From an uncultured Elioraea sp. (lineage in GTDB: Bacteria; Pseudomonadota; Alphaproteobacteria; Acetobacterales; Acetobacteraceae): a stretch of 64,000 nt of DNA. The position numbers and the translations under genes were made by a program. The DNA lies in NCBI GenBank assembly GCA_938010425.1, contig CALLUO010000027.1, forward strand, positions 1 through 64,000, given 5' to 3'. The notes below the pieces were generated by a model. It worked only from the letters and a program-made list of their open reading frames with translations. It ran no database searches and had not been told where the DNA came from. This document shows, one piece after another, positions 1 to 64,000 of the stretch. Each line of letters starts with the position of its first letter. Within the stretch, counting starts at the first letter, position 1.

Positions 1-65
1 TCCTCGCAAGGTTATTGCGTGCCAGTCGCGTCTTGCGCAACGGCTCGGCACGCTAGGCGGCACGG

Positions 66-79
66 GTTGATATGTCAAC
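66..79. promoter_or_regulatory. MarR-type palindromic operator (putative)
   Basis: Perfect inverted repeat GTTGA-TATG-TCAAC, centred about 52 bp upstream of the ATG of the MarR-family gene at 125. Size and the TTGA/TCAA arms match the short palindromes that MarR-family dimers commonly bind, and the position suits autoregulation. Binding is inferred. Confidence 0.45.
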
Positions 80-124
80 GACACTGACGTATCCCCACAC
101 AGGACCCAGAGGAGACGAATCCGC

Positions 125-643
125 ATGGACGGGCGGAATACCGCGGGGCTTCTCTATCTGCGCGAGGAGGAGATCCGCCTCGCTATGGAGCTCCTGTTCT
201 ATGGCTACCGGGATTTCACGGCCGGCCCCGATGCGATCCTGGCTGAACTTGGTATGGGCAGGGCGCATCACCGCGTTCTGTATTTCGTCGGCCGTCATCC
301 CGGCATCACAGTGTCTGAACTGCTCGCCATCCTGCGCATCACCAAGCAATCGCTTGGGCGCGTGCTGCAGCCGCTCATCGCCGGGGGCTACGTCGTGCAG
401 TCTCCCGGCCGGTCCGATCGCCGCCAGCGCCTCCTGTCCCTCACCCCAGCCGGCGTGGCGCTGGAGCGCCGTCTGTTCGAAAGCCAGCGCGCGCTGCTGG
501 CACGCGCCTTTCGCGAGGCTGGAGGGCCAGCGGTAGAAGGCTTCCGCAAGGTGATGCTGGGCCTCCTCGGCCCCGAGGCGCGGGCGCGGCTTGGGCTGCG
601 CGCCTCTCTTACAGGCGCGCGTGTCGCTGGCAAGGTTGCCTGA
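125..643 (+). CDS. MarR family winged-helix transcriptional regulator (PetP-like)
   Basis: A 172-residue DNA-binding regulator. The middle holds a MarR winged helix: GITVSELLAILRITKQSLGR forms the helix-turn-helix and PGRSDRRQRLLSLTPAG is the typical wing, with the DRR-LTPAG signature. The ATG at 125 has a good AGGAG site about 9 bases upstream. A response regulator and then a sensor kinase follow 23 bp downstream. MarR plus OmpR-type regulator is the arrangement of petP-petR of Rhodobacter capsulatus, and the lengths (172 and 238 residues) are similar. The ligand is unknown. Family assignment is firm; the PetP equivalence is inferred from gene order. Confidence 0.9.
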   Translation: MDGRNTAGLLYLREEEIRLAMELLFYGYRDFTAGPDAILAELGMGRAHHRVLYFVGRHPGITVSELLAILRITKQSLGRVLQPLIAGGYVVQSPGRSDRRQRLLSLTPAGVALERRLFESQRALLARAFREAGGPAVEGFRKVMLGLLGPEARARLGLRASLTGARVAGKVA

Positions 644-666
644 GGGGAACGATCGCGAGGCGTGGC

Positions 667-1383
667 ATGGCACCGCCGATGCGAGACGTCGCACCACCTC
701 CTGATGCGCCGCACATTCTGGTGGTGGACGACGATCGGCGACTGCGCGACCTGCTCCGTCGCTTCCTGCAAGGGGAGGGGTTCCGGGTCACGGTCGCCTC
801 AGATGCCGCTGAGGCGCGGGCGAAACTGTCGGGGCTTGCCTTCGACCTCATCGTGCTCGACGTGATGATGCCGGGGGAGAACGGCTTCGACCTCACCGCA
901 TGGGTCGCCCGCACGCACGACATTCCCGTGGTGCTGCTCACCGCGCGCGGGGCGCCTGAGGACCGAATTGCCGGCTTCGAGCACGGGGCGGAGGATTATC
1001 TCGCTAAGCCGTTCGAGCCGCGCGAACTCGCCTTGCGCATTCGCGCCATCCTACGCCGCAGGACGGCGCGTTCGGCTTCCGCCTACACCCCCGTTATTCT
1101 CGGCGATTCAGTGTTCGACCCAGCGCGCGGCACGCTGAGCCGAGGCGGGGTGACGATCCGCCTTACTGGTGGCGAAGCTGCTCTCCTCTCCGCTCTTGCC
1201 CGCCGTGCTGGGGAAGTTCTCACCCGTGAGGAGCTCGCTGCCGCGCTAGGCCAGGAAGAGGCGGGCGAGCGTGCGATTGATGTGCAAGTGACGCGGCTTC
1301 GCCGCAAGATCGAGCCTGACCCGCGCGAGCCGATGTTCCTTCAAACGGTGCGGGGGCGTGGCTATGTGCTGAAGCCATCGTGA
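667..1383 (+). CDS. OmpR/PhoB-family two-component response regulator (PetR-like)
   Basis: A 238-residue transcription factor switched by phosphorylation. The N-terminal receiver domain (about residues 16-130) has the acidic pocket DDD at 21-23, the phospho-acceptor Asp65 in VLDVMMPG and the conserved Lys114 in AKPFEP. The C-terminal winged helix (about 140-235) ends in the usual VRGRGYVL motif. It lies 23 bp after the MarR gene and overlaps the GTG start of the kinase gene (GTGA), so the three genes are probably one transcript. The partner kinase is EnvZ-type. Target genes cannot be read from the sequence; respiratory genes are possible by analogy with PetR. Confidence 0.93.
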   Translation: MAPPMRDVAPPPDAPHILVVDDDRRLRDLLRRFLQGEGFRVTVASDAAEARAKLSGLAFDLIVLDVMMPGENGFDLTAWVARTHDIPVVLLTARGAPEDRIAGFEHGAEDYLAKPFEPRELALRIRAILRRRTARSASAYTPVILGDSVFDPARGTLSRGGVTIRLTGGEAALLSALARRAGEVLTREELAAALGQEEAGERAIDVQVTRLRRKIEPDPREPMFLQTVRGRGYVLKPS

Positions 1384-2717
1384 CGATACTGAAACGATTT
1401 CTGCCGCGCTCTCTGTTCGGGCGCAGCCTTCTTATCATCGTCACGCCGCTGGTGGTGCTGCAGGCCGTTGCCCTGCAGATGTTCTATGGCACGCACTGGG
1501 AGGTGGTGTCGCGCCGGCTCGCCCATGCCGTGGCGGGAGACGTTTCCCTCGCCGCTGCCATGATTGAGCAGTCGAAGAGGGAAGAGGATCGCGACTGGCT
1601 GGTCCGGCAATTCCTCCATCGCACCGATCTCGCGCTGCGCTTTGCGGAGGGCGAGACACTGCCGAGCTTTCCGCCCGACGTGCTCGAGGGGCCAACCGAG
1701 GCGGAGCTGCGCGCTGCCCTCGCTGAACGCCTTGGTCTGCCGTTCCGCATCGACTGGTCAAGCCGCACCGATCGCGAGGTGCACATCCAGGTGCAGTTGC
1801 CGGAGGGGGTTCTACACGTCGAGGCGCCATCGAAACGACTCTTTACCGGAACGGTGACTGTGTTCGTGCTGTGGTTGATCGGTTCAGCGACGATCCTGTT
1901 CGCGATCGCCGTACTCTTCATGCGTAACCAAGTGAAACCTCTGCGCCGCCTCGCCGCCGCTGCCGAGGCCTTTGGCAAGGGGGGAGAGCCGGGGCCGATC
2001 AAGCTGGAAGGAGCAACAGAGGTGCGCCAAGCTGCGGCGGCCTTCAACCGCATGCAGGAGCGAATCAGACGCTTTCTTGCCCAGCGCACCGAAATGCTGG
2101 CCGGGGTGAGCCACGATCTGCGCACGCCGCTGACCCGCATGCGGCTCGCGCTCGCCGTGCTCGCCCGCCGCAACCCCGAGGAGGCGGAGGAACTCTCTGC
2201 CCTCGAACAGGACGTGGCCGAGATGGAGCGGATGATCGAGGGCTATCTCGCCTTCGCGCGCGGCGAAGCAGCAGAGCAGGCGCAGCCGACCGACATCGTC
2301 GCGCTCTTGGGCGAGGCGGCGGAGAGGGGGCGGAGCGTTGGTGCCGCGGTGGAGGTGGTGGCTGAGGGACCCATCGTGCTCCCTGTGCGGGCGGATTCCA
2401 TGCGACGCTGCTTGTCCAACCTAGTCGACAATGCGGGCCGCCACGCGCGGAGCGTGTGGCTGGCGGCGCAGCGGGTGGCCCGGCCCGGCGGCGAGGCGGT
2501 GGAGATCACCGTCGATGACGACGGGCCCGGCATCCCTCCCCATCGCCGCGAAGAGGCGTTTCGACCCTTTGTTCGCCTCGGCGAAAGCCCTGGCGGGGGC
2601 CATACAGGGCTCGGCCTGACCATCGCGCGCGACATCGTGCGCGCGCACGGCGGCGAGATCCTGCTCGAGGACAGCCCTCACGGCGGGCTAAGGGCTCGGA
2701 TCAGGCTTCCTGCCTGA
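1380..2717 (+). CDS. EnvZ-like sensor histidine kinase
   Basis: A 445-residue inner-membrane kinase that should phosphorylate the preceding response regulator. There are two membrane segments (about residues 13-34 and 163-182) with a periplasmic region of about 125 residues between them. A HAMP segment follows, then the dimerisation domain with phospho-accepting His245 in SHDLRTPLTRMRL, which is the EnvZ-type H box. The ATPase domain carries an N box (NLVDNAGRHA) and G boxes (DDDGPGIP, GGGHTGLGLTIA). The start is a GTG overlapping the regulator stop. The periplasmic domain matches no sensor I recognise, so the signal is unknown. Confidence 0.92.
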   Translation: MTILKRFLPRSLFGRSLLIIVTPLVVLQAVALQMFYGTHWEVVSRRLAHAVAGDVSLAAAMIEQSKREEDRDWLVRQFLHRTDLALRFAEGETLPSFPPDVLEGPTEAELRAALAERLGLPFRIDWSSRTDREVHIQVQLPEGVLHVEAPSKRLFTGTVTVFVLWLIGSATILFAIAVLFMRNQVKPLRRLAAAAEAFGKGGEPGPIKLEGATEVRQAAAAFNRMQERIRRFLAQRTEMLAGVSHDLRTPLTRMRLALAVLARRNPEEAEELSALEQDVAEMERMIEGYLAFARGEAAEQAQPTDIVALLGEAAERGRSVGAAVEVVAEGPIVLPVRADSMRRCLSNLVDNAGRHARSVWLAAQRVARPGGEAVEITVDDDGPGIPPHRREEAFRPFVRLGESPGGGHTGLGLTIARDIVRAHGGEILLEDSPHGGLRARIRLPA

Positions 2718-2782
2718 CCCGGCAGGCACGCAGGGCGCCCGCAGACGCGCTTGCATGCCCGAGGGCGAGGCGAGGCCGGGTC

Positions 2783-3214
2783 TCAGCCCTTCGCCTTCTC
2801 CATCATCGCTTTCACTTCCTCGAGCGCTTCGGCGACGCGCTTGTTCAGCACGTTCATCGCTTCGCCGGAGATTTTCTGGATCATGTCCTGCAGCTCGCGG
2901 ATGTTCTGCATCGCCTTCTCGTAGCTCGCCTTCATCAGCTCGGCTTGCTTAGCGGCCTTCGCTTGCGGCGCCTCGGCGGCGGCGAGCGTCTTCATCGCCT
3001 CTGCGAGGTCGGCGAGCGTGGACTGCATGATCTCCATGTTGCGCTTGGCCACCGCCTGCATGCCCTCCAATGCGAGCTTGTTGGCGGTGGACAGGCTCTC
3101 GATGTTCTTTCGTTGTGCGGCCACCAAGGCCTCGAGGTCGACCTGCGGCAGCCTGAACTCGGCCATAATCTTAGTGAAATCCATGTCGAATATGGTTTCG
3201 GGTTTCTTCGTCAT
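2783..3214 (-). CDS. phasin family protein
   Basis: A 143-residue, helical, Ala/Lys/Glu-rich protein of the phasin family, which coats polyhydroxyalkanoate granules. The family pattern is visible: a short N-terminal part, then VDLEALVAAQRKNIESL, followed by long amphipathic helices (KASYEKAMQNIRELQDM). I chose the ATG at 3214 because a GAGGAG site lies about 10 bases upstream; an open frame extends further upstream without protein-like composition. PHA synthase is encoded about 17 kb away at 20328-22124. A promoter-like pair and an inverted repeat lie upstream (3285-3342). The gene has its own spacer after the TetR-type gene and may be transcribed separately. Confidence 0.88.
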   Translation of the reverse strand: MTKKPETIFDMDFTKIMAEFRLPQVDLEALVAAQRKNIESLSTANKLALEGMQAVAKRNMEIMQSTLADLAEAMKTLAAAEAPQAKAAKQAELMKASYEKAMQNIRELQDMIQKISGEAMNVLNKRVAEALEEVKAMMEKAKG

Positions 3215-3284
3215 CGGCGCGGGCTCCTCGTATGGCAGGGCGTGTCGGCTGGCTGGATCGGGCGAAAGGCCAGCTGCCACGCTG

Positions 3285-3313
3285 GTCCTAGCGGGGCCGC
3301 AACGTCCCGTCAA
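3285..3313 (-). promoter_or_regulatory. putative sigma70-type promoter of the phasin gene
   Basis: On the minus strand, TTGACG (3313-3308), a 17-base spacer and TAGGAC (3290-3285). The -35 box and spacing are good; the -10 box matches only half the consensus. The predicted transcript would begin near 3277 and have a leader of about 63 bases. Not experimentally supported. Confidence 0.4.
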
Positions 3314-3328
3314 ATGCTCTTGTGCGGT

Positions 3329-3342
3329 GCAGCAAAAGCTGC
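3329..3342. promoter_or_regulatory. inverted repeat upstream of phasin promoter (possible PhaR-type site)
   Basis: Perfect inverted repeat GCAGC-AAAA-GCTGC, ending 15 bp upstream of the phasin -35 box. PhaR repressors of PHA genes in alphaproteobacteria bind TGC-rich inverted repeats, so this is a plausible operator. No phaR gene is present in the window. The function is inference. Confidence 0.35.
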
Positions 3343-3363
3343 GGAGGAAGCGAGGGTTGTGCC

Positions 3364-4032
3364 CTAGAGCCCGCTTGGTTCCGATGCCGCGCCGGGCGGA
3401 GGGCGCGGCGCGCCGGGCGAGGAGGGAGGGGAAAAGGCACGCCCGCCGAGCCACGGTTCAACCGTCTCGGCCAAGCTCTCGGCCCTGGTCAGCCCCTTGT
3501 CCAGCGCCGCCATGGTGGGGGCGAGGTCTGGCGTATCGTCCATTTCCCAGGCCCGGAAGGCCGAGACCCAGACGGCCAAAAGAGCGTGCGCGCGCACGAG
3601 GCCCGCAGGCCCTGAGGATGAGACACCGGCCGCTTCCAGCATCCAGCGCATGGAGAGAACGGTTTGCGGAACCTGCGCGGCAGCGAACAGAGGATCCCGC
3701 CGCATCGCGCGCCAAACCTCGAGCACGCCCCGGCGGTGCGGGGCAAGCGCGTCGAAGCGTCGCATGAGGATGTCAAACAAGCGATCCTTCACCGTGTCCG
3801 CCTCGTTCAGCGGCGGCGTGCCGGCAAGCACGGTGGCGTCGATCACCATGCCGAAGCGAGTGAGCACGTCGGAGCGGTCGCGAAAGCGGGTCCGCAGTGC
3901 CGCGAGCGTTGTCCCCGCCTCGCGCGCAACTTCGGCGAGTGTCGTCTTGGCCCAACCCTCGCGCGCGGCGACCCGCAGCAGGGCGGCGGTGACGTCTCGG
4001 TCGAAAGCGTCGATCGCGTCCATGGTGCTCAC
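3364..4032 (-). CDS. TetR-type helix-turn-helix regulator
   Basis: A 222-residue protein. The N-terminal 50 residues form a TetR-like DNA-binding domain (ALLRVAAREGWAKTTLAEVA, then AGTTLAALRTRFRDRSDVL), followed by an all-helical ligand or dimer domain and a low-complexity Pro/Ser/Gly tail. The reading frame opens with GTG at 4032; an in-frame ATG at 4023 is an equal alternative. It lies 15 bp after proC on the same strand, probably in one operon YbjN-proC-tetR. The phasin gene is 149 bp downstream. The C-terminal domain also resembles the helical part of COQ9-like proteins. The target is unknown. Confidence 0.75.
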   Translation of the reverse strand: MSTMDAIDAFDRDVTAALLRVAAREGWAKTTLAEVAREAGTTLAALRTRFRDRSDVLTRFGMVIDATVLAGTPPLNEADTVKDRLFDILMRRFDALAPHRRGVLEVWRAMRRDPLFAAAQVPQTVLSMRWMLEAAGVSSSGPAGLVRAHALLAVWVSAFRAWEMDDTPDLAPTMAALDKGLTRAESLAETVEPWLGGRAFSPPSSPGAPRPPPGAASEPSGL

Positions 4033-4047
4033 ATAGCCCCGCCAGCG

Positions 4048-4836
4048 TCAGCCCGCCAGTTCGCGCGAGCGTCGAACGGCGGCGTCGATCGCCTCCGACA
4101 CCAGCTTCGGCAAGCCATGCTCCGCCATCAGCACCGCAAGCGCCGCTGCGGTGGTGCCGCCTGGGCTGGTCACGGCCTGACGCAGCGCGGCGGCATCCTC
4201 GCCCGAAGCAGCCAGCAGGGCGCCTGCGCCGGCCACCGTCTCGCGCGCGACGATCCGGGCGAGATCGGGCGGCAGGCCCTGGGCGCGGGCAGCAGCTTCC
4301 ATCAGTTCGGCGAGCAAAAACACATAGGCCGGCCCAGAACCGGACACTGCGGTCACAGCGTCCATGAGCCCCTCGTCTTCGACCCAGCCGACAGTGCCGA
4401 TGGCGCGCAAAAGCGCATCGCAGAGCGCCCTGTCGGCATCTTTCACGCCAGGACCAGCGCAGGCGATGCTGACGCCGCGGCGAATTGCGGCCGGCAGGTT
4501 CGGCATCGCCCTCACCACCGCCGCATCCTCGCCGAGGACGGCCCGCATGCCAGCGATCGTCCGCCCCGCCATGATGGAGAGGAACACCGAGGTTCCGGCG
4601 AAGCGCGCATAGGCCGCCAAAATCTTCGCCGCCTCCTGCGGCTTGACCGCGAACACGACAGCGGCGGGTGTGAGGTCGGCTGGAAGCGCCTCAGGCGAGG
4701 GGACAGCGCCCTCGGGAGCGTGCGGCCCTGGCTCGACCACGAGGACGGAACGGCCAGCCTCCAGCCAGCCAGAGCGCAAGGCCCCTCCCATCTTGCCGCA
4801 GCCGACCAACAGGATTGGGCAGTCCAGTCCCGTCAC
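4048..4836 (-). CDS. proC: pyrroline-5-carboxylate reductase
   Basis: A 262-residue enzyme that reduces 1-pyrroline-5-carboxylate to L-proline with NAD(P)H, the last step of proline synthesis in the cytoplasm. The N-terminal dinucleotide fold begins ILLVGCGKMGGAL. The C-terminal dimer domain has the ProC signature: AVSGSGPAYVFLLAELMEAA and later VTSPGGTTAAAL. I chose a GTG at 4836 because it lies just before the Rossmann strand, has GAGAGG upstream, and leaves 16 bp after the YbjN gene; extending further would overlap that gene. Pairing with a YbjN gene is common in alphaproteobacteria. Confidence 0.95.
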   Translation of the reverse strand: MTGLDCPILLVGCGKMGGALRSGWLEAGRSVLVVEPGPHAPEGAVPSPEALPADLTPAAVVFAVKPQEAAKILAAYARFAGTSVFLSIMAGRTIAGMRAVLGEDAAVVRAMPNLPAAIRRGVSIACAGPGVKDADRALCDALLRAIGTVGWVEDEGLMDAVTAVSGSGPAYVFLLAELMEAAARAQGLPPDLARIVARETVAGAGALLAASGEDAAALRQAVTSPGGTTAAALAVLMAEHGLPKLVSEAIDAAVRRSRELAG

Positions 4837-4852
4837 GTCGTGCCTCTCTCGC

Positions 4853-5359
4853 TTATGCCTCGCCGGCACAGTCCAGCATGGCGGCAGAAAGCGCGTCGGC
4901 GGGCGACTTGCCGCCCCAAAGCACATACTGGAAGGCCGGATAGAAGCGCTCGCACTCGGTCACCGCGATGTCGACCATGTCCTCGAGCGCCTCAACCGAC
5001 AGCCCGCCCGCTCCGCGCAGCAGCACCGAATGGCGGAAGACTGGCACATTCTCTTCAGACCAGACGCCGAAATGGCCGAACCACAGCTTCTCATTGGCAA
5101 GGGCAAGGAGCTCGTGCACCGCCGTGCGCCTGGTTGGCGGAACCTTCAGTTCGAAAGCACAGAAGAAGTGCAGCGCGCTGATCTCTTCGCACCACGAGAA
5201 GTAGAGGGTGTAGTCGCACCATTTCCCGGGAACCTCCACCGCCATCGCGTCCTCGCCGCGGCGGTCGAAGGTCCAGTCGTTGGCAGCGACGATCTGTTCG
5301 AGGAGGTCAAGCGGGTTTGGGGTGGCATCCGGGTCGCGTAGCGCGAGACGGTCGGCCAT
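4853..5359 (-). CDS. YbjN domain-containing protein
   Basis: A 168-residue cytoplasmic protein of the YbjN family (DUF1790). Features seen are the N-terminal NPLDLLEQIVAANDWTFDR, the central strand-rich CDYTLYFSWCEEISALHFFC and the C-terminal MVDIAVTECERFYPAFQYVL. The fold resembles type III secretion chaperones, and members are proposed to be chaperones or stress-linked modulators, but no biochemical activity is settled. It is the first gene of a minus-strand run into proC and the TetR-type gene. The length is normal for alphaproteobacterial members. Confidence 0.88.
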   Translation of the reverse strand: MADRLALRDPDATPNPLDLLEQIVAANDWTFDRRGEDAMAVEVPGKWCDYTLYFSWCEEISALHFFCAFELKVPPTRRTAVHELLALANEKLWFGHFGVWSEENVPVFRHSVLLRGAGGLSVEALEDMVDIAVTECERFYPAFQYVLWGGKSPADALSAAMLDCAGEA

Positions 5360-5527
5360 GGCCGTGGGCTCCCTGTCCTGAGGGGGCGGGGCAAAGTCGT
5401 ACCGGCGAGATCTTGAGGAAAACCCCGCCGCCCAACACTAGCGCTAGCGTATGGACACGACTCGCGTCCGCGCAAGAACGAGTGCAGGCCCGCGATCGGA
5501 CGTCACGAACCCGTCACGCAGAGGCTT

Positions 5528-5824
5528 TTAAGGGGCGGTTCCCTCCACCTCGTCCTGCTGCGGCGGCACCTTTCCCTCTAGGGCAGAGATGCGTCCCTCT
5601 AGGGCAGAGATGCGCGCGGCCAAGCGGTCGTTCTCCTCGCGTGCCCGTTGCGCCAGTTCGCGCACCACCTCGAATTCCTCGCGGGTGATGAGGTCGAGCC
5701 GGCGGATCACCGCCTCTGCCGCCGCGCGCGCCATCGCCTCCATCTCTCGCCGCACGCCGACAAGGAGCGACACCACCCCCCCCGCCATGCCCGCCGCATC
5801 GTCCAGCACTGTCCGCTCGCGCAT
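5528..5824 (-). CDS. ubiK: UbiK family accessory factor (BMFP domain)
   Basis: A 98-residue coiled-coil protein of the UbiK/YqiC family, which helps aerobic ubiquinone synthesis and can associate with membranes. The N-terminal part is amphipathic (DDAAGMAGGVVSLLVGVRRE). The BMFP segment LDLITREEFEVVRELAQRAR is followed by a Leu/Ile-heptad coiled coil. I set the start at the ATG at 5824 because AAGGAGAG lies about 6 bases upstream. The coiled coil contains the heptad RISALEG twice in a row, encoded by a perfect 21-bp tandem repeat. The gene stands alone, divergent from hldD. Confidence 0.88.
   Translation of the reverse strand: MRERTVLDDAAGMAGGVVSLLVGVRREMEAMARAAAEAVIRRLDLITREEFEVVRELAQRAREENDRLAARISALEGRISALEGKVPPQQDEVEGTAP
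5573..5614. repeat. perfect 21-bp tandem duplication inside ubiK
   Basis: Two adjacent identical 21-base units, 5573-5593 and 5594-5614. The unit length equals seven codons, so the duplication adds exactly one coiled-coil heptad (RISALEG) without breaking the frame. Confidence 0.95.
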
Positions 5825-5935
5825 CGAACCTCTCCTTGCCGTGCCATTGTCGCCGGCCGGCGCGGGACCGTATAAGCGAGACGCCGCGGCGGCAATTGGC
5901 CCTAACCCCTTGATCCACCCGAGCGCGCTCACCCC

Positions 5936-6922
5936 ATGATCCTCGTCACTGGCGGTGCCGGCTTCATCGGCTCGAACATCGCCGCTGCTCTGGCTGCGCG
6001 CGGCGAGGAGGTAGTGGTGTGCGACCGTCTGCGCGCTGGGCCGAAATGGCGCAACCTCGCGCGCACACTCGTTGCAGAGTTCGTCTTGCCCGACGACCTC
6101 GATGCATGGCTCGGACGCTCGCCCCCCCTCTCCGCCATCGTGCACATGGGGGCGGTCTCCGCCACCACGGAGACGGATGGCGATCGCGCCGTGCACACCA
6201 ATGTCTCGTTGTCTCTTCGCTTGTGGGAGTGGGCGGCGCGCAAGCATGTGCCGCTGATCTACGCCTCCTCTGCCGCAACCTACGGCGACGGTTCTGCCGG
6301 ATTCGACGACGACGCCTCGCCTGAGCATCTCGCGCAGCTCAGGCCGCTCAACCTCTACGGCTGGTCGAAACACGCTTTCGACCGGCGCGTGGCCGACCTC
6401 ATCGCGCGCGGCCGGCCGCGCCCCCCGCAATGGGCGGGGCTGAAATTTTTCAACGTCTACGGCCCTGGCGAAGACCATAAGGGCACGATGATCTCGGTGG
6501 TAAAAGTCAAGACAGACGAGATCCTCGCCGGCCGCCCTGCCACTCTGTTCCGCAGCCACCGCGCCGATATCCCGGACGGGCATCAGGCGCGCGACTTCGT
6601 TTGGGTGGGCGACTGCGTCGACGTGGTGCTTTGGTTGCTCGACCACCCCGAGGTGTCGGGCCTGTTCAATGTCGGCACCGGCCGGGCACGGACTTACCTC
6701 GACCTCGTGCAAGCAATCTTCGCTGCCCTCGGGCGGGAGCCAGAGATCGCCTTCACGGACACGCCCGAGCATTTGCGCGCGCAGTATCAGTACTTCACCG
6801 AAGCCCGGCTAGAGCGGCTTCGTGCAGCAGGCTACGCGAACCCCTTTACCCCTCTCGAGGAGGGTGTAGCGCGCTACGTGCGCGACCACCTTTTGCCTGC
6901 GCATCAGGCGCGCGCGCGGTGA
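5936..6922 (+). CDS. hldD: ADP-L-glycero-D-manno-heptose 6-epimerase
   Basis: A 328-residue short-chain dehydrogenase-type epimerase that converts ADP-D-glycero- to ADP-L-glycero-D-manno-heptose for the LPS inner core. The NADP fold begins ILVTGGAGFIGSNI (residues 2-15). The catalytic YxxxK is Tyr141/Lys145 in LYGWSKHAFD, and the HldD-specific KFFNVYGPGEDHKG follows. The stop overlaps the GTG start of lgt. The heptosyltransferase that could use its product is at 45865-46842. No clear ribosome site precedes the ATG at 5936. Confidence 0.95.
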   Translation: MILVTGGAGFIGSNIAAALAARGEEVVVCDRLRAGPKWRNLARTLVAEFVLPDDLDAWLGRSPPLSAIVHMGAVSATTETDGDRAVHTNVSLSLRLWEWAARKHVPLIYASSAATYGDGSAGFDDDASPEHLAQLRPLNLYGWSKHAFDRRVADLIARGRPRPPQWAGLKFFNVYGPGEDHKGTMISVVKVKTDEILAGRPATLFRSHRADIPDGHQARDFVWVGDCVDVVLWLLDHPEVSGLFNVGTGRARTYLDLVQAIFAALGREPEIAFTDTPEHLRAQYQYFTEARLERLRAAGYANPFTPLEEGVARYVRDHLLPAHQARAR

Positions 6923-7710
6923 TCCCCTACCCGGCGATCGACCCCGTTCTCGTCTCTCTCGGGCCCTTCGCCGTCCGCTGGTATGCGCTCGCCTACATCG
7001 TTGGCATCGTGCTGGGGTGGCGTTTGGTGCGGCGCCTCGTTGAACAGCACCCCCGCGCGGCGACCAAGGAGCAGGTAGACGATTTCCTGACCTGGGCTGT
7101 GCTGGGCGTTATTCTCGGCGGCCGGCTTGGCTACGTGCTGTTTTATCGCCCCTCGCATTACCTAGCCCATCCGCTTGAGGCGCTTATGGTGTGGAAGGGG
7201 GGAATGGCTTTCCATGGCGGGCTCCTTGGCGTCGTCCTGGCTACCCTTCTGTTTTGCCGCGCGCGGCGCATCGACTTTTTCGCCTTTATCGACCGCGTGG
7301 CGGTGGCGACCCCGATCGGGCTCGGGCTCGGGCGGGTCGCCAATTTTATCAACGGCGAGCTGTGGGGCAGGCCGTGGGACGGGCCGTGGTCCATGGTCTT
7401 CCCGGCAGATCCTCTGCAGCTGCCGCGCCACCCAAGCCAGCTCTACCAAGCGTTTCTTGAGGGCGTGGTGCTGTTCGTGGTGATGATGGCTCTGTCGCGC
7501 AGCGCAGCACTTCGCGCCCGGCGCGGTTTCCTAGGTGGTGCGTTCCTCATCGGGTACGGGGTCGCCCGAATCACCGGCGAACTGTTCCGCGAACCGGACG
7601 ATTTCATCGGGTTCCTGGCGGGTGGGCTGACCATGGGCCAGGCACTCTCCGTTCCGATGCTCCTCGTCGGCGCATGGGCGATCGCGACCAGCCGAACGCG
7701 CGTGCGGTGA
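6919..7710 (+). CDS. lgt: prolipoprotein diacylglyceryl transferase
   Basis: A 263-residue inner-membrane enzyme that transfers diacylglycerol from phosphatidylglycerol to the lipobox cysteine of prolipoproteins. About seven hydrophobic segments are visible. The Lgt signature GRVANFINGELWG is at residues 138-150 and the conserved His99 lies in GGMAFHGGLLG. The GTG at 6919 overlaps the hldD stop (GTGA), and the protein begins with the typical short N-terminus IPYPAIDPVLVSLGPFAVRW. The window encodes at least three probable substrates, lipoproteins at 9640, 19757 and 22169. Confidence 0.95.
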   Translation: MIPYPAIDPVLVSLGPFAVRWYALAYIVGIVLGWRLVRRLVEQHPRAATKEQVDDFLTWAVLGVILGGRLGYVLFYRPSHYLAHPLEALMVWKGGMAFHGGLLGVVLATLLFCRARRIDFFAFIDRVAVATPIGLGLGRVANFINGELWGRPWDGPWSMVFPADPLQLPRHPSQLYQAFLEGVVLFVVMMALSRSAALRARRGFLGGAFLIGYGVARITGELFREPDDFIGFLAGGLTMGQALSVPMLLVGAWAIATSRTRVR

Positions 7711-8717
7711 TCGCGGCCGAGATCGCGCGCCGGGGCCCGATGCGGCTCGATCGCTTCATGGCTCTCGCCAACGCCGCCTACTACGCCACGCGCGACCCGT
7801 TCGGGCGTGCGGGCGACTTCATCACCGCCCCCGAGACCACCCAGGCCTATGGCGAACTGATCGGCGCTTGGATGGTCGAGATCTGGCGAGCGCAAGGCGC
7901 GCCCGCACCCGTGGTTCTCGCCGAGGCGGGGCCGGGGCGGGGGACGCTGATCGCCGATGCGTTGCGGCTGATCGATCGGCTCGCGCCCGACTTCGCCGCC
8001 GCGTCGTCCCTGCACCTGATCGAAACTAGCCCGACGCTGCGCGCTCTGCAGGCGGCCCGGCTCGGTGGCCGGGTCGCCGCTTGGCACGAGAGCCTCGCCT
8101 CTCTGCCCGCGGGGCCCCTTTTCCTCATCGCCAGCGAGTTCCTCGATGCGCTGCCGGTGCGGCAAGTCCGCCGCCGCGGCGAGGCCTGGGTGGAGAGGGC
8201 CGTGGCCTTGGCGGAAGACAGGTTCGTCTGGACCGAAATCCCGGCCGAGGCGCCGCCACGCCGGGCAGGGGAGGTGAACGAGGCGGCGGAGGCTTGGATC
8301 GCTGAAGCCGCCGGCCGCATTGCGCATACCACTGGCGCACTGCTCGTGCTCGACTACGGCCATGGCGGCGGGGCAGAGGACACGCTGCAAGCGGTGCAGG
8401 GCCACCGCCCTGTTGATCCGCTCGCGGCTCCCGGGGAGGCTGACCTTTCCGCCCAGGTCGATTTCGCCGCTCTTGCGGACGCAGCGCGCGCGGCCGGGGC
8501 GGCGGTGTTCGGCCCCATTCCGCAGGGCACCTTCCTGCGCGCGCTTGGCTTGCCGGAGCGGACGGCCATCCTCTGCCGCCACGCGCCACCAGCGACGGCC
8601 CGCCAGCTTCAGGCTGCGGCGCGCCGCCTGATTGACCCGGATGCCATGGGGCTCCTCTTTAAGGCCCTCGCTGTCCTGCCACCGTGGGCTTCGACCCCGC
8701 CGGGCTTTGCGCCATGA
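7674..8717 (+). CDS. class I SAM-dependent methyltransferase, MidA/NDUFAF7 family
   Basis: A 347-residue member of COG1565, relatives of mitochondrial NDUFAF7, which methylates an arginine of a complex I subunit. Visible features are GPMRLDRFMALANAAYYATR near the N-terminus, GDFITAPETTQAYGELIGAW, the SAM-binding motif LAEAGPGRGTLIADALR, and SEFLDALPV. The ATG at 7674 overlaps lgt by 37 bp; an in-frame GTG at 7707 overlaps the lgt stop in GTGA style and fits this operon's pattern, so either may be the start. Its 3' end overlaps pgeF. The bacterial substrate is unproven. Confidence 0.88.
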   Translation: MGDRDQPNARAVIAAEIARRGPMRLDRFMALANAAYYATRDPFGRAGDFITAPETTQAYGELIGAWMVEIWRAQGAPAPVVLAEAGPGRGTLIADALRLIDRLAPDFAAASSLHLIETSPTLRALQAARLGGRVAAWHESLASLPAGPLFLIASEFLDALPVRQVRRRGEAWVERAVALAEDRFVWTEIPAEAPPRRAGEVNEAAEAWIAEAAGRIAHTTGALLVLDYGHGGGAEDTLQAVQGHRPVDPLAAPGEADLSAQVDFAALADAARAAGAAVFGPIPQGTFLRALGLPERTAILCRHAPPATARQLQAAARRLIDPDAMGLLFKALAVLPPWASTPPGFAP

Positions 8718-9463
8718 CTCCACCGTTCTTCACCGCTGGCCTTGCTGTTCCGCACGGCTTCTTTACCCGGCAGGGCGGAGTCTCCACGGGCCCCTTCGCC
8801 TCCCTGAACTGCTCGCTCTCCAGCAAAGACGACCCGGCAGCGGTGGCGGAGAACCGTCGCCGCGCTGCCGCCTCTCTCGGGGTCGATCGCCTGGTCGGCC
8901 TCTTTCAGGTGCATGGAGCGGAGGTGGCGGTGGTCGAAACGCCATGGGCAGACGAGGCGCGGCCCAGAGCGGATGCAGCGGTCACCTGTTTGCGCGGGGT
9001 GGGGCTCGCCATCGTCACGGCGGATTGCGCGCCCGTGCTGTTCGCGGATGCCGAGGCGGGCGTTGTCGGCGCGGCACATGCCGGCTGGCGGGGCGCGATT
9101 GCTGGCGTGCTCGAGGCGACGGTGGCGGCGATGGAAGGCCTTGGCGCGCGGCGAGAGCGGATGGTGGTCGCCATCGGCCCCTGCATTCGTCAACCGTCCT
9201 ACGACGTGGGAGAGGAGGTGATCGCTGCCCTCGGGCAGCCAGGAGCCCCGTTCCTTGCGCCTTCGTCCCTGTCCGACCGAAGGCGGTTCGATCTGCCGGG
9301 CTATTGTGCGGCGCGTCTCGTGGCTGCGGGGGTGGCGCGGGTGTTCGACCTCGGCCTCGATACTTATTCAGACGAGGCCCGGTTCTTCAGTCACCGCCGC
9401 GCCACACACGCGGGCGGAGGTGAAATCGGTCACCAGCTTTCGGCGATCGCGCTGCCGGACTAA
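8714..9463 (+). CDS. pgeF: peptidoglycan editing factor PgeF (YfiH/laccase-domain protein)
   Basis: A 249-residue multicopper polyphenol oxidase-like protein (DUF152). In Escherichia coli PgeF removes wrongly incorporated L-serine from peptidoglycan precursors; older annotations call it laccase. Motifs seen are GFFTRQGGVSTGPF, the His of FQVHGAEV, the Cys of VTADCAPVLFAD and the His of GAAHAGWRGA, which form the metal site. It ends with SHRRATHAGGGEIGHQLS. The ATG at 8714 overlaps the methyltransferase stop (ATGA). The length is normal. Confidence 0.92.
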   Translation: MTPPFFTAGLAVPHGFFTRQGGVSTGPFASLNCSLSSKDDPAAVAENRRRAAASLGVDRLVGLFQVHGAEVAVVETPWADEARPRADAAVTCLRGVGLAIVTADCAPVLFADAEAGVVGAAHAGWRGAIAGVLEATVAAMEGLGARRERMVVAIGPCIRQPSYDVGEEVIAALGQPGAPFLAPSSLSDRRRFDLPGYCAARLVAAGVARVFDLGLDTYSDEARFFSHRRATHAGGGEIGHQLSAIALPD

Positions 9464-9565
9464 GCGGGTAGGGGGGTAGCCGCGCCCGACACCGCTCCCA
9501 CAGTGAGGCGAGCGAGGCGGCGGCAGGTCAGGCTCCTGCGCCGATCGACATAAGTGTGCTACACG

Positions 9566-9640
9566 GTGGCTGTGCCGTATTTGGTCTGGTTCTTCATTCT
9601 GTTGCTCCTCACCCTGCTCGCGACCTGCATGTTCGGCTGA
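9566..9640 (+). CDS. possible tiny membrane protein
   Basis: A 24-codon frame starting at a GTG and running to a TGA that overlaps the ATG of the next gene (TGATG). It would encode a single hydrophobic helix, VPYLVWFFILLLLTLLATC. The overlap style matches real gene junctions nearby, and a pure membrane helix is unlikely in random GC-rich sequence. There is no strong ribosome site, and I know no named family. Low confidence. Confidence 0.3.
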   Translation: MAVPYLVWFFILLLLTLLATCMFG

Positions 9641-10500
9641 TGCGTGCCCTTGCCCTGCTGTTGCTGGTCGCCACCGCGGCATGCGGGCGGCTGCCGATGC
9701 CGTTCGAACGGACGCCGGAAGGCGGGGCCCCGACGGAACTGACGCGCAGCCCGCCTGCGCGAATCGTCGTTCCACCCTCCACCAGCTTGGGGCTCACCGA
9801 AGGGTCCGCCCGACGCTTCGCCGTCCTTCTGGCCGAAGCGTTACAGGAGCGCGAAGTGCCGGCGACGGCGGCCAGCATTGCTCAACCGCACTATCGTCTG
9901 CTTGCTTCCGCAGAGCGCTCTGCCGGAATGGTGCGCCTCACCTACACTTTGGTGGATGCCGATGGGGCCAGTTTGGGCGCAACAGGCGGTCTGCGGCCGC
10001 TGCCCGCAGCCTCTTGGGCCGGCGGGGAGGAGTGGGTGCTGCGGCAGGCAGCGGCTGAAGCGGCCGTGTCGGTGGCCGACTTGCTCGCTAGGGTTGACGC
10101 CTCGAGGCGTGTGGCCGGACAGACACACGGGGAACCCCTTCCTCCCACCCTTCGCTTCGGCGGCGTGCGCGGGGCACCGGGCGACGGCAACATCTCGCTT
10201 GCTCGCGCGATCCGCGCTGCACTGGCCCGCGCAGGTGTGGTGGTGCAGGAGGGTGCGCAGGCCGAGTTCGACCTCGAGGGGCGTGTCTTTGTTACTGACC
10301 TGCCCCGGCGGCAGCAGAGGGTGGAGATTATCTGGACCCTCACCCGGGCGGACGGAACAGAAATCGGCACGGTCAGCCAGCTGAACGAGGTTCCGGTCGG
10401 AACTCTCGAGGGGCTGTGGGCTGATATCGCGGCGGTGGTGGCAGACCAGGCGGCTGGCGGCGTGGCAGAGGTGATTCGCCGCGCCCGCGCCGGTGGCTGA
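9640..10500 (+). CDS. putative lipoprotein of unknown function
   Basis: A 286-residue exported protein. The ATG at 9640 gives a clean lipoprotein signal peptide, MRALALLLLVATAAC, with lipidated Cys15; an upstream extension would hide it. The mature part has two similar alpha/beta halves (about 45-150 and 165-280), with strands such as YRLLASAERSAGMVRLTYTL and FDLEGRVFVTDLPRRQQRVE. This hints at an outer-membrane-associated or penicillin-binding-protein-activator-like fold, but I do not recognise a family. It lies between pgeF and prs. Confidence 0.7.
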   Translation: MRALALLLLVATAACGRLPMPFERTPEGGAPTELTRSPPARIVVPPSTSLGLTEGSARRFAVLLAEALQEREVPATAASIAQPHYRLLASAERSAGMVRLTYTLVDADGASLGATGGLRPLPAASWAGGEEWVLRQAAAEAAVSVADLLARVDASRRVAGQTHGEPLPPTLRFGGVRGAPGDGNISLARAIRAALARAGVVVQEGAQAEFDLEGRVFVTDLPRRQQRVEIIWTLTRADGTEIGTVSQLNEVPVGTLEGLWADIAAVVADQAAGGVAEVIRRARAGG

Positions 10501-10596
10501 GCCCTGCCGTGCGGCGGGCCCGGCTTTACGCGCCAAGCCCCCATTGCTAACCCCTCGCCCGCCCTTCCTTCAGCCCACGCCGCGACGGAGCGCGCG

Positions 10597-11529
10597 ATGA
10601 AGATCGTCGCCTGCAACTCCAACCGCCCCCTCGCCGAGGCGGTGGCCACGGCGCTCAATCTGCCTCTGACCAAGGCCTCGGTGCGCCGCTTCGCCGACAT
10701 GGAGATTTTCGTCGAGATCCACGAGAACGTCCGTGGCGAGGACGTGTTCGTCGTTCAATCCACCTCTTACCCGGCGAACGACAATCTGATGGAGCTTTTG
10801 ATCACCATGGATGCGCTGCGCCGAGGGTCGGCACGCCGCATCACCGCGGTGATCCCCTACTACGGATACGCGCGCCAGGACCGCAAATCAGGCCCCCGCA
10901 CGCCGATCAGCGCCAAACTCGTCGCCAATCTGATCACCGAGGCCGGGGCCGACCGTGTGCTCACCCTCGACCTGCACGCGGGCCAGATCCAGGGCTTTTT
11001 CGACATCCCTGTCGACAACCTGTTCGCCGCGCCGATGTTCGCCGCCGATATTCGCCAGCGGTACGAGGGCCGCGACATCATGGTGGTCAGCCCCGATGTG
11101 GGAGGCGTGGTGCGCGCGCGCCAGATCGCTACCCGGCTCAACTGCGACCTTGCCATCATCGACAAGCGTCGCGAGCGCGCCGGTGTGTCTGAGGTGATGA
11201 ACGTGATCGGCGACGTCTCTGGCCGGCACTGCATTCTGATCGACGACATTGTCGATTCCGCTGGCACATTGTGCAACGCGGCAGAAGCGCTGATGCGCGC
11301 GGGCGCGACCACGGTGTCGGCCTATGTCACGCATGGCGTGTTTTCGGGGGGGGCGGTGGCGCGCGTGGCCTCATCCCCAATCGAGATGATGACGACGACG
11401 GACTCGATCCTCGCCACTGAGGCGGTGCGGGTCTGCCACAACATCCGCCAGATCACGGTCGCCCCTCTGCTGGCCGAGGCGATCCGCCGCATCAGCGAGG
11501 AGAGTTCGGTCTCCTCGCTGTTCTGGTAA
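10597..11529 (+). CDS. prs: ribose-phosphate pyrophosphokinase
   Basis: A 310-residue enzyme that makes PRPP from ribose 5-phosphate and ATP for nucleotide, histidine and tryptophan synthesis. The N-terminal domain begins [17 protein letters not shown], with [14 protein letters not shown] and the ATP-loop region [17 protein letters not shown]. The catalytic flexible loop [14 protein letters not shown] and the PRPP-binding loop [18 protein letters not shown] are intact. It starts at an ATG with CGGAG upstream. The length is typical of class I enzymes. Confidence 0.96.
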
Positions 11530-11548
11530 GGGGCGCGGGCACCTGGCC

Positions 11549-12127
11549 GTGGCGCTAAAACGCACACGCTTCATTTTCCTCCGCCACGGGGAGACGGAGT
11601 GGAACGCACGCGGAGTGAGCCAGGGCAATGTGGATGTGCCGCTGAACGCGCGCGGTTGGGCTCAGGCGCGCGCCGCCGCCGCGGCCCTGCGCGGGTGGGG
11701 CATCGCCACCATCGTGCACTCGCCCCTGTCGCGTGCCCGCGACACGGCTTCGGTGATCGCCCAGGCCCTTGATCTGCCCTTGCACGAGGATCCTGACCTG
11801 CGCGAGGCGGCGTTCGGCGTGCAAGAAGGTCAGCCGAACGGGGAGTGGTTCGGGCACTGGGTCAGAGGGGCATTTACCCCGGTGGGTGGGGAAAGCTTCG
11901 CCGTCCTTTCGGCCCGCGCGCTGGCTGCGATGAACCGCGCTTTGGCCCGCGACCCGCTTGTCCTCGTCGTTGGCCACGGTGCCTTCTTCCGTGCCGTGCG
12001 CGCCGCGATGGGGCTGACGGTCGACGTGAAAACCCCGAATGCCGAACCGCTTCTGCTCGAACCTCCCGAGGAGGGCGAGCAAGCCTGGCGGCTGACGCCG
12101 CTTGCGGTGCCGGCCCTCGAAGTGTAG
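11549..12127 (+). CDS. histidine phosphatase family protein
   Basis: A 192-residue enzyme of the phosphoglycerate mutase/histidine phosphatase superfamily. The catalytic motif FLRHGETEWN is near the N-terminus, SPLSRARDTA carries the second phosphate-binding Arg, and the second catalytic His lies in VVGHGAFFRAV. The substrate cannot be deduced; relatives act on phosphosugars or alpha-ribazole phosphate. It opens with GTG at 11549, 19 bp after prs, and is likely co-transcribed with prs and rplY. Confidence 0.88.
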   Translation: MALKRTRFIFLRHGETEWNARGVSQGNVDVPLNARGWAQARAAAAALRGWGIATIVHSPLSRARDTASVIAQALDLPLHEDPDLREAAFGVQEGQPNGEWFGHWVRGAFTPVGGESFAVLSARALAAMNRALARDPLVLVVGHGAFFRAVRAAMGLTVDVKTPNAEPLLLEPPEEGEQAWRLTPLAVPALEV

Positions 12128-12193
12128 AGGCTTTGACGGCGCGGGCACCCCTGGAGGCCCGCGTTTTGTGTTGACAGGAAAACGGAGTGGGCG

Positions 12194-12892
12194 ATGGTCG
12201 AGATCGTCACGATCGAGGCTGTGTTGCGCGAGCGGGCCGGCAAGGGGGCGGCACGCGCGACCCGGCGGGAAGGTCGAATTCCGGGCGTGATCTACGGCGG
12301 TAAGCGGGAGCCGAGACTGATTGCGGTCGAACCGCGCGCCATCTTGCGCGAGATTAACCGCCACGGCTGGCGATCGCGCCTGTATGAGGTAAAGATCGGC
12401 GCGGAAAGCGAGCGCGCTTTGCTGCGCGACGTGCAGCTCCACCCCGTTACCGACCGTCCCGAGCATGTCGATTTCCAGCGCCTTGCCGCCGGCCAGGAAG
12501 TTCGCTTCGCGGTGGAGGTGGTGTTCCTAAACGAGGGGAACTGCCCTGGCCTGAAAGCGGGCGGCGTGCTGAACGTCGTCCGTCACGAGGTTGAGGTCTA
12601 CTGCACCCCCGAGAATGTGCCTGACCGGTTTGAAGTCGATCTCTCGGGCCTCTCGATTGGCGACACCATCCACTGGAGCGCGATCAAGGCACCGCCTGGT
12701 GTACGGCCAGTGATTGCGGACCGCGACTTCACCATCGCCACCGTGGCACCGCCCACCGTGGGGGCGGAGGCTGCGCCGGCCGCCGCTGAGGCCGCGCCGG
12801 CCGCGCCGGCCAAGGGTGGCGCGCCCGCCAAAGGCGCGCAGCCTACAGCCGGCAAGGCCGCCGCTCCGGCCAAGGCACCCGCCAAGAAGTGA
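12194..12892 (+). CDS. rplY: 50S ribosomal protein L25/general stress protein Ctc
   Basis: A 232-residue, CTC-type long L25 that binds 5S rRNA. The L25 domain (about 1-95) has the family motif GKGAARATRREGRIPGVIYG. A beta domain (about 100-190) follows, ending ITWSA-like IHWSAIKAPPGVRPVI. The last 40 residues are a low-complexity Ala/Pro/Lys/Gly tail, common in alphaproteobacterial members. The ATG at 12194 follows ACGGAGTGGG. The stop overlaps the GTG start of pth, the usual rplY-pth-ychF order. Confidence 0.95.
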   Translation: MVEIVTIEAVLRERAGKGAARATRREGRIPGVIYGGKREPRLIAVEPRAILREINRHGWRSRLYEVKIGAESERALLRDVQLHPVTDRPEHVDFQRLAAGQEVRFAVEVVFLNEGNCPGLKAGGVLNVVRHEVEVYCTPENVPDRFEVDLSGLSIGDTIHWSAIKAPPGVRPVIADRDFTIATVAPPTVGAEAAPAAAEAAPAAPAKGGAPAKGAQPTAGKAAAPAKAPAKK

Positions 12893-13491
12893 CGGCGCCT
12901 GCGCTCTGGGTCGGGCTCGGCAACCCCGGCCCGGAGCATGCGCGCAACCGCCACAATATCGGCTTTATGGCGGTCGAGCGCATCGCTGCCCGCCACGGTT
13001 TCGCACCGTGGCGCTCCCGCTTCCGCGGACTCTTTACAGAAGGCACGATTGCGGGGCAGAGAGTCCTCGCCCTTGAGCCGCAAACCTACATGAACGCCTC
13101 TGGCGAGAGCGTGCGCGAGGCTTTGGCCTTCTTTAAGCTCCCGCTCGAGCGCGTAGTCGTTTTCCACGACGAGCTCGACCTTGACCCAGGCCGGGTGCGG
13201 GTGAAGAAGGGCGGCGGCAATGCTGGCCACAACGGGCTTCGCTCCATCACCCAACTCTGCGGCGGCCCTGAGTTTTGGCGTGTGCGCCTCGGCATTGGCC
13301 ATCCGGGGCAAAAGGAGCGCGTGGTCGGCCACGTGCTCGGTAATTTCCACCTCTCTGATTTGGCGTGGCTCGAGCCGCTGCTCGATCGCCTCGCCGAGGC
13401 CGCCCCGCTGCTCGCCGAAGGCCGCCTTGAGCCCTTCCTCAATGCTGTGAACAGGGTGGCCGAGCGGCCTGCGCGCATGCCCTCGGCCTGA
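12889..13491 (+). CDS. pth: peptidyl-tRNA hydrolase
   Basis: A 200-residue cytoplasmic enzyme that releases tRNA from peptidyl-tRNA dropped from ribosomes. The conserved N-terminus WVGLGNPGPEHARNRHNIGF holds catalytic His22; KPQTYMN-like LEPQTYMNASGESV, FHDELDLDPGRV and GGGNAGHNGLRSI follow, all Pth signatures. The start is a GTG overlapping the rplY stop (GTGA). It is followed 40 bp later by ychF, a common cluster. Confidence 0.95.
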   Translation: MTAPALWVGLGNPGPEHARNRHNIGFMAVERIAARHGFAPWRSRFRGLFTEGTIAGQRVLALEPQTYMNASGESVREALAFFKLPLERVVVFHDELDLDPGRVRVKKGGGNAGHNGLRSITQLCGGPEFWRVRLGIGHPGQKERVVGHVLGNFHLSDLAWLEPLLDRLAEAAPLLAEGRLEPFLNAVNRVAERPARMPSA

Positions 13492-13531
13492 CCCACGCTT
13501 GAGCCTTCTCTATCCCTGCGGAGACCACGCG

Positions 13532-14626
13532 ATGGGCTTCAATTGCGGCATCGTCGGCCTGCCCAATGTCGGCAAATCGACCCTGTTCAACGCGCTGACC
13601 GAAACGGCGGCCGCACAGGCGGCGAACTACCCGTTCTGCACCATCGAACCGAATGTGGGCCGGGTGGCGGTGCCTGACCCGCGGCTCGATACGCTCGCCC
13701 GCCTCGCGAAGTCGGCCAAGATGGTGCCGACCAGCCTCGAATTTGTCGATATCGCAGGCCTTGTGCGCGGCGCCTCAAAGGGGGAGGGGTTGGGCAATCA
13801 GTTCCTCGCCAATATCCGCGAGGTGGATGCGATCGTCCACGTTCTGCGCTGTTTCGAGGGCACGGACGTAACCCATGTCGAAGGTTCGGTTGACCCGCTG
13901 CGCGATGCCGAGACGGTGGAGACCGAACTGATGCTGGCCGACCTCGAAAGCTTAGAGAAACGTGTGCCAGCGCTGCAGAAGCAGGCGCGCCGGGGTGATC
14001 GCGACGCAGCCGCCCAGCTCGCGCTGATCGAGCCGATGATGGCTGCGCTCGCGCGCGGCCAGCCGGCCCGGGTTGCCATTCCGCCGGGTGAAGAAAGGCG
14101 GGCGCAGGCGCTGAACCTGCTGACCACAAAACCGGTTCTCTACGTGGCCAATGTGGACGAATCCTCGGCCGCTACGGGCAACGCCTGGAGCGGGAAGGTG
14201 GCGGAGATGGCGCGGCAGAAGGGGGCGGCCTCGGTCGTCGTCTCGGCCGCGATCGAGGCCGAGATCGCGCAGCTGCCGGCGGAGGAGAAACGCGCCTTCC
14301 TCGACAGCCTCGGTCTCGCCGACTCCGGGCTCGATCGCGTCATCCGCGCGGGCTACGGGCTTTTGGGGCTGATCACCTTTTTCACCGCGGGGCCAAAAGA
14401 GACGCGGGCTTGGACGATCGTGCGCGGCACGAGGGCGCCGCAGGCGGCCGGTGTGATCCATGGCGACTTTGAGCGGGGCTTCATCGCTGCCGAAACAATC
14501 TCCTACAGCGATTATGTCGCCTGCGGCGGCGAGGCAGGCGCGCGCGAGGCAGGCAAGCTACGCATCGAGGGACGAGAGTATGTGGTGCAAGACGGCGATG
14601 TGATGCTGTTTCGCTTCAACGTGTGA
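13532..14626 (+). CDS. ychF: redox-regulated ATPase YchF
   Basis: A 364-residue Obg-related P-loop protein. The G1 loop [14 protein letters not shown] and switch region [20 protein letters not shown] are present. The fourth motif reads NVDE rather than NKxD, which gives YchF its preference for ATP over GTP. A C-terminal TGS domain ends [17 protein letters not shown] chose the ATG at 13532, preceded by GCGGAGACC, because it yields the standard [17 protein letters not shown] start. The protein associates with ribosomes and with catalase in other bacteria. Confidence 0.95.
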
Positions 14627-14650
14627 AGGGGGGGCGACCGCGTTGCCTGG

Positions 14651-14688
14651 TGCCTCAGTTCCCTCACGCCTGCGTGAGAAATGAGGCA
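14651..14688. terminator. two-tier hairpin downstream of ychF
   Basis: Nested inverted repeats: outer arms TGCCTCA (14651-14657) and TGAGGCA (14682-14688), inner arms CTCACGC (14663-14669) and GCGTGAG (14672-14678). It begins 24 bp after the ychF stop. There is no T-run after it, so it is either a factor-dependent end signal, an mRNA-stabilising hairpin or a regulatory structure. Confidence 0.5.
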
Positions 14689-14700
14689 GGGGCCACCTGC

Positions 14701-14744
14701 CACCCCTGCGCGCAGCAAGGCACACCCCTGCGCGCAGCAAGGCA
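14701..14744. repeat. perfect 22-bp tandem duplication upstream of fusA
   Basis: Two adjacent identical 22-base units, 14701-14722 and 14723-14744. Each unit contains the 10-base perfect palindrome CTGCGCGCAG. The pair lies directly after the two-tier hairpin and about 160 bp upstream of the EF-G start. No open reading frame explains it. Confidence 0.95.
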
Positions 14745-14902
14745 AGAGAGGGCGGTGCTTGCTTTTTCTGCTGCCCCGCGTCATCTAGCGCGCGTTCCAA
14801 GAGTGCGGCGCGATCGCGGCGGTGCCTGAGCCACCGCGTCAGCTCGCGCCCGCCCTACACTTATGCCCCTTGACTGATCGGGGCGAGACCAAGGAGGCCG
14901 CC

Positions 14903-16981
<2,079 letters not shown>

Positions 16982-17113
16982 CAGCCGGCGCCCTGTCGGG
17001 ATCGCTGAAGGGCGGCGAAGGCGTAGTTTCTGCGCACGCGTTGGCTGGCGGCGCGGTCGGTCTTGCCTCGGCGCCGCGGCCAGCTCACCCTTGTCACGCT
17101 GACGGGGGAAATG

Positions 17114-19180
17114 ATGGTCGAGGACGCGCTGGTCCATGACGTGCGGCACGACGAGGTGGCTGTGCTTCGCCTCGCCAACCCGCCGGTCAACACGCTAAAG
17201 CATGCTCTGCGGGCTCAACTGTTTGCGGCGATTGAGCGGGCGGAGAGAGAGGGTGCGAAGGCGCTTGTTCTGATCGGCACAGGGCGAATGTTCTCCGCCG
17301 GCGCCGAGATGACAGAGTTCGGCAAGCCACCGCTCTCGCCGACTTTGACCGAAGTGATCGATCGACTCGATGCGTTTGCAGGACTGACGGTGGCTGCGAT
17401 TCACGGCCATGCCCTCGGCGGCGGCCTTGAGCTCGCGCTTGGTTGTCGCGCGCGCGTTGCCTCGCCCGGTGCGATGGTGGGTCTGCCTGAGGTGAAGCGC
17501 GGGATTCTGCCGGGCGCAGGTGGCACGCAGCGTCTCCCGCGTCTGATCGGAGCCGAACCAGCGCTGGCGTTGATCTCCACAGGCGATGCGGTGTCGGCGG
17601 AACGGGCGCTTGCGCTCGGCATCATCGACCGGCTGATCGAAGGTGATCTCGAGGCGGGCGCTGTCGCCTTCGCGCGCGAGATGTTGGCCGCCGGCCGGGA
17701 TGTGCCGCGTGTCCGCGATCGCCGTGCCGCTGGCGAACTTGCAAGTTACGACCGGGCGGCGGAGGCGGTGGTGCGTCGCACGCGCGGCATGGAGGCGCCG
17801 CCAGCGACGGCGGAAGCAATCCGCGCCGCCCTGACCGTTCCCTTTGAGGAAGGAATGCGCACAGAGCGCGCTCTGTTCGAACGCCTGGTTGCGGGAGAGC
17901 AGAGCCGCGCCCTGCGCCACGTCTTCTTCGCCGAACGCGAGGCGCTGAAGGTCTCGGGTGTCACGGGTGTCGAACCAGCGCCGGTCGAGAAGGTGGGGGT
18001 TATCGGGGCTGGAACGATGGGCAGCGGCATCGCGATGGCTTTCGCTGCAGCGGGGTTTGCCGTTGTCCTTGTCGAACGGGCTGCCGATGCGCTCGCTCGC
18101 GGGCTTGGCCGGATCGAGCAGACCTGGCGGCGCAGCGTGGAGGGCGGCAAGCTTACGGAAGTGGAGATGAGCGATCGCCTCGGGCGCATTCGCGGTAGTA
18201 CCGACCTTGCCGATCTGCGCGACGCCGATCTCGTCGTCGAGGCCGTGTTCGAGGATATGAGCGTCAAGCAGGCCGTCTTCCGCGACCTCGATCGCATCGC
18301 ACGGCCTGGCGCGATACTGGCCACCAACACCTCCTATCTCGACATCGATGCGATTGCAGCGGCAACGTCTCGCCAGGGCGATGTCCTTGGCCTGCACTTC
18401 TTCAACCCTGCGCATGTGATGCGCCTGGTCGAGATCGTGCGCGGCAAAGCCACGGCGCCAGTAACACTTGCCACCGCGCTTGCGGTATCGAAACGGATCA
18501 GCAAGGTGCCCGTTGTCGTCGGCAATGGGTTTGGCTTCGTTGGCAACCGCATTGCTTTCGCCCGCTCTCGGCAGGGGGAGCTGATGCTGCAGGAGGGCGC
18601 GTTGCCGTGGGAAATCGACCGCGTGATGACGGGCTTCGGTCTCGCCATGGGCCCTTTCGCGGTCGCCGATCTCGCCGGGCTCGACATCGCCGCCTCTGCC
18701 CGGCGCGCTTTCGGCATTTCCTTTCCCATTGCGGATGCGATGGTCGCTGCCGGCAGGCTCGGCCAGAAGACTAGGGCAGGCTGGTATCGCTACGAAGCGG
18801 ATGGCCGGACCGGCGAGCCCGATGCAGAGACGGAACGGATCATCCGCGAGACGGCCGCCCGGCTCGGCAGGACGCCGCGTGCGCATACGCCTGAGGAGAT
18901 ACTCGATCGGATGCTCCTCGCCATGGTGAACGAGGGCGCGCGTGTGCTCGAAGAAGGGATTGCGGCCCGGGCTTCCGACATCGATGTCGTCTTTGTGCAC
19001 GGTTTCGGCTGGCCCGCCTGGCGTGGTGGGCCGATGTGGTATGCGGAGAATCGCGGCCTTCCTGCGGTGCGCGACCGGCTTGCCGAACTCGCCGCTATCA
19101 CTGGCGACGAAACGCTTCGCCCTGCCCCATTGCTGGAACGCCTGGCTCAGTCCGGCGAAGGCTTTGCACGCGCAGCGTAA
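17114..19180 (+). CDS. bifunctional enoyl-CoA hydratase/3-hydroxyacyl-CoA dehydrogenase (FadB/FadJ-type)
   Basis: A fused beta-oxidation enzyme of about 688 residues. The N-terminal crotonase domain has AGAEMTEFG, HGHALGGGLELALGCR and the acidic loop LPEVKRGILPGAGGTQRLPR. After a linker, the NAD-binding domain starts KVGVIGAGTMGSGIAMAFAA; LGLHFFNPAHVMRLVEIVRG holds the catalytic His. Two C-terminal helical domains end with FVHGFGWPAWRGGPMWYA. It hydrates trans-2-enoyl-CoA and oxidises 3-hydroxyacyl-CoA. Two adjacent ATGs (17111 and 17114) follow GGGGGA. No thiolase gene is adjacent. Confidence 0.92.
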   Translation: MVEDALVHDVRHDEVAVLRLANPPVNTLKHALRAQLFAAIERAEREGAKALVLIGTGRMFSAGAEMTEFGKPPLSPTLTEVIDRLDAFAGLTVAAIHGHALGGGLELALGCRARVASPGAMVGLPEVKRGILPGAGGTQRLPRLIGAEPALALISTGDAVSAERALALGIIDRLIEGDLEAGAVAFAREMLAAGRDVPRVRDRRAAGELASYDRAAEAVVRRTRGMEAPPATAEAIRAALTVPFEEGMRTERALFERLVAGEQSRALRHVFFAEREALKVSGVTGVEPAPVEKVGVIGAGTMGSGIAMAFAAAGFAVVLVERAADALARGLGRIEQTWRRSVEGGKLTEVEMSDRLGRIRGSTDLADLRDADLVVEAVFEDMSVKQAVFRDLDRIARPGAILATNTSYLDIDAIAAATSRQGDVLGLHFFNPAHVMRLVEIVRGKATAPVTLATALAVSKRISKVPVVVGNGFGFVGNRIAFARSRQGELMLQEGALPWEIDRVMTGFGLAMGPFAVADLAGLDIAASARRAFGISFPIADAMVAAGRLGQKTRAGWYRYEADGRTGEPDAETERIIRETAARLGRTPRAHTPEEILDRMLLAMVNEGARVLEEGIAARASDIDVVFVHGFGWPAWRGGPMWYAENRGLPAVRDRLAELAAITGDETLRPAPLLERLAQSGEGFARAA

Positions 19181-19202
19181 GCGCACGGCGGGCTTGGGGA
19201 AA

Positions 19203-19760
19203 ATGACCATGCAGGGACCGCTCTACCCGTTCTCCGGCAAGCTGCCAGAGATCGACCCCACCGCCTGGATTGCGCCGACGGCGGCGGTGATCGGCGACGT
19301 CGTTATCGGGGCCGGCAGTTCGATCTGGTTCCACTGCGTTGTGCGCGGCGACGTCAATCGCGTGCGCATTGGTGCGCGCACCAACGTGCAGGACGGTACC
19401 ATCATCCACGTCAACCGCGAAACCCACCCGTGTGTGATTGGAGACGAGGTGACCATTGGCCACATGGCGATCGTGCATGCCTGCACACTCAAGGACCGCG
19501 CCTTCGTCGGCATGGGAGCGATTGTGCTGGATGGCGCGGTGATCGAGGAAGGGGGCATGCTAGCTGCTGGAGGCGTTCTACCGCCCGGCAGGGTCATTCC
19601 GCGCGGAGAATTGTGGGCTGGCGCGCCCGCACAGTTCATGCGCAAGCTCGACCGGCCGACCGACGCCTTCTTCGAGAACACGGCTTCGCACTATGCCGAT
19701 TTGGCGACTCGCTACCGGATGGAGTATCGCGCGCGCGCCTTGGGCAAGGTAGCGGAATGA
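19203..19760 (+). CDS. gamma carbonic anhydrase family protein
   Basis: A 185-residue left-handed beta-helix protein. Hexapeptide repeats run through most of the length (IAPTAAVIGDVVIGAGSSIW). Three putative metal-ligand histidines are present, in TIIHVNRE and in TIGHMAIVHACTL. Such proteins hydrate CO2 or serve as structural homologues; in mitochondria, relatives attach to complex I. The ATG at 19203 has GGGGA upstream. The stop overlaps the next gene (ATGA). It follows the beta-oxidation enzyme by 22 bp, so the two are likely co-transcribed. Confidence 0.9.
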   Translation: MTMQGPLYPFSGKLPEIDPTAWIAPTAAVIGDVVIGAGSSIWFHCVVRGDVNRVRIGARTNVQDGTIIHVNRETHPCVIGDEVTIGHMAIVHACTLKDRAFVGMGAIVLDGAVIEEGGMLAAGGVLPPGRVIPRGELWAGAPAQFMRKLDRPTDAFFENTASHYADLATRYRMEYRARALGKVAE

Positions 19761-20305
19761 TCCGAAGGCGAGCCGCTCTTGTCACCGCAGCGCTCTTGGC
19801 ACTTGCCGCCTGCGGAGAGGAGCCCGTGGAAAGCATTGTAATCCCGCCCGGCGTGTTCCAGGGCGCGGCCGACCCCCTATTCCAGTCTGCGCAGAATGCG
19901 TTCCACTTGCTCGTTGCCCGCCCGCACGCGTTGATCGACCAGCCAGCGAACGCGGCCTATGCGCTCTTGATGTACGAGATCGCCACTGTCGAGGCCTCGT
20001 CCGGAAGGCTTGCGGATCGCTGGCCCGGGCGGCTGTTGCGCGAGGCGAGGCCCAATTTGCGCGCAGCGGCCGCGATCGCGTCGGACGCAGCCGCGCAGCT
20101 GGTGGTTGAGTCGCTCTGGGCCGCCACCCAGGCGCTGCGGCGCGGCGATGAGGCTGCGGCGCGCGCTGCTCTCGCTCCACCTGTTTCGCTCGACCCGACC
20201 GTGACGCGGGAAAGGCTACAGCGCTTCGAGGTGCCCCGCCAGGTTGTTCGACCTCTACGGGAACTGCGACTGGCCCTGGAGCGCGATGCTGGGCAGCCGG
20301 GCTGA
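19757..20305 (+). CDS. small putative lipoprotein
   Basis: A 182-residue exported protein of unknown function. The N-terminus MIRRRAALVTAALLALAAC is a lipoprotein signal with lipidated Cys19. The mature part is mostly alpha-helical and Ala/Arg/Leu-rich (AYALLMYEIATVEASSGRLA). The ATG overlaps the carbonic anhydrase stop (ATGA), so translation is probably coupled. It ends 22 bp before the end of the convergent phaC gene. I recognise no family. Confidence 0.68.
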   Translation: MIRRRAALVTAALLALAACGEEPVESIVIPPGVFQGAADPLFQSAQNAFHLLVARPHALIDQPANAAYALLMYEIATVEASSGRLADRWPGRLLREARPNLRAAAAIASDAAAQLVVESLWAATQALRRGDEAAARAALAPPVSLDPTVTRERLQRFEVPRQVVRPLRELRLALERDAGQPG

Positions 20306-20327
20306 AACTCCTCTCGTCCGACGACGC

Positions 20328-22124
20328 CTACTGCGCGGTGATGCGGACGTAACTGCCGGGGGCGGGCTCCAACACCGGCAACTCGCCCTCGCCCGGCGTG
20401 CGCGCCTTCACCCGAGCGCGCGACAGCCCGGCCGCCCAGCGTTGCCAGTCCGTCCACCAGGAGCCGGCAAGCTCCGTCGCGCCAGCGAGCCACGCTTCGG
20501 GGTCGGGCGGCAGGTCAGTATTCACCCAGTGGCTGTATTTGCCGGCCTCAGGCGGGTTGACCACGCCGGCGATGTGGCCAGAGGCAGCGAGCACGAAACG
20601 TTTTTTGCCGGCATAGATCTGTGTTGCCTTATAACAGGCCTTCCAAGGCGCGATATGATCCTCGCGCGTGGCCAGAATGTAGGTGGGCACGGCGATCCTT
20701 CGTAGGTCGATCGGCGTGCCGGCGAGGGTGATGCCGCCTGGTTCGACGAGCTTGTTTTCCTGGTACATCTTACGCAGGTAGAATGAGTGCATCGCCGCCG
20801 GCATGCGGGTGGAGTCGGAGTTCCAATAAAGCAAGTCGAACGGAAATGGCTCTTGGCCGAGCAGGTAGTTGTTCACCACGAACGACCAGATCAGGTCATT
20901 GGCGCGCAACATGTTGAACGTCACTGCCATCTCGTGCCCGTCGAGATAGCCGCGCTTATTCATGATCTCTTCGAGCGCCTTCAGCTGCTCCTCGTCGATG
21001 AAGACTGACAATTCCCCTGCTTCAGCGAAATCGACCAGCGTGGTCAAGAAGGTGGCGGAGCGGATGCGCGCATCCTCCTTCGCCGCCATGTGCGCGAGTG
21101 TGCAGGCGAGCAGCGTGCCGCCAAGGCAATAGCCGATAGCGTTGACGTCGCTCTCGCCGGTCGCCTTGCGGATGGCTTCGAGTGCGGCGAGAGGCCCTTC
21201 CAGCATGTAGTCCTCGAAGCTCTTTTGTGCGAGCCGCTCATCCGGGTTCACCCAGGAGATGCAGAACACCGTGTGCCCCTGTGAGACGGCCCAGCGGATA
21301 AAGCTGTTCTTCGGCCGTAAATCGAGGATGTAGTACTTGTTGATCCAGGGGGGGATGATGAGGAGGGGGCGCTTCAGCACCTCTTCCGTTGTCGGCGCGT
21401 ACTGGATGAGCTCGATCAGATCGTTGCGGTAGATGACTGAACCAGGCGTGGTGGCGATGTTTTCGCCCACCTTGAATGCCTCGTAGTCGGTCATCTTGAT
21501 CTGCAGCCGGCCCTTACCCCGCTCGAGGTCGGCAAGCAGATTGTTAAGGCCGCGCACCAAGTTTTCCCCGCCCGTCTCAATCGTGCGGCGCAAGACCTCG
21601 GGGTTGGTCAGCACAAAGTTGGTCGGAGCCATCGCATCGACAAACTGCCGCGTGTAGAAGTCAAGCTTCTGCGCAGTTTTCTCGTCGAGCCCCTCGACCT
21701 GTTTTACCAGCGACTGGATGTAGCGCGCAGAGAGGAGGTAAGACTGCTTGATGAAATCGAAAATCTCGTTCTCGTGCCAGTCCTCGTGGCGAAACCTCCG
21801 GTCGCCGGGCGGGGGCTGAACCACCGGTTCGGCTTCGGCGCCAAGCAGCCGGCGGGCCGTGTTCTGCCAAAGCAGCATATAGTCCTGCCAGAAGGCGACC
21901 TGCGCCTTCATCAGCGCCACCGGGTTGGCCATCAGCCGTGCGGTCATCTCCAGGAAAGCGCCGCCGATGTTGAGTGGATCAAGTCCTGGCAGTGCTCCAT
22001 CGCTCTGGCGTTTGAGAAATTCCATCACGATGCGCTGGCTGCGCCTCGCGATGTCCGCCATGTTGCGGGTGAGCAGGGCTGGGTCTGGCACCTTGAAGGC
22101 CTGCGCGGCCTTATCCTCTGCCAT
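20328..22124 (-). CDS. phaC: class I poly(3-hydroxyalkanoate) synthase
   Basis: A 598-residue granule-bound polymerase that joins 3-hydroxyacyl-CoA units into polyhydroxyalkanoate. The alpha/beta-hydrolase core carries the lipase-like box GYCLGG with nucleophile Cys333; Asp489 (REDHIAPW) and His517 (SGHIAGV) complete the triad. The N-terminal PhaC domain includes NPVALMKAQVAFWQDYMLLW. I set the start at the ATG at 22124, with AAGGA further upstream. It is divergent from the OmpA-like lipoprotein gene, with 44 bp between starts. No phaA, phaB or phaR lies beside it; a phasin gene is at 2783-3214. Confidence 0.95.
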   Translation of the reverse strand: MAEDKAAQAFKVPDPALLTRNMADIARRSQRIVMEFLKRQSDGALPGLDPLNIGGAFLEMTARLMANPVALMKAQVAFWQDYMLLWQNTARRLLGAEAEPVVQPPPGDRRFRHEDWHENEIFDFIKQSYLLSARYIQSLVKQVEGLDEKTAQKLDFYTRQFVDAMAPTNFVLTNPEVLRRTIETGGENLVRGLNNLLADLERGKGRLQIKMTDYEAFKVGENIATTPGSVIYRNDLIELIQYAPTTEEVLKRPLLIIPPWINKYYILDLRPKNSFIRWAVSQGHTVFCISWVNPDERLAQKSFEDYMLEGPLAALEAIRKATGESDVNAIGYCLGGTLLACTLAHMAAKEDARIRSATFLTTLVDFAEAGELSVFIDEEQLKALEEIMNKRGYLDGHEMAVTFNMLRANDLIWSFVVNNYLLGQEPFPFDLLYWNSDSTRMPAAMHSFYLRKMYQENKLVEPGGITLAGTPIDLRRIAVPTYILATREDHIAPWKACYKATQIYAGKKRFVLAASGHIAGVVNPPEAGKYSHWVNTDLPPDPEAWLAGATELAGSWWTDWQRWAAGLSRARVKARTPGEGELPVLEPAPGSYVRITAQ

Positions 22125-22168
22125 CGATGTCGAGCGTCCTTGTCCCTGGTCGGCCGCGGAGATGTGTG

Positions 22169-23260
22169 ATGAGCAAAGACCGTAGTGCCGTGCGCTGGCG
22201 CGATCAAGCAAGCGAGGGCAGGCAGTGGAGGCGCGCGCTCGCTGCATGGCTTGTCCTTCTGCTCGTTACCAGCTGCGGACCGCGGGTCGATCCGCTTGAG
22301 CAGGTCCGCGTCCTCGGCGGGCGCCCGCCGCTCGCCGCTTTGCCGGATGTGCCGGGAGCTGATCGACCGTTTCCAAATCTAGGCACGGTGCCCGTGCGGC
22401 CGGTGCCGCCCTCGCTCGAGGACCGGCGTCGCGTGGCCGAAGCTTTGGTGGCGGATCGTGAGAACGCTCGCCACGTCGGGACGCTGCGGCCCCTGCCTGC
22501 CGCAACCGCGCCCTCTGCTGGGGCAGAAGCAGCAGGTCCGCTGGGCTTCCAGCTGGAGGGCGACAACATCCCCGGCATCGTCTCGCCCAATCCAAGCGTC
22601 GTCGGCCCAAGGTCCGTGCCGCCCATCGCGGGCGCGCCGTCAGCGGCCGTCTCTGCCCCGGCTAGCAAGCGCGAAGCCTTGCCTTCCCCCGCGGCCGAAG
22701 GCGCATTTTCGCCACCGCCAGTGCCCGACCCTCCGTTTGCCCCGCCGCCGCCAGCCAGGCTCGAGCAGGAACCCACCCCCAAAGGGCCGCCGCCTTCCGC
22801 CAAACCCTCATCCTCCTCCGGCGAAGCGATGCCTGCCTCGGTCCCGACGCGTGCTCCGCTGCCAGACGTGTCAGCCCGGGCCAGCGCTTCCGCAGCCGCA
22901 TCCGATCCTTCCGTTTTCATCGACCGCTCCGCCCTGCCGAGGGCTGCAACGCCTGTCGCGCTGCGGGCGGGCGCTGGTGGTTCCGGCGCAGCGATTAGGT
23001 TCGCCGCTGGCTCGGCCATCCTCGCCCAGACCGAGCGCGACACACTAATCGCTGTGGCTCGTATGCGCGGGGCGGCGACGCTGCGCATCCTCGGCTTCGT
23101 CGATGCGGCCGGCGAGGATCTCGGGCTCGCCCTTGCGCGCGCTCAGGCCGTTGCCCAGGCGCTGCGAGCGGCGGGCGTTCCGGCCGAGGCGATCGAGATC
23201 GCTGCCGAGGCCCGCCCTGGCGCTGCGGGTCGCGGCGCGGAAGTCCGGCTGGTATACTGA
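22169..23260 (+). CDS. proline-rich lipoprotein with OmpA-like C-terminal domain
   Basis: A 363-residue envelope protein. The N-terminus has a lipoprotein signal ending LLVTSC with Cys36. A long disordered linker (about 40-270) is rich in Pro, Ala and Ser. The last 85 residues resemble an OmpA peptidoglycan-binding domain: IRFAAGSAILAQTERDTL, then GFVDAAGEDLGLALARAQAV, keeping the Asp and Arg that hold diaminopimelate, although spacing is degenerate. I chose the ATG at 22169 with GGAGA upstream. It is divergent from phaC. The OmpA assignment is moderate. Confidence 0.68.
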   Translation: MSKDRSAVRWRDQASEGRQWRRALAAWLVLLLVTSCGPRVDPLEQVRVLGGRPPLAALPDVPGADRPFPNLGTVPVRPVPPSLEDRRRVAEALVADRENARHVGTLRPLPAATAPSAGAEAAGPLGFQLEGDNIPGIVSPNPSVVGPRSVPPIAGAPSAAVSAPASKREALPSPAAEGAFSPPPVPDPPFAPPPPARLEQEPTPKGPPPSAKPSSSSGEAMPASVPTRAPLPDVSARASASAAASDPSVFIDRSALPRAATPVALRAGAGGSGAAIRFAAGSAILAQTERDTLIAVARMRGAATLRILGFVDAAGEDLGLALARAQAVAQALRAAGVPAEAIEIAAEARPGAAGRGAEVRLVY

Positions 23261-23328
23261 GGTTCTAGGTTGACGAGTCGGGTACGGCTGTGGCCCTCCG
23301 ACCCGAGAGAGCCCCGGAACCGAAGCGC

Positions 23329-24555
23329 ATGCCCGCCGCCCTGAACGAATTCCACCGTATCCGACGCCTGCCGCCCTATGTCTTCGCCGAGGTGAACCGG
23401 CTGAAGGCAGAAGCGCGCAGCCGAGGCGAGGATGTAATCGACCTTGGCATGGGCAATCCAGACAGTGCCGCCCCGCCGCACGTGGTGGCGAAACTCGTTG
23501 AAACGGTAGCCGACCCGCGGGCGCATCGCTACTCGGTCTCGCGCGGAATCCCCGGGCTTCGTCGCGCTCTTGCCGCCTATTACGCGCGCCGCTTCGACGT
23601 CGCGCTCGATCCAGAGACGGAGGTGTGCGTCACGCTTGGCTCGAAGGAAGGGCTCGCCAATCTGGCGCAGGCGATCACCTCTCCGGGAGACGTGATCCTT
23701 GTCCCCAACCCTTCCTACCCGATCCATCAGTTCGGTTTCGTCATCGCCGGGGCTGCGGTGCGCTCCATCCCGCACGAGCCGGGAGAGGAGATGTTGCGCG
23801 CGCTCGATCGCGCGGTCATCCACTCTGTGCCAAAGCCGACGGCTCTGATCGTTAACTTCCCTTCGAACCCGACCGCGCTCACCGCTTCGCTCGACTTTTA
23901 CCGAGAAGTCGTCTCCTTTGCCCGCCGGCACGAGGTGTTCGTCATCTCCGACCTGGCTTACGCCGAAATCTATTTCGAAGGCGAACCGCCACCCTCCATC
24001 CTTGCCGTACCCGGGGCGAAGGACATCGCTGTCGAGTTTACCTCGATGTCGAAGACCTACTCGATGGCGGGCTGGCGGATTGGCTTTGCAGCTGGCAACC
24101 CGCGTCTGATCGCAGCGCTGGCCCGCGTGAAGTCCTATCTCGACTACGGCGCTTTCACACCGATCCAAGTCGCCGCGGTGGCCGCCCTGAACGGCCCGCA
24201 GGATTGTGTGGCCGAACTGCGCGCCCTCTATCGCGAACGGCGCGACGTGCTCATACGCGGCCTGGCCGCCGCCGGCTGGGAGGTGCCGGCCCCCGCTGCT
24301 TCGATGTTTGCCTGGGCACCCATCCCGCCTCGCTTTCGCCACTTGGGCAGTCTCGAGTTCGCCAAGCTCCTGCTCGATCGCGCCAAGGTCGCGGTCAGCC
24401 CCGGTGTGGGGTTTGGCGAGCATGGGGATGGGCATGTGCGCATCGCGCTCGTCGAAAACACGCAGCGCATCCGCCAGGCCTGCCGGGCCATCCGCGCCTT
24501 CCTGCAGAGCACGAACCAAGCTTGCAGGCCCTCAGAGGTTGAGACGGCGGCATGA
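23329..24555 (+). CDS. class I/II PLP-dependent aminotransferase (LL-DAP aminotransferase/AlaC-like)
   Basis: A 408-residue fold-type I aminotransferase. The PLP lysine is Lys242 in TSMSKTYSMAGWRIGF; FNFPSNPT-like IVNFPSNPTALT and DLAYAEIYF form the cofactor pocket. In gene order and sequence it matches the group annotated as LL-diaminopimelate or alanine aminotransferase (AlaC). I chose the ATG at 23329; a GTG at 23290 is in frame but adds a non-conserved extension. The stop overlaps hom (ATGA), linking it to aspartate-family amino acid synthesis. The true amino donor and acceptor are not decidable here. Confidence 0.88.
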   Translation: MPAALNEFHRIRRLPPYVFAEVNRLKAEARSRGEDVIDLGMGNPDSAAPPHVVAKLVETVADPRAHRYSVSRGIPGLRRALAAYYARRFDVALDPETEVCVTLGSKEGLANLAQAITSPGDVILVPNPSYPIHQFGFVIAGAAVRSIPHEPGEEMLRALDRAVIHSVPKPTALIVNFPSNPTALTASLDFYREVVSFARRHEVFVISDLAYAEIYFEGEPPPSILAVPGAKDIAVEFTSMSKTYSMAGWRIGFAAGNPRLIAALARVKSYLDYGAFTPIQVAAVAALNGPQDCVAELRALYRERRDVLIRGLAAAGWEVPAPAASMFAWAPIPPRFRHLGSLEFAKLLLDRAKVAVSPGVGFGEHGDGHVRIALVENTQRIRQACRAIRAFLQSTNQACRPSEVETAA

Positions 24556-25847
24556 CCGGGGCTCCGCTGCGCGTTGGCCTCGCCGGGCTTGGCACGGTGG
24601 GTGCGGCAACGCTTCGCCTGCTGCGCGCCAACGCCTCCCTTATCGCAGCACGCGCCGGACGGCCGATCGTGCCGGTCGCCGTCTCGGCGCGGGATCGTGG
24701 CAAGGATCGCGACGTGGCGCTCGATGGGCTCGCTTGGTTCCAGGACCCTGTGGCGCTTGCCCGCGACCCGTCGGTCGAGGTTCTGGTCGAGGTGATCGGC
24801 GGAGCTGATGGTCCGGCCCGCGCGGCGGTGGAGGCCGCACTCGACGCCGGTAAGCCGGTGGTGACCGCGAATAAGGCGATGCTCGCGCTGCACGGTGCAG
24901 ACCTCGCTGCGCGGGCGGAGCGTGCCGGGGCGGCCCTGGCTTTTGAGGCGGCAGTCGCGGGCGGCATTCCCGCCATCAAGGCGCTGCGCGAAGGGCTCGC
25001 CGCCAACCGCGTGCTGCGCATCGCCGGCATTCTCAACGGCACGTCGAACTACATCCTGACCGCGATGCGGGATTCGGGCCGAGCATTTGCCGACGTGCTC
25101 GCTGAAGCGCAGGCCTTGGGCTACGCTGAGGCCGATCCGTCTTTCGACATCGACGGGGTGGATGCCGCGCACAAGCTCGCCATCCTCTCTGGCCTCGCCT
25201 TCGGCCGCCCTCTCGACTTCGCCTCGCTTTTCGTCGAGGGCATCAGGGGCATCACCGATCTCGACATTCGTTTCGCACGCGAACTCGGCTACGTGATCCG
25301 CCTCGTCGGCATCGCAGAGGAGACCGCCGCGGGTGTGGCGGCACGCGTTCACCCTGCGCTGGTGCCCGAAACTTCACCGTTCGCGCATGTCGACGGCGTG
25401 TTCAATGCGGTGATGATCGAGGGCGATCACGCAGGGCGCGTCATTCTGGAGGGGCGTGGCGCAGGAGGAGGGCCGACCGCTTCTGCGGTGGTTGCCGACC
25501 TGATCGACATTGCGCGCAGCCGGCGCACGCCGACTTGGGGACGCAGTGCCGCGGGCCTCGAGCCGGTGGCCGCTGTGCCCATCGCGCATCGCTTCGGGGC
25601 TGCTTATCTTCGTTTGATGGTTGTTGACCGCCCAGGGGTGATTGCCGAGGTTTCAGCCGTGCTGCGCGACCATGCGGTGAGCCTCGAGAGCATGCTGCAG
25701 CGCGGCCGGTCTCCGGGCGAGACGGTTCCCGTTGTGTTGACGACGCATCCGTGCGAGGAGGCAGCATTTTCTGCGGCGGTGGCCCGCATCGCCTCGCTCG
25801 GCGCAGTGGTGGAGCGGCCCACCGTGATCAGGATCGAAACCCTCTGA
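24552..25847 (+). CDS. hom: homoserine dehydrogenase
   Basis: A 431-residue enzyme that reduces aspartate semialdehyde to homoserine for threonine and methionine synthesis. The NAD(P) fold is RVGLAGLGTVGAATLRLL (7-24). KPVVTANKAMLA and the catalytic region GILNGTSNYILTAM follow, with AEADPSFDIDGVDAAHKLAI. A C-terminal ACT domain (about 350-431, RLMVVDRPGVIAEVSAVLRD) suggests feedback control by threonine. It overlaps the upstream aminotransferase by 4 bp and precedes glpX. Confidence 0.95.
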   Translation: MTGAPLRVGLAGLGTVGAATLRLLRANASLIAARAGRPIVPVAVSARDRGKDRDVALDGLAWFQDPVALARDPSVEVLVEVIGGADGPARAAVEAALDAGKPVVTANKAMLALHGADLAARAERAGAALAFEAAVAGGIPAIKALREGLAANRVLRIAGILNGTSNYILTAMRDSGRAFADVLAEAQALGYAEADPSFDIDGVDAAHKLAILSGLAFGRPLDFASLFVEGIRGITDLDIRFARELGYVIRLVGIAEETAAGVAARVHPALVPETSPFAHVDGVFNAVMIEGDHAGRVILEGRGAGGGPTASAVVADLIDIARSRRTPTWGRSAAGLEPVAAVPIAHRFGAAYLRLMVVDRPGVIAEVSAVLRDHAVSLESMLQRGRSPGETVPVVLTTHPCEEAAFSAAVARIASLGAVVERPTVIRIETL

Positions 25848-25885
25848 GAGGGGTGAGCGAGTAGGTTCGGGAAGGAAACGAGCTC

Positions 25886-26911
25886 ATGAGCGAAACCGCG
25901 ACATCTGCGCGAGTCTTTGCTGCAGGCGGCGATGCGCCCGATGCCCGCCACATCGACCGCAACCTTGCCCTTGAACTCGTGCGCGTCACCGAAGCCGCCG
26001 CACTTGCCGCCTCGCGGCTGATGGGCCGCGGCGACGAGAAAGCCGCCGACCAAGCAGCTGTGGATGCGATGCGGCGTGCCTTCGACACGGTTGCGATCGA
26101 CGGCACGGTGGTGATCGGGGAGGGTGAGCGGGATGAGGCGCCGATGCTCTACATCGGCGAGAAGGTCGGCTGCGGCGGTATGAAGGCCGATATCGCTCTC
26201 GACCCGCTTGAAGGAACGACCATCACCGCCAAGGGTGGCAACAACGCACTCGCTGTGGTGGCGCTGGCCGAAGCGGGCAATTTTCTCAATGCACCCGACG
26301 TCTACATGGAGAAGATCGCGGTCGGCGGTGGGCTGCCGGAGGGCATCGTCGATCTCGACGCCACACCGGAGCAAAATCTGAAGGAGGTGGCGAAGGCGAA
26401 GCGCATGGCGGTTTCAGACCTTGTCGTCTGTATCCTCGACCGTCCGCGGCACGCGGAGTTGATCAAGGCGGTGCGGGCGGCCGGGGCGCGGATCATGCTG
26501 ATCAGCGACGGCGACGTGTCTGGCGTGATCGCGACTTGCCAGCCGGAGAGTGGCATCGACGTCTATATGGGTACGGGCGGTGCGCCCGAGGGCGTGCTCG
26601 CTGCCGCTGCTCTGCGCTGCATCGGCGGCCAGATCCAGGGCCGGCTCGTCTTCCGCACCGAAGAGGAAAAGGCGCGTGCGCGGCGGATGGGCATCACCGA
26701 CCTTTCGCGCAAGTATACCACCGAAGAGATGGCACGTGGCGACGTGATGTTCGCTGCTACCGGCGTGACCAACGGGGCGATGCTGCGCGGCGTGCGCCGC
26801 TTCAGCGGCGGGGCCATCACCCACTCTCTGGTGATGCGTTCCAAATCGGGCACGGTACGTTACATCGAGGCGCACCACAACTTCACGCGCAAGCTCTGGA
26901 TGGGCGGCTGA
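25886..26911 (+). CDS. glpX: class II fructose-1,6-bisphosphatase
   Basis: A 341-residue, Li-sensitive type phosphatase that converts fructose 1,6-bisphosphate to fructose 6-phosphate in gluconeogenesis; some relatives also act on sedoheptulose bisphosphate. Motifs seen are VVIGEGERDEAPML, ALDPLEGTT (Asp106 and Glu109 as metal ligands), and YMGTGGAPEGVLAAAAL. The ATG at 25886 has GGAAGGAAA upstream. It sits between hom and recJ, 38 bp and 7 bp away respectively, an order conserved in many alphaproteobacteria. Confidence 0.95.
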   Translation: MSETATSARVFAAGGDAPDARHIDRNLALELVRVTEAAALAASRLMGRGDEKAADQAAVDAMRRAFDTVAIDGTVVIGEGERDEAPMLYIGEKVGCGGMKADIALDPLEGTTITAKGGNNALAVVALAEAGNFLNAPDVYMEKIAVGGGLPEGIVDLDATPEQNLKEVAKAKRMAVSDLVVCILDRPRHAELIKAVRAAGARIMLISDGDVSGVIATCQPESGIDVYMGTGGAPEGVLAAAALRCIGGQIQGRLVFRTEEEKARARRMGITDLSRKYTTEEMARGDVMFAATGVTNGAMLRGVRRFSGGAITHSLVMRSKSGTVRYIEAHHNFTRKLWMGG

Positions 26912-26918
26912 GGCGATC

Positions 26919-28682
26919 GTGCACGGTTGTCCAGCGGGGAGCGACAACCGTTCCTTCTCCGGGCGGCCCTGGCAGGACCGCACCGCAGATACCGCAACCA
27001 CACTGCGCTTTGCACAGCGTCACGGCTTGCCCGAACTGCTCGCTGGTGTGATCGTCGCGCGCGGTGTGGCGGAGGCCGACCTCGCGCGTTATCTCAGCCC
27101 ACGGCTGAAGGACTGGCTGCCGGATCCGTCCTCCTTGCCCGGTATGGACGCGCTCGCCGATCGTCTCGCTTGGGCGGTGCGGCACGAGGAGACGGTCGCG
27201 CTGTTCGGCGATTACGATGTCGACGGTCAGGCGGCGGTCGCTCTTCTCGCGCGTGTCCTCGCCACTTTCGGGGTTCGCGTGCTGCACGCCGTGCCGCACC
27301 GTCTGCGCGACGGGTACGGGCCGAACGAGCGCGCGTTCCGCGACTTTGTCGCCGCGGGAGCGAGGGTGATTGTCTGTCTCGATTGCGGGTCGACTGCACC
27401 GGGGCCAATCGCTGCCATCGCCAATGAGGCGGACGTGCTTGTGCTCGATCACCACCGAGCCGACGGCCCGCCGCCAGGAGTTCATGCCCATGTCAATCCG
27501 AACACACCGCCCGTCGCAGAGGCACTGAGCACGCTGTGCGCCACTGCACTCGCCTTTCTCGCAGCTGTGGCAACCAACCGCGAACTTCGCCGCGCGGGCT
27601 TTGCGCGCGCGGTGAGCAACGGGGTGTTGCTTGATCTCGTCGATCTCGTGGCACTGGCCACCGTGGCAGACGTGATGCCGCTTGTCGGCCTCAATCGCGC
27701 GTTCGTTGCGCGCGGCGTCGAGGTGATGCGGCGAAGCCCCAGGCCCGGCCTTGCGGCACTTGCGACCGTCTCTGGGGTCGGGATCGAGACGATCGATGCG
27801 GAAGCGATCGGTTATGCGTTGGCGCCGCGGCTGAACGCTGCAGGGCGGCTTGATGACGCGGGGATCGGGGTCGCGCTGTTGATGACGGAGGATGCGCGCG
27901 AGGCGCAGTCGCTGGCGCAACGGCTTGATCGGTTGAACCGCGACCGCCAGGCGATCGAGGCAGCGGTTGTCGAGGCTGCCTTGGTCGAGGCCGAACGCCA
28001 GGTTGCGGTGGGCCGATCCGTTCTCGTTGTCGCTGGAAAAGGCTGGCACCCTGGCGTGGTGGGCATCGTTGCGGGGCGAGTGCGCGAACGCTTTGGCCGG
28101 CCGGCGGTGGCTCTGGCGTTGGACGGCGAGACGGCGGTGGGCTCGGGCCGGTCCGTACCGGGTTTCGATCTTGGGGCGGCGATCGGCGCCCTGGTGCGCC
28201 AGGGCCTCGTTGTAAAGGGCGGCGGGCATGCCGCTGCCGCTGGGGTCACACTTGCGGCGTCGCGGCTTGGTGCGTTTGCTGAAGCGCTCGATGCCGCTTG
28301 GGGCGTGACAGGCGAGGTGCAGGAGCCGGTGGTCATCGAGGGCCGCTGCCAGATCGAGGGGGTGACTCTCGAGGTTGCGCACGCTTTGGCGCGGCTTGGG
28401 CCTTTTGGCCCCGGTAACGCTGAGCCTTTGGTGGAGGTCGCCGGGCGGGTCGCGTCCGTCGCTGCGGTAGGGGCAGGGGGAGCGCATCTGCGCGTGATTC
28501 TTGCTGGCGAGGGCGGGGGCCGGCTTGCGGCAATCGCTTTCCGCGCCGGCGGCACTCCGCTCGCTCAGGGGCTTGCGGCAGCGCGCGGCGGATTGGTGCG
28601 CGTGGCCGCAGCCTTGCGGCCTGACCGGTTCCATGGCAGCGAAGCGGTTGGCTTGCGTTTGGTTGATGCCGCCTGCGCCTGA
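26919..28682 (+). CDS. recJ: single-stranded-DNA-specific exonuclease RecJ
   Basis: A 587-residue 5'-3' exonuclease for recombination and mismatch repair. The DHH-family metal motifs are intact: DYDVDG (98-103), CLDCGS and DHHRADG (177-183). The DHHA1 domain contains GKGWHPGVVGIVAGR and VKGGGHAAAAGVTL. A C-terminal OB-like domain has GPFGPGNAEPLV. The reading frame opens with GTG at 26919, 7 bp after glpX. The tRNA-Glu gene follows 49 bp later. Confidence 0.94.
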   Translation: MHGCPAGSDNRSFSGRPWQDRTADTATTLRFAQRHGLPELLAGVIVARGVAEADLARYLSPRLKDWLPDPSSLPGMDALADRLAWAVRHEETVALFGDYDVDGQAAVALLARVLATFGVRVLHAVPHRLRDGYGPNERAFRDFVAAGARVIVCLDCGSTAPGPIAAIANEADVLVLDHHRADGPPPGVHAHVNPNTPPVAEALSTLCATALAFLAAVATNRELRRAGFARAVSNGVLLDLVDLVALATVADVMPLVGLNRAFVARGVEVMRRSPRPGLAALATVSGVGIETIDAEAIGYALAPRLNAAGRLDDAGIGVALLMTEDAREAQSLAQRLDRLNRDRQAIEAAVVEAALVEAERQVAVGRSVLVVAGKGWHPGVVGIVAGRVRERFGRPAVALALDGETAVGSGRSVPGFDLGAAIGALVRQGLVVKGGGHAAAAGVTLAASRLGAFAEALDAAWGVTGEVQEPVVIEGRCQIEGVTLEVAHALARLGPFGPGNAEPLVEVAGRVASVAAVGAGGAHLRVILAGEGGGRLAAIAFRAGGTPLAQGLAAARGGLVRVAAALRPDRFHGSEAVGLRLVDAACA

Positions 28683-28731
28683 GCGTGCTTGCATCCGAGC
28701 TGCGAGCAGGTTACGCGGCAAAGGCAAAGAC

Positions 28732-28807
28732 GTCCCGTTCGTCTAGAGGCCTAGGACTCGGCCCTTTCAAGGCCGCAACACGGGTTCGAATCCCGTACGG
28801 GACGCCA
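28732..28807 (+). tRNA. tRNA-Glu (anticodon TTC)
   Basis: Complete cloverleaf of 76 bases including an encoded CCA. Acceptor arms are GTCCCGT (28732-28738) and ACGGGAC (28797-28803), with discriminator G28804 and CCA 28805-28807. The anticodon loop CTTTCAA (28764-28770) sits on the stem CGGCC/GGCCG, with anticodon TTC at 28766-28768. The T arm is ACGGG-TTCGAAT-CCCGT. It lies after recJ and before the aromatic catabolism cluster. Confidence 0.97.
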
Positions 28808-28907
28808 AGCCGGCTCCATCGTCTCGCCCCTCTGGTGTTCAGCCCAGCCCCGCGTATCCTGGCATCACCGCAGGTTCACGACAGAAGACCAGGGGGGTCA
28901 GGAACGG

Positions 28908-30080
28908 GTGCAAACCGACGTCTGCATCATCGGTGCCGGGCCGGCAGGGCTGATTTCGGCCGCTCTTCTTGCCCAGGCCGGGATCGAGACCATCATCGTT
29001 GAACACCGCGCGCGGGACTATGTGCTGCAGCGCGTGCGCGCCGGCGTGCTCGAACAGTCGACCGTCGAGACGTTGCGCCACCTCGGCGCCGCCTCTCGTC
29101 TTGATCGCGAGGGGCTTGTGCACGAGGGGTTCGTGCTGGCTTTCGGCGAGACGACGGTGCGCATCGCCTTCCCCGATCTGGTGCCCGGCCGCCATGTTAC
29201 AGTATATGGGCAGACTGAGGTGGTGCGGGATCTCGTGGCGCATCGCGAGGCGGCCGGCCTACCGCTGCTGTTTGAGACGGAGGCGGTCGCGATCGAGAAC
29301 CTGGACGGTTCGCCGCGCGTGGTCTGTCGCCGCGCTGGCGAAACGGTCCTTGTCTCCTGTCGGCTTGTGTTCGGCTGCGACGGGTTTCATGGCCTCGCCC
29401 GGCGGGCTCTTCCGCCCGAGGCAATAAAGACGTCCGAAATCGCTTATCCGTTTGGCTGGCTGGGTGTGCTAGCCGACGTTCCTCCCGCGCATGAAGAGCT
29501 TGTTTACGCTGCTTCCGATCGAGGCTTTGCTCTCTGCTCCATGCGCTCGTCCACACGCAGCCGCTACTACATTCAGGTCCCGGCTGGAGAGCGGCTGGAG
29601 GACTGGCCCGAGGAGCGGTTTTGGGCAGAGCTTCGCCGTCGCCTTCCGGCCGAGATCGCGGCGCGCGTGCGGGAGGGGCCGGCGATCGAGCGGTCGATCG
29701 CGCCCTTACGCAGTTTCGTCGCCGAACCAATGCGTATCGCTCATCTCCTTCTGCTTGGCGACGCAGCCCACGTCGTGCCGCCGACAGGGGCGAAGGGGCT
29801 CAATCTCGCCGCCGCCGATGCCTGGTACGCCGCCCGCGCTGCAATCAAATTCCTCCGCGCAGGCGACGAGGCAGCACTCGACGCCTACTCGGCCACAGCG
29901 CTGACGCGGGTCTGGCGAACCGAGCGCTTCTCGTGGATGATGACGAAGCTCATGCACACCTTCCCCGACCTAACACCGTTCGAGGCAAAGATGCAGGATG
30001 CCGAGCGCTCTTACGTCGCTGCCTCGCACGCCGCCCGCACCGTCATCGCAGAGAACTATGTCGGACTTCCTCTCGACTGA
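28908..30080 (+). CDS. pobA: 4-hydroxybenzoate 3-monooxygenase
   Basis: A 390-residue FAD monooxygenase that hydroxylates 4-hydroxybenzoate to protocatechuate with NAD(P)H and O2. The FAD motif is CIIGAGPAGLISAALL near the N-terminus. The family-specific RVRAGVLEQSTVETLR, the DG motif GCDGFHGLAR and the second FAD motif LLLGDAAHVVPPTGAKGLNL follow. The start is a GTG with AGGAAC upstream. It overlaps pcaH by 23 bp, heading a protocatechuate cluster. No PobR/PcaQ-type regulator is beside it. Confidence 0.95.
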   Translation: MQTDVCIIGAGPAGLISAALLAQAGIETIIVEHRARDYVLQRVRAGVLEQSTVETLRHLGAASRLDREGLVHEGFVLAFGETTVRIAFPDLVPGRHVTVYGQTEVVRDLVAHREAAGLPLLFETEAVAIENLDGSPRVVCRRAGETVLVSCRLVFGCDGFHGLARRALPPEAIKTSEIAYPFGWLGVLADVPPAHEELVYAASDRGFALCSMRSSTRSRYYIQVPAGERLEDWPEERFWAELRRRLPAEIAARVREGPAIERSIAPLRSFVAEPMRIAHLLLLGDAAHVVPPTGAKGLNLAAADAWYAARAAIKFLRAGDEAALDAYSATALTRVWRTERFSWMMTKLMHTFPDLTPFEAKMQDAERSYVAASHAARTVIAENYVGLPLD

Positions 30081-30789
30081 CTCAGGTCTTGCCTATCTTG
30101 CGCCGCGCGATCGCGCGTCCAACCCGGCTTGGATCGATACGGGCTATCGGTCGACGGGGCGAAGGGGGCCGCGCGAGAAGCTAGTCACTGTTCCCCCGCT
30201 TGCGACGGTCGTACCCGCACCGGATTTTTCCGATATTGTCGTGACGGAGACCGATGCTGATCTCACGCGCAACGGCCGTGTCAACGGGCAGCCCTTGGGC
30301 GAGCGGATCATCGTCGCTGGCCGCGTGCTTGACGAGGACGGGCGCCCGGTCGGGGGAACCGTGATCGAACTTTGGCAAGCGAACGCTGCTGGGCGCTATC
30401 GCCACCCGGTCGATGACCACGATGCGCCGCTCGATCCGAACTTTCTTGGCGTTGGTCGTTGCCGGACTGATGCCGAGGGTCGTTATCGCTTCGTCACCAT
30501 CCGCCCTGGGTCTTATCCGTGGCGAAACCACCCGAATGCCTGGCGGCCGGCGCATCTCCATTTTGCGCTGTTTGGGCGGCATTTTGCTGATCGTCTTGTG
30601 ACGCAGATGTATTTTCCAGGCGACCCTCTGCTCGGCCTCGATCCGATCTTCCTCAGCGTGCCAGAGCATGCTCGTAACCGGCTGATCGCGCGCTTTGATC
30701 TCGACCTCACGGTTGAAGGCTACGCGCTCGGCTACGCTTTCGACTTTGTGCTGCGCGGGCCAGCCGCCACGCCATGGGAGAGCGCGTGA
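30058..30789 (+). CDS. pcaH: protocatechuate 3,4-dioxygenase beta subunit
   Basis: A 243-residue catalytic subunit that cleaves the protocatechuate ring to 3-carboxy-cis,cis-muconate with non-haem Fe(III). The four iron ligands are recognisable: Tyr114 (GRYRHP), Tyr153 (GSYPW), His166 and His168 (RPAHLHF). The N-terminal segment YRSTGRRGPREKLVTVP is typical of PcaH. I chose the ATG at 30058, inside the 3' end of pobA. The stop overlaps the pcaG ATG (TGATG), so the subunits are translationally coupled. Confidence 0.96.
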   Translation: MSDFLSTDSGLAYLAPRDRASNPAWIDTGYRSTGRRGPREKLVTVPPLATVVPAPDFSDIVVTETDADLTRNGRVNGQPLGERIIVAGRVLDEDGRPVGGTVIELWQANAAGRYRHPVDDHDAPLDPNFLGVGRCRTDAEGRYRFVTIRPGSYPWRNHPNAWRPAHLHFALFGRHFADRLVTQMYFPGDPLLGLDPIFLSVPEHARNRLIARFDLDLTVEGYALGYAFDFVLRGPAATPWESA

Positions 30790-31355
30790 TGGCGCGGGCG
30801 AATCGGCTTGGGCAGACGCCAACGCAAACGGTTGGGCCGTATTTTGCGATTGGGCTTGCGCCGCATCGCATTAGCCTGCCCTTCACTCCCCTCGCCACGG
30901 AGGAGATCGCGACGGACGAGGCGGAGGGCGAGCGCTTGGTCCTCACCGGCCACGTGTTCGATGGCGATGGCGTCCCCGTCTCCGATGCGCTGATCGAGGC
31001 TCGCCAACGCGACGCTCGAGGCAGCTGGAAGTCGGGACCAGGCTTTCGCGGCTATGGCCGCGCGGCGACGGACCAGAACGGAACATTCCTATTCCGTAGC
31101 GTCAAGCCTGCCCCCGCCTGCGACGGTGAGGCGCCACATCTTTGGCTAATCGTTCAGGCGCGCGGCTTGCTCGGCCCCCTCATTACCCGCGTTCATTTTG
31201 CGGATGAGGCGGAACGGAACGAACGCGATCCGATCTTCCTTGCCGCACCTCCCGCCCGCCGCGCGACTTTGCTTGCGCACTCCATTGGCCCCGGCCGTTA
31301 CCGCTTCGACATCAGGCTGCAGGGCGAACACGAGACGGTGTTCTTCGACCTCTGA
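30789..31355 (+). CDS. pcaG: protocatechuate 3,4-dioxygenase alpha subunit
   Basis: A 188-residue partner of PcaH. The N-terminus has the family motif QTPTQTVGPYFAIGL; later FRSVKPAPA, HLWLIVQARGLL and HFADEAERNERDPIF are typical. It lacks the full iron-ligand set, as expected for the alpha subunit. The ATG at 30789 overlaps the pcaH stop and has GGGAGAG upstream; an in-frame ATG at 30774 would add five residues. A DUF849 gene follows 44 bp later. Confidence 0.95.
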   Translation: MARANRLGQTPTQTVGPYFAIGLAPHRISLPFTPLATEEIATDEAEGERLVLTGHVFDGDGVPVSDALIEARQRDARGSWKSGPGFRGYGRAATDQNGTFLFRSVKPAPACDGEAPHLWLIVQARGLLGPLITRVHFADEAERNERDPIFLAAPPARRATLLAHSIGPGRYRFDIRLQGEHETVFFDL

Positions 31356-31399
31356 GAGAGCGCGAAGAACCGGACTGGAAAAAAGGCCAGGAGCGAATC

Positions 31400-32245
31400 A
31401 TGGCAGAGGCGAGGCCTTGCATCATCACGGTAGCGATCACCGGGTCGTTGCCGCAGAAATCTGATAACCCGGCGGTGCCGATCTCGATTGCCGAACAGAT
31501 CGAATCGACCCAAGAGGCTTTCGAAGCGGGGGCGACTCTCGTCCATGCGCACGTGCGCGACGACGCGGGCCGCCCCACCTCAGATCCAGATCGCTTTGCC
31601 CGCCTGATGGAAGGAATTAGAAAACACTGCCCGGGGATGATCATCCAGCTCTCCACCGGCGGGCGATCAGGCACAGGTCGAGAGCGCGGCGGCATGATTC
31701 CGCTTCGGCCAGACATGTGCTCGCTGACAACGGGTTCATGCAACTTCCCCACCCGTGTCTATGAGAATGACCCTGAGCTGATTGACTGGCTCGCTGCCGA
31801 AATGCTGCGCTACGGGGTGAAACCCGAGATCGAGGTGTTTGACCTCGCTATGCTGTTCAACGCGGTGGCCATGGCGGAGGCGGGCAAAATTGTCTCTCCT
31901 TTGCACGTGCAGTTTGTCATGGGAGTGAAGAACGCCCTGCCGGCCGACCGTGAGACCTTCGAGTTCCTTGTCCGCACCCTCGCGCGGCTTGCGCCCGACG
32001 CCACGTGGACGGGGGCCGGCATCGGCCGCAACCAGATTGTGCTCAATCGCTGGTCGTTGGAGCTCGGTGGCCATTGTCGGACTGGGCTTGAGGACAATGT
32101 GCGGCTCGATCGCGAGACGCTCGCGCCCTCCAACGCCGCCCTGGTACGCCGTGTGGTCGAGCTCTGCGCTGAATACGGCCGGCGGCCGGCAACCGTTGCC
32201 GAGGCGCGCGCCATCCTTCGCCTGCCACCCGCTGCGCCTGCCTAA
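31400..32245 (+). CDS. beta-keto acid cleavage enzyme (BKACE, DUF849)
   Basis: A 281-residue zinc TIM-barrel enzyme. Known members combine a beta-keto acid with acetyl-CoA to give acetoacetate and a new acyl-CoA; the first known was the 3-keto-5-aminohexanoate cleavage enzyme. The zinc ligands are seen as His49 and His51 (LVHAHVRD) and Glu231 (GLEDNVRL). QLSTGGRSGTGRERGGMI binds the substrate end. A ribosome site (GGAG) precedes the ATG. It sits between pcaG and pcaB, where no such gene belongs in classical clusters, while pcaIJ and pcaF are absent. Its substrate may be 3-oxoadipate; this is inference. Confidence 0.9.
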   Translation: MAEARPCIITVAITGSLPQKSDNPAVPISIAEQIESTQEAFEAGATLVHAHVRDDAGRPTSDPDRFARLMEGIRKHCPGMIIQLSTGGRSGTGRERGGMIPLRPDMCSLTTGSCNFPTRVYENDPELIDWLAAEMLRYGVKPEIEVFDLAMLFNAVAMAEAGKIVSPLHVQFVMGVKNALPADRETFEFLVRTLARLAPDATWTGAGIGRNQIVLNRWSLELGGHCRTGLEDNVRLDRETLAPSNAALVRRVVELCAEYGRRPATVAEARAILRLPPAAPA

Positions 32246-32267
32246 GCCACCCGACCCTCAGCCGCGC

Positions 32268-33629
32268 GTGATCAGCCACTCCCTGCTTTCCGCTGTGGTG
32301 GTCGAGCCTCGGATGGCGGCAATCTGGTCTGACCATTCGGTCGTTTCGGCTATGCGGGAAGTGGAGGCGGCTCTGGCGGAGGCGCAAGCGGCGTTCGGCC
32401 TCGCCCCGCCTGAGCTTGCGCAAGCCATCCGCGACATCCCCCTCGAAGCGTTCGACCTGACCACGATCGCCGAAGGCGCACGGCGCTCAGCCGTGCCGAC
32501 CATCGCCTTTCTCTCCGCGCTCGAAGCCCGCTTGCCCGCTCACCTCGCCTGGGCCTTACACCGCGGGGCAACGAGCCAGGACCTGCTCGATACCGCACTT
32601 TCGCTCCTGTTGCTGCGTTCGTTCCATTTGCTCGCGGAAGATCTTGCCACCGCCTTGGAGGGTTTGGCTGAGCTGGCGGAGAAGCACGCGGCGCTGATCT
32701 GCCTTGGGCGCACTTATGGCCAAGCGGCGGCGGTGATCACCTTCGGTGCGCGTGCCGGGCAGTGGGCAGCCGGGCTGTCTGATCTTGCAGCGGAACTGCC
32801 CGAGCTCATCCACCTCGTGCCTGCGGTGTCTCTCGGCGGGCCGGTTGGTATCGCTGCGTCGTATGGCAACGCCGCACCCGCACTGATCGCGCGCTTCGCC
32901 GCCATCCTCGGGCTTTCTGCTGAACCACTTGCGTGGCATGGGCGGCGCTGGCGCATCGCTCGCAGTGGGGCCTGGCTTGCAGGGCTGGTTGGAGCTGCGG
33001 CGAAGATGGCGCGTGACCTTGCCGAGCTAAGGTCGGATGGCCTGGCCGAAGTGAGCGAGCGCGGCGGCGAAGGGCGTGGCGGCTCCTCGTCGATGCCGCA
33101 CAAGCGCAACCCGGCGGGTGAAACCGCCATTCTCGCTGCGCACCATCTGGCACCCGGTTTCGCCTCCGCCCTCATCGCAGGAATGGCGGTGGCAGAAGAG
33201 CGCGGAGGCGGCGGTTGGCAGGCGGAGTGGCAGGCCATCCCCGCTCTCTTTTCGTTGGCAGCGCGAGCAAGTAGCGAGCTTGCCAGGCTTGCCAACACGG
33301 TGACGCCAGATGAGGAGCGCATGCGCGCCAACCTCGCTGCCACTCGCGGGCTGATCTTCGCCGACCGCGCGGCGGAGGCGCTTGCTGTGCGGCTTGGACG
33401 CAGTTCAGCAGCTTCGGCGGTGGCGCGCGCGGCCGAGATGGTGCGTTCGGGCCTTGCCGACACGTTTGCAGACGCCTTGCGCGCCACTGGTCATCCCGAG
33501 GCGGTCGAGGCCTGTTCGTTCGAACTGACCGCTGCGGCCGGCGCGCGCACCGCATCAGCCGCGGCCGAGACAGCACGCAAGACGGCAGCAACTCTCCGCC
33601 GCGCGGGAAAAAAGGGGGGACCAAAATGA
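32268..33629 (+). CDS. pcaB: 3-carboxy-cis,cis-muconate cycloisomerase
   Basis: A 453-residue member of the fumarase/aspartase superfamily that lactonises 3-carboxymuconate to 4-carboxymuconolactone. The superfamily signature is SSSMPHKRNPAG; RGATSQDLLDTALSLLLLR and GRTYGQAA are typical of PcaB. I set the start at a GTG at 32268, just after the BKACE stop, because it gives the expected N-terminus with few residues before MAAIWSD. The length is normal. The stop overlaps the pcaD ATG. Confidence 0.94.
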   Translation: MISHSLLSAVVVEPRMAAIWSDHSVVSAMREVEAALAEAQAAFGLAPPELAQAIRDIPLEAFDLTTIAEGARRSAVPTIAFLSALEARLPAHLAWALHRGATSQDLLDTALSLLLLRSFHLLAEDLATALEGLAELAEKHAALICLGRTYGQAAAVITFGARAGQWAAGLSDLAAELPELIHLVPAVSLGGPVGIAASYGNAAPALIARFAAILGLSAEPLAWHGRRWRIARSGAWLAGLVGAAAKMARDLAELRSDGLAEVSERGGEGRGGSSSMPHKRNPAGETAILAAHHLAPGFASALIAGMAVAEERGGGGWQAEWQAIPALFSLAARASSELARLANTVTPDEERMRANLAATRGLIFADRAAEALAVRLGRSSAASAVARAAEMVRSGLADTFADALRATGHPEAVEACSFELTAAAGARTASAAAETARKTAATLRRAGKKGGPK

Positions 33630-34405
33630 GTGATGGGACGGACCTTTCGTTGCACTACCGCCTCGATGGTCCTGAGGATCGCCCGCTCGTGGTCTTTGCC
33701 AACTCTCTCGGCGCCGACCTGCACATGTGGGATGAGGTGATCGGCCGGGTCTCCATCCGCTACCGCGCTTTGCGCTTCGACAAGCCTGGGCATGGGGCTT
33801 CTCCGCCGGCACCAGGCCTCACCTTAGAAGCGATTGCCGACCGAGTCGCGCAGATCATCGCGGAAAATGGCGGCCGTGCCCTCTTCGTCGGCCTCTCGAT
33901 CGGCGGGCTGATCGGTCAGCTTCTCATGCGCCGCGCTCCCGAACGCCTGTACGGCGCTGTCCTCATCGCCACCGCCGCGCACATCCCCTCACCCCAGGCC
34001 TGGGAGGAGAGGGCGCAGCTGGTCGAACGCGAAGGGCTGGCCGCCATCGTCGATGCGGTAATGGCGCGCTGGTTTACGCCAGCGTTCGCCGCCGCCGAAC
34101 CGGAACAGGTGAACGCGGTGCGCGAGGCCTTTTTGCGCGTCGATCCTGGGAGCTACGCCGCCTTTTGCCGCGCCATCGCGCAGTTCGACCTGAGGGGAAC
34201 ACGGCCGGAGCGGGCTGTTCCAACGCTGGTTGTTTCCGCCTCAGAGGATCCAGCAACACCCCCTGCTCTTGGCGAGGCCCTCGCCGCCGATCTGGGTGCC
34301 GACTATGTGCTGTTGCGCCGTTCGGCCCACCTCGTTGCGATCGAACGAGCGATCCCTGTCGCAGGCCTTGTCACCTGGTTGTATGAAGCGGGCGCGCGGG
34401 GCTAA
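33626..34405 (+). CDS. pcaD: 3-oxoadipate enol-lactonase
   Basis: A 259-residue alpha/beta hydrolase that hydrolyses 3-oxoadipate enol-lactone to 3-oxoadipate. The family signature is clear: LVFANSLGADLHMWDEV near the N-terminus, RFDKPGHGASPPAPG, and the nucleophile Ser in VGLSIGGLIGQ. The His lies near the C-terminus in RSAHLVAIE. The ATG at 33626 overlaps the pcaB stop (ATGA). There is no PcaC domain fused to it (259 residues is the single-domain length), so the decarboxylase step is not encoded here. Confidence 0.93.
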   Translation: MSDGTDLSLHYRLDGPEDRPLVVFANSLGADLHMWDEVIGRVSIRYRALRFDKPGHGASPPAPGLTLEAIADRVAQIIAENGGRALFVGLSIGGLIGQLLMRRAPERLYGAVLIATAAHIPSPQAWEERAQLVEREGLAAIVDAVMARWFTPAFAAAEPEQVNAVREAFLRVDPGSYAAFCRAIAQFDLRGTRPERAVPTLVVSASEDPATPPALGEALAADLGADYVLLRRSAHLVAIERAIPVAGLVTWLYEAGARG

Positions 34406-34479
34406 CTCGCCGCCATTGCGTGGCAAGCCGCCCCATGGTTTAGACCAAAGCACGGGATGAACGAAAAGGGAGACGATCC

Positions 34480-35538
34480 ATGACAAAGGGCATCGGCATC
34501 GCGCGGCGTGGCCTGATCGCTGCGACCTTGGCCGCACCAGCTCTTCTGCGGCCGCAGGCTCTGCGCGCGCAGGAAGTGACTTTGCGGTTGCATCACTTCC
34601 TCGGCCCCGTCAGCAATGTGCACCGAAACTTCCTCGTGCCGTGGTCGCAAAAGGTGCAGGCAGAAAGCGGTGGGCGGCTGCGGGTGCAGATCTTCCCTGC
34701 GATGCAACTGGGCGGTGCCCCACCCCAGCTCTACGACCAAGCACGTGACGGGGTGGTGGACATTGTGTGGACGCTGCCTGGCAATACGCCTGGGCGCTTT
34801 CCCCGCATCGAAGTGTTCGAACTGCCCTTCGTGCCGCATCGGCAGTCCTACGTGAACGCGCTTGCCGTGCAGCGTTTCTTCGAACGTCGGCTGCGCGAGG
34901 AGTTCGCCGACACCCATATTCTGTGCGCCTGGGGCCACGACCACGGCGTAATCCATGCGCGCAGGCCCGTGCGCACGATGGAGGATCTGCGCGGGCTGAA
35001 GCTTCGTTTTCCGACCCGCCAGGCGGGCGAGGCCTTGCGTGCGCTCGGCGCCTCTCCCGTCGGTATGCCCATTCCGCAGGTGCCGGAAGCTTTGTCGCAA
35101 GGTGTGATCGACGGCGCTGTGGTGCCTTGGGAGGTGGTGCCCGCCATTCGGCTGCACGAGATGGTTCGCTACCACACCGAAATTCCCGGTAGCCCCACGC
35201 TCTATATCGCGACCTTCGTGCTGGCGATGAACCGCGCGCGCTACGAGTCTCTTCCTGCAGACTTACGCGCCGTGCTGGATCGCAATTCTGGGGAAGCGGC
35301 AGCCGAGATGGCGTCCAAAGTGTGGGATGAGCAGGGCCCTGCGGTGGTTGAGCAGGTGCGCCGTCGCGGCAATGAGATCGTCATCATCACCGAGGAGGAG
35401 CGGCTTCGTTGGCAGCGCGCAACCGAGCCGGTGATCGAAGCGTGGGTGCGCGCCATGCGCGAGCGCAACATTGACGGCGGTGCCTTGCTCGAGGAAGCGC
35501 GCGCGCTGATCGCCGAGATCGGGCGCGGGCGGGTCTGA
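34480..35538 (+). CDS. dctP: TRAP transporter substrate-binding protein (DctP family)
   Basis: A 352-residue periplasmic solute receptor. The N-terminus has a twin-arginine-like export signal (ARRGLIAATLAAPALL, cleavage near ALRAQE). The mature part is a DctP/TAXI-like binding fold: RLHHFLGPVSNVHRNFLVPW, then LRGLKLRFPTRQAGEALRAL with the conserved Arg that grips a carboxylate. It starts 74 bp after pcaD and heads dctP-dctQ-dctM. Location suggests uptake of 4-hydroxybenzoate, protocatechuate or a related acid, which is inferred. Confidence 0.9.
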   Translation: MTKGIGIARRGLIAATLAAPALLRPQALRAQEVTLRLHHFLGPVSNVHRNFLVPWSQKVQAESGGRLRVQIFPAMQLGGAPPQLYDQARDGVVDIVWTLPGNTPGRFPRIEVFELPFVPHRQSYVNALAVQRFFERRLREEFADTHILCAWGHDHGVIHARRPVRTMEDLRGLKLRFPTRQAGEALRALGASPVGMPIPQVPEALSQGVIDGAVVPWEVVPAIRLHEMVRYHTEIPGSPTLYIATFVLAMNRARYESLPADLRAVLDRNSGEAAAEMASKVWDEQGPAVVEQVRRRGNEIVIITEEERLRWQRATEPVIEAWVRAMRERNIDGGALLEEARALIAEIGRGRV

Positions 35539-35562
35539 GGCACGCCAGCTCAACGCGATGGG

Positions 35563-36087
35563 ATGGTCGAGGGGGGAGGCTGCGTGCGCAGGGTAGGGCA
35601 GGGGCGCGGCCCAGCAAGCCTGCCGGGCTGGCTCGCGCGTCACTTCGCGGTGGTGGGCGGTATTGTTCTGCTGGCTGCCGCCCTGCTCACCTGCGCGAGC
35701 GTTTTGCGCCGGTGGCTCGATGGCCGTGCCATTCGCGGCGACTTCGAGCTTGTTTCGCTTGCCTCCGCCATCGCCCTCTTTGCCGCCTTCGCCTTCGCCG
35801 CCTCGCGTGGTGCTAATGTGGCTGTGACGAGCTTCACCGCCTGGCTTCCTCAGCGTCTGCAGAGCGCGATTGACACGATCTGGCTTCTGCTCTGGGCCGG
35901 CGTGTGTGTCCTACTTGCTGAGCGCCTGTTCGTCACGGCGTCGGAACTGTACGCGACCGGGACGGTAACCATGGCGCTCGGCATGCCCACATGGTGGGTG
36001 GCCGGCATTGGCGCGGCCGCCTTCGCGCTGGCGGGTCTTGCCGCCCTCGTCCGTCCCTTCGCAGCACCGTCCGATTCCCGCCGGTGA
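35563..36087 (+). CDS. dctQ: TRAP transporter small permease (DctQ family)
   Basis: A 174-residue inner-membrane protein with four hydrophobic segments (about 28-46, 62-82, 105-122, 145-165). The DctQ pattern LRRWLDGRAIRGDFELVSLA and FAFAASRGANVAVTSF is seen. It serves as the small membrane subunit joining the solute receptor to the large permease. Several start codons are close together near 35563. Its stop overlaps the GTG start of dctM. Confidence 0.88.
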   Translation: MVEGGGCVRRVGQGRGPASLPGWLARHFAVVGGIVLLAAALLTCASVLRRWLDGRAIRGDFELVSLASAIALFAAFAFAASRGANVAVTSFTAWLPQRLQSAIDTIWLLLWAGVCVLLAERLFVTASELYATGTVTMALGMPTWWVAGIGAAAFALAGLAALVRPFAAPSDSRR

Positions 36088-37412
36088 CCGGCCTGCCGCC
36101 CGAGATTTTGGCTGCGCTTAAGGGCTTCGCAGCCCTCCTCGGGCTGATCATCTTGCGCTGCCCGATCGCCCTCGCCATGCTCCTCGTTGGCGGTGTGGGC
36201 TATGCGCAGATTGCCGGCTGGCCGATCCTGCTCAACTACCTCAAGGGCACGCCCTACCACCTGTTCGCCAACTACACGCTTTCCGTGATCCCGCTGTTTG
36301 TGCTGATGGGGGCGATTGCGGAACGGGCCGGGCTTGCGGGCGACCTTTTCGCCGCTGCCGAATATCTTTTCGGGCGCAAGCGTGGCGGGCCTGCGATCGC
36401 GGTGATCGTCGCCTGTGGGGCTTTCGGCGCCGTGTGCGGTTCCTCGGTCGCGACCACGGCGACCTTCGCCCGCGCCGCGTTGCCGGAACTGCGCCGGCTT
36501 GGTTACGCGCCTGGCTTTGCCGCAGGGCTCGTCTCAGCCGGCGGAACGCTCGGCATTCTCATTCCGCCCTCGGTGATTCTCGTCATCTACGCCATTGTCA
36601 CGGAACAGAACATCGCGCGCCTTTTCCTCGCCGCGCTTTTGCCTGGCCTGCTTGCGGTGCTGCTTTACGCTCTCGCGGTTGCGTTTGCGGTGCGACTTCT
36701 GCCGGAGCTTGGCGGACAGGGCGAAGGCACGGGGGATCGCGCCGCTTTGCGCCGCGTGGTGCCCGTGCTCGGGGTGGGCGTGATCGTTTTGGGCGGCATC
36801 TACGGCGGCGTGTTCACCCCAACCGAAGGCGCCTCCGTTGGTGCGGTCGCGATGCTCGCTGTTGCTCTTGCACGGCGCGGCTTCGGTTTCTGGGGTCTGG
36901 CAGAAGCCTTGCGGGCGACCGCCGAGACCTCGGGCATGATCTTCGCCATCCTGCTCGGGGCCAATCTCTTCAACGCTTTCCTCGCGCTGACCCAGGCGCC
37001 GGACGTGCTGCAGCTGTGGCTGGAGGGGCTTGAGGTTTCGCCCGTCATGGTGCTGGTTGCGATCCTTGCGATCTACATCCTGCTCGGTGCGGTGATGGAC
37101 GAACTCGCGATGATTTTGCTCACCTTGCCCGTGTTCTTCCCGCTTGTTGTCGGGCTCGACTTCGCGCTTACGCGCGATGAGGTCGCGATCTGGTTCGGGG
37201 TGCTGGTGTTGATCGTGGTTGGCATGGGGCTGATTTCGCCCCCCGTTGGTTTGAACGTTTTCGTTGCGGGCGGCATCGCACGCGACGTCGCTTTGCCGCG
37301 GATCTTCGCCGGCGTGTTGCCGTTCCTTATCGCCGATGCGGTGAAGCTCGCGCTCTGTGTCGCGCTGCCATCGTTGTCGCTTGGTCTCGTACGCGCTTTC
37401 GGCGGCGGCTGA
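36084..37412 (+). CDS. dctM: TRAP transporter large permease (DctM family)
   Basis: A 442-residue inner-membrane protein with about 12 hydrophobic segments. It is the Na+-coupled transport subunit of the TRAP system. DctM motifs include SVIPLFVLMGAIAERAGLAG, GAVCGSSVATTATFA, AGGTLGILIPPSVILVIYA and YGGVFTPTEGASVGA. The start is a GTG overlapping dctQ (GTGA). It ends 8 bp before the end of the convergent mbfA gene, closing the aromatic cluster. Confidence 0.93.
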   Translation: MTGLPPEILAALKGFAALLGLIILRCPIALAMLLVGGVGYAQIAGWPILLNYLKGTPYHLFANYTLSVIPLFVLMGAIAERAGLAGDLFAAAEYLFGRKRGGPAIAVIVACGAFGAVCGSSVATTATFARAALPELRRLGYAPGFAAGLVSAGGTLGILIPPSVILVIYAIVTEQNIARLFLAALLPGLLAVLLYALAVAFAVRLLPELGGQGEGTGDRAALRRVVPVLGVGVIVLGGIYGGVFTPTEGASVGAVAMLAVALARRGFGFWGLAEALRATAETSGMIFAILLGANLFNAFLALTQAPDVLQLWLEGLEVSPVMVLVAILAIYILLGAVMDELAMILLTLPVFFPLVVGLDFALTRDEVAIWFGVLVLIVVGMGLISPPVGLNVFVAGGIARDVALPRIFAGVLPFLIADAVKLALCVALPSLSLGLVRAFGGG

Positions 37413-37420
37413 AGCGGGGC

Positions 37421-38410
37421 TTACCCGCCGCCGATGAAGATTCCAGCGGCCAGCACGAGGCTGCCGCCAAGCACCACTTGGAACACCGCCCGCCGCCAGG
37501 GGGTTTCCATGTAACGGTTCTGGATCCAAGCGATCGCCCAAAGTTCGACAAAAACGACAGCGAGCGCGATGATGGTTGCGGTCCAGAAATGCGGAATGAG
37601 GTAGGGCAGGGCGTGGCCCAGCCCGCCAAGTGTTGTCATGACGCCGCAGGCAAGACCGCGTTTAACCGGTGAACCACGGCCCGACAGTTTGCCATCGTCG
37701 TGCGCCGCTTCGGTGAAGCCCATAGAAATGCCGGCACCGACCGAAGCCGAGAGCCCGACGAGGAATGTCGTCCACGGGTCCTGGGTCGCGAAAGCGGTGG
37801 CGAAGATGGGGGCGAGAGTGGACACCGAGCCGTCCATGAGCCCTGCGAGGCCCGGTTGTACCCAGGTGAGAATAAACTGCCGGCGAGCCGCCAGCTCCTC
37901 TTTGGAGGCGGCGCCGCTCTCCCGCAACTTCTCTGTCATGGCCGCAACGCCGCGCTCGTGCCGGGCTTCCACGGCGGCGAGATCGCCCAACAGGGTGCGG
38001 ACCTCGGCGTCCATCGAGCGCGCCGCAGCCTGGCGATAGAAGCGTTCGGCCTCCCGTTCCATCGCCATCGCCTCGGCACGGATGCGCTCGATCGGCAGGT
38101 TCTCCACCAACCAGACGGGGCGGCGGTCGTAAAAGTCGGCGACGTGTTCCCGCCGGATAGGCAGGATGAGATCGCCAAAACGTGCGCGATAGAGCTCGAT
38201 CAAGCGCCGACGATGCGCGTCTTCCTCCGCCGCCATCGCCTCGAACATGCGGGCGGTGGCGGGGTAGGTGTCGCGCAGCCGCTTGGCGTAAAGCGCGTAA
38301 ATGCGGGAGTCTTCCTCTTCCGCCGAGATCGCAAGGGCGAGGATCTCCTCGGCAGAGAGGCTGTCAAACCGCCTACGGCCGGAGAACGGCCAGAAGAACA
38401 CACCGCGCAT
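37421..38410 (-). CDS. mbfA: membrane-bound ferritin / iron exporter MbfA
   Basis: A 329-residue fusion of a ferritin-like (rubrerythrin-type) domain and a VIT1/CCC1 membrane domain. The N-terminal half carries di-iron ligands in EEEDSRIY, EEDAHRR, EREAERFY and EARHERG. The C-terminal half has several membrane segments, with GLAGLMDGSVSTLAPIFATA and SMGFTEAAHDDG. In Bradyrhizobium and Agrobacterium MbfA exports iron and protects against peroxide and acid stress, under Irr control. AAGGAG lies upstream of the ATG. I saw no Irr box in the spacer. Confidence 0.93.
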   Translation of the reverse strand: MRGVFFWPFSGRRRFDSLSAEEILALAISAEEEDSRIYALYAKRLRDTYPATARMFEAMAAEEDAHRRRLIELYRARFGDLILPIRREHVADFYDRRPVWLVENLPIERIRAEAMAMEREAERFYRQAAARSMDAEVRTLLGDLAAVEARHERGVAAMTEKLRESGAASKEELAARRQFILTWVQPGLAGLMDGSVSTLAPIFATAFATQDPWTTFLVGLSASVGAGISMGFTEAAHDDGKLSGRGSPVKRGLACGVMTTLGGLGHALPYLIPHFWTATIIALAVVFVELWAIAWIQNRYMETPWRRAVFQVVLGGSLVLAAGIFIGGG

Positions 38411-38712
38411 CGTGGCTCCTTCGCCCCATTACTCCATTGGCGAATTGCAAGGATATTGTACGGCAGGTCGCGCTGTTGAGGGCGCGGGCCGCCGGCGGGA
38501 CGTGACACCGAACTCTTGCCTACCTTCGGTCCGCCGTCCCGCCCGCTGTCGGAACATCTGGCGCAAACCGCACGCTACGGCCCGAGTCCGTCTGAAGGTG
38601 CAGGGAAGGGGGCGAAGCTTTCCCCCTTCGCAGAGGAGGGTCGCGTAGAGCGGCTAGCTCCATGTCCCGTGCTTGCGTTACACCTGCGAGGTCGACTGTG
38701 CTGCCGAACACC
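38411..38712. other. divergent mbfA-xthA intergenic region
   Basis: 302 bp between the starts of two divergent genes. I see no convincing gene. It holds one clear hairpin (38605-38629) and must contain both promoters, but I find no promoter pair with good boxes and spacing, and no recognisable Irr or Fur box. Confidence 0.6.
38605..38629. promoter_or_regulatory. hairpin upstream of xthA
   Basis: Inverted repeat GAAGGGGG (38605-38612) and CCCCCTTC (38622-38629) with a nine-base loop. A competing fold pairs GCGAAG with CTTCGC. No T-run follows. It is about 85 bp upstream of the xthA start, so it could shape the xthA leader. Function unknown. Confidence 0.4.
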
Positions 38713-39540
38713 ATGGCCCGACGTCCTAAAAAGCTTCGTCTCGTCACCTGGAACATCAACTCCATCCGCCTTCGTCTGGCCCGCCTCGCCGACCTTGCGG
38801 TCGCGCTGGAGCCGGATGTGATTTGCCTGCAGGAAACCAAGGTTGCGGACGAGGAATTTCCGCTGCGCGAAGTGCGGGCAACCGGTTACCGCCATATCGC
38901 GTACCGCGGGGAGAAGGGGTACAACGGCGTTGCCATTCTCTCGAAGATCCCGCTTGCGGTGATTCCTTCCACACCCGATTGGTGCGGCAAAGGGGAGAGC
39001 CGGCATCTTGCGGTTGATCTCGACATTCCAGGGGCCCCGGTGCGCCTGCATAATTTCTACGTTCCTGCTGGCGGCGACGTGCCTGACCCTGAGGCCAACC
39101 CGAAATTCCGCCACAAGCTCGACTTTGTGGCCGAAGCGACGCACTGGTTCGCCAATGGCGCGGGCAGCACCCCGCGTCAGATCATCGCCGGTGATCTCAA
39201 CATCGCCCCCCTTCCCGACGATGTGTGGAGCCACCGGCAGTTGCTAGATGTGGTTTCGCACACACCAGTGGAGACAGAAGCGCTCGGGCGCTGGCAGGCC
39301 ACCGCCGGGGGCTGGATCGACGCGATGCGCCATTTCGTGCCGCCACCGGAAAAACTCTACACTTGGTGGTCGTACCGCAATCGAGATTGGCGCCAGTCTG
39401 ATCGCGGGCGTCGTCTCGACCATATCTGGGTCAGCCCGGACATGATCGGTGCCCTGAAATCGGGAGAAGTGCTGAAGGACGCGCGCGACTGGCCGCTTGC
39501 CTCCGATCACGTGCCGGTCTGCGTCGAGCTGCTGGTCTGA
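38713..39540 (+). CDS. xthA: exodeoxyribonuclease III
   Basis: A 275-residue AP endonuclease and 3'-5' exonuclease for base-excision repair. Family motifs are VTWNINSIRLRL, CLQETKVADEEF, YNGVAILSK, the catalytic GDLNIAP, RLDHIWVS and the C-terminal SDHVPVCVEL with the active-site Asp-His. I chose the ATG at 38713 because it gives the usual short N-terminus before RLVTWNINS. It is convergent with dihydroorotase, 7 bp apart. Confidence 0.94.
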   Translation: MARRPKKLRLVTWNINSIRLRLARLADLAVALEPDVICLQETKVADEEFPLREVRATGYRHIAYRGEKGYNGVAILSKIPLAVIPSTPDWCGKGESRHLAVDLDIPGAPVRLHNFYVPAGGDVPDPEANPKFRHKLDFVAEATHWFANGAGSTPRQIIAGDLNIAPLPDDVWSHRQLLDVVSHTPVETEALGRWQATAGGWIDAMRHFVPPPEKLYTWWSYRNRDWRQSDRGRRLDHIWVSPDMIGALKSGEVLKDARDWPLASDHVPVCVELLV

Positions 39541-39547
39541 AGCCGGC

Positions 39548-40897
39548 TCACGCTCGAGTGGGAACCAGAGTTTCGCCGAAGCGAACGAGGCGTCCTGACG
39601 GCGGGCCGATCACTTCGTCCTCACACATGATCATGCGCCCGCGCAGTACCGTCATACGCGGCCACCCTGTGACGCTCATGCCAGCGAAGGGGGTCCAGCC
39701 GCAGGGAGAGATGATCCAATCGTCGGTGATCGTCCGGCGTAGGGAAGGATCGACGATGGTGAAGTCGGCATCGTAGCCGACTGCGATCCGCCCCTTGCCG
39801 ACGATGCCATAGACCCGCGCGGGGCCCGCGCACATGAGATCGGCAAGACGCGACCAGGAGAGGCGGCCCGCATGCACGTGATCCAGCATGACGGGAACGA
39901 TGGTCTGCACGCCGGTCAGGCCTGCTGGGCAGCGCGGCCAGGGCAGCATCTTGGCCTCGCGCGGATGAGGGGCATGGTCTGAGGCGACCACATCGACCAG
40001 GCCTTCCCGCACCGCAGCCCAGGCCGCCTCAAGATGTCGCCGGTCGCGGATCGGCGGGTTCATCACTGCAAACCCCCCAAGCCGGTCATAGGCTTCGGGA
40101 GCGGCCTGGGTGAGGTGGTTGACCAGCACCTCGATCGTTGCGTGATCGCGGTGTCCGGCAAGCCAAGCCAGCTCCTCCGCCGTCGAGACGTGCAGGATGT
40201 GCACGCGCCGCCCCACCTTGCGCGCAAGCCCTACGATCCGACGCGTCCCCAGAAAAGCCGTCTCGACGTCACGCCACTCCATATGGCGCTGATAAGGCTC
40301 ACCCTCGCGAAACAGATGGGCCCGGTCGCGGAGCCGGTCCTCGTCTTCGGCATGGAATGCGACGCGCCGCTTCCCGGATCGCAGCACTGCCTCGATGGAA
40401 ACATCGTCCTCGACAAGCAAGTCTCCGGTCGATGAGCCGGCGAAGACCTTGATCGCGCAAACGCCTTCCTCGGCCTCGAGGTGGGCGAGGTCGGCGATGT
40501 TGCCCTTGGTCGCGCCAACATAGAAACCGATGTCGACAAAGGTGCGATCCACGACATGCCGGCGCTTCCAGGCGAGCCGTTCCGAATCCGTGATCGGAGG
40601 CTTCGTGTTCGGCATGTCGAACACGGCAACAACGCCGCCCAAAGCAGCAGCCTTCGTTCCCGTCGCGATCGTTTCCACCTCGTCCGCGCCGGGCTCGCGC
40701 AGGTGCACGTGCGCATCGATCAGCCCCGGCAGCACGATGAGGCCGCGCGCGTCGATCGTCTCCGCTGCCTCGGCGCGCGAGAGCATGCCGAGGGCTGCGA
40801 TCCGTCCGTCCCGCACGCCGATGTCAAGCGCGTCCGTTCCCCACGGAAGTACGACGGTTCCGCCTCGGATCATCAGATCGAATGGCGTGTTCGCCAT
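39548..40897 (-). CDS. pyrC: dihydroorotase (class I)
   Basis: A 449-residue zinc amidohydrolase that closes carbamoyl-aspartate to dihydroorotate in pyrimidine synthesis. Metal ligands are His63 and His65 (DAHVHLREPG), carboxylated Lys150 (CAIKVFAGSS), HAEDED and HILHVST, and Asp in SDHAPHP. Class I members include close relatives acting as allantoinase or dihydropyrimidinase; the DAHVHLREPG and SDHAPHP motifs favour dihydroorotase. It starts 21 bp after asnB and is the last gene of the LPS-type operon. Confidence 0.88.
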   Translation of the reverse strand: MANTPFDLMIRGGTVVLPWGTDALDIGVRDGRIAALGMLSRAEAAETIDARGLIVLPGLIDAHVHLREPGADEVETIATGTKAAALGGVVAVFDMPNTKPPITDSERLAWKRRHVVDRTFVDIGFYVGATKGNIADLAHLEAEEGVCAIKVFAGSSTGDLLVEDDVSIEAVLRSGKRRVAFHAEDEDRLRDRAHLFREGEPYQRHMEWRDVETAFLGTRRIVGLARKVGRRVHILHVSTAEELAWLAGHRDHATIEVLVNHLTQAAPEAYDRLGGFAVMNPPIRDRRHLEAAWAAVREGLVDVVASDHAPHPREAKMLPWPRCPAGLTGVQTIVPVMLDHVHAGRLSWSRLADLMCAGPARVYGIVGKGRIAVGYDADFTIVDPSLRRTITDDWIISPCGWTPFAGMSVTGWPRMTVLRGRMIMCEDEVIGPPSGRLVRFGETLVPTRA

Positions 40898-40918
40898 CTG
40901 TGCCCCCTTCGGTCTGTT

Positions 40919-42685
40919 TCACGCTTTTGCGGCGAGAACCTCAAACACGTCTCCGCTCGGGTCGATGCCGCGAATGTGCACGCGATGCCAGAGGGCGTAG
41001 AAGAGGAGCGTCCAGGCGGCGAAACCCGTGTGTTTGCCGCCCGCCTCGAACAGGGCGCGCACACGCTCGGGCGAGCAGACCTCCGTGATCGCCTCATCGG
41101 CGGCGACGAGCGCGCCAAGCTGTGAGCCGGAGTGCGCGATCCAGGCGGCAACAGGGACGGTAAACCCTTGTTTCGGAGCGAAGGGCCGTGCCGCGGGGAA
41201 GTGCCGCTCCAGCCAGGCGCGCAGGAGCCACTTGCCCAGCCTGCCGCGCACTTTCAGCCGATCAGGCAGGCGGAACGAAGCCGCGACCACGGCTGGGTCG
41301 AGCAATGGCGTGCGGCCCTCTATTCCGTGCGCCATCAGGCAGCGATCGAGCTTCACCAGCAGGTCGTTCGGCAGCCACTCCGCAATGTCGGCGGCCTGTG
41401 CTGCCATCAACCGTGTTCGTCCAGGACGCAACGCCCGCTCAAGCGACGCAGCAAGTCCGGTTCGCCAAAACTGTGGCGGAGAACGGCGTAGGCGAAGCCG
41501 CTCTAGAATGCCACGCGTGCGCATCGCCCGCCCGCCCAGCCACCAGGGGCGCATCGCGGCGCGGTATCGGCCATAGCCCGCGAAGAGTTCGTCTCCGCCC
41601 TCGCCGCTCAGCACCACCGTCACGTCAGCCCGGGCGCGCCGAGCAAGCAACCAGGTGGGGATGATGGCGTAATCAGCAGCCGGATCGTCCATCGCACCCA
41701 CGATGGCCGGCAAGTGGCGGATAAAGTCGGTTTCGGTAACGGTGATTTCCTCGTGCGCGGCTCCGGCTGCGCGCGCCACCGCCTGCGCCGCCACCCTCTC
41801 GTCGGCAGAGGACGGATCGTCGAAGCCGGCGGTAAACGCAAGTACGGGGCGCTCCGACATTCGCTGCATGAGGGCGAGAACGGCCGCGCTGTCGATTCCG
41901 CCCGAGAGGAACAGGCCGTAGGGCACGTCGCTGCGCTGATGGAGGCCAACACTCTCCTCAAGAGCGCGGTCAAGGCGGGCAAGCGCCTCTTCCTCGCCGA
42001 TCGTCTCCGGACCGCCCTCCGGCAGAGCCGACCGGCCATACCGCTCGACCACGCGACCGGCGGCGATGACCAGCGTCTCGCCGGGCAACACGCGCTCGAT
42101 GCCGCGGAAGACGGTGCCACGCCCAGTGGTGAACTGAAGTTCCAAAAGCTCATCACGCGCGCGGGGCTCAACCTCGGGCGCAATAAGCCCGGCTGCGATC
42201 AGAGCCCGTGGTTCCGAGGCGAAGGCAAGGCCGAACCGGGTGTCGGCAACATAGAGTGGCTTGATGCCGAACGGGTCGCGCGAGAGGAGAAGCTGGCCTG
42301 ACCGCGGATCATGCAGAGCAATCGCCCACATCCCGCGCAGCCGGTCGACGAAGCCTATCCCCTCCTGGCGGTAGAGGTGTAGCGGCACCTCGCAATCGCT
42401 CTCGGTTGCGAACCGAACATGGGCGAGCAGGTCACGACGCAACTCGCGGTAGGAGTAAAACTCTCCATTCGCGATCAACGTCGTGCCGTCGGGCGCCGCA
42501 AGCGGCTGGGCGCCGCCCGCTATGTCAATGATGGCGAGCCTGCGATGCACGAGGAGCACGGTGCCCTCCGCGTGCCGTCCCGACCCGTCGGGCCCGCGGT
42601 GCGCCAGGGCGGCGTCAAGCTTCGTTGCGAGATCGGGCGGCAGAGCTGCGCCAGGAGCGCGAGCAAGGCCAGCGATGCCGCACAT
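40919..42685 (-). CDS. asnB: asparagine synthase (glutamine-hydrolysing)
   Basis: A 588-residue two-domain amidotransferase. The glutaminase domain begins MCGIAGLARAPG with nucleophile Cys2; the synthase domain has the PP-loop LSGGIDSAAV (261-266 core) and later SGEGGDELFAGY. It normally makes asparagine from aspartate. Here it is translationally linked (TGATG) to a glycosyltransferase gene inside a glycan operon, where such enzymes often amidate sugar acids, so either role is possible. It is complete and of normal length. Confidence 0.88.
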   Translation of the reverse strand: MCGIAGLARAPGAALPPDLATKLDAALAHRGPDGSGRHAEGTVLLVHRRLAIIDIAGGAQPLAAPDGTTLIANGEFYSYRELRRDLLAHVRFATESDCEVPLHLYRQEGIGFVDRLRGMWAIALHDPRSGQLLLSRDPFGIKPLYVADTRFGLAFASEPRALIAAGLIAPEVEPRARDELLELQFTTGRGTVFRGIERVLPGETLVIAAGRVVERYGRSALPEGGPETIGEEEALARLDRALEESVGLHQRSDVPYGLFLSGGIDSAAVLALMQRMSERPVLAFTAGFDDPSSADERVAAQAVARAAGAAHEEITVTETDFIRHLPAIVGAMDDPAADYAIIPTWLLARRARADVTVVLSGEGGDELFAGYGRYRAAMRPWWLGGRAMRTRGILERLRLRRSPPQFWRTGLAASLERALRPGRTRLMAAQAADIAEWLPNDLLVKLDRCLMAHGIEGRTPLLDPAVVAASFRLPDRLKVRGRLGKWLLRAWLERHFPAARPFAPKQGFTVPVAAWIAHSGSQLGALVAADEAITEVCSPERVRALFEAGGKHTGFAAWTLLFYALWHRVHIRGIDPSGDVFEVLAAKA

Positions 42686-43716
42686 CAGCGCTGCGAAAGC
42701 TCGCCAAGCAACGACTGCCAGCGCGCCAGCACAGGAGCAGGCGCAAAGCCGCTCGCCCAGGCAGCGCGGCCAGCCTGGGCAAGCGCATGGGCCAAGGTGC
42801 GATCTTCGCGCACGCGGCGGATGGCTTCAGCAAGCGCAGGCGGGTCGTCGATCGGCACGAGAAGTCCCGTCACCTCGTGCGCGATCAGCTCCTCCGGTCC
42901 CGCTGCACGGCAGGCGATGACAGGCCGGCGGGCCGACCAAGCCTCGAGCACGACATTGCCAAGCGGCTCCTGGCGCGAGGGGCAGACGAACAAGTCGGCG
43001 GCGGCGAGAAGGCTCGCTTGGTCGTTCCGCCAGCCGAGGAAGCGGACGCGATCAGCGACGCCGCTCAACCGCGCAAGTCTCTCCAGGGCAGAACGTTCCG
43101 GCCCCTCTCCGGCGATCACCGCGACAGTGCGGGGGAGCAAGGCGAGTGCGGCGATCAGCGTGTCGAAGCCCTTGGCTCGGTGCAGCCTGCCCATGGCGAG
43201 GACCAAAAGCGCTTCCGCCGGCACGCCGAGCTCTCCGCGCGGCACGGGCTCCGCACCAGCAAAGTCGGGAACGAAGTTCGGCAGGTAGTGAACCTTTTCC
43301 GCCGGCCAGCCTTGTCCAGTGATCCAGGAGACGAGGCCGCGCGTATTCGCCACAAGGTGGTCGAAACCGCGCCAGTAGGCGAGATCGTAATATCCGCCAA
43401 GACGACCGACCCGGACCCAAGGCCCTGTCGGGGTGAAGCGGGCAGCGCGGTTCATCCAGCTCATCACCACCTGCGGCGAAAAGCCTTGCAGAAAGCGCGC
43501 CAGGCGCGGCCGGGTCAGACAATCGAAAGGCCCGCCAAAAGCGAGTTCCACCGGCGCGAGGCCGGCTGCGCGCAAGGCCTGGGCTCGGGCAGGATGGCGC
43601 CGGATCACCGCCAGCACCTCTTCGCCCGCGGCCGCGAGAGCAGAGACGATGCGGACATAGAACGTTTCCGCCCCGCCCACGGCCGCCCCGGCCATGACCA
43701 TCGCCAGTCGGGTCAC
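42685..43716 (-). CDS. glycosyltransferase family 4 (GT-B fold)
   Basis: A 343-residue retaining glycosyltransferase of the GT1/GT4 superfamily. The N-terminal half begins LAMVMAGAAVGGAETFYVR, the usual glycine-rich acceptor loop. The C-terminal nucleotide-sugar half has MGRLHRAKGFDTLIAALALL, IAGEGPERSALERLA and PSRQEPLGNVVLEAW, which carries the E-x7-E motif. The start is a GTG overlapping the ligase gene (GTGA). It probably adds a sugar to LPS core or a surface glycan. Donor and acceptor unknown. Confidence 0.9.
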   Translation of the reverse strand: MTRLAMVMAGAAVGGAETFYVRIVSALAAAGEEVLAVIRRHPARAQALRAAGLAPVELAFGGPFDCLTRPRLARFLQGFSPQVVMSWMNRAARFTPTGPWVRVGRLGGYYDLAYWRGFDHLVANTRGLVSWITGQGWPAEKVHYLPNFVPDFAGAEPVPRGELGVPAEALLVLAMGRLHRAKGFDTLIAALALLPRTVAVIAGEGPERSALERLARLSGVADRVRFLGWRNDQASLLAAADLFVCPSRQEPLGNVVLEAWSARRPVIACRAAGPEELIAHEVTGLLVPIDDPPALAEAIRRVREDRTLAHALAQAGRAAWASGFAPAPVLARWQSLLGELSQR

Positions 43717-45020
43717 GCGTGTCCCTGCGCTGGCGCTGTCCGGCGCGCCGCCGTCGCTTCGGCTATCGCCCAGCCCGTCATGAGCGCCCAGAGCGTCGAA
43801 GTGGGCTGGGAAGTGAAGGCGTGCATCGAGCCGAAGGGCCACAGGGGCAGAAGAACGGAAATGAAAAGACCGAGGCGGAGGGGGCAAGGTCGCAGGATTA
43901 AGCCTCGCCCCGCGCTTAGGAGCCAGCCAAAAGCGGCGAGCACGAACAGGGCAAGGCCTGGCAAGCCCGCATTCACCAGCATATCGAGATATGGGTTGTG
44001 CGCATGTGGCACACACATCGCCGCCCCGCCGCCGTCGCCTGTTCCTCCCCAGCCGACGAAGAAGCGCGGATCAGAGCAGAAGGTGCGAAACGCATCTGCT
44101 CCCCAGCCGGTCCAGGGGCTGGCTTCGGCCAGTGCCAGGGCACGGCGCAGGATCTGCCCGTAATGACTGTCGGGGAAGCTCGCCATAATCTCGACGAATT
44201 GTGTCACTTGGCGGGCGAAGGCGGTGGGGAACGCACTCGCCGCTGCCATGGCGATGGCGACCACGGCGAGGATGCCGACCAAAGCGGGGACGCGAATCCC
44301 GCGTAGGCCCAAGGCGAGCAGAACGACGCCAAGGGTGGCATGCACAAGCGGCATACGCTGGCCGACCACGAAGATGGTGGCCATGAAAAGGGCGATCAGC
44401 AGACTGGCTGCCCCGATGCCGGACGGCCCGCGCTGCACGAGCCGCCCCGAGGCGGCAGCGAGAGGGGGCCAAGCGATGCGCACGAGATAGGCACCCGCGC
44501 GCGGACGGCGGAACGGGCCCGTATGCTCGCCGCCGACCGCGCGCGGAAAGCCGGAGAGGCTTCGCCCGGTCAAGGCCTGAAGCCAGACCTCGAAGGCGAT
44601 CCAGCCTGCGGCGATGCTGCAGGCGGCAAGCAGCGGGCGGCGGAAGCGACCCGAGGCGAGCACCCAAGAGCCCAGGGCCGCGACTGCTACGGGGACCCGG
44701 CCCCACGCGAGCGCAACGCCGACCCGCTCAAAATCGCCCGTGAGCGCAGTGGTGGTCACGAGCCAGGCCCAAGCGATAAGACCTGGCCAGGCATGGATGG
44801 CGCGAAGCGGGGTGGCGTCGCGACGCGCGGCAAGCGCCGCGAGGAAGGCGATTGCAACCGCCGAGAGATAGACGTCTCCGAAGCCCCGTCCGTAAATAAG
44901 GAGCAGGGGGAGTGCCGCGGCGGTCCAGCCGAACGCGCGTTCTGCCCAAGCGAGGGCTCGCCCGGAAGGCGCGGTGGCAGCAGGCTCCGCCGCGACCGCA
45001 GTCGTCCTCTGAGCCGTCAT
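43713..45020 (-). CDS. O-antigen ligase family protein (WaaL/Wzy-like)
   Basis: A 435-residue inner-membrane protein with about ten hydrophobic segments and a large periplasmic loop. The Wzy_C-type loop has FRRPRAGAYLVRIAWPPL and the typical HAHNPYLDMLVNAGLPGLAL, in which the His is part of the ligase motif. Such enzymes either attach O-antigen to lipid A-core or polymerise repeat units; sequence alone does not separate them. I set the start at the ATG at 45020, overlapping the GT2 stop (TGATG). Confidence 0.85.
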   Translation of the reverse strand: MTAQRTTAVAAEPAATAPSGRALAWAERAFGWTAAALPLLLIYGRGFGDVYLSAVAIAFLAALAARRDATPLRAIHAWPGLIAWAWLVTTTALTGDFERVGVALAWGRVPVAVAALGSWVLASGRFRRPLLAACSIAAGWIAFEVWLQALTGRSLSGFPRAVGGEHTGPFRRPRAGAYLVRIAWPPLAAASGRLVQRGPSGIGAASLLIALFMATIFVVGQRMPLVHATLGVVLLALGLRGIRVPALVGILAVVAIAMAAASAFPTAFARQVTQFVEIMASFPDSHYGQILRRALALAEASPWTGWGADAFRTFCSDPRFFVGWGGTGDGGGAAMCVPHAHNPYLDMLVNAGLPGLALFVLAAFGWLLSAGRGLILRPCPLRLGLFISVLLPLWPFGSMHAFTSQPTSTLWALMTGWAIAEATAARRTAPAQGHA

Positions 45021-45868
45021 CAAGCCCGCGAAGCCGAGACGGAGGATGGTCCGGTCAGCGGAATATTGCCCTGCGGCATGGCAGCCTGCGGCTCGATGGA
45101 GGGGCGGTGCCGTTCCGGTTCGAGTCGAGCCTTGAGGTGGGCAAGCAAGGGATAGAGACCGGCGCACAGCGCGATCAACACACCCCATCCGCCCTCGCGC
45201 CACCCACCGCGTAAGACGTAACATTTGAGGAAGCGGGAGACGAAGCGGCGCAGATTTGCCCCGAGCGTGCCGATCTCGCCTGCGGCGAGAAGGTCGGCTG
45301 CGCGGGCAGAAGAGTAGCGGTCAAGCCGTCGCAGCATATCGGAGATGTCACGGTCCACGTGGTGATGGATCGCCTGGGTCAGACGAGGCCCCTTGCTGCC
45401 GGTCCAGGCGAGCGAGGGATGCACGCGCTGCAGGCCCCAGCGCTTGGCGCCTTTGCGCGACAGACGCGGTACTGCCGAGGTGCCGAAACTGCCGCCCCAC
45501 CCGTACCGCACCAGGCGAGAGCCGATGAAGTTATTGACCGGGATCTCGTGCCAGGCGTAGGGCGAGGTTTCGATCACGCGGCGGATTTCCGCAGCCAGCC
45601 CTGGCGAGACGCGCTCGTCCGCATCAATTTCAAGGATCCACTCGCCCTGGCAGGCGGTAAGCCCGGCGTTGCGACGCTCCCCCTCGATCTCCCAGGCCCC
45701 CTCGAGAATACGCGCGCCGAAGCTGCGTGCAATCTCCGCCGAACGGTCGGTGCTACGGTCAAGCACGACGACGATCTCGTCGGCGAAAGTCAGGCCCTCC
45801 AGGCAGTGGGCCAGCCGGGCCTCCTCGTTGCGCGCCACCACCAGGGCAGACAGGCGTGGCCGGCTCAT
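45020..45868 (-). CDS. glycosyltransferase family 2 (WaaE/KdtX-like)
   Basis: A 282-residue GT-A enzyme. The N-terminus RLSALVVARNEEARLAHCLE, DEIVVVLDRSTDRSAEIAR and the metal-binding EIDADERVSPGL match the LPS core beta-1,4-glucosyltransferase (WaaE) group. A hydrophobic patch near the C-terminus (GGWGVLIALCAGLYPLLAHL) suggests membrane association. It overlaps both neighbours by a few bases, so the glycan genes are one translation-coupled operon. Confidence 0.88.
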   Translation of the reverse strand: MSRPRLSALVVARNEEARLAHCLEGLTFADEIVVVLDRSTDRSAEIARSFGARILEGAWEIEGERRNAGLTACQGEWILEIDADERVSPGLAAEIRRVIETSPYAWHEIPVNNFIGSRLVRYGWGGSFGTSAVPRLSRKGAKRWGLQRVHPSLAWTGSKGPRLTQAIHHHVDRDISDMLRRLDRYSSARAADLLAAGEIGTLGANLRRFVSRFLKCYVLRGGWREGGWGVLIALCAGLYPLLAHLKARLEPERHRPSIEPQAAMPQGNIPLTGPSSVSASRA

Positions 45869-46842
45869 GTCAGTGCCATGGCTGGCCGGGCCCGGTCGAG
45901 CAAAGCCGTTGCCGCCGCGAACGCATCTTCCACCGCAAGCGAGCCCATGAGACTGCCAGAGGTGCGGTGGTCGAAGCCAGGGGCGGAGACAAGCTCGGCC
46001 ATGGGCACCTTGGTCTGGGCGACTGCGGTGAAGGGGCCGATCGGCGCATATTCCGCCACCGGCGAGGGCCCGAACAGGCCAAGTGTCGGAGCGCCGGCGG
46101 CGGCGGCAAGATGCATCAGCCCGGAATCGTTACCGACAAACAGCGCGCAGCGCGCCAGACAGGCGGCAGCCTCGCTCAGGCTAAGCCGACCGACGAGGTC
46201 GATCGTGCGGCCGACCGGCAGGGCGGCGAGGACTGGTCGGGCGAGCAGGGCCTCGGCTTCGCCCGGCCCGGCAAACACGGCCGCGCGTGATCCCGGTAGG
46301 GGCCCATCAGCACTGGAGAGCCGGTTGAACAGCGCAACGAATCGTTCGGGCGGCCACACCTTGCCGCGCCAGTTTGCGGTGGGCCCGAGACCAATGACAG
46401 GTTTGCCAGGCGGAATCAGCACACTGGCCCTGGCTCGATCCTGCGCTGACGTCCAGACGACCGGAGTCGGTGGCGGATCGAGGCCCAACACGGCCCCAAT
46501 CTGAGCAAGGCGCGGCACACCCGCCCGGCGCCGCCCCATCACGGCGCGCCGTCGCGCCCAAAGACACCAGGCGAGGATCGAACCGCGCAGGTCAACCACC
46601 AGGTCCCAGCGTGTGCCGACCACCTGCCGCCAGAGACCGAACCAATGCGCGGCCAAGCGGCGCTTGCGCAAAATGATGACCCGCTCAAGCCCCGGCATGT
46701 GTGCGAACAGGCCGGCAGCGGCAGGACCGCAAGCGACCGTGATCCGCACCTCGCCTTGGGTGCGCAGCAGATGGTCGATGAGGCCCGTCGATAGCACAGC
46801 ATCGCCGATCCGGGTCGCGGTCACGAAAAGGATCCGGCTCAT
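45865..46842 (-). CDS. glycosyltransferase family 9 (heptosyltransferase-like)
   Basis: A 325-residue GT-B enzyme of the ADP-heptose:LPS heptosyltransferase family. It begins RILFVTATRIGDAVLSTGLI, and the donor site has FVGNDSGLMHLAAAAGAPTL followed by LFGPS. It is the first gene of the minus-strand LPS operon and ends overlapping the GT2 gene (ATGA). HldD, which makes the donor sugar, is encoded at 5936-6922. Whether it is heptosyltransferase I, II or III is not clear. It is divergent from ygfZ with 65 bp between starts. Confidence 0.9.
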   Translation of the reverse strand: MSRILFVTATRIGDAVLSTGLIDHLLRTQGEVRITVACGPAAAGLFAHMPGLERVIILRKRRLAAHWFGLWRQVVGTRWDLVVDLRGSILAWCLWARRRAVMGRRRAGVPRLAQIGAVLGLDPPPTPVVWTSAQDRARASVLIPPGKPVIGLGPTANWRGKVWPPERFVALFNRLSSADGPLPGSRAAVFAGPGEAEALLARPVLAALPVGRTIDLVGRLSLSEAAACLARCALFVGNDSGLMHLAAAAGAPTLGLFGPSPVAEYAPIGPFTAVAQTKVPMAELVSAPGFDHRTSGSLMGSLAVEDAFAAATALLDRARPAMALT

Positions 46843-46907
46843 GCTAAGGCCTCTAGCACAGCTGCCACGGGATTGCGCGAGAAGGCCCAGCAAGCCACCT
46901 CTTGGGT

Positions 46908-47747
46908 ATGCCAATCGCTCCGCTTGCCGACCGCGGGGTCCTGTCCGTCTCCGGGCCAGATGCCCGATCCTTCCTGCAGGGCCTCGTTTCGAACGACGTC
47001 GCACGGCTTGGTCAGGATTCGCGCGCCCTTTGGGCCGCGCTGCTGACTCCGCAAGGCAAATGGCTTGCTGATTTCTTCCTGATCGAAGAGGGAGAGCGCA
47101 TCTTGCTCGATTGCGAACGCGCTCAAGCCTCCTGGCTTGTCTCCCATCTGACGCGATATCGGCTGCGGGCAAAAGTGGCGATCGACGACGAGACCGACCA
47201 CTGGACGGTGTTCGCCGCCTGGGGTGGGGGCGAGCCGGCGGAACAACCGGGTGTCCTCGTCGTGCGCGACCCTCGCCTGCCCGAAGCCGGCTGGCGTTGT
47301 CTCGCGTCTCCAGGGGCAATCCGGCCGGACGCGACGGCGGAGGACTACGATCGGCATCGGCTCGCGCTTGGGCTTCCTGACGGATCGAAGGATCTCGAAA
47401 GCGGCAAGACGGTGCTGCTGGAGGCGGGCTTCGACGAACTGAACGGAATCTCCTGGAGCAAGGGCTGCTGGATGGGCCAGGAGCTCACGGCACGCACCAA
47501 GTATCGCGGTTTGGTGAAGAGGCGACTGGTCCCAGTGCGGATCGAGGGGCCGTTGCCTACGCCTGGTACGCCGGTCCTGCGCGAGGGGGTGGAGGTCGGA
47601 ACAATTCGGTCCGGGCGCGGTGATCGCGCTCTCGCCATCCTTCGCCTTGAGGCCTTGGCCTGTCCTGGGGTGTTGCGCTGCGGCGAGGCCGTGCTTGTTC
47701 CGGAAATTCCGGCCTGGCTCTCGCTGCCGGCGGACAGCACCCCGTGA
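46908..47747 (+). CDS. ygfZ: folate-binding protein YgfZ
   Basis: A 279-residue tetrahydrofolate-binding protein related to GcvT. It supports iron-sulfur enzymes such as the tRNA methylthiotransferase MiaB. The family signature is SWSKGCWMGQELTARTKYRG with the essential Cys. The N-terminus LADRGVLSVSGPDARSFLQG and GKWLADFFL are also typical. I chose the ATG at 46908. It is divergent from the LPS operon and co-directional with the next methyltransferase. Confidence 0.93.
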   Translation: MPIAPLADRGVLSVSGPDARSFLQGLVSNDVARLGQDSRALWAALLTPQGKWLADFFLIEEGERILLDCERAQASWLVSHLTRYRLRAKVAIDDETDHWTVFAAWGGGEPAEQPGVLVVRDPRLPEAGWRCLASPGAIRPDATAEDYDRHRLALGLPDGSKDLESGKTVLLEAGFDELNGISWSKGCWMGQELTARTKYRGLVKRRLVPVRIEGPLPTPGTPVLREGVEVGTIRSGRGDRALAILRLEALACPGVLRCGEAVLVPEIPAWLSLPADSTP

Positions 47748-48295
47748 TGGAGAGGCGCGAGGCGGAGGGGGAGGTGGCGGCCAACCAGGCCGATCGCATT
47801 GGCCACGCGCGAGGGCAGGGGCTGGCGGTCGATGACACGCCGCCACCGGTGCGGATCCATCCTCCTGTGCTCTTTCCTGTCATCCTGGGCGCGGGGCTCC
47901 TGCTCGACTGGGTCGTTCCCCTTACGCATGGTGCGTGGCCCGGTGCGATACGCTACGGGCTCGGGGGTATGCTCGTCCTGGTCGCTGCCCTGCTCGCCGG
48001 CTGGGCAGCCTGGGTTTTCCATCGTGCCGGAACTGAGATCCCCACCTTCCGCCCAGCGCGACGCTTCGTCGCTACGGGCCCTTACGCCTTCACGCGCAAC
48101 CCGATGTATCTCGGCCTCGTCTTGCTCTTCGCCGGGCTGGGCATGATGGTGGCGAGTGCCTGGCTGCTTCTGCTCACCCCGCTCTTCGCCTTCCTGCTTG
48201 ATCGGCTCGTGATCGCGCGCGAAGAACCCTATCTCGCCGCCCGCTTCGGCGATCCCTATCGCGCCTATCTCCGTCGCGTGCGGCGCTGGCTGTGA
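47747..48295 (+). CDS. isoprenylcysteine carboxyl methyltransferase-like membrane protein
   Basis: A 182-residue protein of the ICMT/PEMT-like family. About four hydrophobic segments are visible (for example VLFPVILGAGLLLDWVVPL). The SAM-binding signature GPYAFTRNPMYLGLVLLFAG and the C-terminal EEPYLAARFGDPYRAYLRRV are present. Bacterial members methylate small lipids or unknown acceptors; there is no prenylated-protein pathway here to assume. The start is the ATG at 47747 overlapping the ygfZ stop (TGATG); a GTG at 47744 is in frame. Confidence 0.85.
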   Translation: MERREAEGEVAANQADRIGHARGQGLAVDDTPPPVRIHPPVLFPVILGAGLLLDWVVPLTHGAWPGAIRYGLGGMLVLVAALLAGWAAWVFHRAGTEIPTFRPARRFVATGPYAFTRNPMYLGLVLLFAGLGMMVASAWLLLLTPLFAFLLDRLVIAREEPYLAARFGDPYRAYLRRVRRWL

Positions 48296-48310
48296 TTGTG
48301 CGGTGCGGCA

Positions 48311-48343
48311 ACGGCGGCCGGTGTGTGCCACCTCCGCCGCCGT
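48311..48343. terminator. bidirectional hairpin between convergent genes
   Basis: Outer arms ACGGCGG (48311-48317) and CCGCCGT (48337-48343), inner arms GGTG (48320-48323) and CACC (48329-48332). It lies between the ends of the ICMT-like gene and ppdK and is flanked by short A/T stretches, so it may stop transcripts from both sides. The T-runs are weak. Confidence 0.45.
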
Positions 48344-48345
48344 AT

Positions 48346-51038
<2,693 letters not shown>

Positions 51039-51042
<4 letters not shown>

Positions 51043-53054
51043 CCTTCTAGTTTGGAGAAGTCCGCCACCTGCGCCATCGCGCGACGCACGCGGGAGAGAA
51101 GCCGTAGCCGATTGGCGCGCAACGCCGCATTCTGCTCATTCACCGTCACCCGCTCGAAAAAGGCGTCGAGGGGGGCCCTAAGCGCGGCAAGCGTAGCCAT
51201 CGCTTCAGCAAATCGTTCCTCGGCAAGATCGCGCGCTAGTACAGGCTCAAGCGCATCGAGCGAAGCAGAGAGAGCCTGCTCCTCCTTGGCGGAAAGGAGC
51301 GATGCGTCGAGCGGGTCGTCGTAGCTGCGGCCGTCCTTGCGCTCCTCGATGCGGAGGATGTTCACCGCTCGCGCATATGCAGTGCGGAGATTCGCCCCAT
51401 CCTCCGTCGCGAGGAAGGTTTCCAGCGCCTCAGCGAGCGACAGCACGCGCATCAGGTCGCCGTCCACCCCGCGCCCCACCACGGCGGCGACGATGTCGTG
51501 CCGCTTGCCCTCGGTACGCAGCTGCACACGAAGCCGTTCGGCGATAAAGTCTCGCACGTCAGGCGAAACGAATTGGCTGAGGTCGAGCCGCAGGCGATTG
51601 TCGCGTACGATCCGCACGATGCCAAGCGCAGCGCGGCGCAGCGCGTAAGGGTCGCCAGAGCCGGTTGGCCTCTCGCCGATGGCGAAGAAGCTGACAAGCT
51701 GGTCAATGCGATCAGCAAGCGCGAGCGTGATCGCGACGGGTTCCGCCGGCACCTCGTCCTCTGCCCCGCGTGGCGCATAGTGGTCGCGAATCGCGTTTGC
51801 TACCTCAGCGTCCTCACCGTGGGCGAGAGCGTAGTAGCGGCCCATCACTCCCTGCAGGTCGGGAAACTCGCCGACCATGCCGGAGACCAGATCGGCTTTG
51901 CAGAGCAGAGCCGCGCGCTCGGCCTTGGTGCGGTCTGCGCCAACGAGCGGGGCAATCTCGCCGCAGAGGCGCACTAGCCGGTCCACTCGGTCGCGCTGCG
52001 AGCCGAGTGCGGCGTGGAACGTCACCTCGGCCAGCTTCGGCAACAGGGTCTCGAGCGGACGCTTCAGGTCCTCGTTCCAGAAGAAGCGCGCATCCGCAAG
52101 CCGCGCGCGCAGCACCCGTTCATTGCCGGCAATGATCGCGGCACCGCCGTCGGCGGCGGCGAGGTTGGCGACGACGATGAATCGCGGTGCGGCCGAACCG
52201 TCTGGGCGCCGCAGCGCGAGATAGCGCTGATTGACTCGCATTGAGGTGCGCAGCACCTCAGGCGGCAGGTCCATGAACGCCTCGTCGATCCGCCCGATCA
52301 GCGCCACCGGCCATTCAGTGAGGCCTGAGATCTCGGAAATCAGACCCGGGTCTTCGACCACAGAGAAACCTTCCGCCTCGGCGAGCCGCGCGGCATCCCG
52401 CCGGATCAGCGCCTCACGCTCCGTCGGATCAAGGATGACGTGACGGGCGGCAAGTTCGGCCCGGTAGTCGGCGAAGCTGCCGACGGCGAAGGCGCCGGGT
52501 GCGAGGAAACGGTGCCCCTCCGTTTCGTTTCCGGCGCGCAACCCATGTCCATCGTCCTCGCCCTCGGCGAGGCTGAAGGGCACGACCGCACCATCGAGCA
52601 CGCAGAGGATGCGCCGCAGGGGACGAACCCAGGTGAAGGCCGAACGGGACGACCAGCGCATCGATTTCGGCCAGGGAAAGCGTCGGAGAAGCGGCGGCAG
52701 TTCGCGCGCCACCACCGCTGCTGCGGGAATGGAGGGGATGGTGCGGTCGAGGACAAGATAGCCTCCTTCCTCCCGTACCGCGTCGCGGCTTGCACCGTGC
52801 TTGCGCAAAAAGCCAGCGAGTGCCGCGTCCGGCGAACCCGCACGCGGCCCGCGCTCTACCGTGCGTTCCTCTGGCGTGGCCGCCGCGACCTCAGCCGCGA
52901 GCGTCAGGCGCCTTGGCCCATAGAAGGTGCGAACGTTCGAAGGCGAGAGCGGGGCGAGCGCGGTGCACATAAGCCGCGCCAGGTCCGCCGCCGCCCGCGC
53001 CTGCATGCGGGCGGGGATCTCCTCCGAAAAGAGTTCAAGCAGCAGTTCCGGCAT
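51039..53054 (-). CDS. glyS: glycyl-tRNA synthetase beta subunit
   Basis: A 671-residue subunit of the bacterial alpha2beta2 glycyl-tRNA synthetase; it binds tRNA-Gly. It begins ELLLELFSEEIPARMQARAA, the standard GlyS start. GPRRLTLAAEV and ALALADRIDQLVSFFAIGERPTGSGDP-type motifs (split across about residues 440-470) are present, and the C-terminal part is the anticodon-binding DALR-like region. It follows glyQ by 6 bp and overlaps ppdK. The length is slightly short but within range. Confidence 0.95.
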
Positions 53055-53060
53055 GGCTCC

Positions 53061-53975
53061 TCACCCGGCGGTGAGAGCGGGCCGGGCCTCGGCACAGTCG
53101 CCCGCGAGCCAGGCCTCGCAGCAGGCCTTCGCCAAGGCCCGCACGCGCGCGATAAAGGCGGCGCGTTCCGCCACGCTCATCACGCCCCGCGCATCGAGCA
53201 GGTTGAAACGGTGCGAGGCCATGATGCACTGGTCGTAGGCGGGCAGAGCCAACCCCTGTGCAAGCAGGGCACGGCATTCCCGTTCGGCATCTTCGAACTG
53301 GCGCAAGAGTATCGTCGTGTCGGCGTGCTCGAAGTTGTACGCGGAGAACTCGCGTTCGGCGCGTAAAAACACATCGCCGTAAGAGAGCGGGGCGACTGAG
53401 TCAGGGTTGTTGAACGGCAGATCGAAGACGTTTTCCACGCCAAGGATGTACATGGCGAGCCGCTCCAGCCCGAGCGTCAGTTCAACTGACGGTACCTCGC
53501 AGGCGATGCCACCCACTTGCTGGAAGTAGGTGAATTGCGTGATCTCCATCCCGTCGCACCACACTTCCCACCCGAGGCCCCAAGCCCCCAAGGTGGGGCT
53601 CTCCCAGTCGTCCTCGACGAAGCGGAAATCGTGCAGAAGAGGGTCGAGGCCGAGGTCGCGATAACAGTCGAGCAGCACGCCTTGGGGGTCTGCCGGGGCT
53701 GGCTTTAGAAGAACTTGGTACTGATAGTAGTGCTGCAGCCTGTTCGGATTCTCGCCATAACGCCCATCGGCGGGGCGACGGCAGGGCTGAACATAGGCGG
53801 CGTTCCAGGCGGCGGGGCCAAGCGCGCGCAAGCTGGTGGCAGGGTGAAAAGTGCCTGCGCCCATCTCAAGGTCGTATGGCTGCAGAATAACGCAGCCTTG
53901 CTCAGCCCAGAACGCATGCAGGCGCAGAATGACCTCTTGGAACGAGCGCGGGGTTGGGCGGATGGGACGGCTCAT
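53061..53975 (-). CDS. glyQ: glycyl-tRNA synthetase alpha subunit
   Basis: A 304-residue catalytic subunit that activates glycine. Family motifs are [60 protein letters not shown] and [21 protein letters not shown] chose the ATG at 53975, which gives a short N-terminus before SFQEVI; a further upstream ATG at 54005 adds ten unlikely residues. glyS follows after 6 bp. Confidence 0.96.
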
Positions 53976-54036
53976 CGCGGACTGGCCTAGCGGTCGAAAG
54001 TCCATGCGCAGGGAATGACGGCGCGCCTAGGGCAGC

Positions 54037-54351
54037 TTATGCCGCGCTTCCGCCGCGCGGTTCGGTTTCCCGGGCTGCGGCGAGGGCTGGGATCGGGCAA
54101 TCCGGGCGCCCGCAGCCCTCGGTCGCCGAGGCGGGAAGGTAGGCCCTGCAGACTGGGCATTCCTGCATATCCTCCCCTTGGTTGGCCTCCTCTGCCGCGA
54201 CCTCAGCTGTTGTCTCAGGGCCGCTGTTTGCCTCTTGCGCTGCCTGAAACCGATCGCCGGCAGAGGGGCCGGCTCCAGTCTGCTTTGTGACCATTCGGTA
54301 GAGGTACCACACGCCAGCGAGCACGAGGCCGAGGAGGAGGATCCGGATCAT
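54037..54351 (-). CDS. membrane-anchored zinc-ribbon-like protein (hypothetical)
   Basis: A 104-residue protein with one N-terminal membrane helix (IRILLLGLVLAGVWYLYRMV) and an acidic Ala/Glu linker. The C-terminal part has two cysteine pairs, ECPVC and CGRPDC, which could bind zinc. The layout recalls PP0621-family proteins, but I am not sure it belongs there. It lies between the S49 peptidase and glyQ on the same strand. Function unknown. Confidence 0.65.
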   Translation of the reverse strand: MIRILLLGLVLAGVWYLYRMVTKQTGAGPSAGDRFQAAQEANSGPETTAEVAAEEANQGEDMQECPVCRAYLPASATEGCGRPDCPIPALAAARETEPRGGSAA

Positions 54352-54423
54352 GCGCGCCGATCCTTTTGATGCATGCTGCACCCGTTCTAAGCGATCCGGC
54401 CGCCCGGGTGAACCGCACCCCGC

Positions 54424-55248
54424 TTAGAGCCCAAACCGCGCATAGGCTGCCCGTTCCTCGACCACCATTGTCGCCGCCTCGACCAAGGCTTCAGGGCTTG
54501 GCAAGAGCCGCGTCCACCAAGGCCTGCGACCGGTCCTGAACACGGCGAACCGCACCTCACCGCCGTGGCGGGCGCGCATCGTCGCGCGCACCTCACCGAT
54601 CCCATCCGCCAGCCCGAGCGCCACCGCCCTCCCTCCCGTCCACACCTCGCCGGAAAAGAGCACAGCCTCCTCGCCCCGCAGCAGGCCACTGCGCCGCTGC
54701 CGCACCCAAGCCTTGAACCGCTCGTGTAGCTCGGCCTGGATCGCCTTTAGCCGCGCAATGTCATCCTCGCGCGCGGGCAGAAACGGATCGAGCAACGACT
54801 TGCGCTCCCCCGCCGTGTAGAGCCGTCTCTCGACACCGATCCGGCCCAGCAGTCGGGCGAAGCCGAACGAAGAAGAGATGACCCCAATCGAGCCGAGAAG
54901 AGAGGTTTCGCGACAGAGGATCTCGTCGGCGGCGCAGGCGAGCCAATACCCGCCCGAGGCCGCCACATCCTCAACGAAGGCGGTCACCTTCACCCCATGC
55001 TCCTCCGCATGCTGGCGCACCCGCTGAGCGATGAGGTCGGACTGGGTTGCCGATCCGCCCGGCGAGTTGATGATGAGCGCGACCTCGGCGAGGCGGCGCA
55101 GGCGGAAGGCGCGGGACAGCACCGGCCCAACGGTTTCCACACTGAGGGTTATCCGCCCCAAGCCAGCGCGCGGCGCGATCAGGCCCGTGAGCGGGACGAC
55201 GGCAACCACAGGAGGGGGGGAAATCAGACGGCGAAGCACACTGGCCAT
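54424..55248 (-). CDS. S49 family peptidase (SppA/SohB-like)
   Basis: A 274-residue serine protease of the signal-peptide-peptidase A family. The N-terminal strand VVAVVPLTGLI, LIINSPGGSATQSDLIAQRV, nucleophile Ser98 in DVAASGGYWLACAADEI and the general-base Lys150 in YTAGERKSLLDPF form the Ser-Lys dyad. It lacks a clear membrane anchor, so it may be cytoplasmic or peripheral. It is probably a single-domain type, about half the length of E. coli SppA. It is divergent from the DUF2076 gene. Confidence 0.9.
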   Translation of the reverse strand: MASVLRRLISPPPVVAVVPLTGLIAPRAGLGRITLSVETVGPVLSRAFRLRRLAEVALIINSPGGSATQSDLIAQRVRQHAEEHGVKVTAFVEDVAASGGYWLACAADEILCRETSLLGSIGVISSSFGFARLLGRIGVERRLYTAGERKSLLDPFLPAREDDIARLKAIQAELHERFKAWVRQRRSGLLRGEEAVLFSGEVWTGGRAVALGLADGIGEVRATMRARHGGEVRFAVFRTGRRPWWTRLLPSPEALVEAATMVVEERAAYARFGL

Positions 55249-55367
55249 GGAACGAGAGATGCACGCGGCACGCTGCCTCGCAAGGATGCGAGCCGCCGCG
55301 TCACCAGACTCGCTTGATTGGGCACCTCGCGTTCACCATTTGCGGCTGGGCAGCGAGGGAGGGCGCG

Positions 55368-55898
55368 ATGACGGAGGAAGAGCGGCGGCTGATTATCGAC
55401 TTCGTTCAGCGGGCGGTGTCGGCCCGTAACGATCCGATCGACCCGGACGCTGATCGCTTGCTCGCCGAATTGTTCGCGCAGTACCCCGAGGCGCGCTACC
55501 GAGTTGCTCAGATGGCGTTTTTCGGGGAGCACGCGCTCGCTGAGGCAACAAACCGTATTCGCGAACTCGAATGGCAGCTGCAGCAAGCCCAGCAGCCGCG
55601 GGGGTTCTTGGGCGGCCTGTTTGGGGGCACAACATCCCAGGGCCAGCCGCCTTCACCTGTGCACGCTCCTGGCTGGCGTCCGGGTCTGTTTAGCCAGCAG
55701 CCCGGCGGAAGCTTTCTCGGCACCGCAGCGGCAACCGCTCTCGGTGTCTTGGGCGGGCTCATGATCGGCCAGGCTCTCGCCTCGATGCTGGGGCTCGGCG
55801 GCGAGGCCCAGGCGTCGGAAGGGGCAGCAGGGGCAGAGGAGCTCTCCCGCTATCACGAAACGGGCTTCGACACGGACGTTTTTGACGAGGAGCTCTGA
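55368..55898 (+). CDS. DUF2076 domain-containing protein
   Basis: A 176-residue protein of unknown function. The N-terminus TEEERRLIIDFVQRAVSARN, then PEARYRVAQMAFFGEHALAE and a short coiled coil (NRIRELEWQLQQAQQ), match DUF2076. A Gly/Pro-rich middle with FLGGLFGG and GGSFLGTAAATALGVLGGLM follows, then an acidic tail (ETGFDTDVFDEEL). I chose the ATG at 55368 with GAGGGAGGG upstream. Relatives are annotated as periplasmic ligand-binding sensor proteins, without proof. Confidence 0.8.
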   Translation: MTEEERRLIIDFVQRAVSARNDPIDPDADRLLAELFAQYPEARYRVAQMAFFGEHALAEATNRIRELEWQLQQAQQPRGFLGGLFGGTTSQGQPPSPVHAPGWRPGLFSQQPGGSFLGTAAATALGVLGGLMIGQALASMLGLGGEAQASEGAAGAEELSRYHETGFDTDVFDEEL

Positions 55899-55973
55899 GC
55901 CCGCATTCTTTGCGCCCCAGGGCCGCACCCGATTGGGCTTGACCCTGCGTGGTGCGGCCCGCAGCGTGGTGGC

Positions 55974-57185
55974 GTGGCAGGCAAGGCGGCGATCATTGGG
56001 ACAAGCCGACGCGACGGCGCGGTGATCGCGCTGATTTCGGCGGCACACTTTCTTTCCCACTTCTACCAGCTTGTGCTGCCGCCGTTGCTGCCGATGATGC
56101 GGGCGGAGCTTGGTCTGTCTTACACCGCTCTCGGCTCCGCCCTCGCTGTACTCTCCGCTGTGACCGCTTTCGGGCAGACCCCGATCGGGATTTGGGCAGA
56201 TCGCACGGGGGCGGCGCCCTGGTTGGTGGTTGGCAATGCTTTGATGGTAGGCGGCACGCTCGGTTTCGCCCTTGCCGATGGGCTGTGGCTGCTGATTTTC
56301 GCCGCCGCCATCTCTGGGCTCGGCAATGCCACCATCCACCCCTGCGATTACGCAATCCTTTCGGGCTCAATCCGGCAGGAGCGGATGGGGAGGGCCTTCT
56401 CTCTGCACACGGCAGCAGGCTATGCGGGCTTTGCTGCCGGCCCGCCGGCGATGATCCTGCTCGAAGCTTGGCTGGGCTGGCGCGGGGCGCTGGTGGCGGC
56501 TGCGCTGGCTGGCATCCCGTGTGTGGTCGCGATTGCCTTGTTTGCGCGCCGCCTGCGCAGCCAGGCGAAACCGCGGCGTGCTGTTCCTCCGGCGCATCAA
56601 CTTCTCTTCTCTCGCCCGATCCTGCTCCTGTTTCTGTTTATGACGCTGATCACGATGGGTGGGTTCGGAGCCCAGACCTTTATGGTCGCGGCTTTGCCGA
56701 AGCTGCACGGGGTGAGCATCGCCACCGCCGCCACCGCGATGACAGCCTGGCTCGTCGCCTCCACCCTAGGCACGCTGGCGGGAGGGTGGATCGCCGACCG
56801 GACGGGGCGGCATGTCGCCGTCGTCAGCGTGATGATGCTGTCGGCAGGCGCGCTGGTTTCCGCACTTGGCCTTATCCGGCTTGATGCTCCGGTCGTGATC
56901 GTGCTGGCGGCCTTGGCTGGCTTCGCCCTAGGCGTGGTGATGCCCTCGCGCGACCTGATCGTCCGCGAAGCAGCCCCACCCGGCACAGCCGGTCAGGTGT
57001 TCGGCTTCGTCTCCTCTGGGCTGCCGCTCGGCCAGGCGCTGGCACCTGCACCCTTGGGCCTGCTGATGGACCTCGATCTTGCGTGGGCCCTGTTCGTCGC
57101 CTGCGGTGTCGTGCTGGCCGCCGCTGTGTTGACCGTGCACGGTGCCCGTGCCGCCCATCGCGCCGTTCCGGCCCCAGCGGAATAG
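55974..57185 (+). CDS. MFS transporter
   Basis: A 403-residue inner-membrane protein with about 12 hydrophobic segments. The MFS loop motif appears after helix 2 as GIWADRTGAAPWLV and again after helix 8 as GGWIADRTGRHVAV. It begins ISAAHFLSHFYQLVLPPLLP, which resembles the fosmidomycin-resistance (Fsr) type branch of exporters. The substrate is unknown. The start is a GTG at 55974. The gene ends convergent with the PLP enzyme. Confidence 0.88.
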   Translation: MAGKAAIIGTSRRDGAVIALISAAHFLSHFYQLVLPPLLPMMRAELGLSYTALGSALAVLSAVTAFGQTPIGIWADRTGAAPWLVVGNALMVGGTLGFALADGLWLLIFAAAISGLGNATIHPCDYAILSGSIRQERMGRAFSLHTAAGYAGFAAGPPAMILLEAWLGWRGALVAAALAGIPCVVAIALFARRLRSQAKPRRAVPPAHQLLFSRPILLLFLFMTLITMGGFGAQTFMVAALPKLHGVSIATAATAMTAWLVASTLGTLAGGWIADRTGRHVAVVSVMMLSAGALVSALGLIRLDAPVVIVLAALAGFALGVVMPSRDLIVREAAPPGTAGQVFGFVSSGLPLGQALAPAPLGLLMDLDLAWALFVACGVVLAAAVLTVHGARAAHRAVPAPAE

Positions 57186-57528
57186 GCTTTCGCGGAGGTA
57201 GCCAGGGGCCAAACCGCGCGGACAAGGTCATCCTCCGCCTCGATGGCGTGGAACCGGTCTGGCGCTGCTGCCATCAGGCTGGCGTACTTGGGCAGGATAT
57301 GAAAGCGTGCGCCGAAGGGCAGACTACGGCGGGGGAGGCGGGAGTTGCTTCAACCAGCCTATGCTGTCCCCACGCTTTCGCACGGCTGCCGCGCCCAAAG
57401 TAGGGACACGTTCGTCGATAAAGAGACCAAAGCCGCGCTCTCGCGGTTGGGCGGCGGTGGACGGTTCTTCGATAGCTAGAGAGCGCGTGGGTCGATCAGC
57501 GCCGCGTTACGCTTTGGGCGACGGGCGC
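57186..57528. other. intergenic region between convergent MFS and PLP-enzyme genes
   Basis: 343 bp with no gene I can support. Two minus-strand stretches read like protein but are in different frames and lack starts: one with ERGFGLFIDERVPTLGAA (about 57370-57478) and one with FGARFHILPKYASLMAAAPD (about 57190-57349). These could be a frameshifted gene remnant or chance. No hairpin terminator stood out. Confidence 0.35.
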
Positions 57529-58665
57529 TCACGCTCGTTGCCCGATCAGTTCCGCGATGCGTGGCACAGCCTTCAGGCCGGTTCCGGTCAAGACCAGCAC
57601 CGTTTCCTCGTCATCGGCCAAGGTGCCAGCGGCGCGCAGCCTGCGCCAGCCGGCGACAGCCGTGGCACAGGTGGGTTCGACGAACAGCCCCCGCTCGGCG
57701 AGGGCGAACAGAGCAGAGACTATTTCCTGTTCCGTGACCATGACCACGCCGCCATGCGAGGCGCGCACCGCGCCCAACACCTCGCGCAGCCTAAGCGGCT
57801 GCGAGATCGCGGTTCCCTCGGCGATCGTTGGGCGGATCTCGCAGGGCACGGGGTGATTGACGCCAGCGTGAAACGCGGCAGCGATCGGTGCGCAGGCCTC
57901 TGGTTGCACCGCGAAGAGGCGGGGCAGGCGAGAGCTTGCCCCGGCGCGGAGGAGTTCGCTGAACCCCATGTCAAGGCCGAGCAGGATCGAGCCTGCCCCG
58001 CACGGCGCAACCACCGCCTGGGGCACGCGAAACCCAAGCTCTTCCCAGAGTTCGTAGGCGATCGTTTTGGTGCCCTGCAGAAAGAACGGGTGCCAATTGT
58101 GCGAGGCATAGAACATGTTTGCCGCCTGGCGCACGGCCTCATCCGCACAGTCTTGCCGCGTTCCCGCCACCCGCTCCACCAGCGCGCCGAACGCCTCCAT
58201 CGCCACCGTTTTGGCAAGTGGCGTGGCTTCCGGAACGAGGATTTTCGCCCGCATTCCCCCTGCTGCGGCGTAAGCGGCAATCGCGACCCCGCCATTGCCC
58301 GAGGAATCTTCCAGCACCTCTGTGATCCCTTGGGCGCGCAGCCCAGAGAGCATCACCGAGGCACCGCGGTCCTTGAAACTGCCGGTGGGCGAGACCCATT
58401 CGAGCTTGGCCAAAACGCGTGCCCCGTCGAGCCGCGTCTCGATCAGCGGCGTGCATCCTTCGCCGAGGCTGATCGGAACCATCCCGGGAGGGAAGGGAAA
58501 CGCTGCGGCGTAGCGCCAGAGCGAGCGGTTTCTGCCCTCGATGTCGTCGCGACCGATGCCGCGGAGGGGGGTGAGCAGCAGCGGCTGGCCATCGTCGGAA
58601 CACCAACGCGGCTGATCCAGCGGAAAGGTCTGCCCGCTGCGCGGGTCGAGATAGGCCGGGGTCAT
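57529..58665 (-). CDS. threonine synthase-like PLP-dependent enzyme
   Basis: A 378-residue fold-type II PLP enzyme. The cofactor Lys is in TGSFKDRGASVML; the phosphate-binding loop is EDSSGNGGVAIAAYAA; APCGAGSILLGLDMGF and VLTGTGLKAVPRI are typical of threonine synthase and related lyases. It may convert O-phosphohomoserine to threonine, complementing hom at 24552, but relatives act on other substrates. The ATG at 58665 gives the usual start; an ATG at 58740 with AGGGA upstream would add 25 residues including CDACRQRTVRQPC. The start is unresolved. Confidence 0.85.
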   Translation of the reverse strand: MTPAYLDPRSGQTFPLDQPRWCSDDGQPLLLTPLRGIGRDDIEGRNRSLWRYAAAFPFPPGMVPISLGEGCTPLIETRLDGARVLAKLEWVSPTGSFKDRGASVMLSGLRAQGITEVLEDSSGNGGVAIAAYAAAGGMRAKILVPEATPLAKTVAMEAFGALVERVAGTRQDCADEAVRQAANMFYASHNWHPFFLQGTKTIAYELWEELGFRVPQAVVAPCGAGSILLGLDMGFSELLRAGASSRLPRLFAVQPEACAPIAAAFHAGVNHPVPCEIRPTIAEGTAISQPLRLREVLGAVRASHGGVVMVTEQEIVSALFALAERGLFVEPTCATAVAGWRRLRAAGTLADDEETVLVLTGTGLKAVPRIAELIGQRA

Positions 58666-58740
58666 GCGCCAGCAGGGTTGCCGAACCGTGCGCTGGCGGC
58701 AAGCGTCACATGTTTCGGCAAACCAACAAGCTTGCGGCAT

Positions 58741-59108
58741 GGGAGCTTTCCCTGAGCCGGCCAACTCTGTCTTGCGTTTTTGGCCCGAGCGCCATACCCG
58801 AGGCTTCGATGGACGGGCTCGGCGCTTGTGCGGCTTAGGGTGGCGCTCTTCCCCCCCTCTCGCCAGCGTTGGGGTGATGCTGATGATGCGTGACATAAAC
58901 GCGGCGGCGCCTCGGCTTGGCGGCGGCCCCGGGGCCTTGCGTCGCCGGATAAGACGCATGTGCGCCGTGCACCAAGGTGCGGGCTGCCTGTTGCGCGGTA
59001 GGTGACCCTGTGTTAGGCGCTGCCGGGCTCGTGGCGGGGTCCAGCCGCCGGGCTTTCTCTTTGTTGTGTCCGCAGAGCGGGCAGTGTCCTGTTGAGGGTT
59101 GAGGCCGG
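58741..59108. other. region between the PLP-enzyme gene and the atp operon
   Basis: About 370 bp holding the promoters of the divergent PLP-enzyme gene and atpH. I see no gene. The best plus-strand promoter guess (TTGCGC near 58991, 16-base spacer, TTAGGC) is weak. A short GC hairpin followed by a T-rich run is at 59033-59065. Confidence 0.45.
59033..59065 (+). terminator. GC hairpin plus T-rich run upstream of atpH
   Basis: Arms GGCGG (59033-59037) and CCGCC (59045-59049) around a seven-base loop, then GGGCTTTCTCTTTGTTG. It resembles a weak intrinsic terminator, yet no plus-strand gene ends upstream, so an attenuator or small-RNA end in the atp leader is possible. Stem short; speculative. 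Confidence 0.3.
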
Positions 59109-61284
<2,176 letters not shown>

Positions 61285-61307
61285 CTGTCCGGTTTGCGGC
61301 GCCTGCT

Positions 61308-62195
61308 ATGCCAAGCTTGAAATCGCTCCGCACGCGGATCAACAGCGTCAAGTCGACGCGCAAGATCACGCAAGCGATGAAGATGGTGGCCGCGTCGAAG
61401 CTCAAGCGGGCACAGACGCAGGCGCAGGCGGCGCGTCCCTATGCAGAGCGTATGGAGCGCATGCTTGGCTCGCTTGCCGCTTCGGTGGCAGGACGTCCCG
61501 ACGCACCGCGGCTGCTCGTCGGTACGGGGCGAGCGGATCGGCATCTGCTGATCGTGATGGCTGCCGATCGCGGCCTGTGCGGCGCCTTCAACTCAAGCCT
61601 GGTGCGGTTCGCGCGCACGCGGATTCGCACGCTGCTTGCAGAGGGCAAGGAGGTACGCCTTATCACGGTCGGGCGTCGTGCGCGCGACCTGCTGCGCCGC
61701 GACCATGGCAAACTTATCGTCGACAGCGTGACCTTCATCGGCAAGTCGCGGATCAGTTTCTCTGACGCGCAGGCGATCGCTGGCAAGGTGCGCGAGCTTT
61801 TCGACCAGGACGCTTTCGATGTCTGCGCGCTGATCTACAACCACTTTAAGAGCGTGATCTCGCAGGTTCCAACAGAGCAGACGCTCGTTCCGGCAGCGAT
61901 CCCTGCTGCCACAGAGGAAGCGGCGGCAACCAGTCCGGTCGCGATCTATGAGTACGAGCCGTCCGAGGAGGAAATCCTCGCCCGCCTGTTGCCGGAGAAC
62001 CTCTCCGTGCAGATCTATCGTGCGCTTCTGGACAGCGCCGCCGGAGAGCAGGGGGCACGTATGGCGGCGATGGACAACGCCACGCGCAACGCGGGGAAAA
62101 TGATCGCCAAGCTCACATTGGCCTATAATCGCCAGCGGCAGGCGAACATCACGAAGGAACTGATCGAGATCATTTCTGGCGCCGAGGCGGTATGA
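61308..62195 (+). CDS. atpG: F1F0 ATP synthase gamma subunit
   Basis: A 295-residue central-stalk subunit whose rotation links F0 proton flow to ATP synthesis. The N-terminal helix [20 protein letters not shown] and the C-terminal helix [20 protein letters not shown] form the coiled coil; [20 protein letters not shown] is a family signature. It lies between atpA and atpD as expected. Confidence 0.97.
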
Positions 62196-63668
<1,473 letters not shown>

Positions 63669-63685
63669 CGCGAGCCGAAGCCACC

Positions 63686-64000
63686 ATGGCCAAAGGGCTC
63701 ACCCTCGAAATCGTCAGCCCCGAGGAGCTTTTACTCTCGGAGAGAGTAGACATGGCCATCATTCCGGCAGTTGAGGGCGACATCGGCGCCCTGCCGGGGC
63801 ATGCGCCGATGATCGTGTCGCTGCGGGCCGGGTTGGTGCGCGCTCAGGTGGCGGGGACGACGGTGCACGAATTCGTCGTCGTCGGCGGATTTGCCGAAAT
63901 CACGCCGGAGCGCTGCACGGTGGTGGCGACTGAAGCAGTGCCGGTCGCGGCAGCAACGGCGGAGTGGATTGAGGAGCGCGTGCGTGCGGCAGAAGCCGTC
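63686..64000 (+). CDS. atpC: F1F0 ATP synthase epsilon subunit (partial, cut by window end)
   Basis: The first 105 codons of the F1 epsilon subunit. LTLEIVSPEELLLSERVDMA, then GDIGALPGHAPMIVSLRAGL and EFVVVGGFAEITPERCTVVA, form the N-terminal beta sandwich. The C-terminal helical pair would continue past the window. It starts 17 bp after atpD. Confidence 0.95.
   Translation, partial: MAKGLTLEIVSPEELLLSERVDMAIIPAVEGDIGALPGHAPMIVSLRAGLVRAQVAGTTVHEFVVVGGFAEITPERCTVVATEAVPVAAATAEWIEERVRAAEAV

Follow-up and report, generated by a model that had tools for sequence, protein, structure and literature searches.

The window, i.e., the whole 64,000-nt stretch of DNA analyzed here, is contig 27 of a 2.39-Mb assembly of an uncultured Elioraea sp. 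(101 contigs, 88.6% complete) and carries, on its plus strand, ychF followed by fusA. Both genes were read as ORFs and through their matches to annotated ychF and fusA, with tblastn in addition for ychF, whose start is assumed to be the ATG at 13532. For fusA, the start is read at GTG 14903, preceded by a conserved AGGAGG, the ORF as listed beginning at an upstream GTG (14822). The genes and the features of the spacer between them are the following:

13532-14626, plus strand: ychF, the upstream gene
14651-14688, plus strand: two-tier hairpin, delineated by its fold, by the invariant columns of its core stem and by its location 36 nt past the ychF stop
14701-14722, plus strand: first copy of a 22-bp unit, with the palindrome CTGCGCGCAG at 14706-14715
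14723-14744, plus strand: second copy of the 22-bp unit, with the palindrome CTGCGCGCAG at 14728-14737
14758-14790, plus strand: putative fusA promoter region, CTTGCTTTTT ... GTCATCTA, in which 24 of 33 columns do not vary across four genomes
14788-14902, plus strand: fusA leader, conserved and predicted to form two hairpins, with AGGAGG at 14892-14897
14903-16981, plus strand: fusA, the downstream gene (presumed start)

The two-tier hairpin described in the initial annotation was confirmed. It comprises an outer stem (TGCCTCA/TGAGGCA, 14651-14657/14682-14688) and an inner stem (CTCACG/CGTGAG, 14663-14668/14673-14678) closed by a loop at 14669-14672, with a minimum free energy of -18.4 kcal/mol (z -4.67) that none of 200 shuffled sequences equaled. 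Stable hairpins are nevertheless frequent in this DNA: among 18,276 sampled segments of 38 nt, 2.5% fold at least as well, and the hairpin ranks ninth among the 21 gene 3' ends of the window, as crudely called from 47 ORFs picked by length and GC3, some of them surely on the wrong strand. The whole 141-nt stretch from 14620 to 14760 is no more structured than shuffled sequence, with a folding z of -0.77 and 46 of 200 shuffles being as good, and Rfam covariance models gave no match at E values up to 10 in 14300-15100. The 22-bp pair had been said to follow the hairpin at once, which is slightly inexact, as 12 bp intervene.

Relatives were searched in a set of 40 genomes (this one and 39 others), and the ychF-fusA junction could be aligned end to end, at 80-81%, in three of them (G001, G004 and G005). 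In all four genomes read with the junction, the core of the hairpin, CTCACG-N4-CGTGAG, is found exactly 36 nt past the ychF stop. The 12 columns of the core stem are all invariant, whereas in the rest of the spacer this is true of 32 columns out of 119 (or out of 97 when gap-free), the gap-free columns of the rest of the spacer showing pairwise identities of 46-66%. Such an invariant block arose in 16 of 20,000 column shuffles, in a test framed after the block was seen. Loop sequences vary and the outer stem, 7 bp long here, is shorter in the three relatives; a single stem-loop is predicted in all four sequences, with energies of -17.1 to -18.4 kcal/mol and z-scores between -2.2 and -4.7. Across these four genomes, on which the whole hairpin comparison is based, RNAalifold returned both-sided compensatory changes in 0 of 10 consensus pairs, with a covariation term of +0.31, and in the ungapped alignment two of the four outer consensus pairs are broken in this genome. 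The evidence for the hairpin is hence sequence conservation and not covariation and, since no both-sided compensatory change is seen, an RNA hairpin and a DNA dyad are indistinguishable by conservation alone. The consensus energy is itself unremarkable, 25.8% of 1,577 alignment windows being as low, the coding windows there being more identical.

Outside these four genomes, the distribution of the core is narrow. A survey of the sequence following ychF in 17 genomes (the four with the junction, G002, G003, G006 and 10 further family members) showed that the core is absent within 160 nt after ychF (126 nt for G015) in 13 of them. When the core pattern was searched in the seven Elioraea genomes, i.e., this one and G001 to G006, six had a single site, and G002, which is 75% complete, had none. 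The sites in G003 and G006 look like chance occurrences, as they lie on a different contig from ychF and as a reversed control likewise matches once in G006. With one site per genome in six of the seven, the hairpin is not a dispersed repeat. In G003 (locus L048) and G002 (locus L049), ychF and fusA are on one contig with other sequence, of approximately 3.5-4 kb, between them, and the direct junction is thus not genus-wide in Elioraea. The search of a plasmid collection returned, for the 20 records listed out of 37, matches confined to the last part of ychF or the beginning of fusA.

Regarding the function of the hairpin, its constant distance from the ychF stop, the absence of a plus-strand U-tract and the conserved block at 14758-14790, a possible fusA promoter, together suggest that it corresponds to the 3' end of the ychF mRNA. 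A canonical intrinsic terminator, in which a U-tract comes after a GC-rich stem, was considered for the plus strand and rejected, the scan having found none there, in agreement with the initial annotation, which had noted the absence of a simple terminator. The segment directly 3' of the stem, GGGGCCAC (14689-14696), contains fewer than three U in 8 nt, the threshold by which U-lacking ends are defined in Streptomyces clavuligerus (PMC8269248), and a stable stem-loop soon after a coding gene, another attribute of such ends, is present at 36 nt past the ychF stop. The hairpin is thus most likely a U-lacking 3'-end stem-loop of the ychF message. An mRNA-end element was among the functions first proposed for the whole structure, and this proposal fits the hairpin, which keeps its distance from the ychF stop in all four genomes. 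A literature search on a terminator between ychF and fusA yielded nothing relevant as judged by title, and one on Rho and trimming yielded no paper. Two matches, which overlap each other, were returned by the terminator scan on the minus strand; there, a terminator-like stem with a T-rich tail (14709-14686) overlaps the flank of the hairpin and the first 22-bp copy.

The dyad CTCACG-N4-CGTGAG could alternatively be a DNA operator at which a dimeric regulator, bound upstream of the fusA promoter, tunes EF-G synthesis. We regard this as unlikely, even if it is the strongest of the competing explanations. In its favor, it is the sequence that is conserved rather than a pairing pattern (12 of 12 stem bases, 0 both-sided changes), and the dyad lies 57-60 nt from the putative fusA promoter block in three genomes. 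The core is separated from the CTTGC block of this promoter by 57, 57 and 60 nt in the three relatives and by 79 nt in this genome, 22 nt above two of the three. As this spacing is also nearly constant, ychF is not singled out by a fixed distance to the core, and the additional 22 bp present here might, on a helical argument, amount to about two turns of DNA. On the other hand, a single site in six Elioraea genomes, with the seventh having none, implies no regulon, the dyad of G003 and G006 is on another contig than both ychF and fusA, and the flanks of the core can also pair in all four sequences, which would be needless for an operator. That no genome has more than one site and that the flanks pair favor an RNA element over an operator, although not decisively.

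The 22-bp pair has a different history. As initially described, two identical units are present at 14701-14744, and the copies are exact, a match of this kind being expected 0.00 times (100 shuffles of the window). The palindrome CTGCGCGCAG taken alone is near chance level (two occurrences for 0.67 expected, at least two in 16 of the shuffles). At the site of the 44 nt found here, the three relatives G001, G004 and G005 have 22, 22 and 25 nt, and invariant columns number only 6 out of 44 in the four-genome alignment. Exact copies arranged head to tail, where relatives are shorter by one copy length at this place, are the signature expected of slippage, and the pair is probably a recent tandem duplication that arose by this route. 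The genome search proposed in the initial annotation, for which uniqueness of the unit and its absence in relatives were to count against a functional element, had this outcome as far as sequence tells: with up to three mismatches allowed, the two tandem copies are the sole occurrences in this assembly, and the three relatives with the junction lack the pair. Among the other Elioraea genomes, the unit has one three-mismatch match, in G003, and its reversed control likewise has one, in G002. A 19-bp core of the unit has six further three-mismatch matches versus four for the reversed control, and BLAST gave at best a 32-bp match outside this site (E 0.03).

Since the unit contains CTGCGCGCAG and is doubled, the two copies can pair over 10 bp around a 12-nt loop, and this raises the question of whether the pair could be a functional two-site array or, by virtue of the duplication, a second 3'-end hairpin. 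The predicted fold is stable (-22 kcal/mol, z -2.81, with 2 of 200 shuffles as stable), and yet we hold this explanation to be improbable: the pair is missing in the three relatives that have the junction, its columns are mostly variable, and a second private pair demonstrates that such duplications originate without this context. This duplication-born hairpin shows no sign of selection in the available sequences. The array of 22-bp protein sites ahead of fusA, which had been put forward in the initial annotation, was accordingly abandoned, as the unit is not conserved. The second pair consists of 21-bp units at 5573-5614; apart from the 22-bp pair, the tandem-repeat finder lists no further exact two-copy repeat in the window whose unit exceeds 20 bp. 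It is located in a minus-strand ORF, where seven residues (RISALEG) are doubled in frame, and it is missing from G001, G004 and G005, which are 20-21 nt shorter at this site. Private pairs of this type are hence not special to the ychF-fusA spacer.

Further downstream, conservation becomes more even in the putative fusA promoter and the leader. The promoter is proposed from conservation alone, as a sigma-70 consensus scan of 14500-15000 found none. The leader is kept in all seven Elioraea genomes and has no Rfam match; one pair of its long stem is A-U in four genomes and G-C in three, and in the second hairpin, which immediately precedes the Shine-Dalgarno sequence, the last pair also varies, being broken in two genomes. 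When 150 family genomes were searched with a model of the leader, matches came from two Elioraea, this genome and G006; the stricter filters of this search may lose weak matches, and the sample may have lacked the other Elioraea. The leader is possibly a regulatory one for EF-G and may be of greater interest than the rest of the spacer. Elsewhere in the window, a conserved stretch (10501-10596) precedes the ORF at 10597, which we take from its sequence to be a ribose-phosphate pyrophosphokinase; 83 of the 96 columns of this stretch are invariant in four genomes, a conservation as high as that of coding ychF (0.81) and fusA (0.84).

Considering both parts of the structure, we favor with reasonable confidence an explanation by two independent and ordinary features, namely a stem-loop at the 3' end of ychF and a recent 22-bp slippage duplication. 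Transcription of ychF would stop at the stem or somewhat downstream, either by U-lacking intrinsic termination or by Rho-dependent termination, the transcript being in the latter case trimmed back to the stem, which would block 3'-5' exonucleases. The ychF message would thereby be separated from fusA, which would be transcribed from its own putative promoter. In this lineage, slippage would then have doubled 22 bp in a poorly conserved spacer, and the palindrome within the doubled unit would have given rise to an incidental extra hairpin. The single composite element initially seen at this locus does not survive the comparison, the hairpin being common to four genomes and the 22-bp pair private to one.

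A more speculative possibility, to which we give little credence, would reunite the two parts: in one group of Elioraea, a dedicated protein would recognize the invariant dyad, as RNA or DNA, and couple the expression of ychF and fusA, while the duplication, adding approximately two helical turns and a second hairpin, would retune this coupling with the phase left intact. As for the dispersed chromosomal repeat considered in the initial annotation, and more specifically a REP/BIME-like element, it is very improbable despite the palindromic and extragenic nature of the sequence, as the core of the hairpin has one site, the full unit has its two tandem copies only (up to three mismatches), the 19-bp core has six further matches against four for its reversed control, and the best match elsewhere by BLAST is short; this reading is contradicted in this assembly, which is 88.6% complete.

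The significance of these observations is mostly one of calibration: alignment with three relatives resolves a striking composite into two parts, a hairpin that is conserved and a duplication that is private. If the hairpin is a transcript end, Elioraea thermophila YIM 72297, in which the hairpin is present and the duplication absent, would lend itself to a direct test.

With respect to known systems, short tandem duplications arise by replication slippage, and the 22-bp pair resembles them in having two exact head-to-tail copies and, in relatives, a single stretch of copy length; there is no notable difference, the copied unit merely happening to contain a palindrome. REP/BIME elements share with this locus their extragenic palindromic DNA and are described as usually present in more than 100 copies per genome (PMC2817692), a copy number that neither the hairpin core nor the 22-bp unit approaches in this assembly. 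The two further differ in that a single locus is concerned here and that the units are direct, whereas they alternate in BIMEs (PMC2817692). A further parallel is provided by the U-lacking structured ends (HS-U-lack ends, or I-shaped terminators) of S. clavuligerus. In this GC-rich bacterium, structured U-lacking ends outnumber U-rich ones (353 versus 182) and, in the account given there, are read as U-lacking intrinsic ends or as Rho-dependent ends with trimming to the stem (PMC8269248). The end proposed here is a prediction from sequence, and the conservation of the stem sequence is a feature of the Elioraea hairpin that apparently falls outside the S. clavuligerus description (PMC8269248). 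Both share a GC-rich genome and a stable stem-loop soon after a gene without a U-tract (PMC8269248). If the hairpin is indeed a transcript end, the known U-lacking gene ends will gain a further example, from an alphaproteobacterium of high GC content.
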